A stretch of DNA of 57,389 bases from Candidatus Nitrosopumilus sp. (GTDB taxonomy: Archaea; Thermoproteota; Nitrososphaeria; Nitrososphaerales; Nitrosopumilaceae), in contig JAHELP010000003.1 of NCBI GenBank assembly GCA_024644105.1, positions 1-57,389 of the forward strand, in the 5' to 3' direction. A program made the position numbers and the translations under genes. The notes beneath the pieces were generated by a model. That model did not search any database, was not told the DNA's origin, and was given only the letters and a program-made list of their open reading frames with translations. This document shows, piece by piece, positions 1-57,389 of the stretch (positions are counted from its first letter, which is position 1; every line of letters begins with the position of its first letter).

Positions 1-519
1 GAGCCATTTCCTGGAATGTCAGGATACTTTTGGTATTTCCCACTGGGTGAAAAGTGGGCACATATTGGAGCAGGAGATTACAATAAACAACACATCAAAG
101 CAACAGATGATTTTTTGAAAAAACATGGAGGCAAAGTTCTCAAAACTAAAGGTCGTCCAATCAGACTAGCAACTCCAGACAGATGCAAGCCATACTATTC
201 AGGTAAAGTTGTTGGAGTTGGGGAATCAATTGGAACAGTCTATGCATTGCTAGGTGAAGGAATCATTCCATCAATGCAATGCGTTGAGATATTTTTAGAA
301 AACATGAACGATTTCAAAGCATATGAAAAGGCAGTAGAGAAACACTACAAAGTGTATGCCAAAGTGTTTAATTTTGTTCGAGCAAAAATTCACAAAGATT
401 TCAGCTTTTTCAAGGCACTGCCAGATTTTATTGCAATATTTCGTTACATGAAAAAGAACGAAGACAGATTTGGAATGAATATCAAAATAGCAGACCTGAT
501 GAAAGTTGCAAAGGCTTAG
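1..519 (+). CDS. Geranylgeranyl reductase family FAD-dependent oxidoreductase (3' part)
   Basis: The reading frame is open from the first base, so this is the C-terminal part of a larger protein whose FAD-binding N-terminus lies outside the window. The first visible residues (GYFWYFPLGEKWAHIGAGD) match the G-Y-x-W-x-F-P-x-G...x-G-x-G block of the archaeal geranylgeranyl reductase family. It is followed by the usual stretch in which the flavin domain closes (VVGVGESIGTVYALLGEGI) and a helical C-terminus. Family members saturate the double bonds of geranylgeranyl chains in archaeal membrane lipids at the membrane surface. The lipid precursor genes of this window lie 42 kb away. Its stop overlaps the convergent gene by four bases. 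Another flavin-dependent oxidoreductase of the same superfamily remains possible because the N-terminus is unseen. Confidence 0.75.
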   Translation, partial: EPFPGMSGYFWYFPLGEKWAHIGAGDYNKQHIKATDDFLKKHGGKVLKTKGRPIRLATPDRCKPYYSGKVVGVGESIGTVYALLGEGIIPSMQCVEIFLENMNDFKAYEKAVEKHYKVYAKVFNFVRAKIHKDFSFFKALPDFIAIFRYMKKNEDRFGMNIKIADLMKVAKA

Positions 520-1220
520 CTAAAACTTACAGAACCAAAACCTTCGCGATTAGTCCTGTTTGAGGCCATGTTATAATCATAGATTGTTTTAGAGTATTCT
601 TTGAATTCATCTTTCATTGGATCCAAATTGTCAGCAAGATAAAATCCAGGGCAGTCACCAGTAAATTGGTAAGTTGCATGTACTCTAGCCTTTCCTTGCT
701 CGTTTTCTAACCAGCTTGAAAACGGATAGAGATAGCACACACCTGGTCTATCAGGATGCATGCTGCAACCTCCCTTCTCATCTAAAAATCTGCATGAGAT
801 ATGAGTCCCATCTTCAGCTTCAGTTTCATCAGTTTTTCTTTTTAGGTTAATTGTAGTCATGGTGGTCATTTGGCCAGATGGACCAGGTTCTTGATATGTT
901 ACAGTTAGTGTTTCATTTTTTACAAAGTCTGAGGGTTTTTTGTATTTCAATCCCTTACCAATAGTAATCAAATCATCAGAAGTTAATGGTAATCGACCTT
1001 GTCTATCACAACAGTTGTGGCAGTCAGGCCAATAACATTTCCACAAGATGTATTTTTTTTCTGAATTCAAATAAGGTACGTGAAAGACAACATCCTTTAC
1101 CTTAATTGGATAATCAGAGACATCGGTAATTTTACCTAGCATAAAATTTCTAAGAATTGGGTCAACATCCCAATCTTTTTGTAATAAGTTCAGTGATTCT
1201 TCAATTTCGTTTTGAGACAA
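516..1220 (-). CDS. YkgJ/UPF0153-type cysteine-cluster protein
   Basis: This 234-aa protein carries a CYWPDCHNCCDRQGRLPL segment near residue 62 and a CRFLDEKGGCSMHPDRPGVC segment near residue 143. This two-part Cys arrangement is typical of the YkgJ family, putative zinc- or iron-chelating proteins, many annotated as Fe-S oxidoreductases. No signal peptide or membrane segment is visible, so it is probably cytoplasmic. The exact reaction of the family is not established. It converges on the reductase gene on its left and diverges from the small gene on its right, whose promoter must lie in the 20-35 bases between them. Confidence 0.7.
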   Translation of the reverse strand: MSQNEIEESLNLLQKDWDVDPILRNFMLGKITDVSDYPIKVKDVVFHVPYLNSEKKYILWKCYWPDCHNCCDRQGRLPLTSDDLITIGKGLKYKKPSDFVKNETLTVTYQEPGPSGQMTTMTTINLKRKTDETEAEDGTHISCRFLDEKGGCSMHPDRPGVCYLYPFSSWLENEQGKARVHATYQFTGDCPGFYLADNLDPMKDEFKEYSKTIYDYNMASNRTNREGFGSVSFS

Positions 1221-1240
1221 CTATTAAGTTATAACATCAT

Positions 1241-1576
1241 TTGCAGATGTTATTAATGTTGAGTGAAAAAGGAAAATATGCTTCAGCCACTGAGAACAGA
1301 AGATTTGTTTGGGCTGAAATTATTTGGCCTTTAATTTTGGAAATAAATGATGTTGCATTTTCATTGAATCAATTCCAAGTAAAGAGAGATATTATTTGTA
1401 AAGAAAAAAATCTATCAATTAATGTTCCATCAAGAGGTTTAGTTTCATTAATGCAAAAAGGAATTATCAGAAAAGAGGGAAATATTTACTCTATTCACTA
1501 CAAGTTAATTCCATACATGCGATTAAGAGCAACGTGTGATTATGCAACTGCAATTCACGAGGTTAGACTAAAGTGA
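1241..1576 (+). CDS. Small conserved-looking protein of unknown function
   Basis: Up to 111 residues, basic, with no signal peptide. I do not recognise the family. The C-terminal half (GLVSLMQKGIIRKEGNIYSI) could be the recognition helix and wing of a winged-helix fold, but this is weak. Three in-frame ATGs lie at 1241, 1247 and 1256. The AT-rich box at about 1219-1235 (CAACTATTAAGTTATAAC) sits too close to the first for a leaderless start and fits the second or third better, so the true protein may start at 1247 or 1256. Codon use is AT-rich like the neighbours, which supports a real gene. Confidence 0.55.
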   Translation: MQMLLMLSEKGKYASATENRRFVWAEIIWPLILEINDVAFSLNQFQVKRDIICKEKNLSINVPSRGLVSLMQKGIIRKEGNIYSIHYKLIPYMRLRATCDYATAIHEVRLK

Positions 1577-1621
1577 TTACAACAAATGAATATATTCTAA
1601 AACAATAAAATTTCTTCAAGT

Positions 1622-1709
1622 AGCCCGATAGTCTAGTGGTCAAGGATTCTGCCCTCTGGATCTCAAGAGTGGATAGGCGGGGACGGCAGTTCGAATCTGC
1701 CTCGGGCTA
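1622..1709 (+). tRNA. tRNA-Gln (anticodon CTG) with a 15-nt intron
   Basis: The acceptor stem AGCCCGA/TCGGGCT closes 1622-1628 with 1702-1708 and the discriminator is A1709. The D-arm is GTC...GAT, and the T-arm GGCAG-TTCGAAT-CTGCC is perfect. The anticodon stem CTGCC/GGCGG encloses 22 nt instead of 7. Removing 1660-1674 leaves the loop CTCTGGA with anticodon CTG at 1656-1658, which fits glutamine, as does the A1-U72 pair. The intron position (after base 37) is the canonical archaeal site. No CCA is encoded. The bulge-helix-bulge for the splicing endonuclease is not cleanly resolved by eye. Confidence 0.85.
1660..1674 (+). other. Predicted tRNA-Gln intron
   Basis: These 15 bases interrupt the anticodon loop of tRNA-Gln between positions 37 and 38. 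CTCT at the end of the 5' exon can pair with AGAG inside the intron to give a four-base-pair central helix, placing the 5' cut within a three-base GGA bulge. The 3' bulge is longer than the canonical three bases in that fold, so a relaxed splicing motif is implied. Confidence 0.65.
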
Positions 1710-1734
1710 CCTAAAAATTTCTAAAATAAAACTA

Positions 1735-2334
1735 CTATCTGGATGCTTGTGCTATTCTCTCTAACTCATTCTTTTTCTTTACAGAAGGAGCATTTGGATC
1801 ATTTGCTGCTGCAAGCATTAGTTGTTCTGCCATATGTTCTTCAATTGGTTTTGGATTTGAGAAAGTTGCTTCTTTGATAGCATCTGCGATAAACTTTAGA
1901 GCCAAATCAACTCTTCTAATTGGTGCAACATCAACTGAAACATGGTAAACAGTACCACCATAAACAATTCTAGTGGTGTCTTCATTTGGAGCAGAAAATT
2001 CTATGGCTCTAACCAAAACCTCTACAGGGTTTTGACCTGTTTTAAGTGCAATAATATCAAAAGAGGTCTTTACAGTATTGAGCAGTTTTGTTTTTTTACC
2101 AGTCATTCTTCCAGTGTTCTTTGCATATTTCTTTCCAAAGTGCATTGTTTTGTTGATTAATCTCTCAACGATGTTTACATCTGCTTTATTGAATCTCTTT
2201 AGTGCTGAACGTCCATAAGTGTATGGTAAGATTTGTTTTCTCAAAGAGATGGCAGTTTTTAATCCTGGATCTTTGACTTCAATATCAGATAAATCCCATT
2301 TTCTAAATAATAGTAAATTTTTGGTTTGTGCCAT
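1735..2334 (-). CDS. rps7: 30S ribosomal protein S7
   Basis: S7 binds the 3' major domain of 16S rRNA and nucleates assembly of the small-subunit head. The 199-aa product contains the archaeal S7 blocks GRSALKRFNKADVNIVERL, KTSFDIIALKTGQNPVEVLVRA and GGTVYHVSVDVAPIRRVDLAL. The frame is open upstream into rps12, but the start is set at the internal ATG (MAQTKNLLLF) at 2334, which lies five bases after the rps12 stop and gives a normal N-terminus. It is last in the L30e-nusA-S12-S7 operon, the usual archaeal order. A tRNA-Gln gene lies just downstream on the other strand. Confidence 0.95.
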   Translation of the reverse strand: MAQTKNLLLFRKWDLSDIEVKDPGLKTAISLRKQILPYTYGRSALKRFNKADVNIVERLINKTMHFGKKYAKNTGRMTGKKTKLLNTVKTSFDIIALKTGQNPVEVLVRAIEFSAPNEDTTRIVYGGTVYHVSVDVAPIRRVDLALKFIADAIKEATFSNPKPIEEHMAEQLMLAAANDPNAPSVKKKNELERIAQASR

Positions 2335-2338
2335 TTTT

Positions 2339-2776
2339 CTATCTCCTTGGTTTCTCCTTCTTTCCAATTACTAATTCATGTAATGAAGTACCATTAACTT
2401 TAGAAACTTTGAATCTAACTCCAGGAATATCTCCCATTGCACCACCCTGTGTTGCACCCATTCCTTCAATTGTAACCTCATCGTGTTCATCAATGAAGTT
2501 CATTGCACCGTCTCTTGGCAAAAATGCTGTTACAGACTTGCCATTTCTAATTAATTGAACTCTAACACATTTTCTAATAGCAGAGTTTGGCTGTTTTGCA
2601 GCTATACCGACTTTTTCTAAAACAATACCACGTCCTTGTGGTGCACCTCCAAGTGGGTCAGCTTTTTTATCAATACCAAGTTTTCTTCTTTTGAAAGTTG
2701 AGATTGCCCATCTTTGTTTTTTCTTTTTAGTTGTAAGAACTCTTCCTGCAAATAATCCAAGTGGTGATTTTCTCAT
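2339..2776 (-). CDS. rps12: 30S ribosomal protein S12
   Basis: S12 forms part of the decoding centre and contributes to translational accuracy. The 145-aa sequence has the hallmark [20 protein letters not shown] block at about residues 61-80, followed by [17 protein letters not shown], and ends in a basic tail (GKKEKPRR). Length is normal for archaeal S12. It lies between nusA (three-base gap) and rps7 (four-base gap), so co-translation is likely. Confidence 0.97.
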
Positions 2777-2779
2777 CTA

Positions 2780-3244
2780 TTACATCTCCAAAGTTGCCCG
2801 TTCAGGGCTGTTAATCAATACACTACTAATATCAAAATATCGTTTAGCAAGTAGTCTTGCTTTCTCTGCATTTCTACCCTCTCTTCCAACTACAATTCCT
2901 TTCTTTCTTGGGTCTACCATAACAATTGCCTGTTTTGACCCATCTGCTCGTTTATTTATTTTTACTTCAGAAATTAGTTTAGAATTAAGCAAATTAGTCA
3001 AGAATTTTGCTGGATCTTCATCAAATTCTACCAATTCAACATTTCTCTTTACAATATTTTGCAATGATTTGATATGTACTCCACCCTTACCAATTGCAAG
3101 TCCCATTTTACCAGTATTAACTACAAAAATTACTCTGTCTTGTTTTTCATCTTCAACACAATCACGTGCAGTTGCACCAGTAACGTTTTGGAAAAGAGAC
3201 ATCATTCGCATTTGATCAGTTGTGAGTTTAATTGATTGTGTCAT
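2780..3244 (-). CDS. nusA: NusA-like KH-domain transcription factor
   Basis: The 154-aa protein has two KH RNA-binding domains with GKGGVHIKSLQNIV (about residues 58-71) and GREGRNAEKARLLAKRYF (about residues 120-137). It lacks the N-terminal RNAP-binding and S1 domains of bacterial NusA, as is usual in Archaea. Its role is thought to be RNA binding during transcription elongation or termination. It lies in the conserved L30e-nusA-S12-S7 order downstream of the RNA polymerase genes. The 64-base gap to rpl30e contains AT-rich boxes and a GGAGATAA that could serve as a ribosome-binding site. Confidence 0.92.
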   Translation of the reverse strand: MTQSIKLTTDQMRMMSLFQNVTGATARDCVEDEKQDRVIFVVNTGKMGLAIGKGGVHIKSLQNIVKRNVELVEFDEDPAKFLTNLLNSKLISEVKINKRADGSKQAIVMVDPRKKGIVVGREGRNAEKARLLAKRYFDISSVLINSPERATLEM

Positions 3245-3308
3245 TAGAATTCCTATTTATCTCCGAACAAAAAATGTCTCATTTAAACTTTCATTAAATA
3301 AATTATAG

Positions 3309-3632
3309 TTACTCATTTTGTTCCTCAGCTTCTGTATCTTTTAAAATTGATTTGATGCTTGCGTCATCAAGTGATGTAAATGAAATTGTTGATATTCTAA
3401 ATTGTAAGCCACATAATCTACCTAATGCGACTGAAGTTCCTTGAAAGTTTACTAGGGGTATTTTTTCTTTCTTTGCATCGGATTCAATTTGCTCAAACAT
3501 TTCTTTTTTAATTGATTGAGACAATACAATTAGCTTGGAATTTTTTACGGAGTTCAAAACTTGTTTAGAACCCATTGTTAGTTTATCTTCTTTACGGGCA
3601 TCTCTTAATGATTTTTCAAGTATCTTACTCAT
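3309..3632 (-). CDS. rpl30e: 50S ribosomal protein L30e
   Basis: This 107-aa member of the L7Ae/L30e/S12e RNA-binding superfamily contains KLTMGSKQVLNSVKNSKLIVLSQ rearranged in the typical order, a central region IPLVNFQGTSVALGRLCGLQ and an acidic C-terminus. L30e is a large-subunit protein and its position next to nusA is conserved in Archaea. Upstream on the minus strand a TATA-like CTATAAAG (3665-3672) lies about 36 bases from the start. This suggests that the ribosomal part of the cluster has its own promoter, separate from rpoHBA. Confidence 0.9.
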   Translation of the reverse strand: MSKILEKSLRDARKEDKLTMGSKQVLNSVKNSKLIVLSQSIKKEMFEQIESDAKKEKIPLVNFQGTSVALGRLCGLQFRISTISFTSLDDASIKSILKDTEAEEQNE

Positions 3633-3664
3633 TTGTTTTCCTAATGACGATCGTCTTGTCAGGG

Positions 3665-3672
3665 CTTTATAG
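3665..3672 (-). promoter_or_regulatory. TATA-like box upstream of rpl30e
   Basis: CTATAAAG on the minus strand is centred about 36 bases before the rpl30e ATG. It would give a transcript with a short leader covering rpl30e, nusA, rps12 and rps7. It lies in the only gap between the exported-protein gene and the ribosomal genes. Confidence 0.5.
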
Positions 3673-3707
3673 GTTTATTGAAAAATTAAGCGTGTAATAC
3701 TGAAAAA

Positions 3708-5351
3708 TTAGTTTAGGAAACCAAAAAGTGAACCAAAGTTAGAAAATGCCATACCTACTTCATCAAAAAAGTTACTGGATTTTTCTATTTCTGAATTAAC
3801 CAAATTAGTTTTTTTAGATACAGGTGGTTCTTGATAAGATATTTTTTCAATTTTTATTTCAGGGGGGCTATCTGTTGAATCAATATTTGAGGATAATGCA
3901 ATGTTGAGGTTTTTTCTAGCAGTTAGATAATTTGGATTCTTTTCCAAAATTTCATCATATAGTAAAATTGCATCCTTGAAATTTCCCATATTGGCAAGGG
4001 CATTTGCCTTGTTGTTTTTAGCAGGTAAGAAATCAGGATCAATGTTGATGGCTTGATCATAGTATACTATTGCCTCTGTCAAATATCCCAATTTACCTAA
4101 AGTTGAGCCCTTGTTTACAAGAATTTCTGCATCATTAGGGTTATTGATCAATGATTCATTGAAAAAATTCAATGAGCTTTCAAATTGACAGAGTCTATAC
4201 AATGCAGGACCCATTCCATCATAGTATGAAATTGTATCAGTGTATGTACTTGAATCACATTCTAATGTAATTTGGTTTAACAGTAATCCCAATTCCACAT
4301 CTTCTACAGTCAAATTATTTTCTTTTTTAATTTTATTTTGTTTAGTTGGTTTTTCTTCTACAACATTTGTTTTGATTACAGGTGTATCATTATTTTTTAT
4401 TACAGTATTTTCATTTGATTTAGTTGGCACAGAGATAATTTCTGGTGAATCATCAATGGGATTGGATTCATTGTTTGTAGTTGATTGTTTTTCAGATGAA
4501 GATGTATTTTCATTGTTGGTATCAGCATCATTTGTTGAACTTGGTTGTTCATCATTAGATGAATTTGTTTGCTCATCAGAATCAACATCATGTGATGAAC
4601 TTGATTCTTCATCAATAATGGATTCACTTGTCTCATCAAGTGTAAAATCTTCTTCAATTATTTGTGGGACTTTGTGATATTCAAAAAAAGATGTTGCTTC
4701 AGATTCGGCATAATGGGCTTTGACTGAATATGTTCCATCAACTCTAAAATTTACTCCATCTTTAACAAGAAAGCTTGTACCAAATTCCAAGTTAGAATCA
4801 ATAGTACCAAAATAAAATCCTGCGGGCATTCCAAATGGATCATAAATTCCTATTAGAACAGTAGGGGAATCCATGGATGAAACTAGACCAGTGATTTCTA
4901 CCACATCTGCATCACTGTATTGTTTTTTTTCAGTATAGAGAAGAATGATTTCAGGGCTTTTATTTTCATCTTGTAAAATTTCAGGTTCATTTACCTCTCC
5001 ATCTATTGTAAAGTAATAATTCTCAGACTCTTGGGCATAATCAAATTTTACCAAATATTCCCCAGGTTTTTCATAAGATGGAGAATCAAGAGATATTGTT
5101 TTGCTAAAGGTTTTTTCAGAGGTAATTTCTAAATTATTTGCAGATAAAATTTTTCCATCTGGATTATAGATACTCATAGCAATTACGGGCATTGTTTCTT
5201 CTAGAATTTGACCAGATATAGAAAGAGCATCACCATGATCATAGATTTCCTTATCAAAAATTACATCAAATGAATCTGCAAAGGCATCTGTAAAAATTAC
5301 AGGAGATAAGACGGTTAACACTAAGGAAATTCCTAATACATATCCTAACAC
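3708..5351 (-). CDS. Exported Ig-like/TPR repeat protein
   Basis: The 547-aa protein begins with a signal peptide (hydrophobic stretch LGISLVLTVLSPVIF, cleavage near ADAFADS). Two Ig-like domains follow (about residues 30-125 and 135-225), each with the D-K/Y-x-x-G-D-x-x-x-I-x-G-x-I pattern seen in the PEFG-CTERM proteins at 14-18 kb. A low-complexity Ser/Asp/Asn linker (about 240-340) is followed by three TPR-like repeats (about 375-490; NDAEILVNKGSTLGKLGYL, ADIDP-type units). It has no C-terminal membrane anchor. It is probably a cell-surface scaffold. It is unusual to find it inside the RNA polymerase/ribosomal protein cluster. Confidence 0.7.
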   Translation of the reverse strand: MLGYVLGISLVLTVLSPVIFTDAFADSFDVIFDKEIYDHGDALSISGQILEETMPVIAMSIYNPDGKILSANNLEITSEKTFSKTISLDSPSYEKPGEYLVKFDYAQESENYYFTIDGEVNEPEILQDENKSPEIILLYTEKKQYSDADVVEITGLVSSMDSPTVLIGIYDPFGMPAGFYFGTIDSNLEFGTSFLVKDGVNFRVDGTYSVKAHYAESEATSFFEYHKVPQIIEEDFTLDETSESIIDEESSSSHDVDSDEQTNSSNDEQPSSTNDADTNNENTSSSEKQSTTNNESNPIDDSPEIISVPTKSNENTVIKNNDTPVIKTNVVEEKPTKQNKIKKENNLTVEDVELGLLLNQITLECDSSTYTDTISYYDGMGPALYRLCQFESSLNFFNESLINNPNDAEILVNKGSTLGKLGYLTEAIVYYDQAINIDPDFLPAKNNKANALANMGNFKDAILLYDEILEKNPNYLTARKNLNIALSSNIDSTDSPPEIKIEKISYQEPPVSKKTNLVNSEIEKSSNFFDEVGMAFSNFGSLFGFLN

Positions 5352-5402
5352 ACGTATATCAACGTAATTTTGTATTTAATAATCACGTAGAAATTATACT
5401 TT

Positions 5403-6581
5403 TCAATCAACTGTAATTATAGAAGATATTGTTGGAGATAAAATAATAGGATCATTTATTGAATTCCAAACAAAAGTTTCGATTTGATATTTTCCAGATT
5501 CAGTGGGAGTCCAAGATTGAGAAACATCTAGAATTTGTTTTGGTGAAATTTCACTCTGTATCCAGGATAATGACTCTACATAATTATCAGAATTTTTTAC
5601 TTGGAATAGATAAACAAATTTTTGATTAAAATCATGTTCGTTTTGTATAGTTCCAACTATCTGAATTTGATTATTTAATGAAAATGATTCTAATGTACTT
5701 CCCAAACCATCAGAAAACGAAATCGGTAAATTTGTGAGTCGCTCTACTGATGGAACTGAAGAGTCAACACTTGCAAAGGTTTTGATTTCCAAATTATCAG
5801 ATATAGAATATGGTTTGGGTAGAGTATAATCATCATATTTTGCAAATATTTTATCTCCAGGAATAGAATAAAGTCTATTTCCACTAGAGGGTGAATTTTG
5901 AGATAATTGAACAGTGCCAATAAAGGAACCAGAAGATTCAGAAGTTTCTACAGCATTTACTTCAATACCTGCCACATCAGAATCTGAAGAGATTTGTAAT
6001 GTCAAATGATCCAAAGCCTCAGGGTTCAGATTCATATCAGAATCAATGACTCTAATAATTGCAGAATCATCTAAAAAGATGACATCGTCTGAAAAATTAA
6101 TTGTTCCAACATTCCAACTTATAGGAACAGATTCTACCAACACAACACCGTCTGCAAACTCAAATGAAATGGTAACTGCAGAATCCCTTTCTACTTCTAA
6201 AAATCCACTAGTGGGACCACTACCAACTGTTCTAGGAGTTGTATCGACATTCCCATCACCGTCCACATCATGCTCAAAACCTGTAAGAATTACTTCGGCA
6301 GTAAAGATACCGGAATTTACATCTGTTTCAGTGAATCGATATTCTTCTAAAGAATTATCAGATGTAGAAATTTTAATTGAATGATCTTCAGTTCCCCCAA
6401 TCGTATCTATAAGATATCTATCTGAATTCCAGCTTGGAGCAATAATTGTAATTTTCATTTTGTCAGTCCATGAATAAACGGGCTTGTCAGTAAAAATTGG
6501 AGAGTACGGATTGTTGTAATCAGGAGCAGATTGCCCAAATGCAGGAAATAACATCAAAGAAAGCAGTACAAAAAACATCAT
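5403..6581 (-). CDS. Exported S-layer-like modular protein
   Basis: A 392-aa protein with a short signal peptide (MMFFVLLSLMLFPAFG). It contains repeated motifs shared with the 1060-aa protein at 26.1-29.3 kb: a D-x-D-x-N-x-N block (IDSDMNLNPEALDHLTL, about residue 180) and E-T/S-x-x-x-S-G-x-F-x-G/A blocks (TETDVNSGIFTAEV near 85; ETSESSGSFIGTV near 212). The C-terminal 100 residues form another beta-rich domain ending without a membrane anchor. Function is unknown; the modules suggest an S-layer or S-layer-associated protein. It follows LSm by 46 bases and precedes the TPR protein on the same strand. Confidence 0.65.
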   Translation of the reverse strand: MMFFVLLSLMLFPAFGQSAPDYNNPYSPIFTDKPVYSWTDKMKITIIAPSWNSDRYLIDTIGGTEDHSIKISTSDNSLEEYRFTETDVNSGIFTAEVILTGFEHDVDGDGNVDTTPRTVGSGPTSGFLEVERDSAVTISFEFADGVVLVESVPISWNVGTINFSDDVIFLDDSAIIRVIDSDMNLNPEALDHLTLQISSDSDVAGIEVNAVETSESSGSFIGTVQLSQNSPSSGNRLYSIPGDKIFAKYDDYTLPKPYSISDNLEIKTFASVDSSVPSVERLTNLPISFSDGLGSTLESFSLNNQIQIVGTIQNEHDFNQKFVYLFQVKNSDNYVESLSWIQSEISPKQILDVSQSWTPTESGKYQIETFVWNSINDPIILSPTISSIITVD

Positions 6582-6627
6582 ACTAAAAATTGTGATTTAT
6601 TGGATTTAACGGTTGGTAAATAAATTT

Positions 6628-6858
6628 CTAAGATTCTTCTTCAGGTAGTGAGACTGCAAGGATGTTATCACCACGAAGTAATATTTTTCCAAGTTTTTCA
6701 TGCTTTTCCTCAGTTACATCTTCAGCATCATCTAGGGTTAGATTCATGTGAATATCAAAATCTTTTAGTTTTCCCTGAACAGTTCGTGTATTTCTTAATC
6801 GAAGCAATACAACTTTGTCTTTACTATTATTCATCAATGTAGAAATTTCATCGGCCAT
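6628..6858 (-). CDS. LSm (Sm-like) RNA-binding protein
   Basis: A 76-aa archaeal Sm-like protein with the Sm1 motif (KDKVVLLRLRNTRTVQGKLKDFDIHMNLTL) and Sm2 motif (KILLRGDNILAVSL). Such proteins form heptameric rings that bind U-rich RNA. The frame allows a start three codons earlier (MIIMADEIST); the ATG of MADEIST is preferred because it gives the usual short N-terminus. It lies just downstream of rpoA on the same strand, and co-transcription with the polymerase genes is likely. Confidence 0.9.
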   Translation of the reverse strand: MADEISTLMNNSKDKVVLLRLRNTRTVQGKLKDFDIHMNLTLDDAEDVTEEKHEKLGKILLRGDNILAVSLPEEES

Positions 6859-6884
6859 AATTATCACTAAACTCTAAGTATCTC

Positions 6885-9800
6885 CTATTTTTTCTTGCTT
6901 ACTTGCATGTATAAGTCAACAGTACCACTTCCAATTGGAATGTTACTTCCTACAATAACGTTCTCTGTAATACCCTTGAGTTGTTCAATTTCACCTTGAA
7001 GTGCAGCATGTGCAATTGTTGGAACTGTAATTTCAAATGCAGCTCTTGCAAGAACACTATCTTTAGTTCCGGCAATTCCATGTCTACCAATTTGTTGCAT
7101 GTAACCTCTAGAGCACATCAAATCAGATACTAGCATGATGTATCTATTATCAACTTCCAATCCTTGATCTCCCAGAGTATGGTTAAGTTCATCAATTAAT
7201 GAATTTCTTGCAGCCTCAATTCCCAGCGTTCCAGCAATTTCAAAGACATTATTTGTTCTGACATTCTTTTTATCAATGCCTTTGACTTCAAGGACTTTAG
7301 CAATGTTAGAACCAGTTGTTTGAATAACCCATTCATCATCTTTTTGAACTAGTGTAACTCGTTCAATGTCTGGAACACCCTTAACAGTAGTGTTTAGAAC
7401 TTTATTTCTAATTGCAATTGCAGTTGCAGTATCAGCCTCGTCAACCAAGTTCAACGTGATTAATTCGCCGGTAATTTCCATTTTGAATTTTTTATTGGAT
7501 GAAAGTGCTGCCTCTATTTCTGTCATAGAGCATCCTCTCTCTTTAAGTCGGTTAGGACTGATTATTAATTTGATATTTGTAGAATAGTCAGTCTCAGTGT
7601 TTGCAATTAATGCACTAACTTTGGTTTGTAATACATTTCGTGCGACTTCAATTGCTTTTTCTCTAGACTTCTTTGAATCTGCATCAAGGTAAATATCCAT
7701 TGTTGGAGTAACTGGTTTCTTTCTTGCGTCAACTAGTTCAATTAGTCTTGGAAGACCCAAGGTAACGTTTCTTTCTTTAATACCTGCAAAGTGGAAAGTT
7801 CTCAAAGTCATCTGAGTACCTGGTTCACCAATAGATTGTGCAGTAACAATTCCTACACCTTGACCTGGTTCTACTTTGGCTTTGTTATACAGTGAAAGTC
7901 CCTTCTTACAAACGGCTTCAACACCATCTTTACTTAGATTAGATTTGTGTAATGCATCAGATACAAGGCTTGTCAATCTTGGATTAAATGTCTTGGTGTA
8001 TTTTTTGGCAAGAGTGTCAATTTCTTCTTTGGTTGCTTTCTTTCCTGAATCAATGATTGTTTGTGATTCTGCTAATCTGCTTGCATTAAATGCTTCACCA
8101 TGATCACTTTTCTGGACATCAATACCATCCTCACCATAAAGGAATTGAACAATATGTCCATGAGGATCTCTTACAGTTCCATCATATTCTAATCTAATGT
8201 GTTCTAATGCGTTAATCAATCTACGCTGCATGTAACCACTTTGTTGTGTTCTGACTGCAGTATCTACTAGTCCTTCACGACCTCCCATGGCGTGGAAGAA
8301 AAATTCTAAAGCTGTTAGACCTGTTCTATAATTTGATTTTACAAAACCATGTGCATCAGGATTACTGTCATGTTCTTGATAGTGTGTTAATGCACGATTA
8401 CTATATCCATCATTCATTCTATTTCCTCTTCTTGATTGTTGTCCAAGTGCTCCTGCCATCTGACCCACGTTAAGTGCTGAACCTCTTGCACCGGTTGTTG
8501 CCATAATTTTTCCTGCATTGCTATCATCAAGTGAGTCATTTGCAGTATCTCCTGCTTTGACTCTGGCTTTACCTAATTCATTAACAATGTAAGCCTCTAA
8601 AGCTTCTTCTGCCTTCATACCTCTTGTAAGTTTGAGGGTACCTTTCTTGTATTGGTCAGTTAAATCAGCAACAATATCATATGTCTCATTAATATCATCA
8701 AGAATTTTCTGCACATTCTTTTCTGGAACTTCAAGATCACCATAACCATAACTGAAACCATAGTGGGTGATGAATTGTTTTACCATAATTAGAATTGAAT
8801 TTAAGAAGTTTTTACCAACTGCATTTCCATAGTCTTTTGTAATTCTGTGTAAGATACTTTCTGGCTCTTCAGCACCGATTGAAGTCTTGTCAATTACACC
8901 ACTGATTAACTCACCGTTTTTAATTACAACATCCTTGTCTGGACCTTTTGTTCCCTTTGACCATTTTGATGTAAGGACATAGTTGAAATCTTTTGGAAGG
9001 AATAATGAGAATAATTGTTTTCCAGTGTATGCAGGACCATCTTTTGTTTTTGTTCCAGGTTTTGGAAGTACATCAGAATAACCACCAAGCATTGCATAGT
9101 TTGAGAATTCCTGAACAGAAAGTGTAGTATCATCTTTAGTTAGAAGGTATGCACCTGTTACAAAGTCTCTGAGTGCTCCAATGATTGGACCACCATATCT
9201 TGGAGAGATTAATTGATCTTGAACTCTCATTAACAAAATTGCCTCTGCTCTTGCCTCTTCACTTTGTGGTACGTGAAGATTCATTTCATCACCATCAAAG
9301 TCAGCATTGTATGGTGGACAAACAGATGGATGTAATCTGAAAGTTTTACCAGGAAGTACTCTCACATAGTGAGCCATAATTGACATTTGGTGCAGAGATG
9401 GCTGTCTGTTGAACATTACAATGTCACCATCTGCAAGATGTCTTTCAATCAAATAGCCAATCTCAAGTGTTTCAGCAATTGTAGAACGGTCTTCAACGAA
9501 ATCTAATCTAATTTTTACACCATCAGGTCTAACGATATAGTTAACACCTGGGAATTTTTCAGGTCCATTGATTACCAATTTTCGCATTCTTTCAATATTC
9601 CACTCAGTTACGATTTCAGGAATGGTTAATTTCATAGCAACTTGTTCAGGAACACCAACTTCGGATAAATCCAAGTTAGGATCTGGAGAGATAACAGTTC
9701 TACTTGAAAAGTCAACTCTCTTTCCAGATAGTGAGCCTCTAAATCTTCCCTCTTTTCCTTTGAGTCTCTGAGTTAATGTTTTGAGTGGACGACCAGAACG

Positions 9801-10676
9801 ATGGTGAGCTTGTGGAATTCCAGAAACTTCATTATCAAAATATGTTGTAGAGTGATACTGTAACAAGTCAACTAGGTCTTGAACAATCAATGGGGGAGTT
9901 CCTGCTTCTTTACTCTCTTTCAATCTTTGATTAACTCTAATGATATCTACCATTTTGTGTGTCAAGTCATCTTCAGATCTAATTCCAGTTTCAAGAATAA
10001 TGGAAGGTCTAACAGTAACTGGTGGCACTGGTAATGCTTGGAGAATAAACCACTCTGGTCTTGCAGTAATTGGATCATAGTTTAGTAATTCTAAATCTTC
10101 ATCAAGAATTTGTGAAAATCTTTCTCTAATTGTAATTGGTAATAATCTATGTTCACCAATTTCTGTTTTCTCTACAAAGATAGTTGGTTTGGTAAAGACT
10201 AATTCGTATTGAGTTTTTCCACAGTGTGGACATTCTTTTGCTTTTTTAGCTTTTTCTATGATTTGTTCTGGAATACGTTTTTGTGAAACTACAGTATAAG
10301 CAGCATGTTTATCTTTAATTTTTTGGAATGCATTAAGATCCTCTTGAGGTACTTTGAGTCTTGCACAAGAACGACATGTTGATTGTAATAATTTGTAGAT
10401 GTTATCAATAAATGCAATGTGTAAAATTGGTTCTGCAAGTTCAATATGTCCAAAGTGGCCAGGACATCTTGCGGCAGTATTACCACAGGTTAGACATTTT
10501 TGTCCAGGCTCTAGTGTTCCCAATCTACCATCCATAAGACCTCCTTGAACTGGCATTCCATCTTCATCATATGTTTCAGGAGCAGTAATTTCAGCGACAG
10601 AGTATTTTCTAATCTCAGTTGGAGACCAGACAGAGAAACGAATTCCATCAATTGCTTTAATTGCTTGAACAGACAT
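6885..10676 (-). CDS. rpoA: DNA-directed RNA polymerase subunit A, A' and A'' fused
   Basis: At 1263 aa this one gene covers both halves that most Archaea encode separately as rpoA1 and rpoA2. The N-terminal zinc site (CLTCGNTAARCPGHFGH) and second CxxC pairs (CRSCA, CPHCG) are present. The catalytic magnesium loop NADFDGDEMNLH is near residue 460. The bridge/trigger-loop segment GIVTAQSIGEPGTQMTLRTF is near 945. No stop or frameshift separates the A'/A'' junction (about 880-890). The gene follows rpoB by two bases. An unsplit subunit A is a known thaumarchaeal character. Confidence 0.97.
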   Translation of the reverse strand: MSVQAIKAIDGIRFSVWSPTEIRKYSVAEITAPETYDEDGMPVQGGLMDGRLGTLEPGQKCLTCGNTAARCPGHFGHIELAEPILHIAFIDNIYKLLQSTCRSCARLKVPQEDLNAFQKIKDKHAAYTVVSQKRIPEQIIEKAKKAKECPHCGKTQYELVFTKPTIFVEKTEIGEHRLLPITIRERFSQILDEDLELLNYDPITARPEWFILQALPVPPVTVRPSIILETGIRSEDDLTHKMVDIIRVNQRLKESKEAGTPPLIVQDLVDLLQYHSTTYFDNEVSGIPQAHHRSGRPLKTLTQRLKGKEGRFRGSLSGKRVDFSSRTVISPDPNLDLSEVGVPEQVAMKLTIPEIVTEWNIERMRKLVINGPEKFPGVNYIVRPDGVKIRLDFVEDRSTIAETLEIGYLIERHLADGDIVMFNRQPSLHQMSIMAHYVRVLPGKTFRLHPSVCPPYNADFDGDEMNLHVPQSEEARAEAILLMRVQDQLISPRYGGPIIGALRDFVTGAYLLTKDDTTLSVQEFSNYAMLGGYSDVLPKPGTKTKDGPAYTGKQLFSLFLPKDFNYVLTSKWSKGTKGPDKDVVIKNGELISGVIDKTSIGAEEPESILHRITKDYGNAVGKNFLNSILIMVKQFITHYGFSYGYGDLEVPEKNVQKILDDINETYDIVADLTDQYKKGTLKLTRGMKAEEALEAYIVNELGKARVKAGDTANDSLDDSNAGKIMATTGARGSALNVGQMAGALGQQSRRGNRMNDGYSNRALTHYQEHDSNPDAHGFVKSNYRTGLTALEFFFHAMGGREGLVDTAVRTQQSGYMQRRLINALEHIRLEYDGTVRDPHGHIVQFLYGEDGIDVQKSDHGEAFNASRLAESQTIIDSGKKATKEEIDTLAKKYTKTFNPRLTSLVSDALHKSNLSKDGVEAVCKKGLSLYNKAKVEPGQGVGIVTAQSIGEPGTQMTLRTFHFAGIKERNVTLGLPRLIELVDARKKPVTPTMDIYLDADSKKSREKAIEVARNVLQTKVSALIANTETDYSTNIKLIISPNRLKERGCSMTEIEAALSSNKKFKMEITGELITLNLVDEADTATAIAIRNKVLNTTVKGVPDIERVTLVQKDDEWVIQTTGSNIAKVLEVKGIDKKNVRTNNVFEIAGTLGIEAARNSLIDELNHTLGDQGLEVDNRYIMLVSDLMCSRGYMQQIGRHGIAGTKDSVLARAAFEITVPTIAHAALQGEIEQLKGITENVIVGSNIPIGSGTVDLYMQVSKKK

Positions 10677-10678
10677 CT

Positions 10679-13600
10679 CTAGATTTTCTCCTTGATTAGT
10701 AATCTAGGTGCAACGTTAAGACTCTGCATTTCTTGTAAGAGAAGTTTGAATGCATAAGCTACAGATACAGAAGATACTTTGGCTTTATCGCCACAAACTC
10801 TGCAAACATATTTTCTTTGTTTAACATCATGATATGCAACAAGACCACATCTTTCACATACGAAAATATCAGATTTATCAGACTCGTCTAATAATCTGTC
10901 TTTAAGAATCATAGAAGCACCATATGCAATCAAACAATCTCTTTCCATCTCACCAAATCTTAATCCACCACCTCTTGCTCTTCCTTCAGTTGGCTGTTTA
11001 GTAAGCATCTGAACTTGTCCACGTGCTCTTGCATGGATTTTATCTGCAACCATGTGATGGAGTTTTTGATAATATACTACTCCAATGAAAACTTCGACTG
11101 GGAATGATTTTCCAGTTCTTCCATCATACATTATCTCTTTACCAGAATATTCAAAACCATGTGCATCCATGACTTGCTTGACTTCAGGCATTTTCTCACC
11201 TACAAATGCAGAACCATCAAATCTTTTACCACGTAATGCTGCTGCTTTACCACAGATAGATTCCATCATCATTCCAACTGTCATTCTTGAAGGGAATGCA
11301 TGAGGATTAATCAAAACATCAGGAGACATTCCACTTGCAGTGTATGGCAAATCTTCGGCTTTGGCTAAAATTCCAAGTACACCTTTTTGTCCGTGTCTTG
11401 ATGCAAATTTATCTCCAATTTCAGGAATTCTCATATCTCTTGCTCTAATTTTATACATTTTTCCTCCTTCGTTTGATTGAGTCATTACAATAGTATCAAT
11501 TACTCCAGTTTCAGAAGGTCTTACACCAATTGAAGTATCTCTTCTGTAAGGACCAGATGATTCAAATTCTCTATATTCTTCCATGAATCTTGGAGGACTA
11601 GTTTTTCCAATTAAAATATCTCCACCTTTTACTGGAGCTTCAGATGCAACTACTCCATCATCTTCAAGTAATCTGTATGCACGTTCACCTTTGTAACCTC
11701 TAATGTTATCTTCAGCATTTGGAATCTCAAAGCTGTCACGCATTCCACCAGGATATTGTTTTGCTTCAGCATCATAAATTCTAAAGAAGAATGTTCTACC
11801 AAGACCCCTATCAACTGATGCTTTACTTAGTACAATTGCGTCTTCAATATTGTAACCATCAAATGGTAACACTGCAACAACACAATTCTGACCTGCTGGC
11901 CTATCTTCTAATCCCAAAAGTTTCATTGCTTTTGTGTTAACAATTGGAACTTGTGGATATAGCATAAAGTGTTGTCTGACATATGTACTGGTATTCATCA
12001 TTGGTGTTGAAAATCCTAAACTTTGTTTTGCCATTGCAGATTCGTATGTATTTCTTGGAGACTGGTTGTGTTCAGGATATGGAATTATAGAAGCTCCTGC
12101 ACCTAAAATTGCTGGTGGGAATACTTCCAAGTGAGTATGTTTCTTTGCATCTTTTTCATCTAGTGTAACATAACAATTTTCTTCTTCATTAGCATCAATC
12201 ATTTCCAAGATACCCATTCTCAAAAGATCAGTCCAAGAAAGTAATTTTTTGGAGATTTTATCTAGTAGTTCTGCAGTAAGTAATGGTTTGTTATCTTTGA
12301 TGATAATTAATGGACGTAATACTCTACCTGCATTACAATTAACATAGAGTCTTCGAGTTGAACCTTCAATATCAGATTTGTGGAATGATACTCCTACATG
12401 AGGATGAATCTTTGAGTTTCTTCTTAACTCTCTAAGTGATGTTGCCAGCTCTCCACCATCTTTGTAATATCCAATTAATTTTCCATCTACAAAGATTCTA
12501 GTTCCGTCTTTCTTCAAATCTTCTTTTGCATCAAAGAAATGAACGGTTCCAAGATCATAGAGTTTTTCTATAATTTCTTCTGATGGTACATTGACTGAAA
12601 TAATTCCAGATAGAGCCAAGTTTTTGACTAAACCACAGTTTGAGCCTTCTGGAGTTTCACTAGGACAGATTCTTCCAAAGTGAGTTGCATGCAAATCTCT
12701 GGCCTCAAAGTTTGGCTGAGTTCTACTAAGTGGAGATTGAATTCTTCTAAGATGACTGATTGTGGAAAGATAATTGGTTCTATCAAGTAATTGAGTAACG
12801 CCAACACGTCCTCTTCCCCAATTTCCAGTTGCAATTGCATTGTTTAATTTATCAGTAATAATTCCAGGACGAATTGCTGCAGCAACTGCATTAATGCCTC
12901 GTTTTTGACCTGAGCGTTCTAATTGATATTTCATATCTCTAACTAAATTCCTAAATGCAGTTCTAAACAAATCTGCCAACATTTGTCCTGCAAATTTGAT
13001 TACTTTGTTTCCATAATGATCTTTATCATCAGGAGTAATCCAACCAAGTTTTAGTTCTAATAATTTACAAGCTGCTTCACCTAAGAATTGGGCCTTTTCT
13101 TTTCTATTTTCAGGATGTTTTCCTAAATGAGGTAATAATCCCCAATCAAGTAAAGTTTCAGCTCGTTTAATCTGGAACTCTTCTAACATTCCCGGAGCAA
13201 TTCTTTTACTGATATAGACAATGGCATCTTTTGATGTAGGGACATCACCTGCTTTCTCAAATGAGCCTTCTAGTTCATCTTGGATATCATCTACTAATGA
13301 AACAACAGATGCAATTTCTCTATCAGATTCTAATCCAAGTGCTCTCATCAATGTAACAACTGGAATATCAACAGGGGAACCAGGAATTCTAGCAACAATT
13401 AATCCATCATTTTTCATGACGAGTTCTAATTTTGCACGATAGCCAACAATTGAAGAATATACTTTAGCTTTGAAAACAATATTTCCTCCTACAGTTTCTC
13501 TATCTACAATTATTTTATTGTAAGAAAGATCTTCTAATCCAACGATTACACGTTCTGAACCATTGATGATAAAGTAACCACCTGGATCTTGTGGATCTTC

Positions 13601-14026
13601 ACCATGTTCAATTAATTTTTGAGAAGAGAAATTATGTAAGATACATGCATTTGATTTTGCCATTACTGGTACATCGCCAATGTGAACAAATCTAGATTCT
13701 AAAATTTTTCCATCTTCAACAACACTTGCTTCCATCATAACAGGTGCAGAATAAGAAACATTTCTCAATCTTGCCTCAGCTGGAGTGATATGTGTAATAG
13801 AGCCATCAAGTTCCATCATTCTTGGTTGTTGAAGTTTGACTTTACCTAGTTGAATCTTGTATGGATATTCAGCATTTTCAATATCAATTTGTCCTACTTC
13901 ATTTATGATACTTTGAAGTCCTCTTTCTAAAAATTCATCAAAAGAGTTTAGATGTTGACGTGCAATACCTTCACGTTTTAGAATATCTTGAATTACTGGC
14001 CATCTTTTAGTTGAAGGATCTGCCAT
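10679..14026 (-). CDS. rpoB: DNA-directed RNA polymerase subunit B
   Basis: The 1115-aa subunit is full length and unsplit, unlike the B''/B' split of many Euryarchaeota. It contains SRTQPNFEARDLHATHFGRICPSETPEG in conserved context, the nucleotide-binding GDKFASRHGQKGVLG block, and a C-terminal zinc ribbon (CERCG...CRVCG, about 1055-1080). It forms the other side of the active-site cleft with subunit A. It abuts rpoH upstream with no gap and rpoA downstream with a two-base gap, so the three are one transcription unit. Confidence 0.97.
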   Translation of the reverse strand: MADPSTKRWPVIQDILKREGIARQHLNSFDEFLERGLQSIINEVGQIDIENAEYPYKIQLGKVKLQQPRMMELDGSITHITPAEARLRNVSYSAPVMMEASVVEDGKILESRFVHIGDVPVMAKSNACILHNFSSQKLIEHGEDPQDPGGYFIINGSERVIVGLEDLSYNKIIVDRETVGGNIVFKAKVYSSIVGYRAKLELVMKNDGLIVARIPGSPVDIPVVTLMRALGLESDREIASVVSLVDDIQDELEGSFEKAGDVPTSKDAIVYISKRIAPGMLEEFQIKRAETLLDWGLLPHLGKHPENRKEKAQFLGEAACKLLELKLGWITPDDKDHYGNKVIKFAGQMLADLFRTAFRNLVRDMKYQLERSGQKRGINAVAAAIRPGIITDKLNNAIATGNWGRGRVGVTQLLDRTNYLSTISHLRRIQSPLSRTQPNFEARDLHATHFGRICPSETPEGSNCGLVKNLALSGIISVNVPSEEIIEKLYDLGTVHFFDAKEDLKKDGTRIFVDGKLIGYYKDGGELATSLRELRRNSKIHPHVGVSFHKSDIEGSTRRLYVNCNAGRVLRPLIIIKDNKPLLTAELLDKISKKLLSWTDLLRMGILEMIDANEEENCYVTLDEKDAKKHTHLEVFPPAILGAGASIIPYPEHNQSPRNTYESAMAKQSLGFSTPMMNTSTYVRQHFMLYPQVPIVNTKAMKLLGLEDRPAGQNCVVAVLPFDGYNIEDAIVLSKASVDRGLGRTFFFRIYDAEAKQYPGGMRDSFEIPNAEDNIRGYKGERAYRLLEDDGVVASEAPVKGGDILIGKTSPPRFMEEYREFESSGPYRRDTSIGVRPSETGVIDTIVMTQSNEGGKMYKIRARDMRIPEIGDKFASRHGQKGVLGILAKAEDLPYTASGMSPDVLINPHAFPSRMTVGMMMESICGKAAALRGKRFDGSAFVGEKMPEVKQVMDAHGFEYSGKEIMYDGRTGKSFPVEVFIGVVYYQKLHHMVADKIHARARGQVQMLTKQPTEGRARGGGLRFGEMERDCLIAYGASMILKDRLLDESDKSDIFVCERCGLVAYHDVKQRKYVCRVCGDKAKVSSVSVAYAFKLLLQEMQSLNVAPRLLIKEKI

Positions 14027-14278
14027 TTAGATTTCCACCACATATCGATAATAGAGACTTTCACCAGCAGTTGGGCTTTTTCGAGTAATCTTAATCATAT
14101 CTCCTGGTTTTACACCAAGTCCCAAAATTGCAGGATCATTTACAAAGATTAATGGTAATTCAGTTGGTTTACAATTATATTTTTTTAAAACTTCTTCAGC
14201 TTCTTGTTTTGGAATAATTTCATGTTTTGGGACATAGACATGATCAGGTACTAGGACTTGATTTTTCTTAGTTGCCAT
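14027..14278 (-). CDS. rpoH: DNA-directed RNA polymerase subunit H (Rpb5-like)
   Basis: An 83-aa protein matching the C-terminal assembly domain of eukaryotic Rpb5, with VPKHEIIPKQEAEEVLKKY, a downstream LPLIFVNDPAILGLGVKPGD block and the basic IKITRKSPTAGESLYYRYVV end. It is the first gene of rpoH-rpoB-rpoA, the normal archaeal order. Its stop is immediately followed by the rpoB start. The promoter lies in the divergent gap to the first PEFG-CTERM gene. Confidence 0.95.
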   Translation of the reverse strand: MATKKNQVLVPDHVYVPKHEIIPKQEAEEVLKKYNCKPTELPLIFVNDPAILGLGVKPGDMIKITRKSPTAGESLYYRYVVEI

Positions 14279-14425
14279 TTACAGCACTCCCACATCGAAC
14301 ATTAAATGTAACAGAAAATAATACACACAAACTGTCAAAAATTCACGCTCGGGTTAATATATATGTAATTTGAAAATCGAAAAAACCTGCCTTTTTTCTA
14401 TTTTGTCAACAAATTTTTTCGTAAC

Positions 14426-14434
14426 CTTAAATAG
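14426..14434 (+). promoter_or_regulatory. TATA box deciding the start of the first PEFG-CTERM gene
   Basis: CTTAAATAG is centred 27 bases before the ATG at 14457. This is the distance expected when transcription starts at the A of the start codon. It excludes the upstream in-frame ATG at 14370, whose extra 29 residues would also place a non-signal sequence before the signal peptide. Confidence 0.65.
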
Positions 14435-14456
14435 TATAAATTCAGGCGTAAAATTG

Positions 14457-15287
14457 ATGAAAGCTCATCTAACGGTGTTTGCCCTATCTGCAATATTATT
14501 TGCAAGTATTGGTATGGCACCAGCATTTGGACAAATACAAAGCTCGATTGTTGTTACTACAGACAAATCATCATATGCAGAAGGTGAAACAATCCTAGTA
14601 ACAGGTGAAGTAAAAGATCTGTATGGTGTTCCAGTTAGTGTAATTGTCAAAGCTCCTAATGGGAACTTGGTATCAATTGCACAAGTAACAGTTGGTGCTG
14701 ACAAAAAATTCAGTACAGAAGTTACTGCAGGCGGTTCATTAATGAAAGCTACTGGTACATACACAGTTACAGTTCAATATGGAACAGAGAATCGAACAGC
14801 TACTGCATCATTTGAATTTGCTGGATCTTCAGAAACTCCAACAAAGAATCCTTCCAATGTTACTGACAAAACAGTATCAGTTCAAGGTTCAAGTGATTTA
14901 ATAGGATATGAAATTACAGGCGGAAAATTATTAAGCATTATGCCTGATGTGGATGCAAATTCACTCATTGTTTCTATTTCTGCAACAAGCGACGGTTCAT
15001 TGACTCTTACAATTCCTAGATCGGTATTGGATGCAACAATTGGTGGTGAAGATGATGACTTTTTCGTCTTAATTGACGGAGAAGAAGTAGACTTTGATGA
15101 AACAGTAACATCAACTGACAGAGTACTCACTATAGCATTCCCAGTAGGTGCAGAAGAGATCGAAATAATCGGTACATTTGTAGTCCCAGAATTTGGTACA
15201 ATAGCAGCTATGATTCTAGCAGTAGCAATTATCTCAATAATTGCAGTCTCTGCAAAATCAAGACTTAGTATTATACCAAGATACTAA
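14457..15287 (+). CDS. Exported Ig-like protein with PEFG-CTERM sorting signal (1)
   Basis: A 276-aa protein with a signal peptide (MKAHLTVFALSAILFASIG, cleavage after AFGQ) and an Ig-like domain (about 30-125) with the pattern D-K-x-x-Y-x-x-G-E-x-I-x-V-x-G. A second beta domain (about 145-240) contains GGKLLSIMPDVDANSLIV and VLIDGEEVDFDE. The C-terminus is a PEFG motif, a hydrophobic helix and a basic tail (KSRLSIIPRY). PEFG-CTERM tails are thought to be processed by an archaeosortase and to fix the protein to the envelope. It is the first of four tandem related genes. A sugar-binding or adhesive role is possible but not shown. Confidence 0.8.
   Translation: MKAHLTVFALSAILFASIGMAPAFGQIQSSIVVTTDKSSYAEGETILVTGEVKDLYGVPVSVIVKAPNGNLVSIAQVTVGADKKFSTEVTAGGSLMKATGTYTVTVQYGTENRTATASFEFAGSSETPTKNPSNVTDKTVSVQGSSDLIGYEITGGKLLSIMPDVDANSLIVSISATSDGSLTLTIPRSVLDATIGGEDDDFFVLIDGEEVDFDETVTSTDRVLTIAFPVGAEEIEIIGTFVVPEFGTIAAMILAVAIISIIAVSAKSRLSIIPRY
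15186..15287 (+). repeat. PEFG-CTERM coding repeat, copy 1
   Basis: This 102-base segment encodes PEFG, the hydrophobic helix and the basic tail. It recurs at 16158-16259 and 17096-17197. About the first 78 bases are identical in all three copies including silent positions; the last 24 differ at only a few synonymous sites. Confidence 0.95.
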
Positions 15288-15293
15288 ATCTCA

Positions 15294-15310
15294 TCTTTTT
15301 TCTATTTTTA
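15294..15310 (+). terminator. T-rich stretch after PEFG gene 1
   Basis: Two T-runs (CTTTTTTCTATTTTT) follow the stop by a few bases. Archaeal RNA polymerase terminates at such T-rich tracts. Similar tracts follow the next two PEFG genes, so each gene probably forms its own transcript. Confidence 0.5.
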
Positions 15311-15357
15311 GGGATCAGTGTGATCTATAGATATAAGATCATAAAAATTGAATTTTG

Positions 15358-15372
15358 AATATACATAAATAG
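15358..15372 (+). promoter_or_regulatory. Core promoter of PEFG gene 2
   Basis: AATATACATAAATAG ends exactly 24 bases before the ATG at 15396. The identical 15-mer occurs at 16284-16298 with the same 24-base spacing to the next gene. The spacing implies leaderless mRNAs. Confidence 0.75.
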
Positions 15373-15395
15373 CAATAATACTGGGTGGAAATAGG

Positions 15396-16259
15396 ATGAA
15401 TTTTAAACGTTCTACAACATCAATGGCAATAGCCCTCATGGCAGTGTCATTAGTTTCAATGACCTCTATTCAGCAAGATGCTTTTGCTCAAACTATTGGA
15501 ATGTCCATTACGGCTACAGCCGATAAAGGTGGAAATACAATTACTGTAACAGGCCAAACAGTTTCAAAACTTAACGATGTTTCATTTACTGTAACATCTC
15601 CAAGTGGAAGCAATATTGTCGCAATTGATCAATTAACACCAGATGGTGATGGTCATTTTGTAAAAGTATTCAAAGTAGGACCAACATGGACTGAAAATGG
15701 ATTTTACAAAATTAAAGCATTGCAAGGCACAGGAGCAAATTCAATGTACACATTGAAAGTATTTGTTGAAGTAAAAGATGGCATGACTCAAAGAACTTCT
15801 GTAACTCAATCTAATTTAGAAACAGGAATTTTCACACCAAACACAACAAATGTTGGAAAAGATAAAGGAATTTTGCTCGATGCCATAATTATCGAGAATG
15901 GTTCTACAATGTTTGAGGTTACTGGGAAATCAGATAGAGTTAGTCAAGACATCACTTTGAAAGTGATAGCACCAAATGGAAATGTGGTAAAAGTGGCTCA
16001 AATATCACCAATGCTTGATGGAGAGTTTGCTGCAAAGATTACAGTAGGTGGTCCATTATGGAAACAAGATGGATTATACACAGTATCTGTAAAACAATTC
16101 GACGATCCAAAATATACTGCTTCAGCTCAAGTAGATATTAAGGATGGAGTTGTAGTGCCAGAATTTGGTACAATAGCAGCTATGATTCTAGCAGTAGCAA
16201 TTATCTCAATAATTGCAGTCTCTGCAAAATCAAGACTTAGCATTATTCCAAGATACTAA
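15396..16259 (+). CDS. Exported Ig-like protein with PEFG-CTERM sorting signal (2)
   Basis: A 287-aa protein with a signal peptide (MAIALMAVSLVSMTSIQQDAFA region) and two Ig-like domains (about 35-130 and 165-250). Each contains the family pattern V-x-x-P-x-G-N/S-x-V-x-I/V-x-Q...D-G-x-F...G-P-x-W-x-x-x-G-x-Y. It ends in the same PEFG-helix-KSRLSIIPRY tail as its neighbours. It lacks the second domain type found in copies 1 and 3; its two halves resemble one another instead. Predicted to be exported and attached to the cell envelope. Confidence 0.8.
   Translation: MNFKRSTTSMAIALMAVSLVSMTSIQQDAFAQTIGMSITATADKGGNTITVTGQTVSKLNDVSFTVTSPSGSNIVAIDQLTPDGDGHFVKVFKVGPTWTENGFYKIKALQGTGANSMYTLKVFVEVKDGMTQRTSVTQSNLETGIFTPNTTNVGKDKGILLDAIIIENGSTMFEVTGKSDRVSQDITLKVIAPNGNVVKVAQISPMLDGEFAAKITVGGPLWKQDGLYTVSVKQFDDPKYTASAQVDIKDGVVVPEFGTIAAMILAVAIISIIAVSAKSRLSIIPRY
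16158..16259 (+). repeat. PEFG-CTERM coding repeat, copy 2
   Basis: Second copy of the 102-base tail. It differs from copy 1 only near the end, at third codon positions (AGC for AGT, ATT for ATA). The spacing to copy 1 is 972 bases. Confidence 0.95.
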
Positions 16260-16264
16260 GTTCA

Positions 16265-16283
16265 CAACTTTTTTCTCTTTTTA
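16265..16283 (+). terminator. T-rich stretch after PEFG gene 2
   Basis: ACTTTTTTCTCTTTTT lies directly between the stop of gene 2 and the promoter box of gene 3. It is a probable archaeal T-tract terminator. Confidence 0.45.
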
Positions 16284-16298
16284 AATATACATAAATAG
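16284..16298 (+). promoter_or_regulatory. Core promoter of PEFG gene 3
   Basis: This is the same AATATACATAAATAG 15-mer as upstream of gene 2, again ending 24 bases before the ATG (16322). Confidence 0.75.
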
Positions 16299-16321
16299 AG
16301 ACAGATGCAAATCGCAACAAG

Positions 16322-17197
16322 ATGAACAACCGTACGTCGTTCGCGCTACTAGCCTTATTGACTGCAGTCGGTACTTTAACCATATCATCAGCATATGCTG
16401 CCGGAGAAATTCCAGAGGCATGTGTAGGATGTTCTACGGAAGATGCTAAAGCATCAGCAAAGAAAAACTTGCAAAATGCACTTCCAATATCTGTTTGGAC
16501 AGACAAAACAGAATATGGACACAATGATATGATTAAGGTAACAGGCCAAGTAGCAAACGTAGCCTCTGGATTTCCAGTCACAGTATCTGTTGTTAGTCCC
16601 TTAAACTCCATTGTTACAATTGATCAAGTCAGTGTAGCACAAGATGGTAGTTTTGAGACGACACTAAATACAGCAGGTGCAATGTGGAAATACGATGGTA
16701 CATACACCATTAAAGTAAACTATGGCAGTGCTGAAAAAAGCAATAAAGCTAAAGTTGAACTAGTTGGTGGAGAAATAGTTGAAAAACCTACAACCCCAAG
16801 CAAATGTGGCCCAGGTCAGATTGCTGCAAATGGTCAATGTATACCATTTACCATTGAAGGTGCAGTAGTAAAAAGTGCAACTATCAATACAGATGATAAT
16901 TCAATTGTCATTAAAATCAACGCTAAAAATGACGGAACACTAACAGTAACCCCAGCTAAAACAGTCATCGATGGTATCTTCATGGTACTAGTTGACGGTG
17001 AAGAATGGGATGATGTTGAAATTGTTGCAAACAAAGTAACAGTAAAGTTCCTAGCAGGCGCTGAGAAAATTGAAATTATCGGTACCTATGTGATTCCAGA
17101 ATTTGGTACAATAGCAGCTATGATTCTAGCAGTAGCAATTATCTCAATAATTGCAGTCTCTGCAAAATCAAGACTGAGTATTATACCAAGATACTAA
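16322..17197 (+). CDS. Exported Ig-like protein with PEFG-CTERM sorting signal (3)
   Basis: A 291-aa protein with a signal peptide (hydrophobic ALLALLTAVGTLTISSAYA) followed by a short Cys pair (CVGCS), then an Ig-like domain (about 55-145; DKTEYGHNDMIKVTGQVA). A linker with CGPGQIAANGQC leads to a second beta domain (about 175-255; VLVDGEEWDDVEIVANKV) and the PEFG tail. The two Cys pairs could form disulfides outside the cell. Domain order matches gene 1, and the second Cys motif resembles one in the CFI-box protein at 25 kb. Predicted to be anchored at the surface. Confidence 0.8.
   Translation: MNNRTSFALLALLTAVGTLTISSAYAAGEIPEACVGCSTEDAKASAKKNLQNALPISVWTDKTEYGHNDMIKVTGQVANVASGFPVTVSVVSPLNSIVTIDQVSVAQDGSFETTLNTAGAMWKYDGTYTIKVNYGSAEKSNKAKVELVGGEIVEKPTTPSKCGPGQIAANGQCIPFTIEGAVVKSATINTDDNSIVIKINAKNDGTLTVTPAKTVIDGIFMVLVDGEEWDDVEIVANKVTVKFLAGAEKIEIIGTYVIPEFGTIAAMILAVAIISIIAVSAKSRLSIIPRY
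17096..17197 (+). repeat. PEFG-CTERM coding repeat, copy 3
   Basis: Third copy of the 102-base tail, 938 bases after copy 2. It differs from copy 1 by a silent change (CTG for CTT) near its end. The sequence upstream of PEFG is not conserved at this level. Confidence 0.95.
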
Positions 17198-17252
17198 AAG
17201 TTACACAACTTTTTTCATTTTTTCATTTTTTAATAGTAAAGGAAATATACAA

Positions 17253-18077
17253 ATGAGTATTGAAAAGTTTGTGGGTTTAAGAATTTTCTATGGTCTCATA
17301 TTATTATTGGCAATTTCCACTGGAACTGTTTTTGCTCAAGATTCTCTAATTTCAGTTCAAACAGATGATAATCATTATGATGAAGGAGATACGATAGTAA
17401 TTTCTGGAGACATTACCACGATAGTAGGAAGTACTCCCATTACATTGCAGTTATTTTCTCAAGGAAATATGATTGATATTGCACAAATCACAGTAGCACA
17501 AGATGGAAGTTATTCTCATACAGTTATTGCAGAAGGCCCATTGTGGAAAAAAAGTGGGGATTATACAGTTAGAGTCTCATATGGAGAAGGAAACATTGCA
17601 GAATCTGAATTTAGTTATTCACCAAAATCAGAAGTAATTGCAACTTCAACAAACTTTGAAGTGGATGCTGGAAGCCATGGAACATTCGATGTAGAATATA
17701 CAATTAAAGGAGGTACACTCAAAAATATGGTTGTAGATTCAGACATCTTTGCTGTAATAGTTCAGATTGATGCTTTTGATGAGGGTACAATAACGTTGGA
17801 TTTACCTAGAGAATTCATTGGTGCTGAGAAACAAGATGGTAAAGATGATACATTCATTGTTCTAATAGACGGAATAGAAGTAAGCCCCGTAGAAAAATCG
17901 ATAGTGGGTGGAGAATCTAGAGTTATTGCAATAGATTTTGAAGAAGGAGATTCAGATATTGAAATAATAGGAACGTATGTGATTCCAGAATTCGGAAGTA
18001 TAGTAATGATAATTTTATTTGTAGGAATAATGACTACAGTACTAATTTCAAGAAACAAGTTAGGAATTAGATTTTAA
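17253..18077 (+). CDS. Exported Ig-like protein with diverged PEFG-CTERM tail (4)
   Basis: A 274-aa protein with a signal peptide (LILLLAISTGTVFAQ), an Ig-like domain (about 32-125; GDTIVISGDITTIVG) and a second beta domain (about 150-235; VLIDGIEVSPVEKS). The C-terminal PEFGSIVMIILFVGIM helix ends in SRNKLGIRF. The tail has the same layout as copies 1-3 but a different sequence, so it escaped whatever homogenised the others. A T-rich stretch with TTTTTTAATAG about 20-25 bases upstream is the likely promoter. The stop overlaps the convergent cysteine desulfurase gene by four bases. Confidence 0.78.
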   Translation: MSIEKFVGLRIFYGLILLLAISTGTVFAQDSLISVQTDDNHYDEGDTIVISGDITTIVGSTPITLQLFSQGNMIDIAQITVAQDGSYSHTVIAEGPLWKKSGDYTVRVSYGEGNIAESEFSYSPKSEVIATSTNFEVDAGSHGTFDVEYTIKGGTLKNMVVDSDIFAVIVQIDAFDEGTITLDLPREFIGAEKQDGKDDTFIVLIDGIEVSPVEKSIVGGESRVIAIDFEEGDSDIEIIGTYVIPEFGSIVMIILFVGIMTTVLISRNKLGIRF

Positions 18078-19234
18078 GTAAAAGAATATTTTTCTTTAAA
18101 CGGCGAAAAAGACCTTAATTCTTTAACAATTTTTTTTAGAGATTCTACGGTTTGTTCAATTTCATTTTCATTATTAAAAATCCCTAGAGTCAATCTTAAA
18201 GAACCAGTTATTTGTTCATGGGAAAATCCCATAGCCTGCAAAACATGCGAAGCTTTTTGAGTGTTCACAGAACATGCTGAACCAGTAGAAGCTGCAATTC
18301 CATATTCATCTAGTTTGATTATAAGATCTTCACCATTAACACCAAGAAATGTAAAATGAGCATTGTTTGGTAATCTAGATTTAGGATCCCCATTGAGAGT
18401 AACTTCAGGAATTTCATGTGTGACTTTTTCAATGAGCATATCTCGAAGTTTTGTTACATGTTCCATATTTTGAGATAAATCATTTTTTGCAATTTCGCAG
18501 GCTTTTCCAAACCCTACAATATTTGCAACATTTTCAGTTCCAGAACGTAATCCATCTTCTTGGCCACCCCCCAAAATTACTGGATCAATTTGAATGCCAT
18601 TTCTGATGTATAATGCACCAATACCCTTAGGACCGTGTAATTTATGAGATGAAATAGAGAGTAAATCTATGCCTAATTCTTTAACATCTATAGGAATTTT
18701 ACCAATTGCCTGAATGGCATCTGTATGAAAAGGGATTTTTTGGTCATTACAAATTTTGGCAAGTTCAGAAATTTTTTGAACAGTGCCAATCTCGTTATTT
18801 CCAAACATTATAGAAACAAGACAAGTATTTTCAGAGATATGCTTTTTGAGTTCAGATGGATCAACCATCCCAAATTGATTGACAGGTAGATATTCAATTT
18901 CCAGTCCTTTTTGGGATAATTTTTTACAAGGTTCTAAAACAGCGTCATGTTCAATTGAGGAAGTGATAATTTTGTTAGACTCTGCATTTTTTGATATTCC
19001 TTGAAATACAGTATTGTTTGATTCAGTGCCACCCGAAGTAATCAAAATTTCAGATGGATCTGCATTAATTAGAGAAGCTATTTGTTTTCTAGATTTTTCA
19101 ATAGCCTTGCGAGCCATTCTGCCATATCTGTGAATTGATGATGCATTGCCATATTGTTCTTTCAGATATGGCATCATTGAGGATAGAACATCTTCGTGAA
19201 TTTGAGTAGATGCTGCATTGTCTAGATAAATCAA
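18074..19234 (-). CDS. Cysteine desulfurase (NifS/IscS family)
   Basis: A 386-aa PLP enzyme that transfers the sulfur of cysteine to its active-site Cys as a persulfide. Visible landmarks are the N-terminal YLDNAAST, the PLP lysine in SSHKLHGPKG (K198), RSGTENV and the active Cys in STGSACSVNT (C321). Length is normal. Its start overlaps the end of larE by four bases, which implies translational coupling and suggests that it supplies sulfur to LarE, though it may also serve Fe-S cluster or tRNA thiolation pathways. Confidence 0.93.
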   Translation of the reverse strand: MIYLDNAASTQIHEDVLSSMMPYLKEQYGNASSIHRYGRMARKAIEKSRKQIASLINADPSEILITSGGTESNNTVFQGISKNAESNKIITSSIEHDAVLEPCKKLSQKGLEIEYLPVNQFGMVDPSELKKHISENTCLVSIMFGNNEIGTVQKISELAKICNDQKIPFHTDAIQAIGKIPIDVKELGIDLLSISSHKLHGPKGIGALYIRNGIQIDPVILGGGQEDGLRSGTENVANIVGFGKACEIAKNDLSQNMEHVTKLRDMLIEKVTHEIPEVTLNGDPKSRLPNNAHFTFLGVNGEDLIIKLDEYGIAASTGSACSVNTQKASHVLQAMGFSHEQITGSLRLTLGIFNNENEIEQTVESLKKIVKELRSFSPFKEKYSFT

Positions 19235-20028
19235 TCTGCAATCACGTTAATTTTTCCCGGTTTATACCCTTCCGGATCTAGTTCAACAGAAGAAAAACCA
19301 ATCATTGTCAATTTCTCAGTAATTTGTCTCAAAAGGGTTTCATCAAAAATTGGAATCATTTGTTTTTCTACTTCAATTTTTGCTGAACCGTCAATATCAC
19401 GAACTCTAACTTGTTTTACATTTGTCAACTGTTTAACAATATTTTCTCCAAATTCTATTCGAATTAATTTTTCTGCAGTTACTCTTTGACCCCAAGGAAT
19501 TCTAGAGGCTAAACATGAATTTGATGGTCTGTCAAAAACAGATAAACCAATCATTTTGGCAGTATCACGAATTTTAGATTTTGAAAAATTAGTTTCCACT
19601 AGAGGGCTACGTATTCCATTTTGTTTTAATGCCTCAATTCCAGGCCTATAATCCCCCAAATCATCAATATTGGTGCCATCAACTATAGTATCTACACCAT
19701 GCTCTTTGGCTAAATTTAGCAAATGTTCTCCTAATTCCAGCCTACAGTGAAAACAACGAGTTGAATCGTTTTTTGTGAATTCTTCATTTTCTAATTCACT
19801 GTAATCTAAGAAAAGTTGTTTAATTCCTATTTCAGAACAAATTTTTTTAGATGATTCTAGTTCATCCTTAGCTAATGTTTTGTAATCAGCAGTTACTGCA
19901 ATTGCATCAGGTCCTAGTTTTTGAAATGCAGCGTAGGCAACTAATGCACTATCAACACCACCTGAAAGAGCAATGATTACTTTATTTTTGTCATCAAACC
20001 AATTTACAAGATTTTCAAGATGAGTCAT
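19231..20028 (-). CDS. larE: LarE, sulfur transferase for the nickel-pincer nucleotide cofactor
   Basis: A 265-aa PP-loop ATPase with SGGVDS at residues 22-27. LarE adenylates the pyridinium dicarboxylate nucleotide made by LarB and converts both carboxylates to thiocarboxylates. Three cysteines, C92 and C95 (RCFHC) and C172 (SCLASRIPWG), match the set that in some LarE proteins holds a [4Fe-4S] cluster. Types with only the last Cys consume their own sulfur. The protein is therefore probably catalytic rather than sacrificial. It overlaps larC by 14 bases and the cysteine desulfurase by four. Confidence 0.88.
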   Translation of the reverse strand: MTHLENLVNWFDDKNKVIIALSGGVDSALVAYAAFQKLGPDAIAVTADYKTLAKDELESSKKICSEIGIKQLFLDYSELENEEFTKNDSTRCFHCRLELGEHLLNLAKEHGVDTIVDGTNIDDLGDYRPGIEALKQNGIRSPLVETNFSKSKIRDTAKMIGLSVFDRPSNSCLASRIPWGQRVTAEKLIRIEFGENIVKQLTNVKQVRVRDIDGSAKIEVEKQMIPIFDETLLRQITEKLTMIGFSSVELDPEGYKPGKINVIAD

Positions 20029-21250
20029 TTTTAGTCTCCAGTTTTTCTATCTCTTTTCTCAAAAATGCTTCTGTCTCTTTTATTGACTTGTCTACAGCAT
20101 TTGATATTTTCTTTAGATCATCAAATTCTATTTTAAAATCTGTTTTTCCTTTAAAAGATGATTTTTTATAATTTACTAGAAAAGAGGTACCACTCAAATT
20201 AATGGAAACATTATGATTTGTGCGAGGAACTATAAATCGACTAGAATCAGAAATTCTGACACCTAAAGTTCCTGTTTCTAATACTAGAGTGTCAACAATA
20301 TCATCTAGTAAATCATCAGTACAAATTACAGAAACAAGATTTGTAGGTCTGCCTTTTTTTGTAATTCCATGATAAATAGAAACATCACGTGCACCCTTTG
20401 CCATAATTTTTTCAATTAGATTTCCCAAAATTTCTCCTGAAACATCATCTACATTAGTTTCAAGGATTTTAACTGAATCAACAGTAAATCCATTATCAGA
20501 ACCTCGAATAATTTTTAGAACGTTTGAAAAAGATTCAAAATCTTTTTGGCCTGCCCCATAACCTATAGATTCAACCTTCACTGATGGATAGTATTTTACG
20601 GATTCCTGAGTTAAATTAACCAAAATACAGGCTCCAGTAGGAGTAGTAAGTTCTTCATTTGCATCATTGCCTTTAATTATCAAATTTGAATTTTTAAAAA
20701 TCTCCAGAATAGCACTTGCTGGATTGGACATTGTTCCGTGTGAAAAAGATACTGAACCTCCACCAACTGCAACAGGTAAACAAATAATTTTTTCATCAAA
20801 TATAGCCAAATCTTCTAAGGCGATAGAAATTCCAACAATGTCAACCAGAGTATCAATGCTTGATGCTTCATGAAAATGAACAGAGTCTTCAGGAATTCCA
20901 TGGATTTTGGATTCAGCCGAGATGAGAGTATCAATGCAAGATTTTGCAAATAAAGTTGCTTTTTCTGAAAGTTGAATTTCTTTACATGAGTTTAGTATTG
21001 CTTGCTTTATTTCCGATCCTTTTCTTTCATGAACGTCCTCATCTATATCTAAAACTAGTTGTAAGGCTTGCACTCCATGTTTCTGAATTTTCCCAAAATC
21101 AATTTTTTTAATTGTAGAGTTTGAAAGGAATTTTTCAGATTTTTTGATTCCAGTAATGATCTTATTTTTATCAGCTCCTAAATCCACTAATGCACAAAGT
21201 AGCATATCTCCAGATATACCAGCGATTTGGGGATCAAAGACAACAACCAT
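20015..21250 (-). CDS. larC: LarC, nickel insertion protein for the nickel-pincer nucleotide cofactor
   Basis: LarC is the CTP-dependent cyclometallase that inserts Ni into the pincer nucleotide. The 411-aa sequence shows the family N-terminus (FDPQIAGISGDMLLCALVDLG), the His-rich VHFHEASSIDTLVDIVG near residue 125 and EELTTPTGACIL near residue 205. It is one continuous frame; no programmed frameshift, as reported for some bacterial larC genes, is needed. It heads the larC-larE-desulfurase operon. A TATA-like TTTATAAG (21270-21277, minus strand) sits 24 bases upstream, so the mRNA is probably leaderless. Confidence 0.9.
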   Translation of the reverse strand: MVVVFDPQIAGISGDMLLCALVDLGADKNKIITGIKKSEKFLSNSTIKKIDFGKIQKHGVQALQLVLDIDEDVHERKGSEIKQAILNSCKEIQLSEKATLFAKSCIDTLISAESKIHGIPEDSVHFHEASSIDTLVDIVGISIALEDLAIFDEKIICLPVAVGGGSVSFSHGTMSNPASAILEIFKNSNLIIKGNDANEELTTPTGACILVNLTQESVKYYPSVKVESIGYGAGQKDFESFSNVLKIIRGSDNGFTVDSVKILETNVDDVSGEILGNLIEKIMAKGARDVSIYHGITKKGRPTNLVSVICTDDLLDDIVDTLVLETGTLGVRISDSSRFIVPRTNHNVSINLSGTSFLVNYKKSSFKGKTDFKIEFDDLKKISNAVDKSIKETEAFLRKEIEKLETKNDSS

Positions 21251-21269
21251 GATTAAAAATTATCAAAAA

Positions 21270-21277
21270 TGCTTATA
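21270..21277 (-). promoter_or_regulatory. TATA box of the larC-larE operon
   Basis: TTTATAAG on the minus strand is centred about 24 bases from the larC ATG. It lies back to back with the mdh promoter in an 89-base divergent gap. Confidence 0.6.
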
Positions 21278-21309
21278 AATTCGACTAATATCTCAAGAAT
21301 TTCATTAGA

Positions 21310-21317
21310 TTTAATTA
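21310..21317 (+). promoter_or_regulatory. TATA box of mdh
   Basis: TTTAATTA is centred about 27 bases before the mdh ATG (21340), consistent with a leaderless transcript. Confidence 0.55.
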
Positions 21318-21339
21318 TTGAAAACCAACACCGATTTTC

Positions 21340-22254
21340 ATGATTACTATAATTGGTTCTGGTAAAGTAGGCGGAGATGCTGCATTATTCTCTGCATTAA
21401 AGCGATTAGATGATCAGATACTATTGTTAGATGTCGCTGAAGGACTACCTCAAGGTGAAGCTATGGATATCAATCACATGTTATCAGAGCAAGGAATTGA
21501 TGTTGAAGTTAAAGGTTCAAATGATTTTGCAGATATGAAGGGCTCAAATGTAGTAGTTGTAGTTGCAGGTTCTGGAAGAAAACCAGGGATGACAAGAATG
21601 GATCTTTTGAAAATTAATGCAACAATAGTCAAAAGTGTTGTAGAAAATGTAAAAAAATATGCAGATGACTCGATGATAATTCCAGTTACAAATCCTCTTG
21701 ATCCAATGGCTTACATCACATACAAAGTATCTGGATTTGATAGAAGCAGAGTATTTGGTATGGGAGGAATGTTAGATTTATCTAGATTTAGACAATTTAT
21801 TCATGAAGCAACAGGGCATTCTCGTGATTCTATTAGAGCACTTGTGATTGGAGAACATGGTGAAAACATGCTTCCATTACCAAGATTTTCATCAGTATCA
21901 GGAATTCCATTATCATCTTTTCTTCCAAAAGAAAAATTAGATGAATTGGTGATAAATACAAAACAGGTTGCTGCAAAAGTAATTGAATTAAAAGGCGCCA
22001 CAGTACATGCACCAGGAAATGCAATATCTGCTATTGTAGAATCTGTTGTAAGAGATAGAAAACAAGTCATTCCGGTTGCAACATATCTTGATGGTGAATA
22101 CGGACATTCAGATGTAACAATTGGAGTACCAGCTATTATTGGTAAAAAAGGAGTGGAAAAAATAATTGAACTAGACCTAAATGATGAAGAGAAACAGGTC
22201 TTTGATAAAGCAGTTGAAAGTGTAAAGAGCGCCATTTCAGGCATTCAGATCTAA
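21340..22254 (+). CDS. mdh: Malate dehydrogenase (LDH/MDH superfamily)
   Basis: A 304-aa NAD-dependent 2-hydroxyacid dehydrogenase that interconverts malate and oxaloacetate. The N-terminus holds the Rossmann GSGKVG loop and an Asp at the end of strand 2 (LLLDVAEG), favouring NAD over NADP. The active-site loop [11 protein letters not shown] carries the arginines expected for a C4 dicarboxylate, [10 protein letters not shown] is conserved, and the catalytic His is in VIGEHGENM. Oxaloacetate links to the thaumarchaeal carbon-fixation and TCA reactions. It diverges from larC and is followed 33 bases later by larB, so a 2-hydroxyacid context for the NPN genes is possible. Confidence 0.9.
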
Positions 22255-22287
22255 GCATTTTTTTAGACTAACATAGAAAAATCTTCA

Positions 22288-23064
22288 TTGGAGATACATG
22301 AAATTCTAGAGTCAGTTAAAGAAGGTAAAATTTCAATAAATAATGCAAAAAAGCTTTTGTCACTTTATTCAATTGAAGAGATCGAAGGAATTGCTAAAAT
22401 TGATATCAATAGAAGAAAAAGAAGAGGGATTCCAGAAGTAGTTTTTGCAGAAACTAAAGAATTAGAAGAAATTAAGAAAATAACTAAAAAAACTCTTGAA
22501 AAAACAAATTCAGTAATAATATCCAGAATCAAGAAAAAAGATTATCCAAAGATTTTAGCATTTGCCAAGAAACTAAAAGTGAAAATTAAAACAGGAAAAA
22601 ATTCATCATCATTGTTATTATTTAAAAAACCGATTAAAGCTAAAGGTGGAAAAGTTGGAATTATTACTGCTGGAACATCGGACATTGGAGTAGCAGAAGA
22701 ATCAAGATTGATGTGTGAGGCCATGAATTGTAAATGCATTACAAGTTATGATGTAGGAGTTGCAGGAATACAAAGAATTTTTCCAATTTTGAAGGAAATG
22801 GTCAATGAAGATGTTGATTGTATCATAGTTGCTGCAGGAATGGAGGGGGCTTTGGCAACATTGGTCTCAACATTAGTAGATATTCCAATAATTGGAATTC
22901 CTACTTCAGTAGGATACGGGTATGGAGAAAAAGGAATTGCTGCACTTGCATCAATGCTGCAAAGCTGTTCTTTGGGTTTATCAGTTGTAAATATTGATAA
23001 CGGAATTGCTGCTGGAGGAATTGCTGCAAATATTGCAAACAGGGCAATTAAAAAAAATAATTAA
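22288..23064 (+). CDS. larB: LarB, first enzyme of nickel-pincer nucleotide synthesis
   Basis: LarB carboxylates and hydrolyses nicotinic acid adenine dinucleotide to the pyridinium biscarboxylate mononucleotide. The 258-aa protein has the helical N-terminal domain (LESVKEGKISINNAKKLL) and a C-terminal PurE-like domain with GIITAGTSDIGVAEESRLMC (about residue 130) and VAAGMEGALATLVSTLVDIPIIGIPTS in conserved context. The start is TTG at 22288. It is transcribed with mdh and away from larC/larE, so the pathway is split over two divergent units. No larA gene is present in the window. Confidence 0.88.
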   Translation: MEIHEILESVKEGKISINNAKKLLSLYSIEEIEGIAKIDINRRKRRGIPEVVFAETKELEEIKKITKKTLEKTNSVIISRIKKKDYPKILAFAKKLKVKIKTGKNSSSLLLFKKPIKAKGGKVGIITAGTSDIGVAEESRLMCEAMNCKCITSYDVGVAGIQRIFPILKEMVNEDVDCIIVAAGMEGALATLVSTLVDIPIIGIPTSVGYGYGEKGIAALASMLQSCSLGLSVVNIDNGIAAGGIAANIANRAIKKNN

Positions 23065-23098
23065 AATTAGAAATTAAGACTAACTGAACTCGTAAATC

Positions 23099-23107
23099 AT
23101 ATATAAG
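23099..23107 (+). promoter_or_regulatory. TATA box of the radical SAM gene
   Basis: ATATATAAG is centred 26 bases before the TTG at 23129. This supports that non-ATG codon as the start of a leaderless mRNA. Confidence 0.6.
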
Positions 23108-23128
23108 ATACCTAAAGAAAATTGATAA

Positions 23129-24709
23129 TTGTCGGGCAAACGTGTTGTTCTAACTGCTGATCGTAGTTTAATGACAAATTATAGAGGAAATTTTCTTTAT
23201 GGATTTATTGCATGTGGACCTTACGAAGTCCTACCAGAATGGGTTTTTGATAAAGTATTTTGTCCATCTGTTGAAACTGATCCAATAACAGGGCAAGTGA
23301 AAGTTGCCCAAGTGGGATTAAGAAGAATTGAAAGTTCATTGATTCAAGGGGGATACAAAAGAGAAGATGTTTTCATGGCACATCCTGAAATGCTTAACAA
23401 ATCAATTGGGCCAGATACAAAGGTAGTTGGAATTAATGTCATGGATCCCTTAGGTATGGCTCCTGTAACAACTACAATGTCACCAGAAAAATTATCCTAT
23501 GTTGCAATGAAATTCAAAAAAATGTGTGCAAGTATTATTCAACTCAAAAAGAAATATGATTTCAAAGTTGTAGTTGGGGGCAATGGAGCATGGGAATTGG
23601 CAAAATCAGATCGAATGAAAATTCATGGAATTGATACAGTGGTAGTTGGTGAAGCTGATGAATTAGCTGTTGATTTATTTCAGGATTTAGAAAAAAATGA
23701 TGCTCCAGAACTAATGCATTGTTTTGTAAGAAATCTAGAAAATATTCCAGTTATCGAAGGTCCAACAATTAATTCATTGATTGAAGCAATGCGTGGATGT
23801 GGTAGAGGTTGTGACTTTTGTGATGTTAACAAAAGATCAAAGAAAGATCTGCCATTAGAAAGATTACAACATGAAGCAAAAACAAACTTAGACTATGGAT
23901 TTGATTCTATTTGGTTACATTCTGATGAAATGTTACTCTATGGATGTGACAACAGAGACTTTGTACCTAACAGAGATGCTATTGTTGATTTGTGGAAAGG
24001 GCTCAAAGGTCTAGGTGCAAATTTTGTTGGAACCACACATATGACATTTTCTGCTGTTGCAGCAGATCCTACACTTATGCAACAAATTTCACAAGTAAAT
24101 GAACAAGATAAGACGGGAAGGTGGCTTGCAACTAATCTAGGAATTGAAACAGTAGCTCCAGACATGGTAAAGAAACATCTTGGAGTTAAAACAAAACCAT
24201 TTGCACCAGAAGAATGGGGAAGTGTTGTAAGAGAGGGTGCTAAAATTCTAAATGAAAATCACTGGTTCCCTGCTGCTACAATAATTATTGGTTGGCCTGA
24301 TGAAACACCTGATGATATTCAATATACCATAGACATGATGAGTGATTTTAGAGAAATGGACTTTAGAGGTCTAGTAGCCCCACTACTTTATCAAGACTTT
24401 AGTGAAAAGAATTCCATGCATTTTGGAAACTTGAATGAAGCCCAATTTACATTATTTTGGAAATGCTGGGAAAACAACTTGCGTGTAATTAATGATATTA
24501 TTCCAATTATTCTTAGAAACAAGACATACGGTCCACCAATGAAGGTATTCATGTATGGAATTCTAAAAGCTGGAACATGGGCAATAATGAGATATCTACG
24601 AGGATTGTGTAAGGATTTGTTTAATGGAAGAACACCTGATGAAATCATTGACAAATATGCTAGAAACAGATCAGTGTCTGCACCTAAGATTCAAACAAAG
24701 AAATTATAG
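23129..24709 (+). CDS. Radical SAM protein with B12-binding-like N-terminal domain
   Basis: A 526-aa protein. The N-terminal half looks like a cobalamin-binding-type Rossmann domain (KVVVGGNGAWELAKSD, then VVVGEADEL). The radical SAM core starts with C-x3-C-x2-C (MRGCGRGCDFCDV, about residues 225-234). The last 150 residues are helical and rich in aromatics. Such enzymes catalyse methylations or C-C bond formation on unreactive carbons. Size, layout and the membrane-lipid biology of Thaumarchaeota make a GDGT ring synthase (Grs-like) role conceivable, but I cannot distinguish it from other B12-type radical SAM enzymes by eye. The start is TTG. It is a single gene between larB and a convergent small gene. 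Confidence 0.75.
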   Translation: MSGKRVVLTADRSLMTNYRGNFLYGFIACGPYEVLPEWVFDKVFCPSVETDPITGQVKVAQVGLRRIESSLIQGGYKREDVFMAHPEMLNKSIGPDTKVVGINVMDPLGMAPVTTTMSPEKLSYVAMKFKKMCASIIQLKKKYDFKVVVGGNGAWELAKSDRMKIHGIDTVVVGEADELAVDLFQDLEKNDAPELMHCFVRNLENIPVIEGPTINSLIEAMRGCGRGCDFCDVNKRSKKDLPLERLQHEAKTNLDYGFDSIWLHSDEMLLYGCDNRDFVPNRDAIVDLWKGLKGLGANFVGTTHMTFSAVAADPTLMQQISQVNEQDKTGRWLATNLGIETVAPDMVKKHLGVKTKPFAPEEWGSVVREGAKILNENHWFPAATIIIGWPDETPDDIQYTIDMMSDFREMDFRGLVAPLLYQDFSEKNSMHFGNLNEAQFTLFWKCWENNLRVINDIIPIILRNKTYGPPMKVFMYGILKAGTWAIMRYLRGLCKDLFNGRTPDEIIDKYARNRSVSAPKIQTKKL

Positions 24710-25027
24710 TTTTTCTATAGCAACATCTGCAATAGTATTTCGTATTGGGGTTAATGAAATAAAGTAGACTTTGTCTGCTCTTTCAATATTTTCAACTTTT
24801 TTGAATGATTTTGTTGCGACGTCAAATTCATAAATTCCAGGTTCTAGTGAACCTTTTGAATATAACATAAGATATGTTTCGCCCGTTGAAGGACTAAGTG
24901 GAATGAAAGATAACACGTAACCTTTGTAGGAATTAATTGGCATTGTATTTTTCATTGGCGGGGCTGCTGATGCCATATACATTAGAAAATCTTCAACGGA
25001 TTCAAATTCTTCATATTCAATATGCAT
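24704..25027 (-). CDS. Small protein of unknown function
   Basis: A 107-aa soluble-looking protein with no signal peptide, beta-rich in the second half (GYVLSFIPLSPSTGETYLML). I do not recognise the family. AT-rich codon use like its neighbours and a clear start (MHIEYEEFESVEDFL) support a real gene. The stop overlaps the 3' end of the radical SAM gene by six bases (convergent). Confidence 0.55.
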   Translation of the reverse strand: MHIEYEEFESVEDFLMYMASAAPPMKNTMPINSYKGYVLSFIPLSPSTGETYLMLYSKGSLEPGIYEFDVATKSFKKVENIERADKVYFISLTPIRNTIADVAIEKL

Positions 25028-25077
25028 GATGTGGGATAAGGTGTTTCAGTATAATAACCTACTAGAAAGAAGTGATA

Positions 25078-26055
25078 TTATTTTCTAGATTTGATTATTT
25101 TGTTAACTTTGAATCCAATCAAAGCAGGTGCTGCAATATACATTCCCAAATTCAAAGCAATAACTGAAATTCCTAGTCCTAAGACTTCAACTTCAGAACC
25201 ATTATCTGCTAATGTCATTATAGATAATGTTGAGATCATTGGTGTGATGAATGCTCTAACTGCTTCTTGGAACATTGGATTTTCTCTTTCCAAGTCAGCA
25301 ATTGTTGGTGAGAATGAATAGTATAATTGGTTAAATCCTGACATGAATGCTGTTCCAGATGAAGTACTCATTACAGTGTTATCTCTAATTTCCCTAAGGA
25401 ATTGAACTTGAGGTGCTAATTCAGTACCATATGCTGCTGTTGCAATTAAACAACCACCGCCTTTTGGTTCTTCAGTTTTAATGACTTGACAAATTCCATT
25501 TACTAATTGAGTTCCTGCACCACATGTTGGTTCAGGTTCTGGTTCGGGTGTTGGTTCTGGTTCAGGTTCTGGTTCGGGTGTTGGTTCTGGTTCAGGTTCT
25601 GGTTCGGGTGTTGGTTCTGGTTCAGGTTCTGGTTCGGGTTCTGGACTAGTAATTACTGCTTTACCTCCAACATAATTTACAGCGATGCTTGATGTATCAG
25701 CACCATACTTGAATTCATAAACATAATCACCATTTAATTTCCAAAGAGGTCCACCAGCAACATAATTTTTTGCAAATGAACCATCAGAACTAATTGAAAT
25801 TTGATCTATACCTACAATATTGTTATCAGGTGATTTGATAATTAATGTAAGTCCGTTACCAGATGAAGAATCATAATCTCCTATAGTTCCAGTAATCTTA
25901 ACTGATGCACCATTTGAATAAATATCTAAATCAGAAGAAACGGTTAATGCAGGATTTGGATCCGTAGCTGCAAAAGCAGCGCCACTAACACCATAAGATA
26001 AAATTGAAATTGATAATAATGCAAATGCTAAGAACGCAGTTAGCCTCATTTTCAT
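25078..26055 (-). CDS. Exported Ig-like protein with Pro-Glu repeat and CFI-box C-terminal domain
   Basis: A 325-aa protein: signal peptide ([21 protein letters not shown]), one Ig-like domain of the window's family (about 35-130; [18 protein letters not shown]), then a Pro-Glu-Thr linker of 10-residue tandem units (about 137-175). [13 protein letters not shown] pair is followed by a C-terminal domain starting [19 protein letters not shown], with the SPTIADLE block and two hydrophobic helices ending in KSRK. The [11 protein letters not shown] start is the signature of CFI-box-type C-terminal domains. The Pro-Glu linker resembles wall-spanning spacers. The protein is probably anchored by its C-terminal helices with the Ig domain outside. 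Confidence 0.72.
25527..25640. repeat. 30-bp tandem repeat encoding [10 protein letters not shown]
   Basis: One partial unit (25527-25550) and three full 30-base units (25551-25580, 25581-25610, 25611-25640), identical except for the last base. They encode 10-residue Pro-Glu-Thr units of the surface protein's spacer and are a likely site of length variation. Confidence 0.95.
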
Positions 26056-26109
26056 TTTGATTCGTGAATTGAGGTATTTATGTTTTCAATGAAATAAAAA
26101 TTGACCATA

Positions 26110-29100
26110 TTATATTCGAATAATACCTTTTTTGACCAAGTATTGAATTGATTTTAGGAAATCTTCATCGGAAATTTGTCCTTCTGCCCACCATTTTGCA
26201 TTATTTTTTATCCAATCAGGAATCGATTGTTCGGAAATAGAAATTCCAGTGTCAGAATTGACAATGATTAAGCCCTCTTGAATTAGATACTCCAATCCAT
26301 CAATGAATTCAGAATCTGAAACAGTATCAGATGACCACCATTTTGCATTATTTTTTATCCAATCAGGAAGTGGCGGGTTTGAAACTACAAAAGATAAGGT
26401 CTTGACAAACAAATCATTATGATATAAATCGATTTTGTAAATACCAGGTAAAGTTTTTTCATTTATCGAAATGATAGATTTGAAACTTCCCGCACTAGAT
26501 AAAACTGATCCAAAATTTTGAGTTTTTCCATCAGGAGCTGTAATTATAACATCGAGTGGAATTCCTCTTCTAGGATTATCTACACTGCCAGATAGCATTA
26601 TTTCTTCAACAATTCCAGAAGTTGGTTTTATTATTTCGTAGTTGCTAAGCTGAGCTGAGGTATAAAATGAAGCTGGTTGAGTTTTCAGTAGACTGAAAAT
26701 ATTTGCATTTCCAAAATTATCTCTAGAATCATAGTACTTTGCGTTTATACTTCCTCCTGCTGAAGAAATCAGTCCAGTTCCAGATTTATTACAAATTTTT
26801 GAGGGCATTTTAAACACTCCTTCAAAAATTCCAGTGCTTGGTCCAGTTTCAACAAGAGTGAATCCAGTATCACCCAAGCCTCCATAGGGTACACCATCAA
26901 TAGTACAACGTTTGTATCGAAAATCTTTGATCAATACTTCAAACAATGCAATTCCATTATTTCCTACCGTATCAACATTTGGTGAATTAGGATCATTGAT
27001 AACAAAATAAATGTCAACTAAATCATTTCTCAAATTAAGATCAGGATCATTTAATGTGAGTTTGACTGGTTGGCCAAATCTGTATGATTGAGAGTCTGAA
27101 AAAATTTTTCCGCTACTTGTCTTAATATCTGATTGAGAAGATGTTGTAGTAAAACTACCAGTAACGTCAAGATCAGAATATGAAATTACTATTCCCTGAT
27201 CATCGATTAGTCTGTTTGTAACAATGAATTTTATTTCGTTATCAATTGTTTGAATAGTTTGAATAAATGATGGTTCTAAAATATTTAATTGATTTGCAAC
27301 TGAATATTCCATAGTTCCATCAAACGTTGATGAATTATCAGAGGTTTCTTCTAATTCAAAACGATAAATAGAATTGTTTACATCCTTTGAACTGACAATT
27401 CCAAATGAAAAGAAATCAACTACTATTGGTTGTTTCTTTGTTTCACTAGAAATAGTGATGACATCACCAGTTCCAGTAGAATCAAAATCAATTACAAGAA
27501 ATACCGTTCCAGTTTCATCAGAAATATCTAAAATGTCAGAATCATCTATTTGTATAAATCCATGAGCTGAAGAAATATCACCAGCATCCACTATAGTAAT
27601 TGGGGAGGATCCTAAAAGTCCAAAAGATAAAGTAAATGAAGTATCTGTAAAATCAGATATTCCATAATCTTTTTCAAAAGATCTCAAATCATAATTTATC
27701 CAAGTTGTTCCATCAACATTAGATTTTGAAACATCAAGTAAGGTAGAGTATAATGATTTAGCAGAAACTCCCAAATTCATTGAAATCATCTCATATGAGC
27801 CATTTACTACATTTGATGTGTCAATGATGAGCCTGTCAGAATTGGTATCAGGCACGGATGAATTAGAGTCATCCCCTCCTACTAGTATAGGAGACGTAGA
27901 ATGGAATTTTACATCACTAGATTTCTCTAATGTTGTAGGATTTCCGATAGTTAAAGTTGGAATGGTTGCTGTTGCACGAAAAACATCAAGATGATCACGT
28001 GAACCAGAATTGATGTTTTGATCTGGATCATATAGTGTGATAGGGAATTTAGTACCAGGTTTTAAAGATTGTAAGCCATTTCCAATATCTAATTTAGGAT
28101 TATTCAAAGAAACTGAAGCAGATGAAGAGCCAGTCAGAATGGAAATAGAATTTTTGTTATATGTTATAGTCCCAGTTTGGCCCCTCGGAGCATTATCCAA
28201 AATTCCAATAACAGATTGATCATTATTATCTCCTGTATCAAAGATTCCAGAATTTGGACCATCTTCAACTAAAGTAATAATTTCAGAATATGCAATCGTC
28301 CCATCAGTTACACTGGTACTAGGTTGTTCATCATTAGATTGTAACTCAAGAACCGAATTTAGATTCATAGAAAGTTTTCCATTATTTTTAAAACCAATAT
28401 TGGTAAGATTTGGAACTAAATCTACTAATCCAATTCCTCCATTTGCGGAACTTTGTCCATTTTCATCAAATGCTTGATAGAAAGTAGACGGAGTAGATCC
28501 AACATCAAAAGTCCAAGAGTCTTCATCGGTAGGATCTTGATTTAGTTGAAAATCATGTACTGTAAAAAAGACCTGTGCACCTTTTGGATAAAGAACTCTA
28601 TCGATTTTCATAGAAATATTGTTACTTTCATCATATTCTAATGAAACCATCTGTGGTGAACCTGCTGAGTTGTATTGAATTATAACATCACTAAATGAAT
28701 AAAGTTGAATTAGTGGCCATGCATTTACATTTAATCCAATTTGCCCTGATGGTACATTAGAATTAGTGTTAATTGATTTTGCATTTCGAACAACATTATT
28801 TAGAATTGGTCCGGATGGTGATGCAGTGCATGCAGATAATGGTGTATTACCATTTGTTGAACCAGTTGCTGAACGAGGAATTGCAAAGCCATCAGTTTCA
28901 GAAAGACTTAATCCAATTACTGTAGATGATGTATTTCTACTACAAAAAACACCAAAATCTAATCCCTCTCCTGCCAATCCAACTGTAGAATCAGCTTTTT
29001 GAGCCTTGTTTACATTTGCAAAATATGCATACCAACTTCCATCAGTTGCCTGAGTCATTCGTAATGATTTTCCATTAATCGTTACATCAGGTTCACCTTT

Positions 29101-29289
29101 TCCCTGATCAGTATCAGATAGATTAGGATCAATTACTACAACTTCAACAACCATTGAACCAGAGAAATAATTGTTAAATTTTGAATTTTCTGCTGAAACA
29201 AACAAGTTTGGATTACTTGCTGCATCAGCATCAGTAATAGGAATAATTAGCAATATAGAGAAAGTTGCCACTAAAGCGAAATATTTCAT
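26110..29289 (-). CDS. Large S-layer-like surface protein
   Basis: A 1059-aa protein with signal peptide (MKYFALVATFSILLIIP, cleavage near ADAAS). Repeated modules carry D-P-D-x-N (LYDPDQNINSGSRDHLDVF, LNDPDLNLRNDLVDIYFV) and S-G/T-x-F-x-G (EETSDNSSTFDGT, ETGPSTGIFEGV) motifs. The C-terminus has two copies of a PDWIKNNAKWW unit (about residues 980-1059). The layout resembles thaumarchaeal S-layer proteins, although it is shorter than I would expect of the main one and could be a paralogue. The start at 29289 rather than 29322 is preferred: a TATA-like GATAAAAT lies about 27 bases upstream and the signal peptide then starts cleanly. Confidence 0.72.
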   Translation of the reverse strand: MKYFALVATFSILLIIPITDADAASNPNLFVSAENSKFNNYFSGSMVVEVVVIDPNLSDTDQGKGEPDVTINGKSLRMTQATDGSWYAYFANVNKAQKADSTVGLAGEGLDFGVFCSRNTSSTVIGLSLSETDGFAIPRSATGSTNGNTPLSACTASPSGPILNNVVRNAKSINTNSNVPSGQIGLNVNAWPLIQLYSFSDVIIQYNSAGSPQMVSLEYDESNNISMKIDRVLYPKGAQVFFTVHDFQLNQDPTDEDSWTFDVGSTPSTFYQAFDENGQSSANGGIGLVDLVPNLTNIGFKNNGKLSMNLNSVLELQSNDEQPSTSVTDGTIAYSEIITLVEDGPNSGIFDTGDNNDQSVIGILDNAPRGQTGTITYNKNSISILTGSSSASVSLNNPKLDIGNGLQSLKPGTKFPITLYDPDQNINSGSRDHLDVFRATATIPTLTIGNPTTLEKSSDVKFHSTSPILVGGDDSNSSVPDTNSDRLIIDTSNVVNGSYEMISMNLGVSAKSLYSTLLDVSKSNVDGTTWINYDLRSFEKDYGISDFTDTSFTLSFGLLGSSPITIVDAGDISSAHGFIQIDDSDILDISDETGTVFLVIDFDSTGTGDVITISSETKKQPIVVDFFSFGIVSSKDVNNSIYRFELEETSDNSSTFDGTMEYSVANQLNILEPSFIQTIQTIDNEIKFIVTNRLIDDQGIVISYSDLDVTGSFTTTSSQSDIKTSSGKIFSDSQSYRFGQPVKLTLNDPDLNLRNDLVDIYFVINDPNSPNVDTVGNNGIALFEVLIKDFRYKRCTIDGVPYGGLGDTGFTLVETGPSTGIFEGVFKMPSKICNKSGTGLISSAGGSINAKYYDSRDNFGNANIFSLLKTQPASFYTSAQLSNYEIIKPTSGIVEEIMLSGSVDNPRRGIPLDVIITAPDGKTQNFGSVLSSAGSFKSIISINEKTLPGIYKIDLYHNDLFVKTLSFVVSNPPLPDWIKNNAKWWSSDTVSDSEFIDGLEYLIQEGLIIVNSDTGISISEQSIPDWIKNNAKWWAEGQISDEDFLKSIQYLVKKGIIRI
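26188..26222. repeat. 35-bp direct repeat encoding the PDWIKNNAKWW unit, copy 2
   Basis: The same 35 bases occur at 26335-26369, 147 bases away. They encode the start of the two tryptophan-rich C-terminal units of the S-layer-like protein. Confidence 0.9.
26335..26369. repeat. 35-bp direct repeat encoding the PDWIKNNAKWW unit, copy 1
   Basis: Identical to 26188-26222. The rest of the two protein units has diverged, so the identity is confined to the PDWIKNNAKWW core. Confidence 0.9.
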
Positions 29290-29393
29290 ATCCAACACGA
29301 TCCTAAAACACCATTTTATCACAAATAACGTTGTCGTAGGATTGCTTCTTAGAAAACGGTAATAGGTGATTCAAATCATCAAAAATAAGGAAA

Positions 29394-30746
29394 ATGTTTG
29401 TTCAAAGGACCAGAGTTTTACAGATTTCATTACTAGCTATTTTTTCAGCATTTGTTGTAGAACTGGTTTTTGGATTAGTATCAAACAGTCTAGCGCTAAT
29501 TACAGATAGTATTCATGCATTGTTAGATAGTGTAGTTACTCTGGTTTTACTATTAGCAGCAAGATGGGCAATCAAACCTCCAGATGCTGAACATACCTAT
29601 GGACATGGGAAAATTGAATCACTTGGAGGATTGATTGGAGGAATAGCAATTTTCTTGATTGCTTGTTTTTTCATTTACGAATCAATCAACAGATTACAAA
29701 GTCCTCCTCCAAGTGTTTTGCCAGGGTTGTTTGCAATTATTGGTGGACTGTACACAATTGGGATTGATTTTTTCAGAATAATCCTATTGAGAAGATCCAT
29801 CAAAAAAATTGGAGGTGCAACTCTGAAAGCAGATTTCTATCATGCATTTATGGATCTTGGTTCAACACTAGTTGCAATTGTAGGAATAATTTTAGTTTCA
29901 TATGGATTGTATTTTGGAGATTTTGTTGCTGCATTAATTCTAGGAATTTTGTTGGCGGCATTAAGTGTAAAACTAGTATACAAAACAGCATTAGATTTGA
30001 CTGATGTAATATCTCCAGACCTTGTGAAAAAAGTTAGAGAAATTTCAATGTCTACAGAAGGTGTAATTGGGGCAGATTCAATTCTTATGAGAAAGTCAGG
30101 TGATACAATCTTTGCAGATGTCACTATCTCACTTAGAGGGGATACAAGTTTTGACAAAGCTCATGAAATTAGTGATAGTGTTGAGAGTAACATAAAAAAT
30201 AAAATTCCAAATGCCTCAACTACAATCCATTTTGAACCTGATTGGGAAGACGTTCCAATAGATGCAAAAATACTAGAAATTGCAACTAGTGTAGAGGGGG
30301 TAAAAGGAGTTCACAATGTGAGTACTCACAAAACTAAAGGAAAAACATACTCTAATCTGCATGTAATGGTAGATAGAGAAATTAATCTATTCTCAGCGCA
30401 TAAAATTTCTGAAATAATCGAAGATAAAATTCAACAACAAATTCCAGATATTACACATGCTACAATTCACTTGGAACCATTTGTTACAGTTCCAGAAAAT
30501 TTCAATAAAGAAGATGTTGAAACAGAAGAAAAAATTAAAACAATATTAGAAAAATATCCAGATATTAAAAAAATTGGCAGGATATTATCTTTGAAATTTG
30601 AGAATATTCTAAAAATAGATATTGATTGCTCATTTGATAAAGAGTTGTCAATTGAGAAAGTACATGATTTAACATCAGAAATTGAGCACATGATTAGAAT
30701 GGAAATTAAAAATTCTGTTATTACAATTCATCCAGAGCCAGACTAG
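29394..30746 (+). CDS. Cation diffusion facilitator with three C-terminal regulatory domains
   Basis: A 450-aa metal/proton antiporter of the CDF family, exporting Zn2+, Fe2+, Mn2+ or Co2+. The membrane part (about 1-210, six helices) has the metal site DSIHALLD (about residues 36-44) and HAFMD (about 155). Then come three successive ZT-dimer-type domains of about 80-90 residues, each ending in T/I-I-H-x-E-P (IHFEPDW, IHLEPF, IHPEPD). Typical CDF proteins have one such domain and about 300 residues. Its stop overlaps the convergent ZIP gene by four bases, pairing an exporter with an importer. Confidence 0.9.
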   Translation: MFVQRTRVLQISLLAIFSAFVVELVFGLVSNSLALITDSIHALLDSVVTLVLLLAARWAIKPPDAEHTYGHGKIESLGGLIGGIAIFLIACFFIYESINRLQSPPPSVLPGLFAIIGGLYTIGIDFFRIILLRRSIKKIGGATLKADFYHAFMDLGSTLVAIVGIILVSYGLYFGDFVAALILGILLAALSVKLVYKTALDLTDVISPDLVKKVREISMSTEGVIGADSILMRKSGDTIFADVTISLRGDTSFDKAHEISDSVESNIKNKIPNASTTIHFEPDWEDVPIDAKILEIATSVEGVKGVHNVSTHKTKGKTYSNLHVMVDREINLFSAHKISEIIEDKIQQQIPDITHATIHLEPFVTVPENFNKEDVETEEKIKTILEKYPDIKKIGRILSLKFENILKIDIDCSFDKELSIEKVHDLTSEIEHMIRMEIKNSVITIHPEPD

Positions 30747-31924
30747 ACAAGTATACTTGTTAGATACATCACCAGCATTCCGATTGCAAATCCAGATGCC
30801 ACAGAAGCACTTGAAAAAATATTTTCACCTTCCTCATCTTTAATCCATTTCAAAATCACCACTATTACTTGAAAGATTGCACCTGCACCAATTCCTAGGA
30901 AGATTACAGATGTAAATGGAGAATATACAAAGCCGCCAATCCAGGCACCAAAAATTGCAGGTGATCCTGCAATAATCCCCATAGCTGCAAGTTTTCCAAT
31001 CATTAATTTTCCTCTAGACATTGGTGCTGCAATTGCTATTCCTTCAGTAGTGTTATGCAATGCAAATCCTACAATGAGGAATGTACTAAATGCAACAGAG
31101 CCCAATCCAACAGCTGCGCCTATTGCAAGTCCCTCTCCAAAGTTGTGTAACCCAATTCCAATTGATATCATCAAAGCAATAGCCACAGGTTTTGCAATCT
31201 TTGATGAGCTTGCTCGTTCAACGAGTTTATTTCCAGAATAATACAATCCTAGAAAAGACAATACCACAACAGTTGCAATAAGTAAAATACCATTGAAACT
31301 TCCAGCTAGATTTTCATTAGAAACTTCAACTGCTTCTTCTATAGAATCAATTGCTAAGAAGAGTAGTAATCCAGCAGTTAATGCCAAAAAGAAATTAAAT
31401 TTTTGTTTACTAATTTTTTTGATAAATGGAAGCCACAGTAATCCTATCATTACTGGAATGATTCCAACATAAGTTCCAATTATTGCAAAGAATATTGCCA
31501 GATCTAATGTTGGTTCAAGTGCGGGGGCAGCAGCTTCAATCTCTTTTTCAAATCTTGTTCCGTCATCTATGGTAATTCCAATAATGTATGGTTCAGCCTC
31601 ATTCCATTCAAATGGTATTCTAACTAATGCAGTCTCAAATCTTTCAAGATATCTATCTGGCTCGACTGCAGCTGGTTGAATTCTATCATTCACATCTGCC
31701 ATAGCCACTGCCACTGGTATTGGACCCGTGTTTCGAACAGTTGCATGAATTTCAGACCCTACAAAATCAACTTTCTCTATAGTTATTTCAGGTAAGGGAA
31801 TTCCTAAATCTAGTAAATCTGCGCCCGGACCAAAAATATAGACCATCATAATAATTACAAATGCAAATGGGATTAACCCACTTGCAATAGTCTTACCTTT
31901 AGATGAGTTATCTCTAAGTTCCAT
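30743..31924 (-). CDS. ZIP family metal transporter with extracytoplasmic N-terminal domain
   Basis: A 393-aa membrane protein. One N-terminal helix (about 14-34) is followed by a roughly 90-residue beta-type domain (VDFVGSEIHATVRNTGPIPVAVAMADV) outside the membrane, then about seven or eight helices. The ZIP signatures HNFGEGLAIGAA (about residue 261) and HNTTEGIAIAAP (about 291) hold the metal-binding His and Glu. The soluble insert resembles a cupredoxin/Ig-like fold and is not part of ordinary ZIP proteins. Its start overlaps the end of the multicopper oxidase gene by 11 bases, so the two are co-expressed; metal delivery to or from the oxidase is an inference. Confidence 0.88.
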   Translation of the reverse strand: MELRDNSSKGKTIASGLIPFAFVIIMMVYIFGPGADLLDLGIPLPEITIEKVDFVGSEIHATVRNTGPIPVAVAMADVNDRIQPAAVEPDRYLERFETALVRIPFEWNEAEPYIIGITIDDGTRFEKEIEAAAPALEPTLDLAIFFAIIGTYVGIIPVMIGLLWLPFIKKISKQKFNFFLALTAGLLLFLAIDSIEEAVEVSNENLAGSFNGILLIATVVVLSFLGLYYSGNKLVERASSSKIAKPVAIALMISIGIGLHNFGEGLAIGAAVGLGSVAFSTFLIVGFALHNTTEGIAIAAPMSRGKLMIGKLAAMGIIAGSPAIFGAWIGGFVYSPFTSVIFLGIGAGAIFQVIVVILKWIKDEEGENIFSSASVASGFAIGMLVMYLTSILV

Positions 31925-32969
31925 ATTCTACCTTTTGAGAATTATTATCAGGGTTATCCTTTACAAGAAATAATCCAACCCATCCTTTCTCTGAGAATTC
32001 TACCTTATGAGCATGAAATAGATATTTTCCAGGATAGTAATATTCAAACTCCATTATTCCACGTTCGGTCTGAGATAATGTTATCATGTCAGTGTAAAAG
32101 GATGGAACAAGATCAGTTCCAGTTGGATAATATTTATACAAATTTCCATGAAGGTGGAAATTGTTTATTGGATCAAATTCCACCATATTAACAACATAAA
32201 TTCGAATTAATTCATTAGTGTTAATTTGAATCGGATGATGCTGGTAGTAAAATGGAATTGTGTTTGCAGCATAAAAGTTATTTTCAGTATCAAAATCAGT
32301 ATCTAAACCATTTAACACCATCACCATTTCATCAGCTGGTGGACGTTCTTCTTTAGGATCAACGATGAAAACACCGTAAAGACCATGTACAATGTGCTCT
32401 TCAAGTGGCATTACATGGCAGTGATAAGGATGAACACCAACTGGTCCAGCTTCAAATTCATAAATAAATTGTCCACCATTTCCACCTACCGGTTCAAAAA
32501 CACCATCCATTCCAGCTGGATGAATTCCATGAAAATGGATAGTGTGTTCTTTTGCACCATTATTGATAAAATGAACTCTTACCAGATCACCTTCTGTTGC
32601 TCTAATTGTAGGACCAGGAACAGTACCATTGAAAGTCCATACATTGTAAAATATACCTGGAGATATTTCTTGAATACCATCATCCTCAGCAATTATTGTA
32701 TAATCACGAATTGTTTGTCCGCTATCAGATATAGAAACTCGACCATATTCAAAATTTCTTAAAAATTCATCTGGATCAAATTCCACTGTTGATTCTGTAT
32801 AGAGGGGATCAAGAACTTCGCCTGAAGTTTTTACTACAGCACCAGAGTGAGTAACAAATGTTTTCTGCTCAGACTGGGCATCAGAAAATGTTGGAAAGAA
32901 AACAATTACAGATAATCCAATAACTATTGATAGTAATGAGATCATTATAGTAGAGCGAGTAATTTTCAA
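31914..32969 (-). CDS. Two-domain multicopper oxidase
   Basis: A 351-aa exported protein: signal peptide (TIMISLLSIVIGLSVIVFF) and two cupredoxin domains (about 90-210 and 215-340). Domain 1 has HTIHFHGIHPAG and HPYHCHVMPLEEHIVHG, giving a type 1 copper Cys-His set plus half of the trinuclear site. Domain 2 has NNFHLHG and LFHAHKVEF, where Ala replaces the type 1 Cys. Such two-domain enzymes trimerise to form type 2/3 copper sites between subunits. Substrates could be metal ions, phenolics or nitrogen compounds; nitrite reductase is an alternative within the same superfamily. Transcribed with the ZIP gene. Confidence 0.85.
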   Translation of the reverse strand: MKITRSTIMISLLSIVIGLSVIVFFPTFSDAQSEQKTFVTHSGAVVKTSGEVLDPLYTESTVEFDPDEFLRNFEYGRVSISDSGQTIRDYTIIAEDDGIQEISPGIFYNVWTFNGTVPGPTIRATEGDLVRVHFINNGAKEHTIHFHGIHPAGMDGVFEPVGGNGGQFIYEFEAGPVGVHPYHCHVMPLEEHIVHGLYGVFIVDPKEERPPADEMVMVLNGLDTDFDTENNFYAANTIPFYYQHHPIQINTNELIRIYVVNMVEFDPINNFHLHGNLYKYYPTGTDLVPSFYTDMITLSQTERGIMEFEYYYPGKYLFHAHKVEFSEKGWVGLFLVKDNPDNNSQKVEYGT

Positions 32970-32993
32970 GATATAATAAAATATGAAATTCTT

Positions 32994-33001
32994 TATTTAA
33001 A
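32994..33001 (-). promoter_or_regulatory. TATA box of the multicopper oxidase-ZIP operon
   Basis: TTTAAATA on the minus strand is centred about 29 bases before the oxidase ATG. It lies in the 134-base divergent gap to the small membrane-protein gene. Confidence 0.55.
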
Positions 33002-33012
33002 TTTAACCTAAG

Positions 33013-33039
33013 CTAACTTTTTTAGCCCAGTCTAACTTT
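33013..33039. promoter_or_regulatory. Direct repeat CTAACTTT in the divergent promoter
   Basis: CTAACTTT occurs at 33013-33020 and 33032-33039, 19 bases apart, between the two divergent TATA boxes. The placement fits an operator shared by the two units, but the repeat is short and AT-rich and could be chance. Confidence 0.3.
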
Positions 33040-33073
33040 CTTATACAAATCTCACAAATTATTAGAAAAATAA

Positions 33074-33081
33074 GTTTAAAC
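33074..33081 (+). promoter_or_regulatory. TATA box deciding the GTG start at 33104
   Basis: GTTTAAAC is centred about 27 bases before the GTG, supporting a leaderless mRNA with a GTG start. Confidence 0.5.
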
Positions 33082-33103
33082 TAAAGAAAACCAGCCTCAA
33101 TCT

Positions 33104-33610
33104 GTGCAAAAATCGGGATTATTTATTATAATTTTTGGACTATTAATCGTAGGGGGATTAGTGGTTTCAGTTGTTGAAAATCAAGTAACACTAGAAGGCA
33201 TCCAACAAGGAAATGGTAAAGTCACATCAGATGAAACAGTTAGAATTTCAGTGGATATAGATAGAGAGGAAATTTCAAAAGGGGTTTTTGCAGTTCAAGT
33301 GATGGAATTTAAAAAAGATACAGTATCTGTGAAAATTTTAGATCCAACAAATTCGGAAATTATATCTGAATACGTAAATGAAGACATACTTGAAAAAGAA
33401 TTTGATGTTATAGAATCAGGAACATATCAATTAGTAATTCAAGGTAGTGAAGATGATGAAATTTATGTAGCAGGAGCTATAGGACCCCTTCCAGATGCAA
33501 ATAAAAAATTATTACTATCATCTATATCACTAGCAATTCTAATTATCGGGATGGCAGGATTAGCAGTTACTGGATTAATTGGAATTAAAAATAGGAAAAA
33601 ATCAGTTTAG
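33104..33610 (+). CDS. Small membrane protein with two helices and a beta-type outer domain
   Basis: A 168-aa protein with an N-terminal membrane helix (GLFIIIFGLLIVGGLVVSVV), an outer beta domain of about 100 residues (VSVKILDPTNSEIISEY...VIESGTYQLVIQG) and a C-terminal helix (LLLSSISLAILIIGMAGLAV) with a basic KNRKKSV end. The outer domain has the look of a GOLD/p24-type sandwich, but I cannot assign the family. The start is GTG. It diverges from the oxidase-ZIP operon and overlaps the winged-helix gene convergently by nine bases. Confidence 0.65.
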   Translation: MQKSGLFIIIFGLLIVGGLVVSVVENQVTLEGIQQGNGKVTSDETVRISVDIDREEISKGVFAVQVMEFKKDTVSVKILDPTNSEIISEYVNEDILEKEFDVIESGTYQLVIQGSEDDEIYVAGAIGPLPDANKKLLLSSISLAILIIGMAGLAVTGLIGIKNRKKSV

Positions 33611-33913
33611 ATAACTATCCATTTTTTCTAAACCACTAATGGTTTCATCAAAATTATCACCATTTTCAATAATGCTAGATAATTTTTCTGAATTTGCTGA
33701 AATAATGCATTTTCCATCATTTGAGTTTTGAGTAACAAAATCATGTTGAATCAAATATGAAAGTCTCTCTAGTACTTCAGATTCGGAAATTTCTGATTGT
33801 TTGGCTAAAAATGAGCATTCTTTTTCCCCATCTTCTAATTCTGCCAAAATAGAAGATGTGATAGGATCAAACATACAATCTACAATTTTCTCTCGATCAA
33901 ACAAGTCACTCAT
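33602..33913 (-). CDS. Putative winged-helix transcription regulator
   Basis: About 103 residues. The segment FDPITSSILAELEDGEKECSFLAKQ, followed by SESEVLERLSYLIQHDFVTQ and NDGKCIISAN, has the helix-turn-helix and wing spacing of ArsR-like regulators. Two Cys residues are present but no obvious metal-sensing cluster. The start is set at MSDLFDR; a start two codons earlier is possible. Its position among metal transport and copper oxidase genes suggests, but does not show, that it regulates them. Confidence 0.6.
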   Translation of the reverse strand: MSDLFDREKIVDCMFDPITSSILAELEDGEKECSFLAKQSEISESEVLERLSYLIQHDFVTQNSNDGKCIISANSEKLSSIIENGDNFDETISGLEKMDSYLN

Positions 33914-33995
33914 GATCAAGTCTAATAATTTGAAAGTTATATTTTTTGATATATTATTCCAATAAGATAATTAAGAAAAAGGATAATCTGAAAAT

Positions 33996-34148
33996 ATGCA
34001 AAAACTATGCAGTAAAGATCCAACCGGAAAAGGAGTACATTGTTTTTGCATTGATGTTGATGCTCAAAGAGGAGTCAAAAAATGCTGTAAATGTAATCAA
34101 TGGAATGTTCAGGGAAATGACTGGACAAGTGATGAAGACTTTAGATGA
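33996..34148 (+). CDS. 50-aa cysteine-rich microprotein
   Basis: Translation from the ATG at 33996 gives 50 residues with six cysteines, arranged C-x10-C-x-C, then CC-x-C (MQKLCSKDP..., VHCFCID, KKCCKCNQW). The pattern fits a small zinc- or copper-binding protein. A longer 93-codon frame overlaps it (33946-34227), but that frame has many G-ending codons unlike the neighbours, whereas this one uses A/T-ending codons (GGA, AGA, GAT, AAA) as real genes here do. It lies beside the metal transport genes and upstream of rps13. Function unknown. Confidence 0.6.
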   Translation: MQKLCSKDPTGKGVHCFCIDVDAQRGVKKCCKCNQWNVQGNDWTSDEDFR

Positions 34149-34233
34149 TTTCTTTCGAAAAGGCACCAAATCTACGCTTAATTTTGCGTCTCTAATAGAG
34201 AAGTATGGTGATAATCACCTATTTTGATGCCTA

Positions 34234-34246
34234 GCATGGTTTTTAT
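34234..34246 (+). promoter_or_regulatory. Promoter box of rps13-rps4
   Basis: GCATGGTTTTTAT is identical to the box serving rpoN and tRNA-Leu at 40407-40419. Its TATA part is centred about 28 bases before the TTG at 34273, supporting that codon as the rps13 start. Confidence 0.6.
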
Positions 34247-34272
34247 CGGGGATTCCTTGAATTTTGGAATAC

Positions 34273-34854
34273 TTGAGCGCACAAGAATATAGACATATTG
34301 TCAGAATTGTAGGAAACGATATTCGTGGTGAGAAGAAAATGGTAATTGGATTAACTCAGATCAAGGGTCTTGGGTTTAACTTTGCAACTGCCATTCTTGA
34401 TACCCTTAAAATCAATCCAAATTCAAACATTGGAAACCTAACTGAAGAAAACGTTCAAGCAATTGAAAAATTAATCACAGATCCTGTGGCAAGTAACTTT
34501 CCAACATGGTTCCTAAACAGAAGAAAAGATATTGAAACAGGAGCAGATTTACATTTACTAACATCAGATATTCCATTTACATTAAGAAATGATATTGAAA
34601 GAGAAAGAATTACTGCAAGTTGGAGAGGTTATCGTCATTTAAGTGGTCTCAAAGTTAGAGGCCAAAGAACTAGAACTTCTGGTAGAAAAGGTGGTGCAGT
34701 TGGTGTCGCAAAAGGTGGATTGGCAGCTCCAGTTAAGAAAGGTGGAGCAGGTGCTCCAGCAGCCGCAGCAGCTCCAGCAGAAGGTGCAGCAGCTCCAGCA
34801 GAAGGTGCAGCAGCTCCAGCAGCAGAAGCTCCTCCAGCGGAGAAAAAAGAATAG
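34273..34854 (+). CDS. rps13: 30S ribosomal protein S13 with Ala-Pro tail
   Basis: S13 sits in the small-subunit head at the subunit interface. The product has the archaeal N-terminus [17 protein letters not shown], the helix-hairpin-helix [14 protein letters not shown] and the basic C-terminal block [17 protein letters not shown]. Beyond that, about 40 residues of Ala-Pro-Glu-Gly repeats (AAAPAEG units) make it about 193 aa, longer than the usual roughly 150. The start is taken as TTG at 34273, not the TTG three codons upstream, from promoter distance and the family N-terminus. Followed nine bases later by rps4. Confidence 0.93.
34765..34827 (+). repeat. 21-bp tandem repeat in the rps13 tail
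   Basis: Three 21-base units (34765-34785, 34786-34806, 34807-34827) encode [14 protein letters not shown] and AAAPAAE. The first two are identical. Confidence 0.9.
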
Positions 34855-34863
34855 GTGTTTTGA

Positions 34864-35493
34864 ATGGGAGATCCAAAGTATCCACGTAAAGTATGGAGAA
34901 AACCAAAAAGGCCTCTTAATTATGAATTAAAAATGGAAGAGCTGAAAACTCTTGGTACATTTGGATTAAGAACTAAAAGAGAATTATGGAAAGCCCATAC
35001 AGAATTATCACGTGTTAGACATCAAGCTAGATCATTACTTGCATTAAGACAAGAGATTAGAGCAGAAAAAGAACCAATCTTAATGAAATCCCTTGCAAGA
35101 ATAGGATTAGTTAGTGGCGATGCAACATTAGATGATGTACTTAATCTAACTCCAACAGATTTACTTTCACGAAGATTACAAACTGTAGTTACTAAGAAAC
35201 TTGGATTTAAAACACCATATCAAGCAAGACAAGCAGTAATTCACGGCCACATAATGATTGGAGACAGAAAAGTTGACATTCCATCATATACGGTAACAGT
35301 TGAAGAAGAAGAAAGTGTTCATTTTTCACCAGAATCAAAAATTCCAGGGATGCTAGAAAATACAAAGAAAGAAGAACCAGTAGAAGCACCTGCTGCTGAA
35401 GAAACAGAGACTCCTGTTACTGAAGCAACCGAAACTCCTGCTACTGAAGCACCAAAAGATGAAAGTTCTTCAACCGAACAATCAAAAAAATAG
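34864..35493 (+). CDS. rps4: 30S ribosomal protein S4 with acidic Thr-Pro-Glu tail
   Basis: S4 is a primary 16S rRNA-binding protein. The 209-aa product has the archaeal N-terminus MGDPKYPRKVWRKPKRPLN, the S4 RNA-binding fold (DLLSRRLQTVVTKKLGFKTPY; QAVIHGHIMIGDRKVDIPSY) and then a roughly 45-residue acidic tail (EAPAAEETETPVTEATET...). The tail is not part of the S4 fold. The usual archaeal partners rps11 and rpoD do not follow; glmS comes next after 40 bases. Confidence 0.95.
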   Translation: MGDPKYPRKVWRKPKRPLNYELKMEELKTLGTFGLRTKRELWKAHTELSRVRHQARSLLALRQEIRAEKEPILMKSLARIGLVSGDATLDDVLNLTPTDLLSRRLQTVVTKKLGFKTPYQARQAVIHGHIMIGDRKVDIPSYTVTVEEEESVHFSPESKIPGMLENTKKEEPVEAPAAEETETPVTEATETPATEAPKDESSSTEQSKK

Positions 35494-35533
35494 GCTTATC
35501 AGTAAATAACCTCAATTATCAAAGAGAATCATA

Positions 35534-37294
35534 ATGTGTTCAATTATCGGCTACTATGGGAAAGGATTTGCAGCACCAATTCTGGTAAAGGGGTTAAAAA
35601 GAATGGAATATCGTGGATATGATAGCGTTGGAGTTGCAACAGAATCAAACAATCAAATTGAATTAAAGAAAGGAATTGGAAAAGTAAATGAAGTAAATTC
35701 AAAAATTCATTTAGATACACTTCCAGGAAAAATAGGAATTGGTCATACTAGATGGGCAACTCATGGGAAAGTAACCGATTTTAATGCACATCCACATTCA
35801 AGTAATTCAGGAAAAATTGCAATTGTTCATAATGGAATTATAGAAAATTTTGAAGAATTAAAAAAACAATTAGAGGAAGAAGGATATAATTTCAAAAGTG
35901 AAACAGATAGTGAAATTATTGCAAACCTGCTTCAAAAACATTATGAAAAAACAGGTGATGTTAAAGAAACAATTTTGAAAACAGTCTCTGAGATCAAAGG
36001 GCATTATGCTTTTGTTGCAATGTTTGAAAATGGACAACTAGCAGCAGCAAGATTTCATGAACCACTAATTATTGGTATTGGACAAGATGACTTTTTTTTA
36101 TCAAGTGATGTATTAGGTTTTATTGAATTTACAGATGATGCAATTTATTTAGAAAATGGAACCTTTGTAATTCTAGAGAAAGATAAATTTCAAATTTTAG
36201 ATTTTGATGGGGAACATGCAAAATATGGGATTACAAAAGTTTCTAAAGAATTTGGAGATGCATACAAGGGAGATTATGCACATTTCACATTAAAGGAAAT
36301 TTACGAACAACCTGAAACAATATTGAAGGCAGGGGAAAAATCACAAGAGGCAATAGAAAAAACTGTTGACTATATCAGACATTCAAAAAATATCTATGTT
36401 ACAGGCAGTGGAACCAGTTACAATTCTGCCCTTATTGCAAAGCAAATATTGTCAAAATATGCAAAAATTAGAGTTGATCCAATCATTGCAAGTGAGCTCC
36501 AGTTTGCACCAGACAGTATAGAGGAAAATTCCATCATTATTGCAATATCTCAAAGTGGAGAAAGTGCAGACGTTTTAGAAGCAATAAAAATTGGAAAACA
36601 GGCAAATTGTAAAATTATAGCAATTGTTAATTTACTTACTTCATCTCTTGCACGTGAAGCAGACGTAGTAATTGGAATGAATTGTGGACCTGAGATTGGT
36701 GTTGCTGCAACAAAAAGCTTTTCAGCACAACTAGTAATACTTTACAAAATTGTTCAAAAATTATCAAATAACAAAATAACAATAAATTTTGAAAAATTTG
36801 CAGAGTCAATTGTAGAAACATTAGAAAATACAACAAAAATTCAAATGATTGCCGGGAAATTAAAGGAAATTTCTGATGTCTATATTTTAGGTAGAGGGAT
36901 TAATCACCCAATTGCTATTGAGGCTGCTCTGAAACTCAAAGAATTAACATACATACATGCTGAAGGAATTGCAGGTGGCGAATTAAAACATGGTCCACTT
37001 GCATTAATGGATACAAATGTATTTGTGATAATTTTTAATCCAAATGATTCTACATATGCAGATACACTAACTAGTGCAAGAGAAATTAAAGCTCGTGGAG
37101 CAAAAATTATTGGCGTCTCAGATATTGAAAGTGATGTGTATGATTATTGGATTAAGATTCCAAAAATAAATCAAGTATTATATCCAATATCAGAAATCAT
37201 TCCAGTTCAATTATTATCATATTATGCTGCTTTAGAAAAAGATACAGACCCAGACTATCCTAGAAATTTAGCAAAATCAGTTACTGTGAAGTAA
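35534..37294 (+). CDS. glmS: Glutamine-fructose-6-phosphate aminotransferase
   Basis: The 586-aa enzyme makes glucosamine-6-phosphate from fructose-6-phosphate and glutamine, feeding UDP-GlcNAc and glycan synthesis. It has the N-terminal nucleophile Cys2 (MCSIIGYYGKG), the glutaminase blocks GYDSVGVA and GHTRWATHGKV, and two SIS sugar-isomerase domains (about 260-390 and 430-575; TGSGTSYNSALIAKQ; ISQSGESADVLEAI). The end DPDYPRNLAKSVTVK is the typical C-terminus. The stop overlaps the convergent CobT-like gene. Confidence 0.96.
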   Translation: MCSIIGYYGKGFAAPILVKGLKRMEYRGYDSVGVATESNNQIELKKGIGKVNEVNSKIHLDTLPGKIGIGHTRWATHGKVTDFNAHPHSSNSGKIAIVHNGIIENFEELKKQLEEEGYNFKSETDSEIIANLLQKHYEKTGDVKETILKTVSEIKGHYAFVAMFENGQLAAARFHEPLIIGIGQDDFFLSSDVLGFIEFTDDAIYLENGTFVILEKDKFQILDFDGEHAKYGITKVSKEFGDAYKGDYAHFTLKEIYEQPETILKAGEKSQEAIEKTVDYIRHSKNIYVTGSGTSYNSALIAKQILSKYAKIRVDPIIASELQFAPDSIEENSIIIAISQSGESADVLEAIKIGKQANCKIIAIVNLLTSSLAREADVVIGMNCGPEIGVAATKSFSAQLVILYKIVQKLSNNKITINFEKFAESIVETLENTTKIQMIAGKLKEISDVYILGRGINHPIAIEAALKLKELTYIHAEGIAGGELKHGPLALMDTNVFVIIFNPNDSTYADTLTSAREIKARGAKIIGVSDIESDVYDYWIKIPKINQVLYPISEIIPVQLLSYYAALEKDTDPDYPRNLAKSVTVK

Positions 37295-38345
37295 ATAATC
37301 TATCATATTCTTTTTCTGCAAGTTCCAAATATTTTGAAGCGCTATTTCCAGTTTTCATCATAGAAGAGATGATGGCCCCACCAGCTCCCACACCTTCTTT
37401 TGCAAATCCTTCAGAATAGGCTTTCAATCCTGCAAATTTTGAGTTTTGCAAGCCTGGATTTACAGAAATTGCAGGAATATCAGCAATTTCTTTTACGATA
37501 CTAGTAAAATTTGCACTTTCATCATCGGTGATGTATGAGGTTGTTCCAATTGCAGTGTTTTCTTCATTGAAACCTATTTTTGATGCAAATGCCAAAACTG
37601 CAGCCATCTGTGTTCCTCCAGCTAACATTACATTTGATACACTTGATGCGGAACTTAGCATACCAGCAACAAAAGGAATCATCGGATCACCTACTTTTGC
37701 AATTATACTGTAAGGATGTTCAGAATCGATTCTTTCAAGTGCAGATTTTACAATTTGATTTTTTAATTCAATTGGATTATTTGGAATGCTGGAACTAACT
37801 TTTGCATCAAAACCTAATGCTTTCAATACAGCAAGTGCTGTAGTTGTTCCTCCAGGAATGCTTTCACCAATAACTAAGCAATCAGTTAGTGATGCTAGAC
37901 TTCTTCCAATAATTCTTCCATAATCTACTGCATGGGATACTTGAGAGTCAGTCATAGCATCTTCAATTGATATATTTTTTCCAAAGGACACTCCAGTATC
38001 AATGAAGGGTAATTGTGGAGAAATTTTACTTCCAGCATTAACAGTCAAATGAGGAATACTTGCTGATTCTAAAGCAGTTTTAGTTAGTAAACCAGGAGTA
38101 GGCTTACCATCGGGAGTCATTGGGATGTTATCAATAGTTTTACAATATCCATAATGAAGATATTCTGCATCAGCAGGAGGAGTAAACTGGATTGAATTTT
38201 TATCAGCACCAGCAAAAGTAATTCCAGGTACTTCGCAAGTCTCAGTGTAGGATATTACAAATGAAAATAGAAATCTTCCAGATTTTATGGATTCAAGAAA
38301 ATTTTTGCCTTGTTCAATATTTCCATACAGTTGAAAATTTTCCAT
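37281..38345 (-). CDS. CobT-like nicotinate mononucleotide phosphoribosyltransferase
   Basis: A 354-aa protein of the archaeal CobT-like (UPF0284) family, with VIGESIPGGTTTALAVLKALG at mid-length, VGDPMIPFVAGML, MLAGGTQMAAVLAFA and a C-terminal glycine-rich EGVGAGGAIISSM. CobT activates the lower base (such as dimethylbenzimidazole) for cobamide assembly; Thaumarchaeota make cobalamin. Possible demand in this window comes from the B12-type radical SAM protein. It is 8 bases upstream of the MBL hydrolase in the reverse direction, so an operon is likely. Confidence 0.82.
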   Translation of the reverse strand: MENFQLYGNIEQGKNFLESIKSGRFLFSFVISYTETCEVPGITFAGADKNSIQFTPPADAEYLHYGYCKTIDNIPMTPDGKPTPGLLTKTALESASIPHLTVNAGSKISPQLPFIDTGVSFGKNISIEDAMTDSQVSHAVDYGRIIGRSLASLTDCLVIGESIPGGTTTALAVLKALGFDAKVSSSIPNNPIELKNQIVKSALERIDSEHPYSIIAKVGDPMIPFVAGMLSSASSVSNVMLAGGTQMAAVLAFASKIGFNEENTAIGTTSYITDDESANFTSIVKEIADIPAISVNPGLQNSKFAGLKAYSEGFAKEGVGAGGAIISSMMKTGNSASKYLELAEKEYDRLFTSQ

Positions 38346-38352
38346 CTATATC

Positions 38353-38961
38353 CTATCCCATCATATCTAGAAATTGTTGTTCAGTTCTTTTCTGCATTAC
38401 ATGATTGGTAATTTTTTCTTGTCCTAAAGTAGAAGTCTCAGAACCTCCGTAATTATGACCAGAATACATGACTAGATCCTCATCTAAATTATGCAATACA
38501 TCAAAAAGACTATGATAGAGGTCTTTTGCATTGCCTCCAGGTAAATCAATACGACCACAATTGCCCACAAATAATGTATCCCCAGAAAATATTTTTCCAT
38601 CACCAACAAGACAGATACTATCTTGGGAATGACCAGGAGTATGAAGTACTTTTAATTTTGAATTTCCAAATTCAATGTAATCACCATCCTTTACCGATTT
38701 ATCATGTTTTAATTCTGATAATTCATGTTGGATAATTGGAGCCTTGGTTGATTCAGCCATGGCCTCATTTCCTAACGTGTGATCAAAATGATGATGTGTA
38801 TTTACAATGTATTTTATTTTCAGGTTTTTTTCTTTGATGATCATTTCTAATTCAATTAAATCCCATGAAGGATCTATTATGATTGCTTCACTGGTATCTT
38901 CATCTTCAACAATATAAGAAAAATTTTGCATGTTTCCAACTTGGATTTGGTGAACTATCAT
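38353..38961 (-). CDS. Metallo-beta-lactamase fold hydrolase (glyoxalase II-like)
   Basis: A 202-aa enzyme with the metal motif THHHFDHTLGN (about residue 55), HTPGHSQDS (about 111), FSGDTLFVGNCGRIDLPGG and YSGHNYGG. The two-metal site is complete. The family includes hydroxyacylglutathione hydrolases and persulfide dioxygenases; which substrate is used cannot be told. Its start overlaps the end of the NAD(P)H-hydrate epimerase gene by four bases. Confidence 0.85.
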   Translation of the reverse strand: MIVHQIQVGNMQNFSYIVEDEDTSEAIIIDPSWDLIELEMIIKEKNLKIKYIVNTHHHFDHTLGNEAMAESTKAPIIQHELSELKHDKSVKDGDYIEFGNSKLKVLHTPGHSQDSICLVGDGKIFSGDTLFVGNCGRIDLPGGNAKDLYHSLFDVLHNLDEDLVMYSGHNYGGSETSTLGQEKITNHVMQKRTEQQFLDMMG

Positions 38962-39614
38962 AGAATACCCTCTTCAGCTTCTGGTGGAATTCCAATCTTT
39001 TCAGCAAACAATTCACCAGTCAAATCTTTCCGTTTTGGAATTCCTTGTTTCATTTTATGAAAAGTTACTGTCATATCACATTTTGTATAGATATTTGCAG
39101 TTTCTCCAGTTTGTGGATCTAATCCTGAAGGTACATCAACAGCAAATTTGTAACAATCGGTTCTGTTAATGTAATTTATTGCAGATGCATATGGCTCTCT
39201 TATCTCACCTGAAATTCCAGTACCCAGAATTCCATCAATTATCACATCAGGATTAAAATCAAATTCAACGGAATCACCAGACATTAATTTTACGGATGGC
39301 ATTTTTTCTAAAATAGACCAATTCCAATTACTCTCCTCAGTTTTGATCTTATCAGGACTCCCAAGAAGCATTACAGTTACTTTAGCACCATATCCTGCCA
39401 GATGCCTAGCCATTACCAGACCATCACCACCATTATTGCCTAATCCTACAAAAATTAGAATTTGTTTTGATTCTATATTATTTATTTTTTCGAGTAATCT
39501 TCTGACTGCTGCAGCCCCTGCATTTTCCATCATGAATTTTTTCAAAAAGCCCATGTCGTGACCTTTGTTTTCAATATTGTACATTTGATCAACAGAAATT
39601 TCCATATCATTCAT
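38958..39614 (-). CDS. nnrE: NAD(P)H-hydrate epimerase (YjeF N-terminal family)
   Basis: A 218-aa single-domain epimerase that repairs the R form of hydrated NAD(P)H. It has the YjeF-N features MENAGAAAVRRLLEK, IFVGLGNNGGDGLVMARHL, DGILGTGISGEIREPY and the cation-site FAVDVPSGLDPQTG. The dehydratase domain often fused to it is absent. Starts at MNDMEIS (39614) or MEISVDQ (39605) are both plausible; a TATA-like CTTATTTT about 24 bases before the second favours the shorter form. It diverges from the translin gene. Confidence 0.88.
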   Translation of the reverse strand: MNDMEISVDQMYNIENKGHDMGFLKKFMMENAGAAAVRRLLEKINNIESKQILIFVGLGNNGGDGLVMARHLAGYGAKVTVMLLGSPDKIKTEESNWNWSILEKMPSVKLMSGDSVEFDFNPDVIIDGILGTGISGEIREPYASAINYINRTDCYKFAVDVPSGLDPQTGETANIYTKCDMTVTFHKMKQGIPKRKDLTGELFAEKIGIPPEAEEGIL

Positions 39615-39678
39615 GAAATAATATCCAAAATAAGAGTTTAGCAAACGGCTTTATCCTAGTTTTTGAATATCAAAAATC

Positions 39679-40293
39679 ATGACATTAAAAAATGTGAAAC
39701 CAGCGTTAAATAAAATTGCAAAATCTTTAGGAGAAGTTCAAGATTCAAGAGAATTTTTATTAAAAAATACAAGGGAAATAATCATTCTATGCAGTAAATC
39801 AATCATCGCTGTTCATAAGGGCGATTTAGTTTCTGGGAAAAACAATCTAAAACAGGCAGAAGCATTATTAAAAAAATATAAGAAAAAAGCTACTGGAGGA
39901 TTGAGTAGATATCTAATTACTCCAGAACAAGAATTTGTAGAAGCTGCATGTTTAATCGCAATTGTTGAAAGAAAAGAAATTCCTTCTGATAAAAAATTAG
40001 CAGTAATGCCAGAATCATATGTGCTAGGATTACTTGATTGCATAGGAGAATTGAAAAGACAAGTGTTTGATAAAATTAGAATTAATGAGATTGATGAGGC
40101 AACAAGAATTTTTGAGGTAATGGAAAATTTGTATCTTCAACTTTACACTTTTTCAATGTATGATAAAGTTGTAAAAGAAGCAAGAAGGAAAATAGATGTT
40201 AATAGAATCCTAGTGGATGATGTAAGATCAGTAATTACTGAAGAAAAAAGAAGAACTGAATTAATCAAGATTTTACAAAAATTAGAGAAATAA
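39679..40293 (+). CDS. Translin family nucleic-acid-binding protein
   Basis: A 204-aa, mainly helical protein with the translin/TRAX pattern: SREFLLKNTREIIILCSKSIIAVH, AACLIAIVERKEIP, then SYVLGLLDCIGELKRQVFDKI and a C-terminal EARRKIDVNRILVDDVRSVI block. Eukaryotic translin-TRAX is an RNA-binding ribonuclease complex; the archaeal role is not established. A TATA-like CTTTATCC lies about 27 bases before the ATG, indicating a leaderless mRNA. Followed by tRNA-Leu on the other strand. Confidence 0.85.
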   Translation: MTLKNVKPALNKIAKSLGEVQDSREFLLKNTREIIILCSKSIIAVHKGDLVSGKNNLKQAEALLKKYKKKATGGLSRYLITPEQEFVEAACLIAIVERKEIPSDKKLAVMPESYVLGLLDCIGELKRQVFDKIRINEIDEATRIFEVMENLYLQLYTFSMYDKVVKEARRKIDVNRILVDDVRSVITEEKRRTELIKILQKLEK

Positions 40294-40304
40294 TCAAGAT
40301 TTAG

Positions 40305-40392
40305 TGGTGCGGACGATGGGATTTGAACCCACGAACTCCTGAGAGACTAGCCCCTCAAGCTAGCGCCTTTGGCCAGGCTGGGCGACGTCCGC
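40305..40392 (-). tRNA. tRNA-Leu (anticodon GAG) with encoded CCA
   Basis: On the minus strand the acceptor GCGGACG/CGTCCGC pairs perfectly and the discriminator is A, followed by an encoded CCA. The anticodon stem CTAGC/GCTAG holds the loop TTGAGGG, giving anticodon GAG. The long variable arm (about 14 nt) is the class II type expected of tRNA-Leu, and the T-arm TGGGTTCAAATCCCA is intact. No intron. Confidence 0.93.
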
Positions 40393-40406
40393 AAAGGATT
40401 TTTCTT

Positions 40407-40424
40407 GCATGGTTTTTATAATCC
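40407..40424. promoter_or_regulatory. Bidirectional TATA region for tRNA-Leu and rpoN
   Basis: The AT box (TTTTTATAA, centred near 40417) is 25 bases from the 5' end of tRNA-Leu on one side and 26 bases from the rpoN GTG on the other. One box, readable in both directions, could serve both genes. The 13-mer GCATGGTTTTTAT at 40407-40419 also precedes rps13. Confidence 0.6.
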
Positions 40425-40442
40425 TTGGTTACTTTTTCGTTC

Positions 40443-40679
40443 GTGTTAATTCCTGTTAGATGTTTAACTTGTGGAAAATTAATTGCTGATAAATTTGAAG
40501 ATTATCAAAATAAAATTAAAGCAGGGGAAGATCCTACAAAAACTCTTGATTCATTAGGACTAGAAAGATATTGTTGCAGGAGAATGCTTTTGACTACGGT
40601 TGAAACAATACAACAAGTAATTCCATTTTATGAAGCAATTCAGAGAAGAAAACAAGAAGTTCAATCTGAGTTAGAATAA
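40443..40679 (+). CDS. rpoN: DNA-directed RNA polymerase subunit N (Rpb10-like)
   Basis: A small zinc-binding RNA polymerase assembly subunit. The 78-aa product starts MLIPVRCLTCGKLI and has the CC pair YCCRRMLLTTV, together forming the zinc site. The frame is open to an ATG at 40425, but GTG at 40443 gives the family's N-terminus and lies 26 bases from the TATA box. Next gene, enolase, begins two bases after the stop. The rpoN-eno-rps2-mvk order is an archaeal hallmark. Confidence 0.94.
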   Translation: MLIPVRCLTCGKLIADKFEDYQNKIKAGEDPTKTLDSLGLERYCCRRMLLTTVETIQQVIPFYEAIQRRKQEVQSELE

Positions 40680-40680
40680 T

Positions 40681-41919
40681 TTGGCTAAAATTTCCTCAAT
40701 TGAAGGACGTATTCTATACAATAGTAGAGGAAGTAAAACAATCGAGGTTGATGTTCAATCAGATAACAAATTTTTAGGTAGAGTATGTGCTCCATCTGGT
40801 GCAAGTGTAGGAAAATATGAAGCTGTAAGTTTTCCAAATGAAAATCCTGAAGAGAGTCTTAGGATTTTAAAAGAAAATTCTCAAAAATTTGTTGGTTTAG
40901 AATCATCGGATTTGAAAGCAATTCATGATGTTTTAAAAGAATTAGACGGCACCTCAAATTATTCAGTTATTGGAGGAGGATTAGCATTTGCAGTTACAAT
41001 TGCATCTATGGAATCAGCTTCAAAGGCATTAGATGAGCCATTGTTCAAAACACTATCATCAGAATCTTCTTTCAAATTTCCATTTCCATTAGGAAATATC
41101 TTAGGTGGTGGAGCACATGCAGGTCCAGGAACACCAGATATTCAAGAGATTTTAATTTCTGCTACAGGCTCAAAAACTATTGAAGATGCCATTGCTACGA
41201 ATTTATCTGTACATAAAGAACTACGACGAGTATTAGAAAAAGAAGATCCTAGTTTTACTAATGGCAGAGGAGATGAGGGAGGTTGGGCTCCAAAATTAGA
41301 AAATAAAAAAGCCTTGGAGATTTCTGCAAAAGCAATTGAGAATTTAGGATTTACTTTAGGAAAAGAAGTATCTTTAGGAGTAGACTTTGCTTCATCAACA
41401 CAATGGAATGAAGAAAAAGAAAAGTATGTTTATGATAGAGCAGGATTTGAAAATTCTACAGGGGAACAAATTGACTTTGCAGCAGATATCATTGATAAAT
41501 TCAAATTAATTTATGCTGAAGATGCAGTTCATGAAGAAGCCTTTGAAGACATGGCAGAATTAACAAAAAAATTTCCTAATACATTGGTTACAGGTGATGA
41601 TCTTACTGTTACAAATAAGAACATCTTGAAAAAAGCAATTGAATTAAAATCCTGTAACGCTGCAATTTTAAAAGTTAATCAAGCAGGAAGTCTTTTTGAT
41701 GCCTTAGAATTTGCAGATGAGGCAACTCAAAATAATATCAAATTAATTACTTCACATAGATCGGGCGAATCCAATGATTCACAAATATCCCATATTGGTC
41801 TGGCAACAAAGTCAAAATTACTCAAAGTGGGCATTGTTGGAGGCGAAAGAGTGGCAAAACTGAATGAATTGTTACGACTAGCAGAGCATGATTTAATACG
41901 CGGTATGGCAGAGATTTAA
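40681..41919 (+). CDS. eno: Enolase
   Basis: The 412-aa enzyme interconverts 2-phosphoglycerate and phosphoenolpyruvate. The sequence has ILYNSRGSKTIEVDV at the N-terminus, GRGDEGGWAPKL (about 198-209), the metal-binding EDAVHEEAF region, GDDLTVTNK with the metal Asp and SHRSGESNDSQISH with the catalytic loop. The start is TTG. Archaeal enolases are this length. Next gene, rps2, follows by seven bases. Confidence 0.95.
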   Translation: MAKISSIEGRILYNSRGSKTIEVDVQSDNKFLGRVCAPSGASVGKYEAVSFPNENPEESLRILKENSQKFVGLESSDLKAIHDVLKELDGTSNYSVIGGGLAFAVTIASMESASKALDEPLFKTLSSESSFKFPFPLGNILGGGAHAGPGTPDIQEILISATGSKTIEDAIATNLSVHKELRRVLEKEDPSFTNGRGDEGGWAPKLENKKALEISAKAIENLGFTLGKEVSLGVDFASSTQWNEEKEKYVYDRAGFENSTGEQIDFAADIIDKFKLIYAEDAVHEEAFEDMAELTKKFPNTLVTGDDLTVTNKNILKKAIELKSCNAAILKVNQAGSLFDALEFADEATQNNIKLITSHRSGESNDSQISHIGLATKSKLLKVGIVGGERVAKLNELLRLAEHDLIRGMAEI

Positions 41920-41926
41920 AATCGTC

Positions 41927-42550
41927 ATGAGTCAACAAACTGAAGCAACTGACATCAAAAAGAAGGTTTTAGCTACCGGAATTAGGGTAGGAACACAAGT
42001 AAAGACAAAATTCATGAAACCATTCATCACCAAAGCCAGTCCTGAGGGATTGTACATGCTTGATTTGGATATTACTTTAGAGAAAATTCAGACAGCAGCT
42101 AAATTCATCAATAGATTAGGGGCTGAGAACTTGATAGTTTGTTCAGGAAGACAATATGCAGAAACACCAATTGAGAAATTCTGTGAGAGTCTAGGCTCAA
42201 AGAAATTGCTGGGTAGATTCATGCCAGGAACTTTGACAAATCCTTCATTACCATATTACATTGAACCAAAATTAGTTTTAATTTCTGACCCACAAGTAGA
42301 CGAACAAGCAATTATTGAGGCAACAAATGCAGGCATTCCAATTATCGGAATTTCAAATACAGACAACATCACATCAAATTTGGATGTAATCATTCCAGCA
42401 AACAATAGAGGAAGAAAAGCCCTAGCAACAGTTTACTGGTTACTAGTTCGTCAAGTCTTAATCGAAAGAGGGGAATTAAAAGAGGGCGAACCAATGAAAA
42501 ATGAAATCGATGATTTTGAAACAAAGATTACCGAAGAAGAAATTGAATAA
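41927..42550 (+). CDS. rps2: 30S ribosomal protein S2
   Basis: A 207-aa archaeal S2 with KTKFMKPFITKASPEGLYMLD, the LDITLEKIQTAAKFINRLG block, FMPGTLTNPSLPYYIEPKLVLISDP and VIIPANNRGRKALATVYWLL. S2 joins the small-subunit body and head. The C-terminus is a short acidic tail (TKITEEEIE). It lies between enolase and mevalonate kinase, as in many Archaea. Confidence 0.96.
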   Translation: MSQQTEATDIKKKVLATGIRVGTQVKTKFMKPFITKASPEGLYMLDLDITLEKIQTAAKFINRLGAENLIVCSGRQYAETPIEKFCESLGSKKLLGRFMPGTLTNPSLPYYIEPKLVLISDPQVDEQAIIEATNAGIPIIGISNTDNITSNLDVIIPANNRGRKALATVYWLLVRQVLIERGELKEGEPMKNEIDDFETKITEEEIE

Positions 42551-42575
42551 TCATTCAGAATTTTAAAGTGTTCTA

Positions 42576-43517
42576 TTGAAATCCAAAGCTTCAGCACCCG
42601 GAAAAGTTATTCTTTTTGGTGAGCATTTTGTCGTATACGGTGTAAAAACAATTCTTTGTGCAATTAACAAAAGAATTACTGTAACAGCTGAAAAAATTGA
42701 AGAAAATAAAATATACATTAAATCAAACATTGGAAATTTAGTTTTAGAACCAAATAAAATAATTTCAGAAATCAATTCTCCACTAAAACCATTTTATTAT
42801 TTAGCAAACAAAATGAGCAAGGATCAAAATACAGGAATTAAGATAGAGATAGAATCTGACATACCATTAGGTGTAGGTTTAGGTTCATCATCAGCATGCT
42901 GTGTTGCAGGTGCTGCAGCAATTTCAAGATTATTTAAAAATACATCAAATGAAGAAATATTAGAATTAGCAATAGAAGCGGAAAAAACAATTTTTGAAAA
43001 TACATCAGGTGCAGATTGTACAGTATGCACATATGGAGGAATTATGATTTATGATAAAGAAAATGGATTTAATAAAATAGAATCTGAGCCTAATTTTCAT
43101 CTAGTTATTGCTAATTCAAACATTGAGCATTCCACAAAAACAGTAGTTGCTAATGTAAAACAATTCAAGGAAAAAGATGAAAAAACATTTTCAATTTTGT
43201 GTGATAAAGAATCACAACTAGTAGATGACGTATTAAAATTACTGAAAGAAAACGACATCAAAGAGTTAGGAAATAAAATAAACAAAAATCAAGAATATTT
43301 AGAAACCATAGGAATTTCAAATGAGAAATTAAGAAATATGATCAAAATAGGTCAAAATGAAGCATTTGGTGCAAAAATTACAGGAGCAGGGGGTGGAGGT
43401 TGTATCTTTGCTCTCACAGATGAAACAAATCTAGAACAAACCATGGAGAAATTCAAAAGTGAAAATTATGATTGTTTTTCAGTTAAAATTGATTTTCAAG
43501 GGCTGGATACTTTTTAA
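42576..43517 (+). CDS. mvk: Mevalonate kinase
   Basis: A 313-aa GHMP kinase that phosphorylates mevalonate, first of the isoprenoid kinase steps. It has SAPGKVILFGEHFVVYG at the N-terminus, the ATP loop PLGVGLGSSSACCVAGAA (about residues 94-111), SGADCTVCTYGG and the C-terminal GAKITGAGGGGCIFAL. The start is TTG. It begins the lipid precursor run mvk-ipk-idi-ggps and follows rps2 closely. Confidence 0.94.
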   Translation: MKSKASAPGKVILFGEHFVVYGVKTILCAINKRITVTAEKIEENKIYIKSNIGNLVLEPNKIISEINSPLKPFYYLANKMSKDQNTGIKIEIESDIPLGVGLGSSSACCVAGAAAISRLFKNTSNEEILELAIEAEKTIFENTSGADCTVCTYGGIMIYDKENGFNKIESEPNFHLVIANSNIEHSTKTVVANVKQFKEKDEKTFSILCDKESQLVDDVLKLLKENDIKELGNKINKNQEYLETIGISNEKLRNMIKIGQNEAFGAKITGAGGGGCIFALTDETNLEQTMEKFKSENYDCFSVKIDFQGLDTF

Positions 43518-43540
43518 TTGATCAGATAATTCTGAACAAT

Positions 43541-44293
43541 ATGATTCTGATTAAATTTGGTGGATCTATAATTACAAATAAAGAAAAACCATTATCACTT
43601 CGAAAAAAGACAATAGACAATCTTTCTAAAAGTTTGAAAAAAATTGATGAACCAATAATCATTGTTCATGGAGGTGGTTCTTTTGGTCATTATTGGTCTG
43701 TGAAATATGATATGCATACAAAAGAAAAAAAATACAATCCAAGAGGAGTGGCAATTGTTAAAAATTCAATGATTGAATTGAATAAAAATATTTTAGATTC
43801 TTTATTAAAAAATAAATTAAATCCGTATTGCCTTCCTCCTACTGATTTTATGTTAGGAAATAAACCAATTTCTAAAAAAATCAAAGAAATTGAAAAAATT
43901 GCCAAATCAGGCTTGATTCCAGTCACATACGGGGATGCACTTTGGTATGGTCAAAATAAAACATACATTTTGTCAGGAGATAAAATTATGACCCATATTG
44001 CAAAAATTCTAAAACCAAGGCTATCCATTTTTGCATTAAATGAAGATGGACTGTATTCGGATTTCAAATCAAAAAAACTAATTTATGAATTAAAAGGAGA
44101 AAAACCATCTATTTCTAAAAATAAAATGGATGTGACTGGAGGAATGACAAGAAAAGTCGAAGAGGCATCAAAAATTTCCAAGATGGGAATGAATGTGTTC
44201 TTTGTAAATGGAAATAAACCTGAAAGAATTGTGAAAGCGGTTAAAAATAGGACATTTGAAGGAACGCTGTTTAGAGGTAGAAGAAATGTCTGA
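43541..44293 (+). CDS. ipk: Isopentenyl phosphate kinase
   Basis: A 250-aa amino acid kinase family enzyme that converts isopentenyl phosphate to IPP in the modified archaeal mevalonate pathway. It has KFGGSIITNKEKPL with the phosphate-binding lysine and glycines, VHGGGSFGHYW (with the His typical of IPK), the GDKIMTHIAKIL segment and DVTGGMTRKVEEA. No phosphomevalonate kinase or decarboxylase is seen beside it. The idi start overlaps its end by eight bases. Confidence 0.93.
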   Translation: MILIKFGGSIITNKEKPLSLRKKTIDNLSKSLKKIDEPIIIVHGGGSFGHYWSVKYDMHTKEKKYNPRGVAIVKNSMIELNKNILDSLLKNKLNPYCLPPTDFMLGNKPISKKIKEIEKIAKSGLIPVTYGDALWYGQNKTYILSGDKIMTHIAKILKPRLSIFALNEDGLYSDFKSKKLIYELKGEKPSISKNKMDVTGGMTRKVEEASKISKMGMNVFFVNGNKPERIVKAVKNRTFEGTLFRGRRNV

Positions 44294-44936
44294 AGAATTT
44301 GTTATTTTAGTTGATGAAAATGATAATCCAATTGGAAGTGAAGAGAAAGTAAAGTGTCATTTACCAAATGGAAAATTACACAGAGCATTTACGGCATTAT
44401 TATTTGATAATGAAGGAAGACTAGTTCTCACTAGGAGAGCAAAAGAAAAAATGTTATGGCCAAATGACTGGGATGGCACATTTGCTAGTCATCCAAGAGA
44501 ATCAGAAACCTATGTTTCATCAGGAGAAAGAAGAATGCCTGAAGAATTAGGGATTAAGGGAACACTAGACTATCTTCACAAATTTGAATATCATGTTCCA
44601 TACAAAGATGTAGGTTCTGAAAATGAAATATGTGGTACCCTAATAGGAATTATTGATAAATCCACACAACTAAAGAAAATCAAAGGAGAGATTGATGAAA
44701 TCAAATGGATCTCAGCCAAAGAATTAGCTATAGAATTAAAGGAAAATCCACAAATTTATTGTCCATGGATGCTAATTGCTCTTGAATTATTAGAGAAATC
44801 AGATAAATCTATGCTTGAAAAATATGCTAATATCTTATCTACATGGATGAATAGTGAAGTTCATGAAGAATTACAAAAAGCAATTAAAATTCATCTAGCA
44901 GATGACAAATGGAGATTAGTAAATGAAAAAAACTAA
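44286..44936 (+). CDS. idi: Type I isopentenyl-diphosphate isomerase (Nudix), catalytic Cys replaced
   Basis: A 216-aa Nudix-fold protein aligned almost residue for residue with E. coli Idi. The metal site is kept: H25 (KCH), H32 (LHR), H69 (ASHP), and E112/E114 (SENEIC). The position of the catalytic Cys67 is Ala67 (WDGTFASHP). The gene lies between ipk and the GGPP synthase gene, so IPP/DMAPP isomerisation is the obvious role. The start is the ATG at 44286 (MSEEFVILVDEND); the longer frame begins within ipk. Overlaps the next gene by 14 bases. Confidence 0.85.
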   Translation: MSEEFVILVDENDNPIGSEEKVKCHLPNGKLHRAFTALLFDNEGRLVLTRRAKEKMLWPNDWDGTFASHPRESETYVSSGERRMPEELGIKGTLDYLHKFEYHVPYKDVGSENEICGTLIGIIDKSTQLKKIKGEIDEIKWISAKELAIELKENPQIYCPWMLIALELLEKSDKSMLEKYANILSTWMNSEVHEELQKAIKIHLADDKWRLVNEKN

Positions 44937-45903
44937 ACAAATGGAAGAAAATGCAAAAACAGTAAACAAGTATCTAAATTCTAAATTAAAAGGAAATCCA
45001 AAAAAACTCTACGATGCAGCAGGACATCTAATAGTAAATGGTGGAAAAAGACTTAGACCATACATGGTTATTAGAAGTTGCCAAATATTAAAAGGAAAAG
45101 TTTCCAATGCAATGCCAGCTGCAAGTGCAGTAGAGATGGTTCATAATTTTACTTTAGTTCATGACGATATTATGGATAATGATGAAATGCGACATGGTGT
45201 GCCAACGGTGCATAAAAAATTTGGAATGCCAATTGCAATTCTTGCAGGAGATGTTTTGTTTTCGAAAGCATTTCAGGTTATCACGGATTCAAAATTATCT
45301 CCTAGTGCAACTACCCAACTAGTTTCTAGACTTGCCAAAGCTTGTGTGGATGTATGTGAAGGGCAATTACTTGATGTTAAAATGGCAGAAGAGAGAAAAA
45401 TTCCTTCACAAGCAGAATACATCACAATGATTGGTAAAAAAACTGCAGCTTTATTTGATGTATCATGCGCAATGGGAGCAGTTTGTGCAACAAACAAAGC
45501 AAATGATATTTCAAATCTGTCATCATTTGGAAGGAATTTAGGAATTGCTTTTCAGATAACAGATGATCTCATTGGAGTTATGGGAGACCCTAAGATTACA
45601 AAGAAACCTGTAGGCAATGATCTAAGGGAAGGCAAAAAATCTCTCCCTATTCTGATGGCAATTAAATTAGCAAAAGGAAATGATAAAAAAATAATTCTAA
45701 AAGCATTTGGAAATTCAAAGGTTTCAAAAAATGATCTTAACAAAGCAGTAGGTGTAATCAGAACTTTAGGAATTGAAGAAAATGTTAGAAAACAGGCACT
45801 AAAATATGCTGAAAAGGCAGAAAAATCTCTAGCAAAGTATTCAGGATCAGCAAAAACAGAATTAATATCATTATTAGATTTCGTAGTTAAACGAAGTGTA
45901 TAG
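44923..45903 (+). CDS. Polyprenyl (geranylgeranyl) diphosphate synthase
   Basis: A 326-aa all-helical trans-prenyltransferase that condenses IPP onto DMAPP up to C15-C20 or beyond. It has GGKRLRPYMVIRSC, the first aspartate motif LVHDDIMDNDEMRHG (about 81-95) and the second ITDDLIGVMGDP (about 211-222), then KKPVGNDLREGKKSLPIL. Chain length cannot be read reliably. It is the last of the mvk-ipk-idi-synthase run and feeds archaeal lipids. Confidence 0.92.
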   Translation: MKKTKQMEENAKTVNKYLNSKLKGNPKKLYDAAGHLIVNGGKRLRPYMVIRSCQILKGKVSNAMPAASAVEMVHNFTLVHDDIMDNDEMRHGVPTVHKKFGMPIAILAGDVLFSKAFQVITDSKLSPSATTQLVSRLAKACVDVCEGQLLDVKMAEERKIPSQAEYITMIGKKTAALFDVSCAMGAVCATNKANDISNLSSFGRNLGIAFQITDDLIGVMGDPKITKKPVGNDLREGKKSLPILMAIKLAKGNDKKIILKAFGNSKVSKNDLNKAVGVIRTLGIEENVRKQALKYAEKAEKSLAKYSGSAKTELISLLDFVVKRSV

Positions 45904-45924
45904 TTGCAATAGGTTAGAACTAGC

Positions 45925-47634
45925 ATGGATGAAGAATTAAAAAACGAGATAAGAAAAATGGCACTTCAAAATGCTTTCGAGCATGGAGGGGAAACCAGAG
46001 ATAAAATAATTTTAGGTAAAATTCTTGGAACAAAACCAGAATTTAGAAATAAAGTTAAAGAAATTTCTGCAGAAATCTCTGAAATTGTTGCTCTAGTAAA
46101 TCAATTGTCATTAGAAGAACAAGAAAAGGAAATAAAAGAAAAATTTCCAGAATTATTAAAACCTAAAGAAAAAATTGAGGAACGAGAAGGCTTACCAGAA
46201 TTAAAAGATGCAGAACATGGTAAAGTAATAACTAGATTTCCTCCAGAGCCCAATGGATATCCTCACATAGGTCATGCAAAAGCTGCTATCATTAATTCAG
46301 AATATGCAAAGATGTATGGTGGGAAATTTATTTTAAGAATGGACGATACAAATCCCGAAGCAGAAAGAATGGAATATCATGCAGCCATTAAAGTTGGATT
46401 GGAATGGTTAGGAATTGAGTTTGATACAGTAAAAAATACTTCTGATGACATGGAAGTGTTTTATGAAAAAGGAAATGAATTGATTAATTCAGGTAAAGCT
46501 TACGTTTGTACTTGCAAGAGAGAAGACATCAGTAAAAATCGAAGAGAAAGAAAGGCTTGCAAATGCAGCATGGAAGATATTGGAAAAAATAACAAAAACT
46601 GGGAAAAAATGAATCATAAATTCAAACCAGGAGATGCCATTGTGAGATTCCGTGGAGATATGAAAGCAGACAATGCTGTAATGCGAGATCCTGTATTATT
46701 CAGAATTATTGAAGGGAAGCACTATACCCTAGGAGAGAAATACCGAATTTGGCCAAGTTATGACATGGCAGTTGCCATAGAAGATAGTATAGATGGAGTT
46801 ACTCATGCATTTCGTTCAAAGGAATTTGAACTAAGAAAAGAGCTAATTGACGCAATTTTGGATGCATTAAACATGAGAAAACCTGCTCAGGGATTTTTTT
46901 CTAGGCTTGAATTCAAAGGAATGCCGATTTCAAAAAGGATACTCAAGCCTTTGATTGAAGAAGGAAAAGTTTCATGGTATGATGATCCACGACTTCCAAC
47001 ATTGGAGGCATTAAGAAGAAGAGGAATCAAGCCAGAGGCAATTAAAAAATTCATAATGTCATTAGGATTAACAAAAGCAAATACCCTAGCACCCTTTGAT
47101 TCACTTGAGGCATTTAACAGAAAATTTGTTGATGCCAGTAGTATTAGATTATTCATGGTAAATAATGCAAAAAAACTTTCAGTGAAAAACATGTCATTAA
47201 CATCAATTGAAATTCCAAATCATCCAATTAATGATATGGGAAAAAGAAAAATTGAGATTGATGAAAATTTTTACATTTCAGGAGATGACGCGCAAACTAT
47301 CAAAGAAGGTGATCAAATTCGTCTATTAGGATTAGGAAATGTACTGATTACTAAATCAGGAATTGAACTAGAAGGGGACTTTGTTGAAAATGGAGAAACA
47401 ACAGACATCCCCAAAATTCAATGGGTACCACAAAAAACAGCACATCAAATCAAAATGCTAATTCCAAAAACACTATTCAATGGTGAAGAATTTAATGAAG
47501 ATAGTTTAGAAGAATTGGACGTTTATACAGAACCACATTATCTACAATTAAAAGAAGGAGAAGAAATTCAATTTGTTAGATTTGGATATTGTAGAAAAGA
47601 TTCACAGAATCAAGCAATTTTTACTCACAAGTGA
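45925..47634 (+). CDS. gltX: Glutamyl-tRNA synthetase
   Basis: The 569-aa class I synthetase loads glutamate. It has the archaeal/eukaryotic-type layout with a helical N-terminal region, PPEPNGYPHIGHAKAA (HIGH near residue 112), a Cys-rich segment (CTCKREDI...CKCSM) that may bind zinc, the KMSKS-like GMPISKRILKP (about 332) and a beta-barrel anticodon domain. Archaeal GluRS is usually non-discriminating, charging tRNA-Gln for later amidation; no glutaminyl-tRNA synthetase is seen. Followed by the FAH gene after six bases. Confidence 0.93.
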   Translation: MDEELKNEIRKMALQNAFEHGGETRDKIILGKILGTKPEFRNKVKEISAEISEIVALVNQLSLEEQEKEIKEKFPELLKPKEKIEEREGLPELKDAEHGKVITRFPPEPNGYPHIGHAKAAIINSEYAKMYGGKFILRMDDTNPEAERMEYHAAIKVGLEWLGIEFDTVKNTSDDMEVFYEKGNELINSGKAYVCTCKREDISKNRRERKACKCSMEDIGKNNKNWEKMNHKFKPGDAIVRFRGDMKADNAVMRDPVLFRIIEGKHYTLGEKYRIWPSYDMAVAIEDSIDGVTHAFRSKEFELRKELIDAILDALNMRKPAQGFFSRLEFKGMPISKRILKPLIEEGKVSWYDDPRLPTLEALRRRGIKPEAIKKFIMSLGLTKANTLAPFDSLEAFNRKFVDASSIRLFMVNNAKKLSVKNMSLTSIEIPNHPINDMGKRKIEIDENFYISGDDAQTIKEGDQIRLLGLGNVLITKSGIELEGDFVENGETTDIPKIQWVPQKTAHQIKMLIPKTLFNGEEFNEDSLEELDVYTEPHYLQLKEGEEIQFVRFGYCRKDSQNQAIFTHK

Positions 47635-47640
47635 TCAATT

Positions 47641-48510
47641 ATGAAAATTGCCAGATTATTACACAATAATAATGAAACATATGGTTTTGTTAATGGAGAA
47701 AAAGTTTCCACTAAAGATGAAATCACTTACTTGACGGGTGTACCAATTCCTCAAAATGTAAAAGATTTTCTTTTTGATGGGTGGTATGATGAAATTAAAA
47801 ATAAAATTAATGACTTACCCTATGGGGAAAACCTTTCTAAATTCAAATTATTAGCTCCAATTCCAAATCCTAACAAAATCATTTGTTTGGCATTTAACTA
47901 TGTAGACCATGCTGAAGAACAAGGATTACAGGCTCCAGAAGATCCTGCAATTGTAATAAAACCACGAACTGCATTAAATGGAACAAATTCAGACATTGTA
48001 TGCCCAGATTTTGTCACTCAGTTAGATTATGAAATAGAATTAGCCATGATTATTGGAAAAAATTGTAAAAATATTAGCATAGAAGAAGCATCTGATGCAA
48101 TTTTTGGATATATGGTTTTCAATGATGTTTCTGCAAGAGATATTCAATTCAAAGATAAACAATTTACTCGAGGAAAAAGTTTTGATTCTTTTGCACCATG
48201 TGGACCATGGATAACAACAAAAGATGAAATTAAAGATCCTCAAAATCTAAAAATGACAACCAAAGTTAATGGTGAAATAAGACAAAATTCATCATCAAAT
48301 AATATGTTCATTAAGATTCCAGAGATTGTTTCTAAAATTTCTCAAGTTATGACATTAGAGAAAGGAGACATAATTTCTACGGGAACACCAGCAGGAGTAA
48401 TGCTAAACAAACCTAATGCAATATTTTTGAAAGATAGTGATAAAGTAGAGATGGAAATTGAGAGTTTGGGAAAATTAAACAACACTATTAAAATTGTCAA
48501 ATCAAACTAA
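47641..48510 (+). CDS. Fumarylacetoacetate hydrolase family protein
   Basis: A 289-aa protein with the FAH fold: KIICLAFNYVDHAEE (about 79), IVIKPRTALNG, LDYEIELAMIIGK with the metal-binding Glu residues, FNDVSARDIQ, GKSFDSFAPCGPWI and the C-terminal GDIISTGTPAGV. Members hydrolyse or decarboxylate 2-oxo acids such as acylpyruvates or oxaloacetate; the substrate here is unknown. It is probably the last gene of the rpoN-gltX stretch. Its stop overlaps the convergent GNAT gene by four bases. Confidence 0.85.
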   Translation: MKIARLLHNNNETYGFVNGEKVSTKDEITYLTGVPIPQNVKDFLFDGWYDEIKNKINDLPYGENLSKFKLLAPIPNPNKIICLAFNYVDHAEEQGLQAPEDPAIVIKPRTALNGTNSDIVCPDFVTQLDYEIELAMIIGKNCKNISIEEASDAIFGYMVFNDVSARDIQFKDKQFTRGKSFDSFAPCGPWITTKDEIKDPQNLKMTTKVNGEIRQNSSSNNMFIKIPEIVSKISQVMTLEKGDIISTGTPAGVMLNKPNAIFLKDSDKVEMEIESLGKLNNTIKIVKSN

Positions 48511-49292
48511 TCTAGTAATTTTTTCATCAAATTAAAAGAAATTTTTGATTCTAATGAATCAAAATCAGGCAATTTTTCTCTAGTCAAGATTTGAATTCGT
48601 TCATAATTATTTTCCATAGAATAATTTTGTAAAAATGATAGAATTTCTAATACAGATTCATTTGAATTTGAAAATAAAGTCACAAGTAGTGTTTTTTCAA
48701 AATGTTCTGAATCACTAAGAATTGCAATTGAATTTTTTTCATTTATTGTAGATTTGACAATACGATTTTCTAGATAAAGTGATGCAAGACTTTCATCATC
48801 AATTGGAAGCCATCTCCAAGATTTTACATAATGAGAATAAAGTTTACGATTTAGTGATTTTTCATGTGTCACTTTAAAATTTAAATTAATTTTGGGTGTA
48901 ATTGTATAGAAATTCCAGGTTTGGAAAATGTGATAATTTAGAGATTCGGCCATAGATAGTGATATAGAATTTTCAGTATCAATTAGCATATAGGAAAAAG
49001 ACAGATTTTTTTCTTTTCCAATGATTTCTGCATGCTTGACTAATTCTGAGGCAATATTTTGACGACGAAAATCTGGATTAATTCGAATTCCTTCAATCCA
49101 TATTTGATCTTTTGAGTAGAATGCATGACAAATTCCAACAGGGTTTTCTTTCTGAGCTAAAAACAAAGAGCCCTCAGCTAACCAAAAATTCCAAACTTGT
49201 TCAATATAGTCACCCCAAGAGAAAGTATTTTTACAAAATTCTAAAATTGGAATTTTATCAGAACTATTGGCATCTCTAATTAGCAATTTCAT
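48507..49292 (-). CDS. GNAT family N-acetyltransferase
   Basis: About 261 aa. The N-terminal 140 residues have the GNAT fold, with the acetyl-CoA loop INPDFRRQNIASELVKHAE near residue 75. The C-terminal 120 residues form an extra domain that I do not recognise. The start is set at MKLLIRDANSSDKIPIL, with MYI upstream as an alternative. It stands alone between the FAH gene and the divergent Rieske gene. Confidence 0.75.
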   Translation of the reverse strand: MKLLIRDANSSDKIPILEFCKNTFSWGDYIEQVWNFWLAEGSLFLAQKENPVGICHAFYSKDQIWIEGIRINPDFRRQNIASELVKHAEIIGKEKNLSFSYMLIDTENSISLSMAESLNYHIFQTWNFYTITPKINLNFKVTHEKSLNRKLYSHYVKSWRWLPIDDESLASLYLENRIVKSTINEKNSIAILSDSEHFEKTLLVTLFSNSNESVLEILSFLQNYSMENNYERIQILTREKLPDFDSLESKISFNLMKKLLD

Positions 49293-49334
49293 AATATACA
49301 AAAAATTATTAAGAATAATTAGATAAAAACTTCA

Positions 49335-49643
49335 ATGGGAAAAATTATTGCCGGTAAAACATCAGATATCCCTCCTGGAAAAATGATCAAAGTGTCAATT
49401 GATGGCAGAGATGTTCTAATTGCAAACATAGATGGAGAATATTGTGCCACAGATGATTCATGTACACATTCAGGTTCTAGTCTATCTGAGGGTAAGTTAG
49501 ATGGGTGCACAATTACTTGTGGATGGCACGCAGCAGAATTTGATTGTAAAACTGGTAAATTACTAAAATTCCCAGCTAAAATTAGAGATTTAACATCATA
49601 CAGTGTTGTTGTGGAATCAGACAATGTGTTTGTAGAGATGTAA
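49335..49643 (+). CDS. Rieske-type [2Fe-2S] ferredoxin
   Basis: A 102-aa soluble protein with C43-x-H45 (SCTHSG) and C62-x2-H65 (TCGWHAAEFD), the complete set of ligands for a Rieske [2Fe-2S] cluster. It has no membrane anchor and resembles the small ferredoxins of dioxygenases or the NirD small subunit of nitrite reductase. No catalytic partner lies next to it. It is likely an electron carrier. The next gene is a UPF0147 protein, 35 bases on. Confidence 0.9.
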   Translation: MGKIIAGKTSDIPPGKMIKVSIDGRDVLIANIDGEYCATDDSCTHSGSSLSEGKLDGCTITCGWHAAEFDCKTGKLLKFPAKIRDLTSYSVVVESDNVFVEM

Positions 49644-49678
49644 CTATATACTTCTAATTTTTAAGAAAAGGTGTAAAA

Positions 49679-49948
49679 ATGACTGATGACGCTCAAAATA
49701 AAGAATCTATGAAAGAAGCAATTCAAACATTAGAACAAATTACTGCAAGTAATTCAACTCCAAAAACAATTAAAAAATCAATAACAGATTTAATTTCAGA
49801 CCTTAATAATCCTGAATACTCGTTATCAGTTAGAGCAGCAAATACTATCAGCTTACTTGATGACGTTACACAAGATCCAAACATGCCTTCCTATGTTAGG
49901 ACTCAGTTATGGCAAGCAGTTTCAAAATTAGAAAGTATAAGAGAATAA
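49679..49948 (+). CDS. UPF0147 family protein
   Basis: An 89-aa helical archaeal protein with the family pattern QITASNSTPKTIKKSITDLI, SVRAANTISLLDDVTQDPNMP and YVRTQLWQAVSKLESI. The function of UPF0147 is unknown; it forms a helical bundle. The A/T-rich sequence about 25-30 bases upstream (ACTATATACTTC) is a probable TATA box. Confidence 0.88.
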   Translation: MTDDAQNKESMKEAIQTLEQITASNSTPKTIKKSITDLISDLNNPEYSLSVRAANTISLLDDVTQDPNMPSYVRTQLWQAVSKLESIRE

Positions 49949-49973
49949 ATTCTCGTTTATCATATCAATTATA

Positions 49974-50735
49974 ATGAAAATTGAAGAGTATTTAGAAACA
50001 CTTCCAGATAATTTACTCAGTGGGGAAGATGTTCAATTACCTGAAAAATCATTTAGAGATATTTTCAAATTTGTAAATTTAGGTAAGGATGATGTGTTTT
50101 ACCATTTAGGATGCGGAGATGAAAAAGGACTAGAGATTGCTGTAAATGAATTTGGTGTTAAGAGGGCAGTAGGTATTGACAATAATTCAGAAAAAATAAA
50201 ACATGCAAGAAAAATTCTTGAAGAGAGAAATCTTAAAGCAGAATTGATTTGTGAAGATATTCAAAAAACAGACATTTCAGATGCTACAGTTATTTTATTC
50301 TGGTTCACAGATGAAACAATCATCCAAAACATGATGATGAAATTTGAAAATTTGAAACAAGATACAAAAATAATTACTATATGGGGACCTCTTCCAGACT
50401 GCCTTCCAGATAAAGTAGATTTCCCATACATTATCAACAAGACTCCTTTCAAAAAGGCACAAAGTATGCAAGAACAATTATTGGCAATTTTTGGTGTGAA
50501 ATGTGTTGATTTTGTTACAGCATGGGAATTTGCTGAAAGGTATACAAAAGCCATAGGAACCCCAGAAATTAAAAATGATCGATTTTTGACAATAATTCAA
50601 ACTCTAGTAATTTGGATTAATGCAAAGAAGTTAGGAGTAGTGTGTGGGGATGAAATTCCAGAATCAATTAAAACTTACATTAACATCATGAAAATGCATT
50701 TTGATATTGATTTTGAATATCTACTAAAGGAATAA
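49974..50735 (+). CDS. Class I SAM-dependent methyltransferase-like protein
   Basis: A 253-aa protein with a motif I-like loop YHLGCGDEKGLEIAV (about 43-57), an acidic GIDNNSEKIKHARKIL at the end of strand 2 and VILFWFTDE in the strand 4 position. These are class I methyltransferase features. The layout recalls Dot1/KMT4-like enzymes, whose target here would be unknown. The C-terminal 100 residues are helical. The neighbours give no clue to the substrate. Confidence 0.65.
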   Translation: MKIEEYLETLPDNLLSGEDVQLPEKSFRDIFKFVNLGKDDVFYHLGCGDEKGLEIAVNEFGVKRAVGIDNNSEKIKHARKILEERNLKAELICEDIQKTDISDATVILFWFTDETIIQNMMMKFENLKQDTKIITIWGPLPDCLPDKVDFPYIINKTPFKKAQSMQEQLLAIFGVKCVDFVTAWEFAERYTKAIGTPEIKNDRFLTIIQTLVIWINAKKLGVVCGDEIPESIKTYINIMKMHFDIDFEYLLKE

Positions 50736-50775
50736 TCTATGTAATCCTTTTATTTTGTTTTAGCGTGAATAAATT

Positions 50776-51123
50776 ATGGAAAGTCGAATTAACATCAATG
50801 TTTCTGCAGTAGATTATGATAAAACTAGCAAAGCATTAACTCATCAATTATCACTTTTGGAAGAAATGGTTCATAGTGAGGAAGATTTTGTTATGACTGA
50901 TTCAGAATTTGCTTTTGGGTGGCATTTTTTTGTTCTTAGTGTAAACCGTTCTTTGGTTGAAAAATTAGGAGAGATGATGGGAGCTGATTTTGATAAATTA
51001 AAGGGAAAAGGAACAGAAAAGAAGTTTTTGACATGGTTGGCAAAAAATGTAGAGACAAAATCTCCAAGATTCAAACTAGCCATTAAAGAAGAGATGGAAT
51101 CTAGTAAATTCGGTATTTTTTAA
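50776..51123 (+). CDS. Protein of unknown function
   Basis: A 115-aa, mainly helical soluble protein (MESRININVSAVDYDK; FAFGWHFFVLSVNRSLVEKLG). I do not recognise the family. The AT-rich codon use and a TTTTATTTTG box 22-28 bases upstream support a real, leaderless gene. The following superoxide dismutase has its own promoter. Confidence 0.6.
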   Translation: MESRININVSAVDYDKTSKALTHQLSLLEEMVHSEEDFVMTDSEFAFGWHFFVLSVNRSLVEKLGEMMGADFDKLKGKGTEKKFLTWLAKNVETKSPRFKLAIKEEMESSKFGIF

Positions 51124-51169
51124 AAATCAGTTTAAAGTACTCAAAATTTACGCAATTTATGAAAAACGG

Positions 51170-51177
51170 TTTATATC
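51170..51177 (+). promoter_or_regulatory. TATA box deciding the SOD start
   Basis: TTTATATC is centred about 26 bases before the ATG at 51199 and 17 bases before the TTG at 51190. The spacing favours the ATG. Confidence 0.6.
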
Positions 51178-51198
51178 CTAAAAGCAATCTTGAAAGGT

Positions 51199-51852
51199 AT
51201 GGGAGATTTTCTATTACCTGATTTACCTTATTCATATGATGCACTAGAACCTCACATTGATGCACAAACAATGGAGATTCATCATTCAAAACATCATCAA
51301 GCATATACAAATGGATTAAATGATGCATGGGATGATATGTCAAAAGAAAATCAGGATCTAGGATTACTCACAATACTTTCAGATTTGGATCAATTAAAAC
51401 CAGAAGTCAGAGAGCGAATTAATTTCCATGGTGGTGGTTACAACAATCATGAACTGTTCTGGAAAAGTATGAAGCCCAATGGAGGTGGAGAACCAACTGG
51501 AACACTAAAAGATGCAATTGATAAAGAATTTGGAAGTTTTGAGAAATTCAAAGAAAAGTTTTCAGCAGAGACTGCTGTAATTCAAGGAAGTGGATGGGGA
51601 TGGTTAATCTATGAACCCAAAACAAAAAAGATTCAATTCAAAACAACTTCAAATCAAGACAGTCCAATTACAGAGGAACTAGTACCAATTTTAGGATTAG
51701 ATGTGTGGGAGCATGCTTACTATCTGAAATATGAAAACAAGAGACCGGCATACATTGAAGCATGGTGGAATGTGGTAAATTGGGAAGAAGTACAATTAAG
51801 ATTTGAAAGAGCAGAAAATACTGCAAAGGCATTATTTACAAAATACAGGTAG
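51199..51852 (+). CDS. sod: Fe/Mn superoxide dismutase
   Basis: The 217-aa enzyme removes superoxide. Metal ligands are visible: His in EIHHSKHHQAY, His in NNHELFWKSM, Asp and His in LDVWEHAYYLKY. The C-terminal EAWWNVVNWEEV is typical. The metal (Fe or Mn) cannot be told safely. The start at ATG (MGDFLLPDLPYSYDAL) is chosen over the TTG three codons upstream from promoter spacing. An oxygen-dependent ammonia oxidiser would need it. Confidence 0.93.
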   Translation: MGDFLLPDLPYSYDALEPHIDAQTMEIHHSKHHQAYTNGLNDAWDDMSKENQDLGLLTILSDLDQLKPEVRERINFHGGGYNNHELFWKSMKPNGGGEPTGTLKDAIDKEFGSFEKFKEKFSAETAVIQGSGWGWLIYEPKTKKIQFKTTSNQDSPITEELVPILGLDVWEHAYYLKYENKRPAYIEAWWNVVNWEEVQLRFERAENTAKALFTKYR

Positions 51853-51903
51853 AAAATTTAGTTTAATTTACAATTAAGAAAATAAGATAAATTAAAGATC
51901 ACT

Positions 51904-52851
51904 ATGGAAATTATATTCAATATTTTGCTTGTAGGGGCTGGTTTGACAATGCTATATTTTGGAGCCGAATGGTTAGTCAAAGGCTCAATCGCCATTTCAA
52001 ACAAATTAGGAGTTAGTCAATTAGTTATTGGTCTAACTGTTGTAGCTTTTGGAACCTCAACTCCAGAGCTTGCAGTAAGCATTTCTTCTGCCATGCAGGG
52101 ATTATCAGATGTTGCAATTGGAAATGTAGTAGGAAGCAATATTGTAAACATTGGTGTAATTCTAGGAATTTCTGCAATAATTAGTCCCATCATAGTTTCA
52201 AAATCAGCTATTAGAAAAGAAGTCCCTATAATGATTGGAGTTTCATTTCTATTACTTGCAGTAATCATAGATGGCAAAATTGATTTTGTGGATGGTTTAT
52301 TGCTTGCCATTGGAATAATAATTTTTACCGGATATAGCTATCGCAGTTCAAAGAAAGATACAGACATTGAGGAGATTCCAGTTTCTCAAGTATTACAAAA
52401 AAATGTCTTTACAAAATCCATCGCATTCATGATAGCAGGCCTATTACTGCTAACTGGAGGATCATTTCTTACTGTTGATAATGCAGTAATCATAGGAGCA
52501 AATTTTGGAATATCAGAATTATTCATGGGGCTAACAATAGTTGCAATAGGAACATCTTTGCCAGAATTGATAACGTCTATAGTTGCTGCGAGGAAGGGAC
52601 ATGCAGATCTTGCCATTGGGAATATTGTTGGAAGCAATATCTTCAACATATTGGCAATATTAGGGATTTCATCTTTAATTTCAGGTATCACTGTAAGTGA
52701 GCAAGTGCTTATTGATGTCGGAATAATGTTGGCATTTAGTCTTGTATTAATTCCAATAATGCGTAGTGGGTTTGTCATATCTAGAAAAGAAGGTATCGTT
52801 CTGATTGCAGGGTATGTAGGATATGTAATATTTTTACTCTATAGACAATAA
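51904..52851 (+). CDS. CaCA family sodium/calcium exchanger
   Basis: A 315-aa membrane protein of ten or so helices with two inverted alpha-repeats, GTSTPELAVSISSAMQG...IGNVVGSNIVNIGVILG (about 55-95) and GTSLPELITSIVAARKG...IGNIVGSNIFNILAILG (about 215-260). The Glu residues and the GN-x-GSN motifs are the ion-binding elements of the family. It probably exchanges Ca2+ for Na+ or H+. It stands alone with its own upstream AT-rich sequence. Confidence 0.9.
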   Translation: MEIIFNILLVGAGLTMLYFGAEWLVKGSIAISNKLGVSQLVIGLTVVAFGTSTPELAVSISSAMQGLSDVAIGNVVGSNIVNIGVILGISAIISPIIVSKSAIRKEVPIMIGVSFLLLAVIIDGKIDFVDGLLLAIGIIIFTGYSYRSSKKDTDIEEIPVSQVLQKNVFTKSIAFMIAGLLLLTGGSFLTVDNAVIIGANFGISELFMGLTIVAIGTSLPELITSIVAARKGHADLAIGNIVGSNIFNILAILGISSLISGITVSEQVLIDVGIMLAFSLVLIPIMRSGFVISRKEGIVLIAGYVGYVIFLLYRQ

Positions 52852-52888
52852 TAGAATCATAATAATATACGCAGGTTCATGCAAATAC

Positions 52889-53410
52889 ATGATTAATATT
52901 TTGAATGAATTAAATCTTCAAATTATTCCGCAGGCCATAGAGACACCAGTTTTAGCAGTAATGATTAGTTCTGTAACAATGACAATTTTTGCAATTACAT
53001 TATGGATAACTTGGAAAGCTACTAAAGAAAATACTCGAGCTACATATGCACAATTACTGAGATCATTTCATGAAGACTTGACTAAGAGATTAGAAAAAAA
53101 TACTATTTTGAGTACTACAGAAGATTGTGAGAGATATGCAAATGATTATCTCAATACTCTTGATGAAATTGCGTTTTTAACATTAAAAAATAAAATTCCA
53201 ACTGAAATAGGAACATATCTACGACGATTTTTTGGATATGGTCTTATTATTATTGACTGGTATGATAAAATGGTAAGTGATGATTTTGGAAGTATTGCAA
53301 AATCAAACTGGCCAAATAATTTTGAATTTTGTAAAAAATACAACATAAAGAAAAACCCAGATGATAAGCTTCCAAAAATCATGCAAGATTTCAATAAAAA
53401 AGAAGATTAG
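52889..53410 (+). CDS. Membrane-anchored protein of unknown function
   Basis: A 173-aa protein with one N-terminal membrane helix (TPVLAVMISSVTMTIFAITLWITW, about 19-42) and a helical cytoplasmic domain (RATYAQLLRSFHEDLTKRLE...DYLNTLDEIAFLTLKNKIP). Proteins of this type occur scattered in prokaryotes with no known role. It ends just upstream of the structured intergenic region. Confidence 0.6.
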   Translation: MINILNELNLQIIPQAIETPVLAVMISSVTMTIFAITLWITWKATKENTRATYAQLLRSFHEDLTKRLEKNTILSTTEDCERYANDYLNTLDEIAFLTLKNKIPTEIGTYLRRFFGYGLIIIDWYDKMVSDDFGSIAKSNWPNNFEFCKKYNIKKNPDDKLPKIMQDFNKKED

Positions 53411-53420
53411 GAAAAGATAG

Positions 53421-53434
53421 AGCAAATATTTGCT
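53421..53434. repeat. 14-bp perfect palindrome
   Basis: AGCAAATATTTGCT is fully self-complementary and lies 10 bases after the previous stop, directly before a 9-bp hairpin. Confidence 0.8.
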
Positions 53435-53462
53435 GGAATGATTGTAACATAGAAATCATTCC
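53435..53462 (+). other. 9-bp perfect hairpin
   Basis: GGAATGATT (53435-53443) pairs with AATCATTCC (53454-53462) over a 10-base loop. It is not followed by a T-run, so it is not a plain terminator. It may be the first helix of the candidate RNA. Confidence 0.7.
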
Positions 53463-53574
53463 CACCATGGCATCTATTCCATATAGATAGGGAGTTGATA
53501 TGATCCTGAACCAAATCAATTAGGATTCATCTTAATAATCAGATTATCTATTATGGTGTAGTGGATTCGTGATA

Positions 53575-53607
53575 AGACAGCTGCCCACTCCCTTACAGTG
53601 CAGGTCT
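53575..53607. other. Bulged hairpin within the intergenic region
   Basis: AGAC/GTCT, CTGC/GCAG and ACT/AGT stack around a seven-base loop with two-base bulges on the left arm. It is locally GC-rich compared with the flanks, which is common for stable RNA in AT-rich genomes. Confidence 0.6.
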
Positions 53608-53730
53608 GCCTTCATTGAATTCACTTTAGAGGTTGTTGAAAAATTAAATAAAATCATTCATGGTTTGATAAGGATCATGAGTAAGCACATCCATCAAGTT
53701 TAAATTATGAGATCGCAATACACATTCGCC

Positions 53731-53769
53731 GTAACAAGGTTTGTAGGCAAAACCTAGTTGGATAAAACC
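53731..53769 (+). other. Sequence resembling the 3' end of 16S rRNA
   Basis: GTAACAAGGT is followed by GTAGG, AACCT and TTGGAT in the same order and nearly the same spacing as the conserved 16S end (GTAACAAGGT-...GTAGGGGAACCTGCGGTTGGATCA). The preceding AATACACATTCGCC recalls the 16S TACACACCGCCC block. The helix 44 sequence that separates these blocks in 16S is missing, and the anti-Shine-Dalgarno CCTCC is not present. Confidence 0.35.
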
Positions 53770-53872
53770 ACACGGAAAGAAAAACCTTCATGAAGATTAA
53801 TTAAAATTTGATCACCATAAGGACTAGTTGTTTTAGTTTTGGCTAGAACAAATTATCATAGTAATGAAAGAG

Positions 53873-53945
53873 GGCCCTCGAGGGGAATCGAACTCCTGTC
53901 CGAGGATCCACAATCCTCTATACTAACCACTATACTACGAAGGCC
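53873..53945 (-). tRNA. tRNA-His (anticodon GTG)
   Basis: On the minus strand the acceptor GCCTTCG/CGAGGGC closes seven pairs. An extra G-1 is encoded opposite C73, the identity mark of tRNA-His. The anticodon stem GAGGA/TCCTC holds TTGTGGA with anticodon GTG. The T-arm AGGAG-TTCGATT-CCCCT has one A-C mismatch. No CCA is encoded. Confidence 0.9.
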
Positions 53946-54010
53946 ACAAAAAAAGGAATTTGTTCATCCAGTAATAATCTTTAAGATTGTGTTGAAAATT
54001 GGGCTGTAGA

Positions 54011-54018
54011 TTTATTAT
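54011..54018 (+). promoter_or_regulatory. TATA box of the 26-aa peptide gene
   Basis: TTTATTAT is centred about 25 bases before the ATG at 54040, the spacing seen at leaderless genes across the window. Confidence 0.5.
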
Positions 54019-54039
54019 TGACCAAATAGAATCTAAAGT

Positions 54040-54120
54040 ATGCGTTTATGGTGGGCTGCAATGGGAGCAACAATTGCAGTGGTATGGATTGGAGTAAACT
54101 ATCTTCTCCCATGGGTATAA
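54040..54120 (+). CDS. 26-aa single-helix membrane microprotein
   Basis: The frame MRLWWAAMGATIAVVWIGVN-YLLPWV encodes 26 residues: one charge at the N-terminus and then a continuous Trp-rich hydrophobic helix long enough to span the membrane. A TATA-like box sits at leaderless distance. Codons (GGA, GCA, ATT, GTA) match neighbouring genes. Such peptides are often small subunits of membrane complexes. No partner gene is adjacent; CorA lies 127 bases downstream with its own upstream sequence. Function unknown. Confidence 0.55.
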   Translation: MRLWWAAMGATIAVVWIGVNYLLPWV

Positions 54121-54247
54121 AATTAGTATTCTTTTGTTTAGCTAGTCTCAATTTCAAAATATAGTGATATTATTTTGTAACAATTATCAAGTTTTTATCC
54201 AGTCATAGCGATCGCTTTAAATTTGTTGCATCAGGGTATTTTTCGAC

Positions 54248-55270
54248 ATGCGAAAGGGTTTCATCACAAGTAGGCTACGTTCTAACAGGAAATCATTAGA
54301 AGTTCCTGTGGAAAATAAGATCGAGACGATACAAGGCGAGAAATTTGTTTGGATTGATTTACAAAATCCAGATAGAAATGATGTTGAAAAATTGGCTAAA
54401 AAATACAATTTCAATACTTTAAACATTGAAGACTGTATGACCAAATTTGAGCTTCCAAAATTAGATAGTTATGATGATCATTTCTTTGTAATTCTCCATT
54501 TTCCCCCACTGGCACAGAAAATAGGAATTTCAAAAAATAGTCAGTTATCCATTTTCGTGGGAAAAGATTTCCTCGTTACAGTTCACCAAGGTGATTTGAA
54601 CCCACTTGTTGAGTTAGTAGAAATTTGTAAAACCAGTTCTGATCAGCATAGAAAGGACAGACTATTAGGAAAATCTTCAGGATTATTACTTCACGAAATA
54701 TTGGATGTTCTAGTAGATGATCTTTTACATACTTCTAGGAAGATTATTGCAAATCTAGATGATCTGGAAGACAGGGTTTTTGATGAAACAAAGCCTGTGG
54801 CAAGAAGTATTGCACTACTTAGAAGGGAAATTAACAGATTGAGAAGAATAGCTAATCCATTAAAAAAATTCGTTCTAGAAATTGCAAAAAATGTTAAAAG
54901 GTTTTCAGGTAGCGAAGATGATGAATTAACATTATACTATGATGACGTTATTGACCATATTGACAAAGTAATTGAAACATTAGAAGAGTCAAGAGAGACC
55001 ATGGAAATTTACAAGGATGTTGATTTTGTGTTAAGTACTGAGAAAACAAACAAAGTTCTAGCAGTATTGACAATAATTTTCACTTTAGCAATTCCATCAA
55101 CAGTGATTGGGACATTCTATGGAATGAATGTGGATTTACCTGGAGGAATTGGAACTGATTTAATGGTTTTAGGGCCATTTACCACATTCATTATTGTAAT
55201 TATTGCATCAGCAATACCTGCAATCATGATGTTTGTCTATTTCAAGAAATTAGGTTGGATCAGTAGCTAA
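54248..55270 (+). CDS. corA: CorA family divalent metal transporter
   Basis: A 340-aa CorA-type channel for Mg2+ (or Co2+/Ni2+). The N-terminal 270 residues are the cytoplasmic alpha/beta and long-helix funnel (DLEDRVFDETKPVARSIALLRREINRLRRI). Two C-terminal helices carry the pore signature YGMN (about residues 290-293, FYGMNVDLPGG) and end in a basic tail. Length is normal. A CTTTAAAT box about 32 bases upstream is the probable promoter. Confidence 0.94.
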   Translation: MRKGFITSRLRSNRKSLEVPVENKIETIQGEKFVWIDLQNPDRNDVEKLAKKYNFNTLNIEDCMTKFELPKLDSYDDHFFVILHFPPLAQKIGISKNSQLSIFVGKDFLVTVHQGDLNPLVELVEICKTSSDQHRKDRLLGKSSGLLLHEILDVLVDDLLHTSRKIIANLDDLEDRVFDETKPVARSIALLRREINRLRRIANPLKKFVLEIAKNVKRFSGSEDDELTLYYDDVIDHIDKVIETLEESRETMEIYKDVDFVLSTEKTNKVLAVLTIIFTLAIPSTVIGTFYGMNVDLPGGIGTDLMVLGPFTTFIIVIIASAIPAIMMFVYFKKLGWISS

Positions 55271-55336
55271 AATTAAAAACTTGGATCTACTCAAGAAAAT
55301 GAGCTTAGATAAATACAAGATAATTTAATCTAAATT

Positions 55337-55597
55337 ATGGGTAAAATTAGAATTAGAACAGGTAGAGGCACTGGAACTATAGAAGTTGACGATGATGCAT
55401 CCAAGTGGTCTGGAGACGATTTTAAGAAGATTCAGGAAGCAAGGAAAAAGGCAGCATCTAATAGAACAGTATCTTCAGGTAGAGGAACTGGTTCGAGAAA
55501 ACTAGGTGATACACCTGAATCTAAAACAACAACCAGTACAAAAGGAAGAACCATCAGTACAGGTAGAGGAACTGGTTCGAGAAAAAGCAAAAAGTAA
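55337..55597 (+). CDS. Small basic GRGTG-repeat protein
   Basis: An 86-aa hydrophilic protein with three GRGTG motifs: TGRGTGTIEV near residue 8, SGRGTGSRK near 48 and TGRGTGSRKSKK at the end. The middle (DDASKWSGDDFKKIQEARKKAAS) is a possible charged helix. The basic, glycine/serine-rich repeats look like nucleic-acid-binding tails. I do not recognise a family. A 26-base exact DNA repeat underlies the last two motifs. Convergent with transaldolase across a T-rich gap. Confidence 0.65.
   Translation: MGKIRIRTGRGTGTIEVDDDASKWSGDDFKKIQEARKKAASNRTVSSGRGTGSRKLGDTPESKTTTSTKGRTISTGRGTGSRKSKK
55475..55500 (+). repeat. 26-bp direct repeat, copy 1
   Basis: Identical to 55560-55585; it encodes the SGRGTGSRK-type motif. 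A related shorter copy (15 of 16 bases) lies at 55359-55374. Confidence 0.95.
55560..55585 (+). repeat. 26-bp direct repeat, copy 2
   Basis: Identical to 55475-55500, 85 bases away. It encodes the C-terminal GRGTGSRK motif. Confidence 0.95.
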
Positions 55598-55608
55598 AAC
55601 AAAACACA

Positions 55609-55652
55609 TCAGTTTTTCATTTTTATAATTTTTTACTATTTTTCTCTAATTT
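55609..55652 (+). terminator. T-rich convergent gap
   Basis: Six T-runs of four to six bases fall between the GRGTG gene and the transaldolase stop. On the plus strand this is a strong archaeal T-tract terminator. Confidence 0.55.
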
Positions 55653-55655
55653 TTA

Positions 55656-56321
55656 TTATATTTTGATATCAGAATTTCCAGACTTGAGCTTTTCCCAGTC
55701 AGCAAGGAAATTGTCTAATCCAATTTTTGTAAGAGGATGTAACATCATCTTATCCAGTACTGCAGGAGGCAAGGTTACAACATCTGCTCCAATTTTTGCA
55801 GCATCAATTACATGTAAAGGATGACGAACACTGGCAACAAGAATTTGAGTTCCAAAATCATAATTGGAAAATATTTCTTTAATTTCTTTAATTAGTTGCA
55901 TTCCATCTTGACCAATATCATCTAGTCTTCCAATAAATGGACTAACATATTTTGCACCAGATTTTGCTGCAAGTAAAGCTTGATTTGCAGAAAAGATCAA
56001 TGTAACATTAACTGGAATACCTTCTGATGAAAGTGATTTACATGCTTTTAGGCCATCAGGAGTCATTGGAACCTTTACAACAACATTGTCTCCATATTGA
56101 CGAAGACGCTTACCTTCTTCCATCATTCCAGAATATTCTGTACTAACAACTTCTAAACTTACATCACCTTTGATAATTTTTGTAATCTCCTCCATTGCAT
56201 TTTTTGGATTACCACCTTCCTTTGACATTAGTGAAGGATTTGTTGTAATTCCATCTAGTAATCCCATGTCATTGAATTTTTTAATTGATTCAAGATTAGC
56301 TGTATCTAGAAATATTTTCAT
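55656..56321 (-). CDS. tal: Transaldolase (TalC/fructose-6-phosphate aldolase type)
   Basis: A 221-aa short transaldolase with FLDTANLESIKKFNDMGLLDGITTNPSLMSKEG at the N-terminus in family context, the Schiff-base lysine in VVVKVPMTPDGLKA (about residue 84), NVTLIFSANQALLAAKSGAKYVSPFIGR and LVASVRHPLHV. It belongs to the non-oxidative pentose phosphate route. It overlaps the end of the transketolase gene by four bases, so the two enzymes are coupled. Confidence 0.93.
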   Translation of the reverse strand: MKIFLDTANLESIKKFNDMGLLDGITTNPSLMSKEGGNPKNAMEEITKIIKGDVSLEVVSTEYSGMMEEGKRLRQYGDNVVVKVPMTPDGLKACKSLSSEGIPVNVTLIFSANQALLAAKSGAKYVSPFIGRLDDIGQDGMQLIKEIKEIFSNYDFGTQILVASVRHPLHVIDAAKIGADVVTLPPAVLDKMMLHPLTKIGLDNFLADWEKLKSGNSDIKI

Positions 56322-57292
56322 AATTTTTTACTCCTAATTTCTTTGACTTGTTTTGCCATATTAAAAGATGTTATTCCATGCTTTTCCAAAAGCAATGGGA
56401 TTTCATTATCTCGTGCAGACTCTCCAAACATATCTTGGGCTCCAATTCTTTTTACTGGAACAGGGTATGATTCAGAAACAGACTCTGTAACTGCTGAACC
56501 CATACCACCTACAATATTGTGTTCTTCAGTTGTTACAATACAACCAGTTTCTCGAGCTGCTTTTTCTAAGAGTTCATTATCAATGGGTTTTATTGAAAAC
56601 ATGTCTAGCACTCTACAAGAAATTCCTTCTTGTTGTAGTGATTCAGCAGCTTCCAATGCCATTCTAACAGTAATTCCACATGCCACAATTGTACAATCAG
56701 AGCCATCTCTTAATGTAATTCCTTTTCCAATTTGAAATTCCTGAGAATCAGAATGAACTAAAGGAGTTTTTGATCTTGCCATTCTCATATAAAATGGACC
56801 ATACTCTCTTGCCATTAACTGAGTTAATTTTGAAACAGCAATAGTATCAGCAGGAATAAAAACTCGGAAATTTGGAATAACTCGCATTATTGCAATATCT
56901 TCAATTTGTTGGTGTGAGCCACCATCAGGTCCAACAGAAAGACCCCCATGAGATGTGACTAGTTTTACGTTTAGACCCTTTTTTCCAGGTGGTGAAGGAT
57001 ATGCTACATTATTTCGAATTTGATCTACTGCTCTTCCAGGCAAAAATATGGCATAAGTACTTGCAAAAGAAATTTTTCCTGATGCTGCCAAGCCAGCAGA
57101 TAAAGTAACAAGATTTGCTTCTGCTATTCCAACATTGAAGAATCTATCAGGGAATTCTTTTCCAAATCCTGAAGTTTTGAGTGAATCAGTAGTATCTGCT
57201 CCTAAAACAACAATGTTAGGATTGTCTTTTCCTAATTGAATTAATGATTTTGAATATTCTGAACGCATATCAGTCATTACTGGTTCATTCAA
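56318..57292 (-). CDS. Transketolase, C-terminal subunit
   Basis: A 324-aa protein covering the pyrimidine-binding and C-terminal domains of transketolase: RFFNVGIAEANLVTLSAGLA, SHGGLSVGPDGGSHQQIEDIA, YMRMARSKTP and VTTEEHNIVGGMGSAV. The thiamine-diphosphate N-terminal half is encoded by the separate gene upstream, as in many Archaea. The start is TTG at 57292, overlapping the upstream stop by a few bases. It lies directly upstream of transaldolase. Confidence 0.9.
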   Translation of the reverse strand: MNEPVMTDMRSEYSKSLIQLGKDNPNIVVLGADTTDSLKTSGFGKEFPDRFFNVGIAEANLVTLSAGLAASGKISFASTYAIFLPGRAVDQIRNNVAYPSPPGKKGLNVKLVTSHGGLSVGPDGGSHQQIEDIAIMRVIPNFRVFIPADTIAVSKLTQLMAREYGPFYMRMARSKTPLVHSDSQEFQIGKGITLRDGSDCTIVACGITVRMALEAAESLQQEGISCRVLDMFSIKPIDNELLEKAARETGCIVTTEEHNIVGGMGSAVTESVSESYPVPVKRIGAQDMFGESARDNEIPLLLEKHGITSFNMAKQVKEIRSKKL

Positions 57293-57389
57293 AGATATCC
57301 TGCCTCCTGTGCAATTTTTTTAATTTGTTCTTGTTTTTCACCAATTACATGCAAGCCAATCCATTTGTTTACTAAATCAGTTCCACCTA
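57289..57389 (-). CDS. Probable transketolase N-terminal subunit (3' end only)
   Basis: The minus strand is open from the right edge to a TGA at 57289-57291, giving the last 32 residues (ending GEKQEQIKKIAQEAGYL). The visible piece has no diagnostic motif; the assignment rests on its overlap with the transketolase C-terminal subunit gene and the usual split order. A different upstream gene cannot be excluded. Confidence 0.5.
   Translation of the reverse strand, partial: GGTDLVNKWIGLHVIGEKQEQIKKIAQEAGYL

Follow-up and report, generated by a model that had tools for sequence, protein, structure and literature searches.

A 26-residue, tryptophan-rich membrane peptide conserved across the Nitrosopumilaceae is a candidate accessory subunit of a membrane complex

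A tiny open frame in the window (the whole stretch of 57,389 nucleotides analysed here) is almost certainly a genuine gene, to judge from sequence comparison across relatives. It is a microprotein gene, vertically inherited and specific to the Nitrosopumilaceae, and its 26-residue product is predicted to be an accessory subunit of a membrane complex, a reading to which we attach a probability of roughly 0.7. The gene and its surroundings are listed in Table 1.

Table 1. Coordinates in the window of the peptide gene, its promoter elements and its neighbours
Feature	Position	Strand	Remarks
tRNA-His(GTG)	53872..53944	-	Divergent, 95 bases from peptide ATG; constant neighbour
Conserved promoter block	53995..54027	+	About -45 to -13; consensus AAttAgnCTGTAGATTTATTATtrActAg
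TATA element TTTATTATT	54011..54019	+	-29 to -21 from ATG; conserved in nearly all loci
Peptide gene, ATG to TAA, 26 aa, single TM	54040..54120	+	Frame reading, orthologues, dN/dS
CorA-family Mg2+ transporter gene, own TATA	54248..55270	+	Pfam CorA 5e-71; frequent downstream neighbour, replaceable

The frame is complete, and its product, MRLWWAAMGATIAVVWIGVNYLLPWV, carries Arg2, four Trp residues (positions 4, 5, 16 and 25) and a single hydrophobic span whose best 18-residue Kyte-Doolittle mean of 1.73 suffices for a single-pass helix of ~18-20 residues, with aromatic residues at both ends of the membrane-spanning helix. The earlier note had described just such a complete 26-residue frame, with an N-terminal Arg, four Trp and one transmembrane helix, and each of these features is confirmed. 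Taken alone, a tiny hydrophobic frame is weak evidence for a gene: the window contains 325 ATG frames of 20-60 aa, of which 44 reach a Kyte-Doolittle mean of 1.6 and two are both Trp-rich and hydrophobic. The peptide frame is lifted above chance because it is conserved, as seen in its matches across the family, in its dN/dS of 0.19 and in its synteny.

A protein search with the peptide yields matches at E<=1 in 143 of 200 same-family genomes, representing 20 of 22 genera, and profile and synteny searches fill in the rest, so that each of the 22 Nitrosopumilaceae genera sampled has an orthologue. In one genus, g9, matches that were weak at first become strong by the profile and synteny route (36 of 37 genomes, E about 1e-26). 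With representatives in every sampled genus of the family, the gene is an old one. Its sequence evolves under purifying selection, with a pooled dN/dS of 0.19 over 484 pairs among 81 distinct sequences; the shifted frames of the same DNA give pN/pS values of 0.70 and 1.67. Relatives keep the proposed frame, the +1 frame is interrupted by a stop in all 81 distinct sequences, and the third codon position of the peptide frame carries the least information. The earlier note had taken the frame for a real gene and had named a homologue search, Ka/Ks and a check for frameshifts or stops in close relatives as ways of testing it; the family-wide orthologues, the selection on the protein, the intact frame and the conserved synteny all bear this out.

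The orthologue consensus is MRxWWxAMxIxxxLTWxGxNYLLPWK. Across 24 aligned family sequences, W4, M8 and P24 never vary, and conservation is also strong at G18, L22 and V/T15. Core conservation shows a periodicity of 100 degrees and is concentrated on one face of the helix (moment p = 0.028), a modest signal that would point to packing against another helix.

Upstream of the frame is a conserved block from which the peptide is presumably expressed, and the gene very probably has its own leaderless promoter. The TTTATT of TTTATTATT begins at -29, within the 25-30 bases before the ATG that are typical of a leaderless TATA element, and the TTTATTAT core lies ~29-30 bases before the ATG (extremes near 32) even in distant genera. 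Mean information is 1.20 bits per site within the block, compared with 0.54 in the sequence further upstream and 0.26 in that downstream. These results uphold the earlier note's claim that the gene has its own promoter with a TATA-like box. Its further claim, that the spacing is the one used by leaderless genes in this DNA, is plausible because CorA, too, has a TTTAAATTT some 31 bases ahead of its start codon, but a count of TATA-like elements over 45 genes of the window is too noisy to serve as proof. The block has its only exact match in the window's genome at the peptide gene, and no regulon is visible across that genome, since there is no second exact copy and the other matches carry 3 mismatches, at about the frequency of controls. 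A search of the open literature for ribosome profiling or mapped start sites in a Nitrosopumilus found neither.

The genomic setting of the peptide is also conserved. A divergent tRNA-His lies upstream at 99 of 105 distinct loci, at a spacing of 81-130 bp (203 in one case); of the six exceptions, two are loci whose upstream sequence is cut short. This head-to-head pair, held at a near-constant distance throughout the family (53872-54040 in the window), could conceivably share a bidirectional promoter. The ancestral order of the slot comprises genes for a 102-aa Rieske-like protein, an 89-aa protein, a methyltransferase and a 115-aa protein, then tRNA-His, the peptide, CorA or a divergent CorA paralogue (Pfam CorA 1.8e-17) and a TYW1-like gene, all names other than CorA and tRNA-His being readings of the sequences rather than the outcome of individual scans. 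Departures from this order occur at several points. The window has two inserted genes ahead of tRNA-His, one cation-exchanger-like and one of 173 aa; in genera g6 and g9, an inserted alcohol-dehydrogenase-like gene separates tRNA-His from the peptide, and CorA is absent there; in g15 the peptide has been relocated to a site next to ribosomal protein L21e, and in g11 none of the genes of the ancestral slot accompanies it. CorA or the divergent paralogue adjoins the peptide in most genera, either co-oriented or convergent, and depending on the genus the position after the peptide holds one of two different CorA-family genes or none (L158, L159, L180, L222 and others). Transporter paralogues have apparently been exchanged at this one site, and because it is replaceable downstream of the peptide, CorA is probably not its partner. 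Two other elements of the window are a gene for an 86-aa protein with repeated GRGTGSRK-like motifs (55337-55597), 63-79% conserved across relatives, and a segment at 53727-53780 (cgtaacaaggt..gtagg..aacct..gttggat) that by eye resembles the 3' end of 16S rRNA and has no rRNA match in Rfam.

The peptide has been lost in one clade of pelagic marine Nitrosopumilus and in most genomes of one small-genome genus (g19), with AmoA and a CorA kept in both. Of the 79 named CorA loci, 14 are without it but retain CorA and the 115-aa gene; by their titles, most of these 14 come from pelagic marine Nitrosopumilus. Eight g1 genomes show a clean absence of the peptide (tRNA-His is kept in both of the two checked), a CorA of 76-84% identity remains in 8 same-genus genomes without the peptide, and most g19 genomes likewise have no peptide and retain the CorA paralogue at the slot. 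In several peptide-less loci, what looks like a remnant of the promoter block (AATTAGCCTCAAATTAATAATAAAATAG) can be recognised by eye between tRNA-His and CorA (L047, L048, L055 and L057, at about 1300-1420). Among the peptide-less genomes tested, AmoA is present in 7/8 from g1 and 4/5 from g19, which is not the pattern of an obligate AMO subunit; since these genomes keep AmoA, the peptide is accessory and not a core component of AMO. AmoA is also missing from the window's own draft genome (90% complete), and absences in drafts therefore mean little.

Within its order the peptide is apparently confined to the Nitrosopumilaceae, as far as the sampled sequences indicate. In three other families the equivalent slots lack it, and outside the Nitrosopumilaceae a strong match occurs in a single genome, G331, assigned to family f12. 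This occurrence was set aside as probable contamination: no other f12 genome carries the peptide, and the neighbouring 115-aa protein is present in two copies that are 94% identical to each other and <=37% identical to those of other f12 genomes. The matches lie on two near-duplicate contigs of Nitrosopumilaceae type (L141, L142) inside a genome binned to another family.

The peptide takes a different form in g9. There, the orthologue is about 42 residues long, with an extra tail like CVPMENAPCVSFL, and is homologous to the short peptide (hhalign probability 98%, E 2e-13); this long form is near-universal in the genus (36/37 genomes) and duplicated. A second free copy adjoins amoA in three genomes (L174, L337, L339; AmoA Pfam 1.9e-103 in L174), in varying orientation relative to amoA. 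In seven genomes (L143, L145, L328-L331, L341), a copy forms the anchor at the N-terminus of a domain of blue-copper type, whose ligands follow the pattern C-x3-GH-x4-M; the Pfam Copper-bind cut-off is reached by four of these fusions (L143, L145, L328, L330), the other three being recognised by their similarity to those four. Fusions to beta-propellers occur in two genomes (L144, L333, L334). Standalone peptide and fused anchor are 66% identical (E 1e-20); L143-L145 were part of the search profile and so match by construction, whereas L328-L331, L334 and L341 were outside it. Blue-copper domains work outside the cytoplasm. Because the homologous g9 helices anchor extracytoplasmic domains from the N-terminal side, the peptide is likely to be a single helix in the N-in/C-out orientation. 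Duplicated, and fused as an N-terminal anchor to unrelated exported domains, the g9 gene offers a rare visible case of a microprotein turning into an anchor.

A possible mode of action can be outlined. The helix would insert N-in/C-out in the membrane, where its conserved face (W4-M8-T11-V/T15-G18-L22) would pack against a larger membrane protein, and the peptide would act as an accessory, non-obligate subunit. The earlier note had offered a small subunit of a membrane complex as one of two possible roles, and this is the favoured candidate. The most likely partner may be the copper-dependent electron-transfer machinery of ammonia oxidation, that is, AMO, blue-copper carriers or the terminal oxidase, with the peptide helping to dock or stabilise a carrier or complex. 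This choice is favoured because accessory status, topology, blue-copper fusions and amoA-side copies combine, and we make it tentatively, at somewhat less than even odds, the function being read from fusion and neighbourhood in one genus. The copper-carrier fusions of g9 hint at a role in the respiratory membrane; the partner link comes from that genus, and the fusions may only reflect reuse of a handy signal anchor, since beta-propellers have also been recruited. Doubtful as a whole is the fuller picture, in which the electron-transfer chain of archaeal ammonia oxidation has an accessory helix, new to science and present throughout the family, that gave rise, by duplication and fusion in g9, to the membrane anchor of blue-copper electron carriers.

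Several other explanations bear on the same observations. The peptide could be an accessory subunit of some membrane complex unrelated to copper, such as complex I, ATP synthase, Sec or the machinery of membrane-protein quality control. Many small single-helix proteins are subunits of membrane complexes, and the conserved helix face, the interfacial Trp residues and the dispensability evident from the losses all suit such a role; yet PDB profile searches reveal no similarity to any solved small subunit, and no genomic link to complex I, ATP synthase, Sec or quality control was found, leaving this assignment somewhat unlikely. Less probable again is that the peptide binds, regulates or stabilises the neighbouring CorA in the manner of MgtS. 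CorA or its divergent paralogue does lie beside it in most genera, but the peptide persists without an adjacent CorA in g6, g9, g11 and g15, and CorA is retained without the peptide in the 8 same-genus genomes and at the 14 of 79 named loci, which is not how a dedicated partner would behave. The constant neighbour is instead tRNA-His, and the linkage to CorA therefore looks like shared position. The earlier note's other proposal, a regulator, is disfavoured on these grounds if CorA is meant to be the target, as the CorA next to the peptide can be exchanged, turned round or missing, and CorA also occurs without the peptide.

In many Nitrosopumilus-type loci the short frame lies 24-110 bp before the CorA frame, a position that would suit a leader peptide or upstream ORF in control of the gene behind it, but CorA carries its own TATA, and elsewhere the next gene differs or is convergent while the amino-acid sequence of the peptide stays conserved; the convergent and CorA-less arrangements largely refute such control, which is very improbable. 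Equally remote is a hydrophobic peptide of the type I toxin kind, compatible with its size and hydrophobicity and at odds with one syntenic copy in most genera, vertical inheritance and strong purifying selection; no Rfam antisense RNA family lies over the gene. A chance open frame riding on conserved promoter DNA might be suspected from its very short length and from the presence in the window of 325 ATG frames about as long, and is refuted, scarcely any likelihood being left to it, by the codon-position pattern, the dN/dS, the retention of the frame and the conservation of the protein between genera that are deeply diverged.

Ammonia oxidation in the sea is dominated by Nitrosopumilaceae, whose AMO and respiratory complexes do not yet have a settled list of subunits. 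One small subunit missing from that list could be a conserved membrane protein of 26 residues, of the sort that gene callers usually pass over. The peptide also shows clearly how a microprotein can come to anchor larger exported proteins, and its loss in the pelagic clade supplies natural pairs of genomes, with and without the gene, for probing its role.

Comparison with known systems gives several partial likenesses. Pfam and NCBIfam contain no family that matches the peptide even at E 10, the PDB has no meaningful match with either peptide family profile and, queried with AmoA, no archaeal AMO structure, and no paper on the peptide was found in the open-access literature, most subscription papers lying outside that search. 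CoxIIa, the small subunit of the Thermus ba3 oxidase, is likewise a single helix (34 residues) with a similar-looking W-x-G-V stretch; this resemblance, noticed by eye, was rejected at an hhalign profile probability of 3.5% over 12 columns and with no PDB match. CydX/YbgT and other single-helix subunits of respiratory enzymes are of similar size, with a Trp-rich N-terminus, and the peptide differs from them in its lack of a Pfam or NCBIfam match. MgtS-type microproteins act on Mg2+ transporters in bacteria, binding and regulating or stabilising them. The peptide is similarly a tiny membrane protein encoded near an Mg2+ transporter gene, but its link to CorA is not kept family-wide, and each occurs without the other. 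AmoX, AmoY and AmoZ are accessory subunits of archaeal AMO, AmoY (9.6 kDa) and AmoZ (12.8 kDa) being reported as highly conserved in ammonia-oxidising archaea and amo-linked (PMC10030591). These too are small helical membrane proteins, and the second g9 copies of the peptide lie beside amoA in three genomes; unlike AmoY and AmoZ, however, the peptide is about 3 kDa, is restricted to one family, is unlinked to amo outside g9 and is missing from some AmoA-bearing genomes. The window peptide has neither a copper domain nor the Cys-containing tail of the g9 form, which distinguishes it from membrane-anchored blue-copper proteins of the plastocyanin/azurin family, although the anchor helix of seven such proteins in g9 is its homologue.
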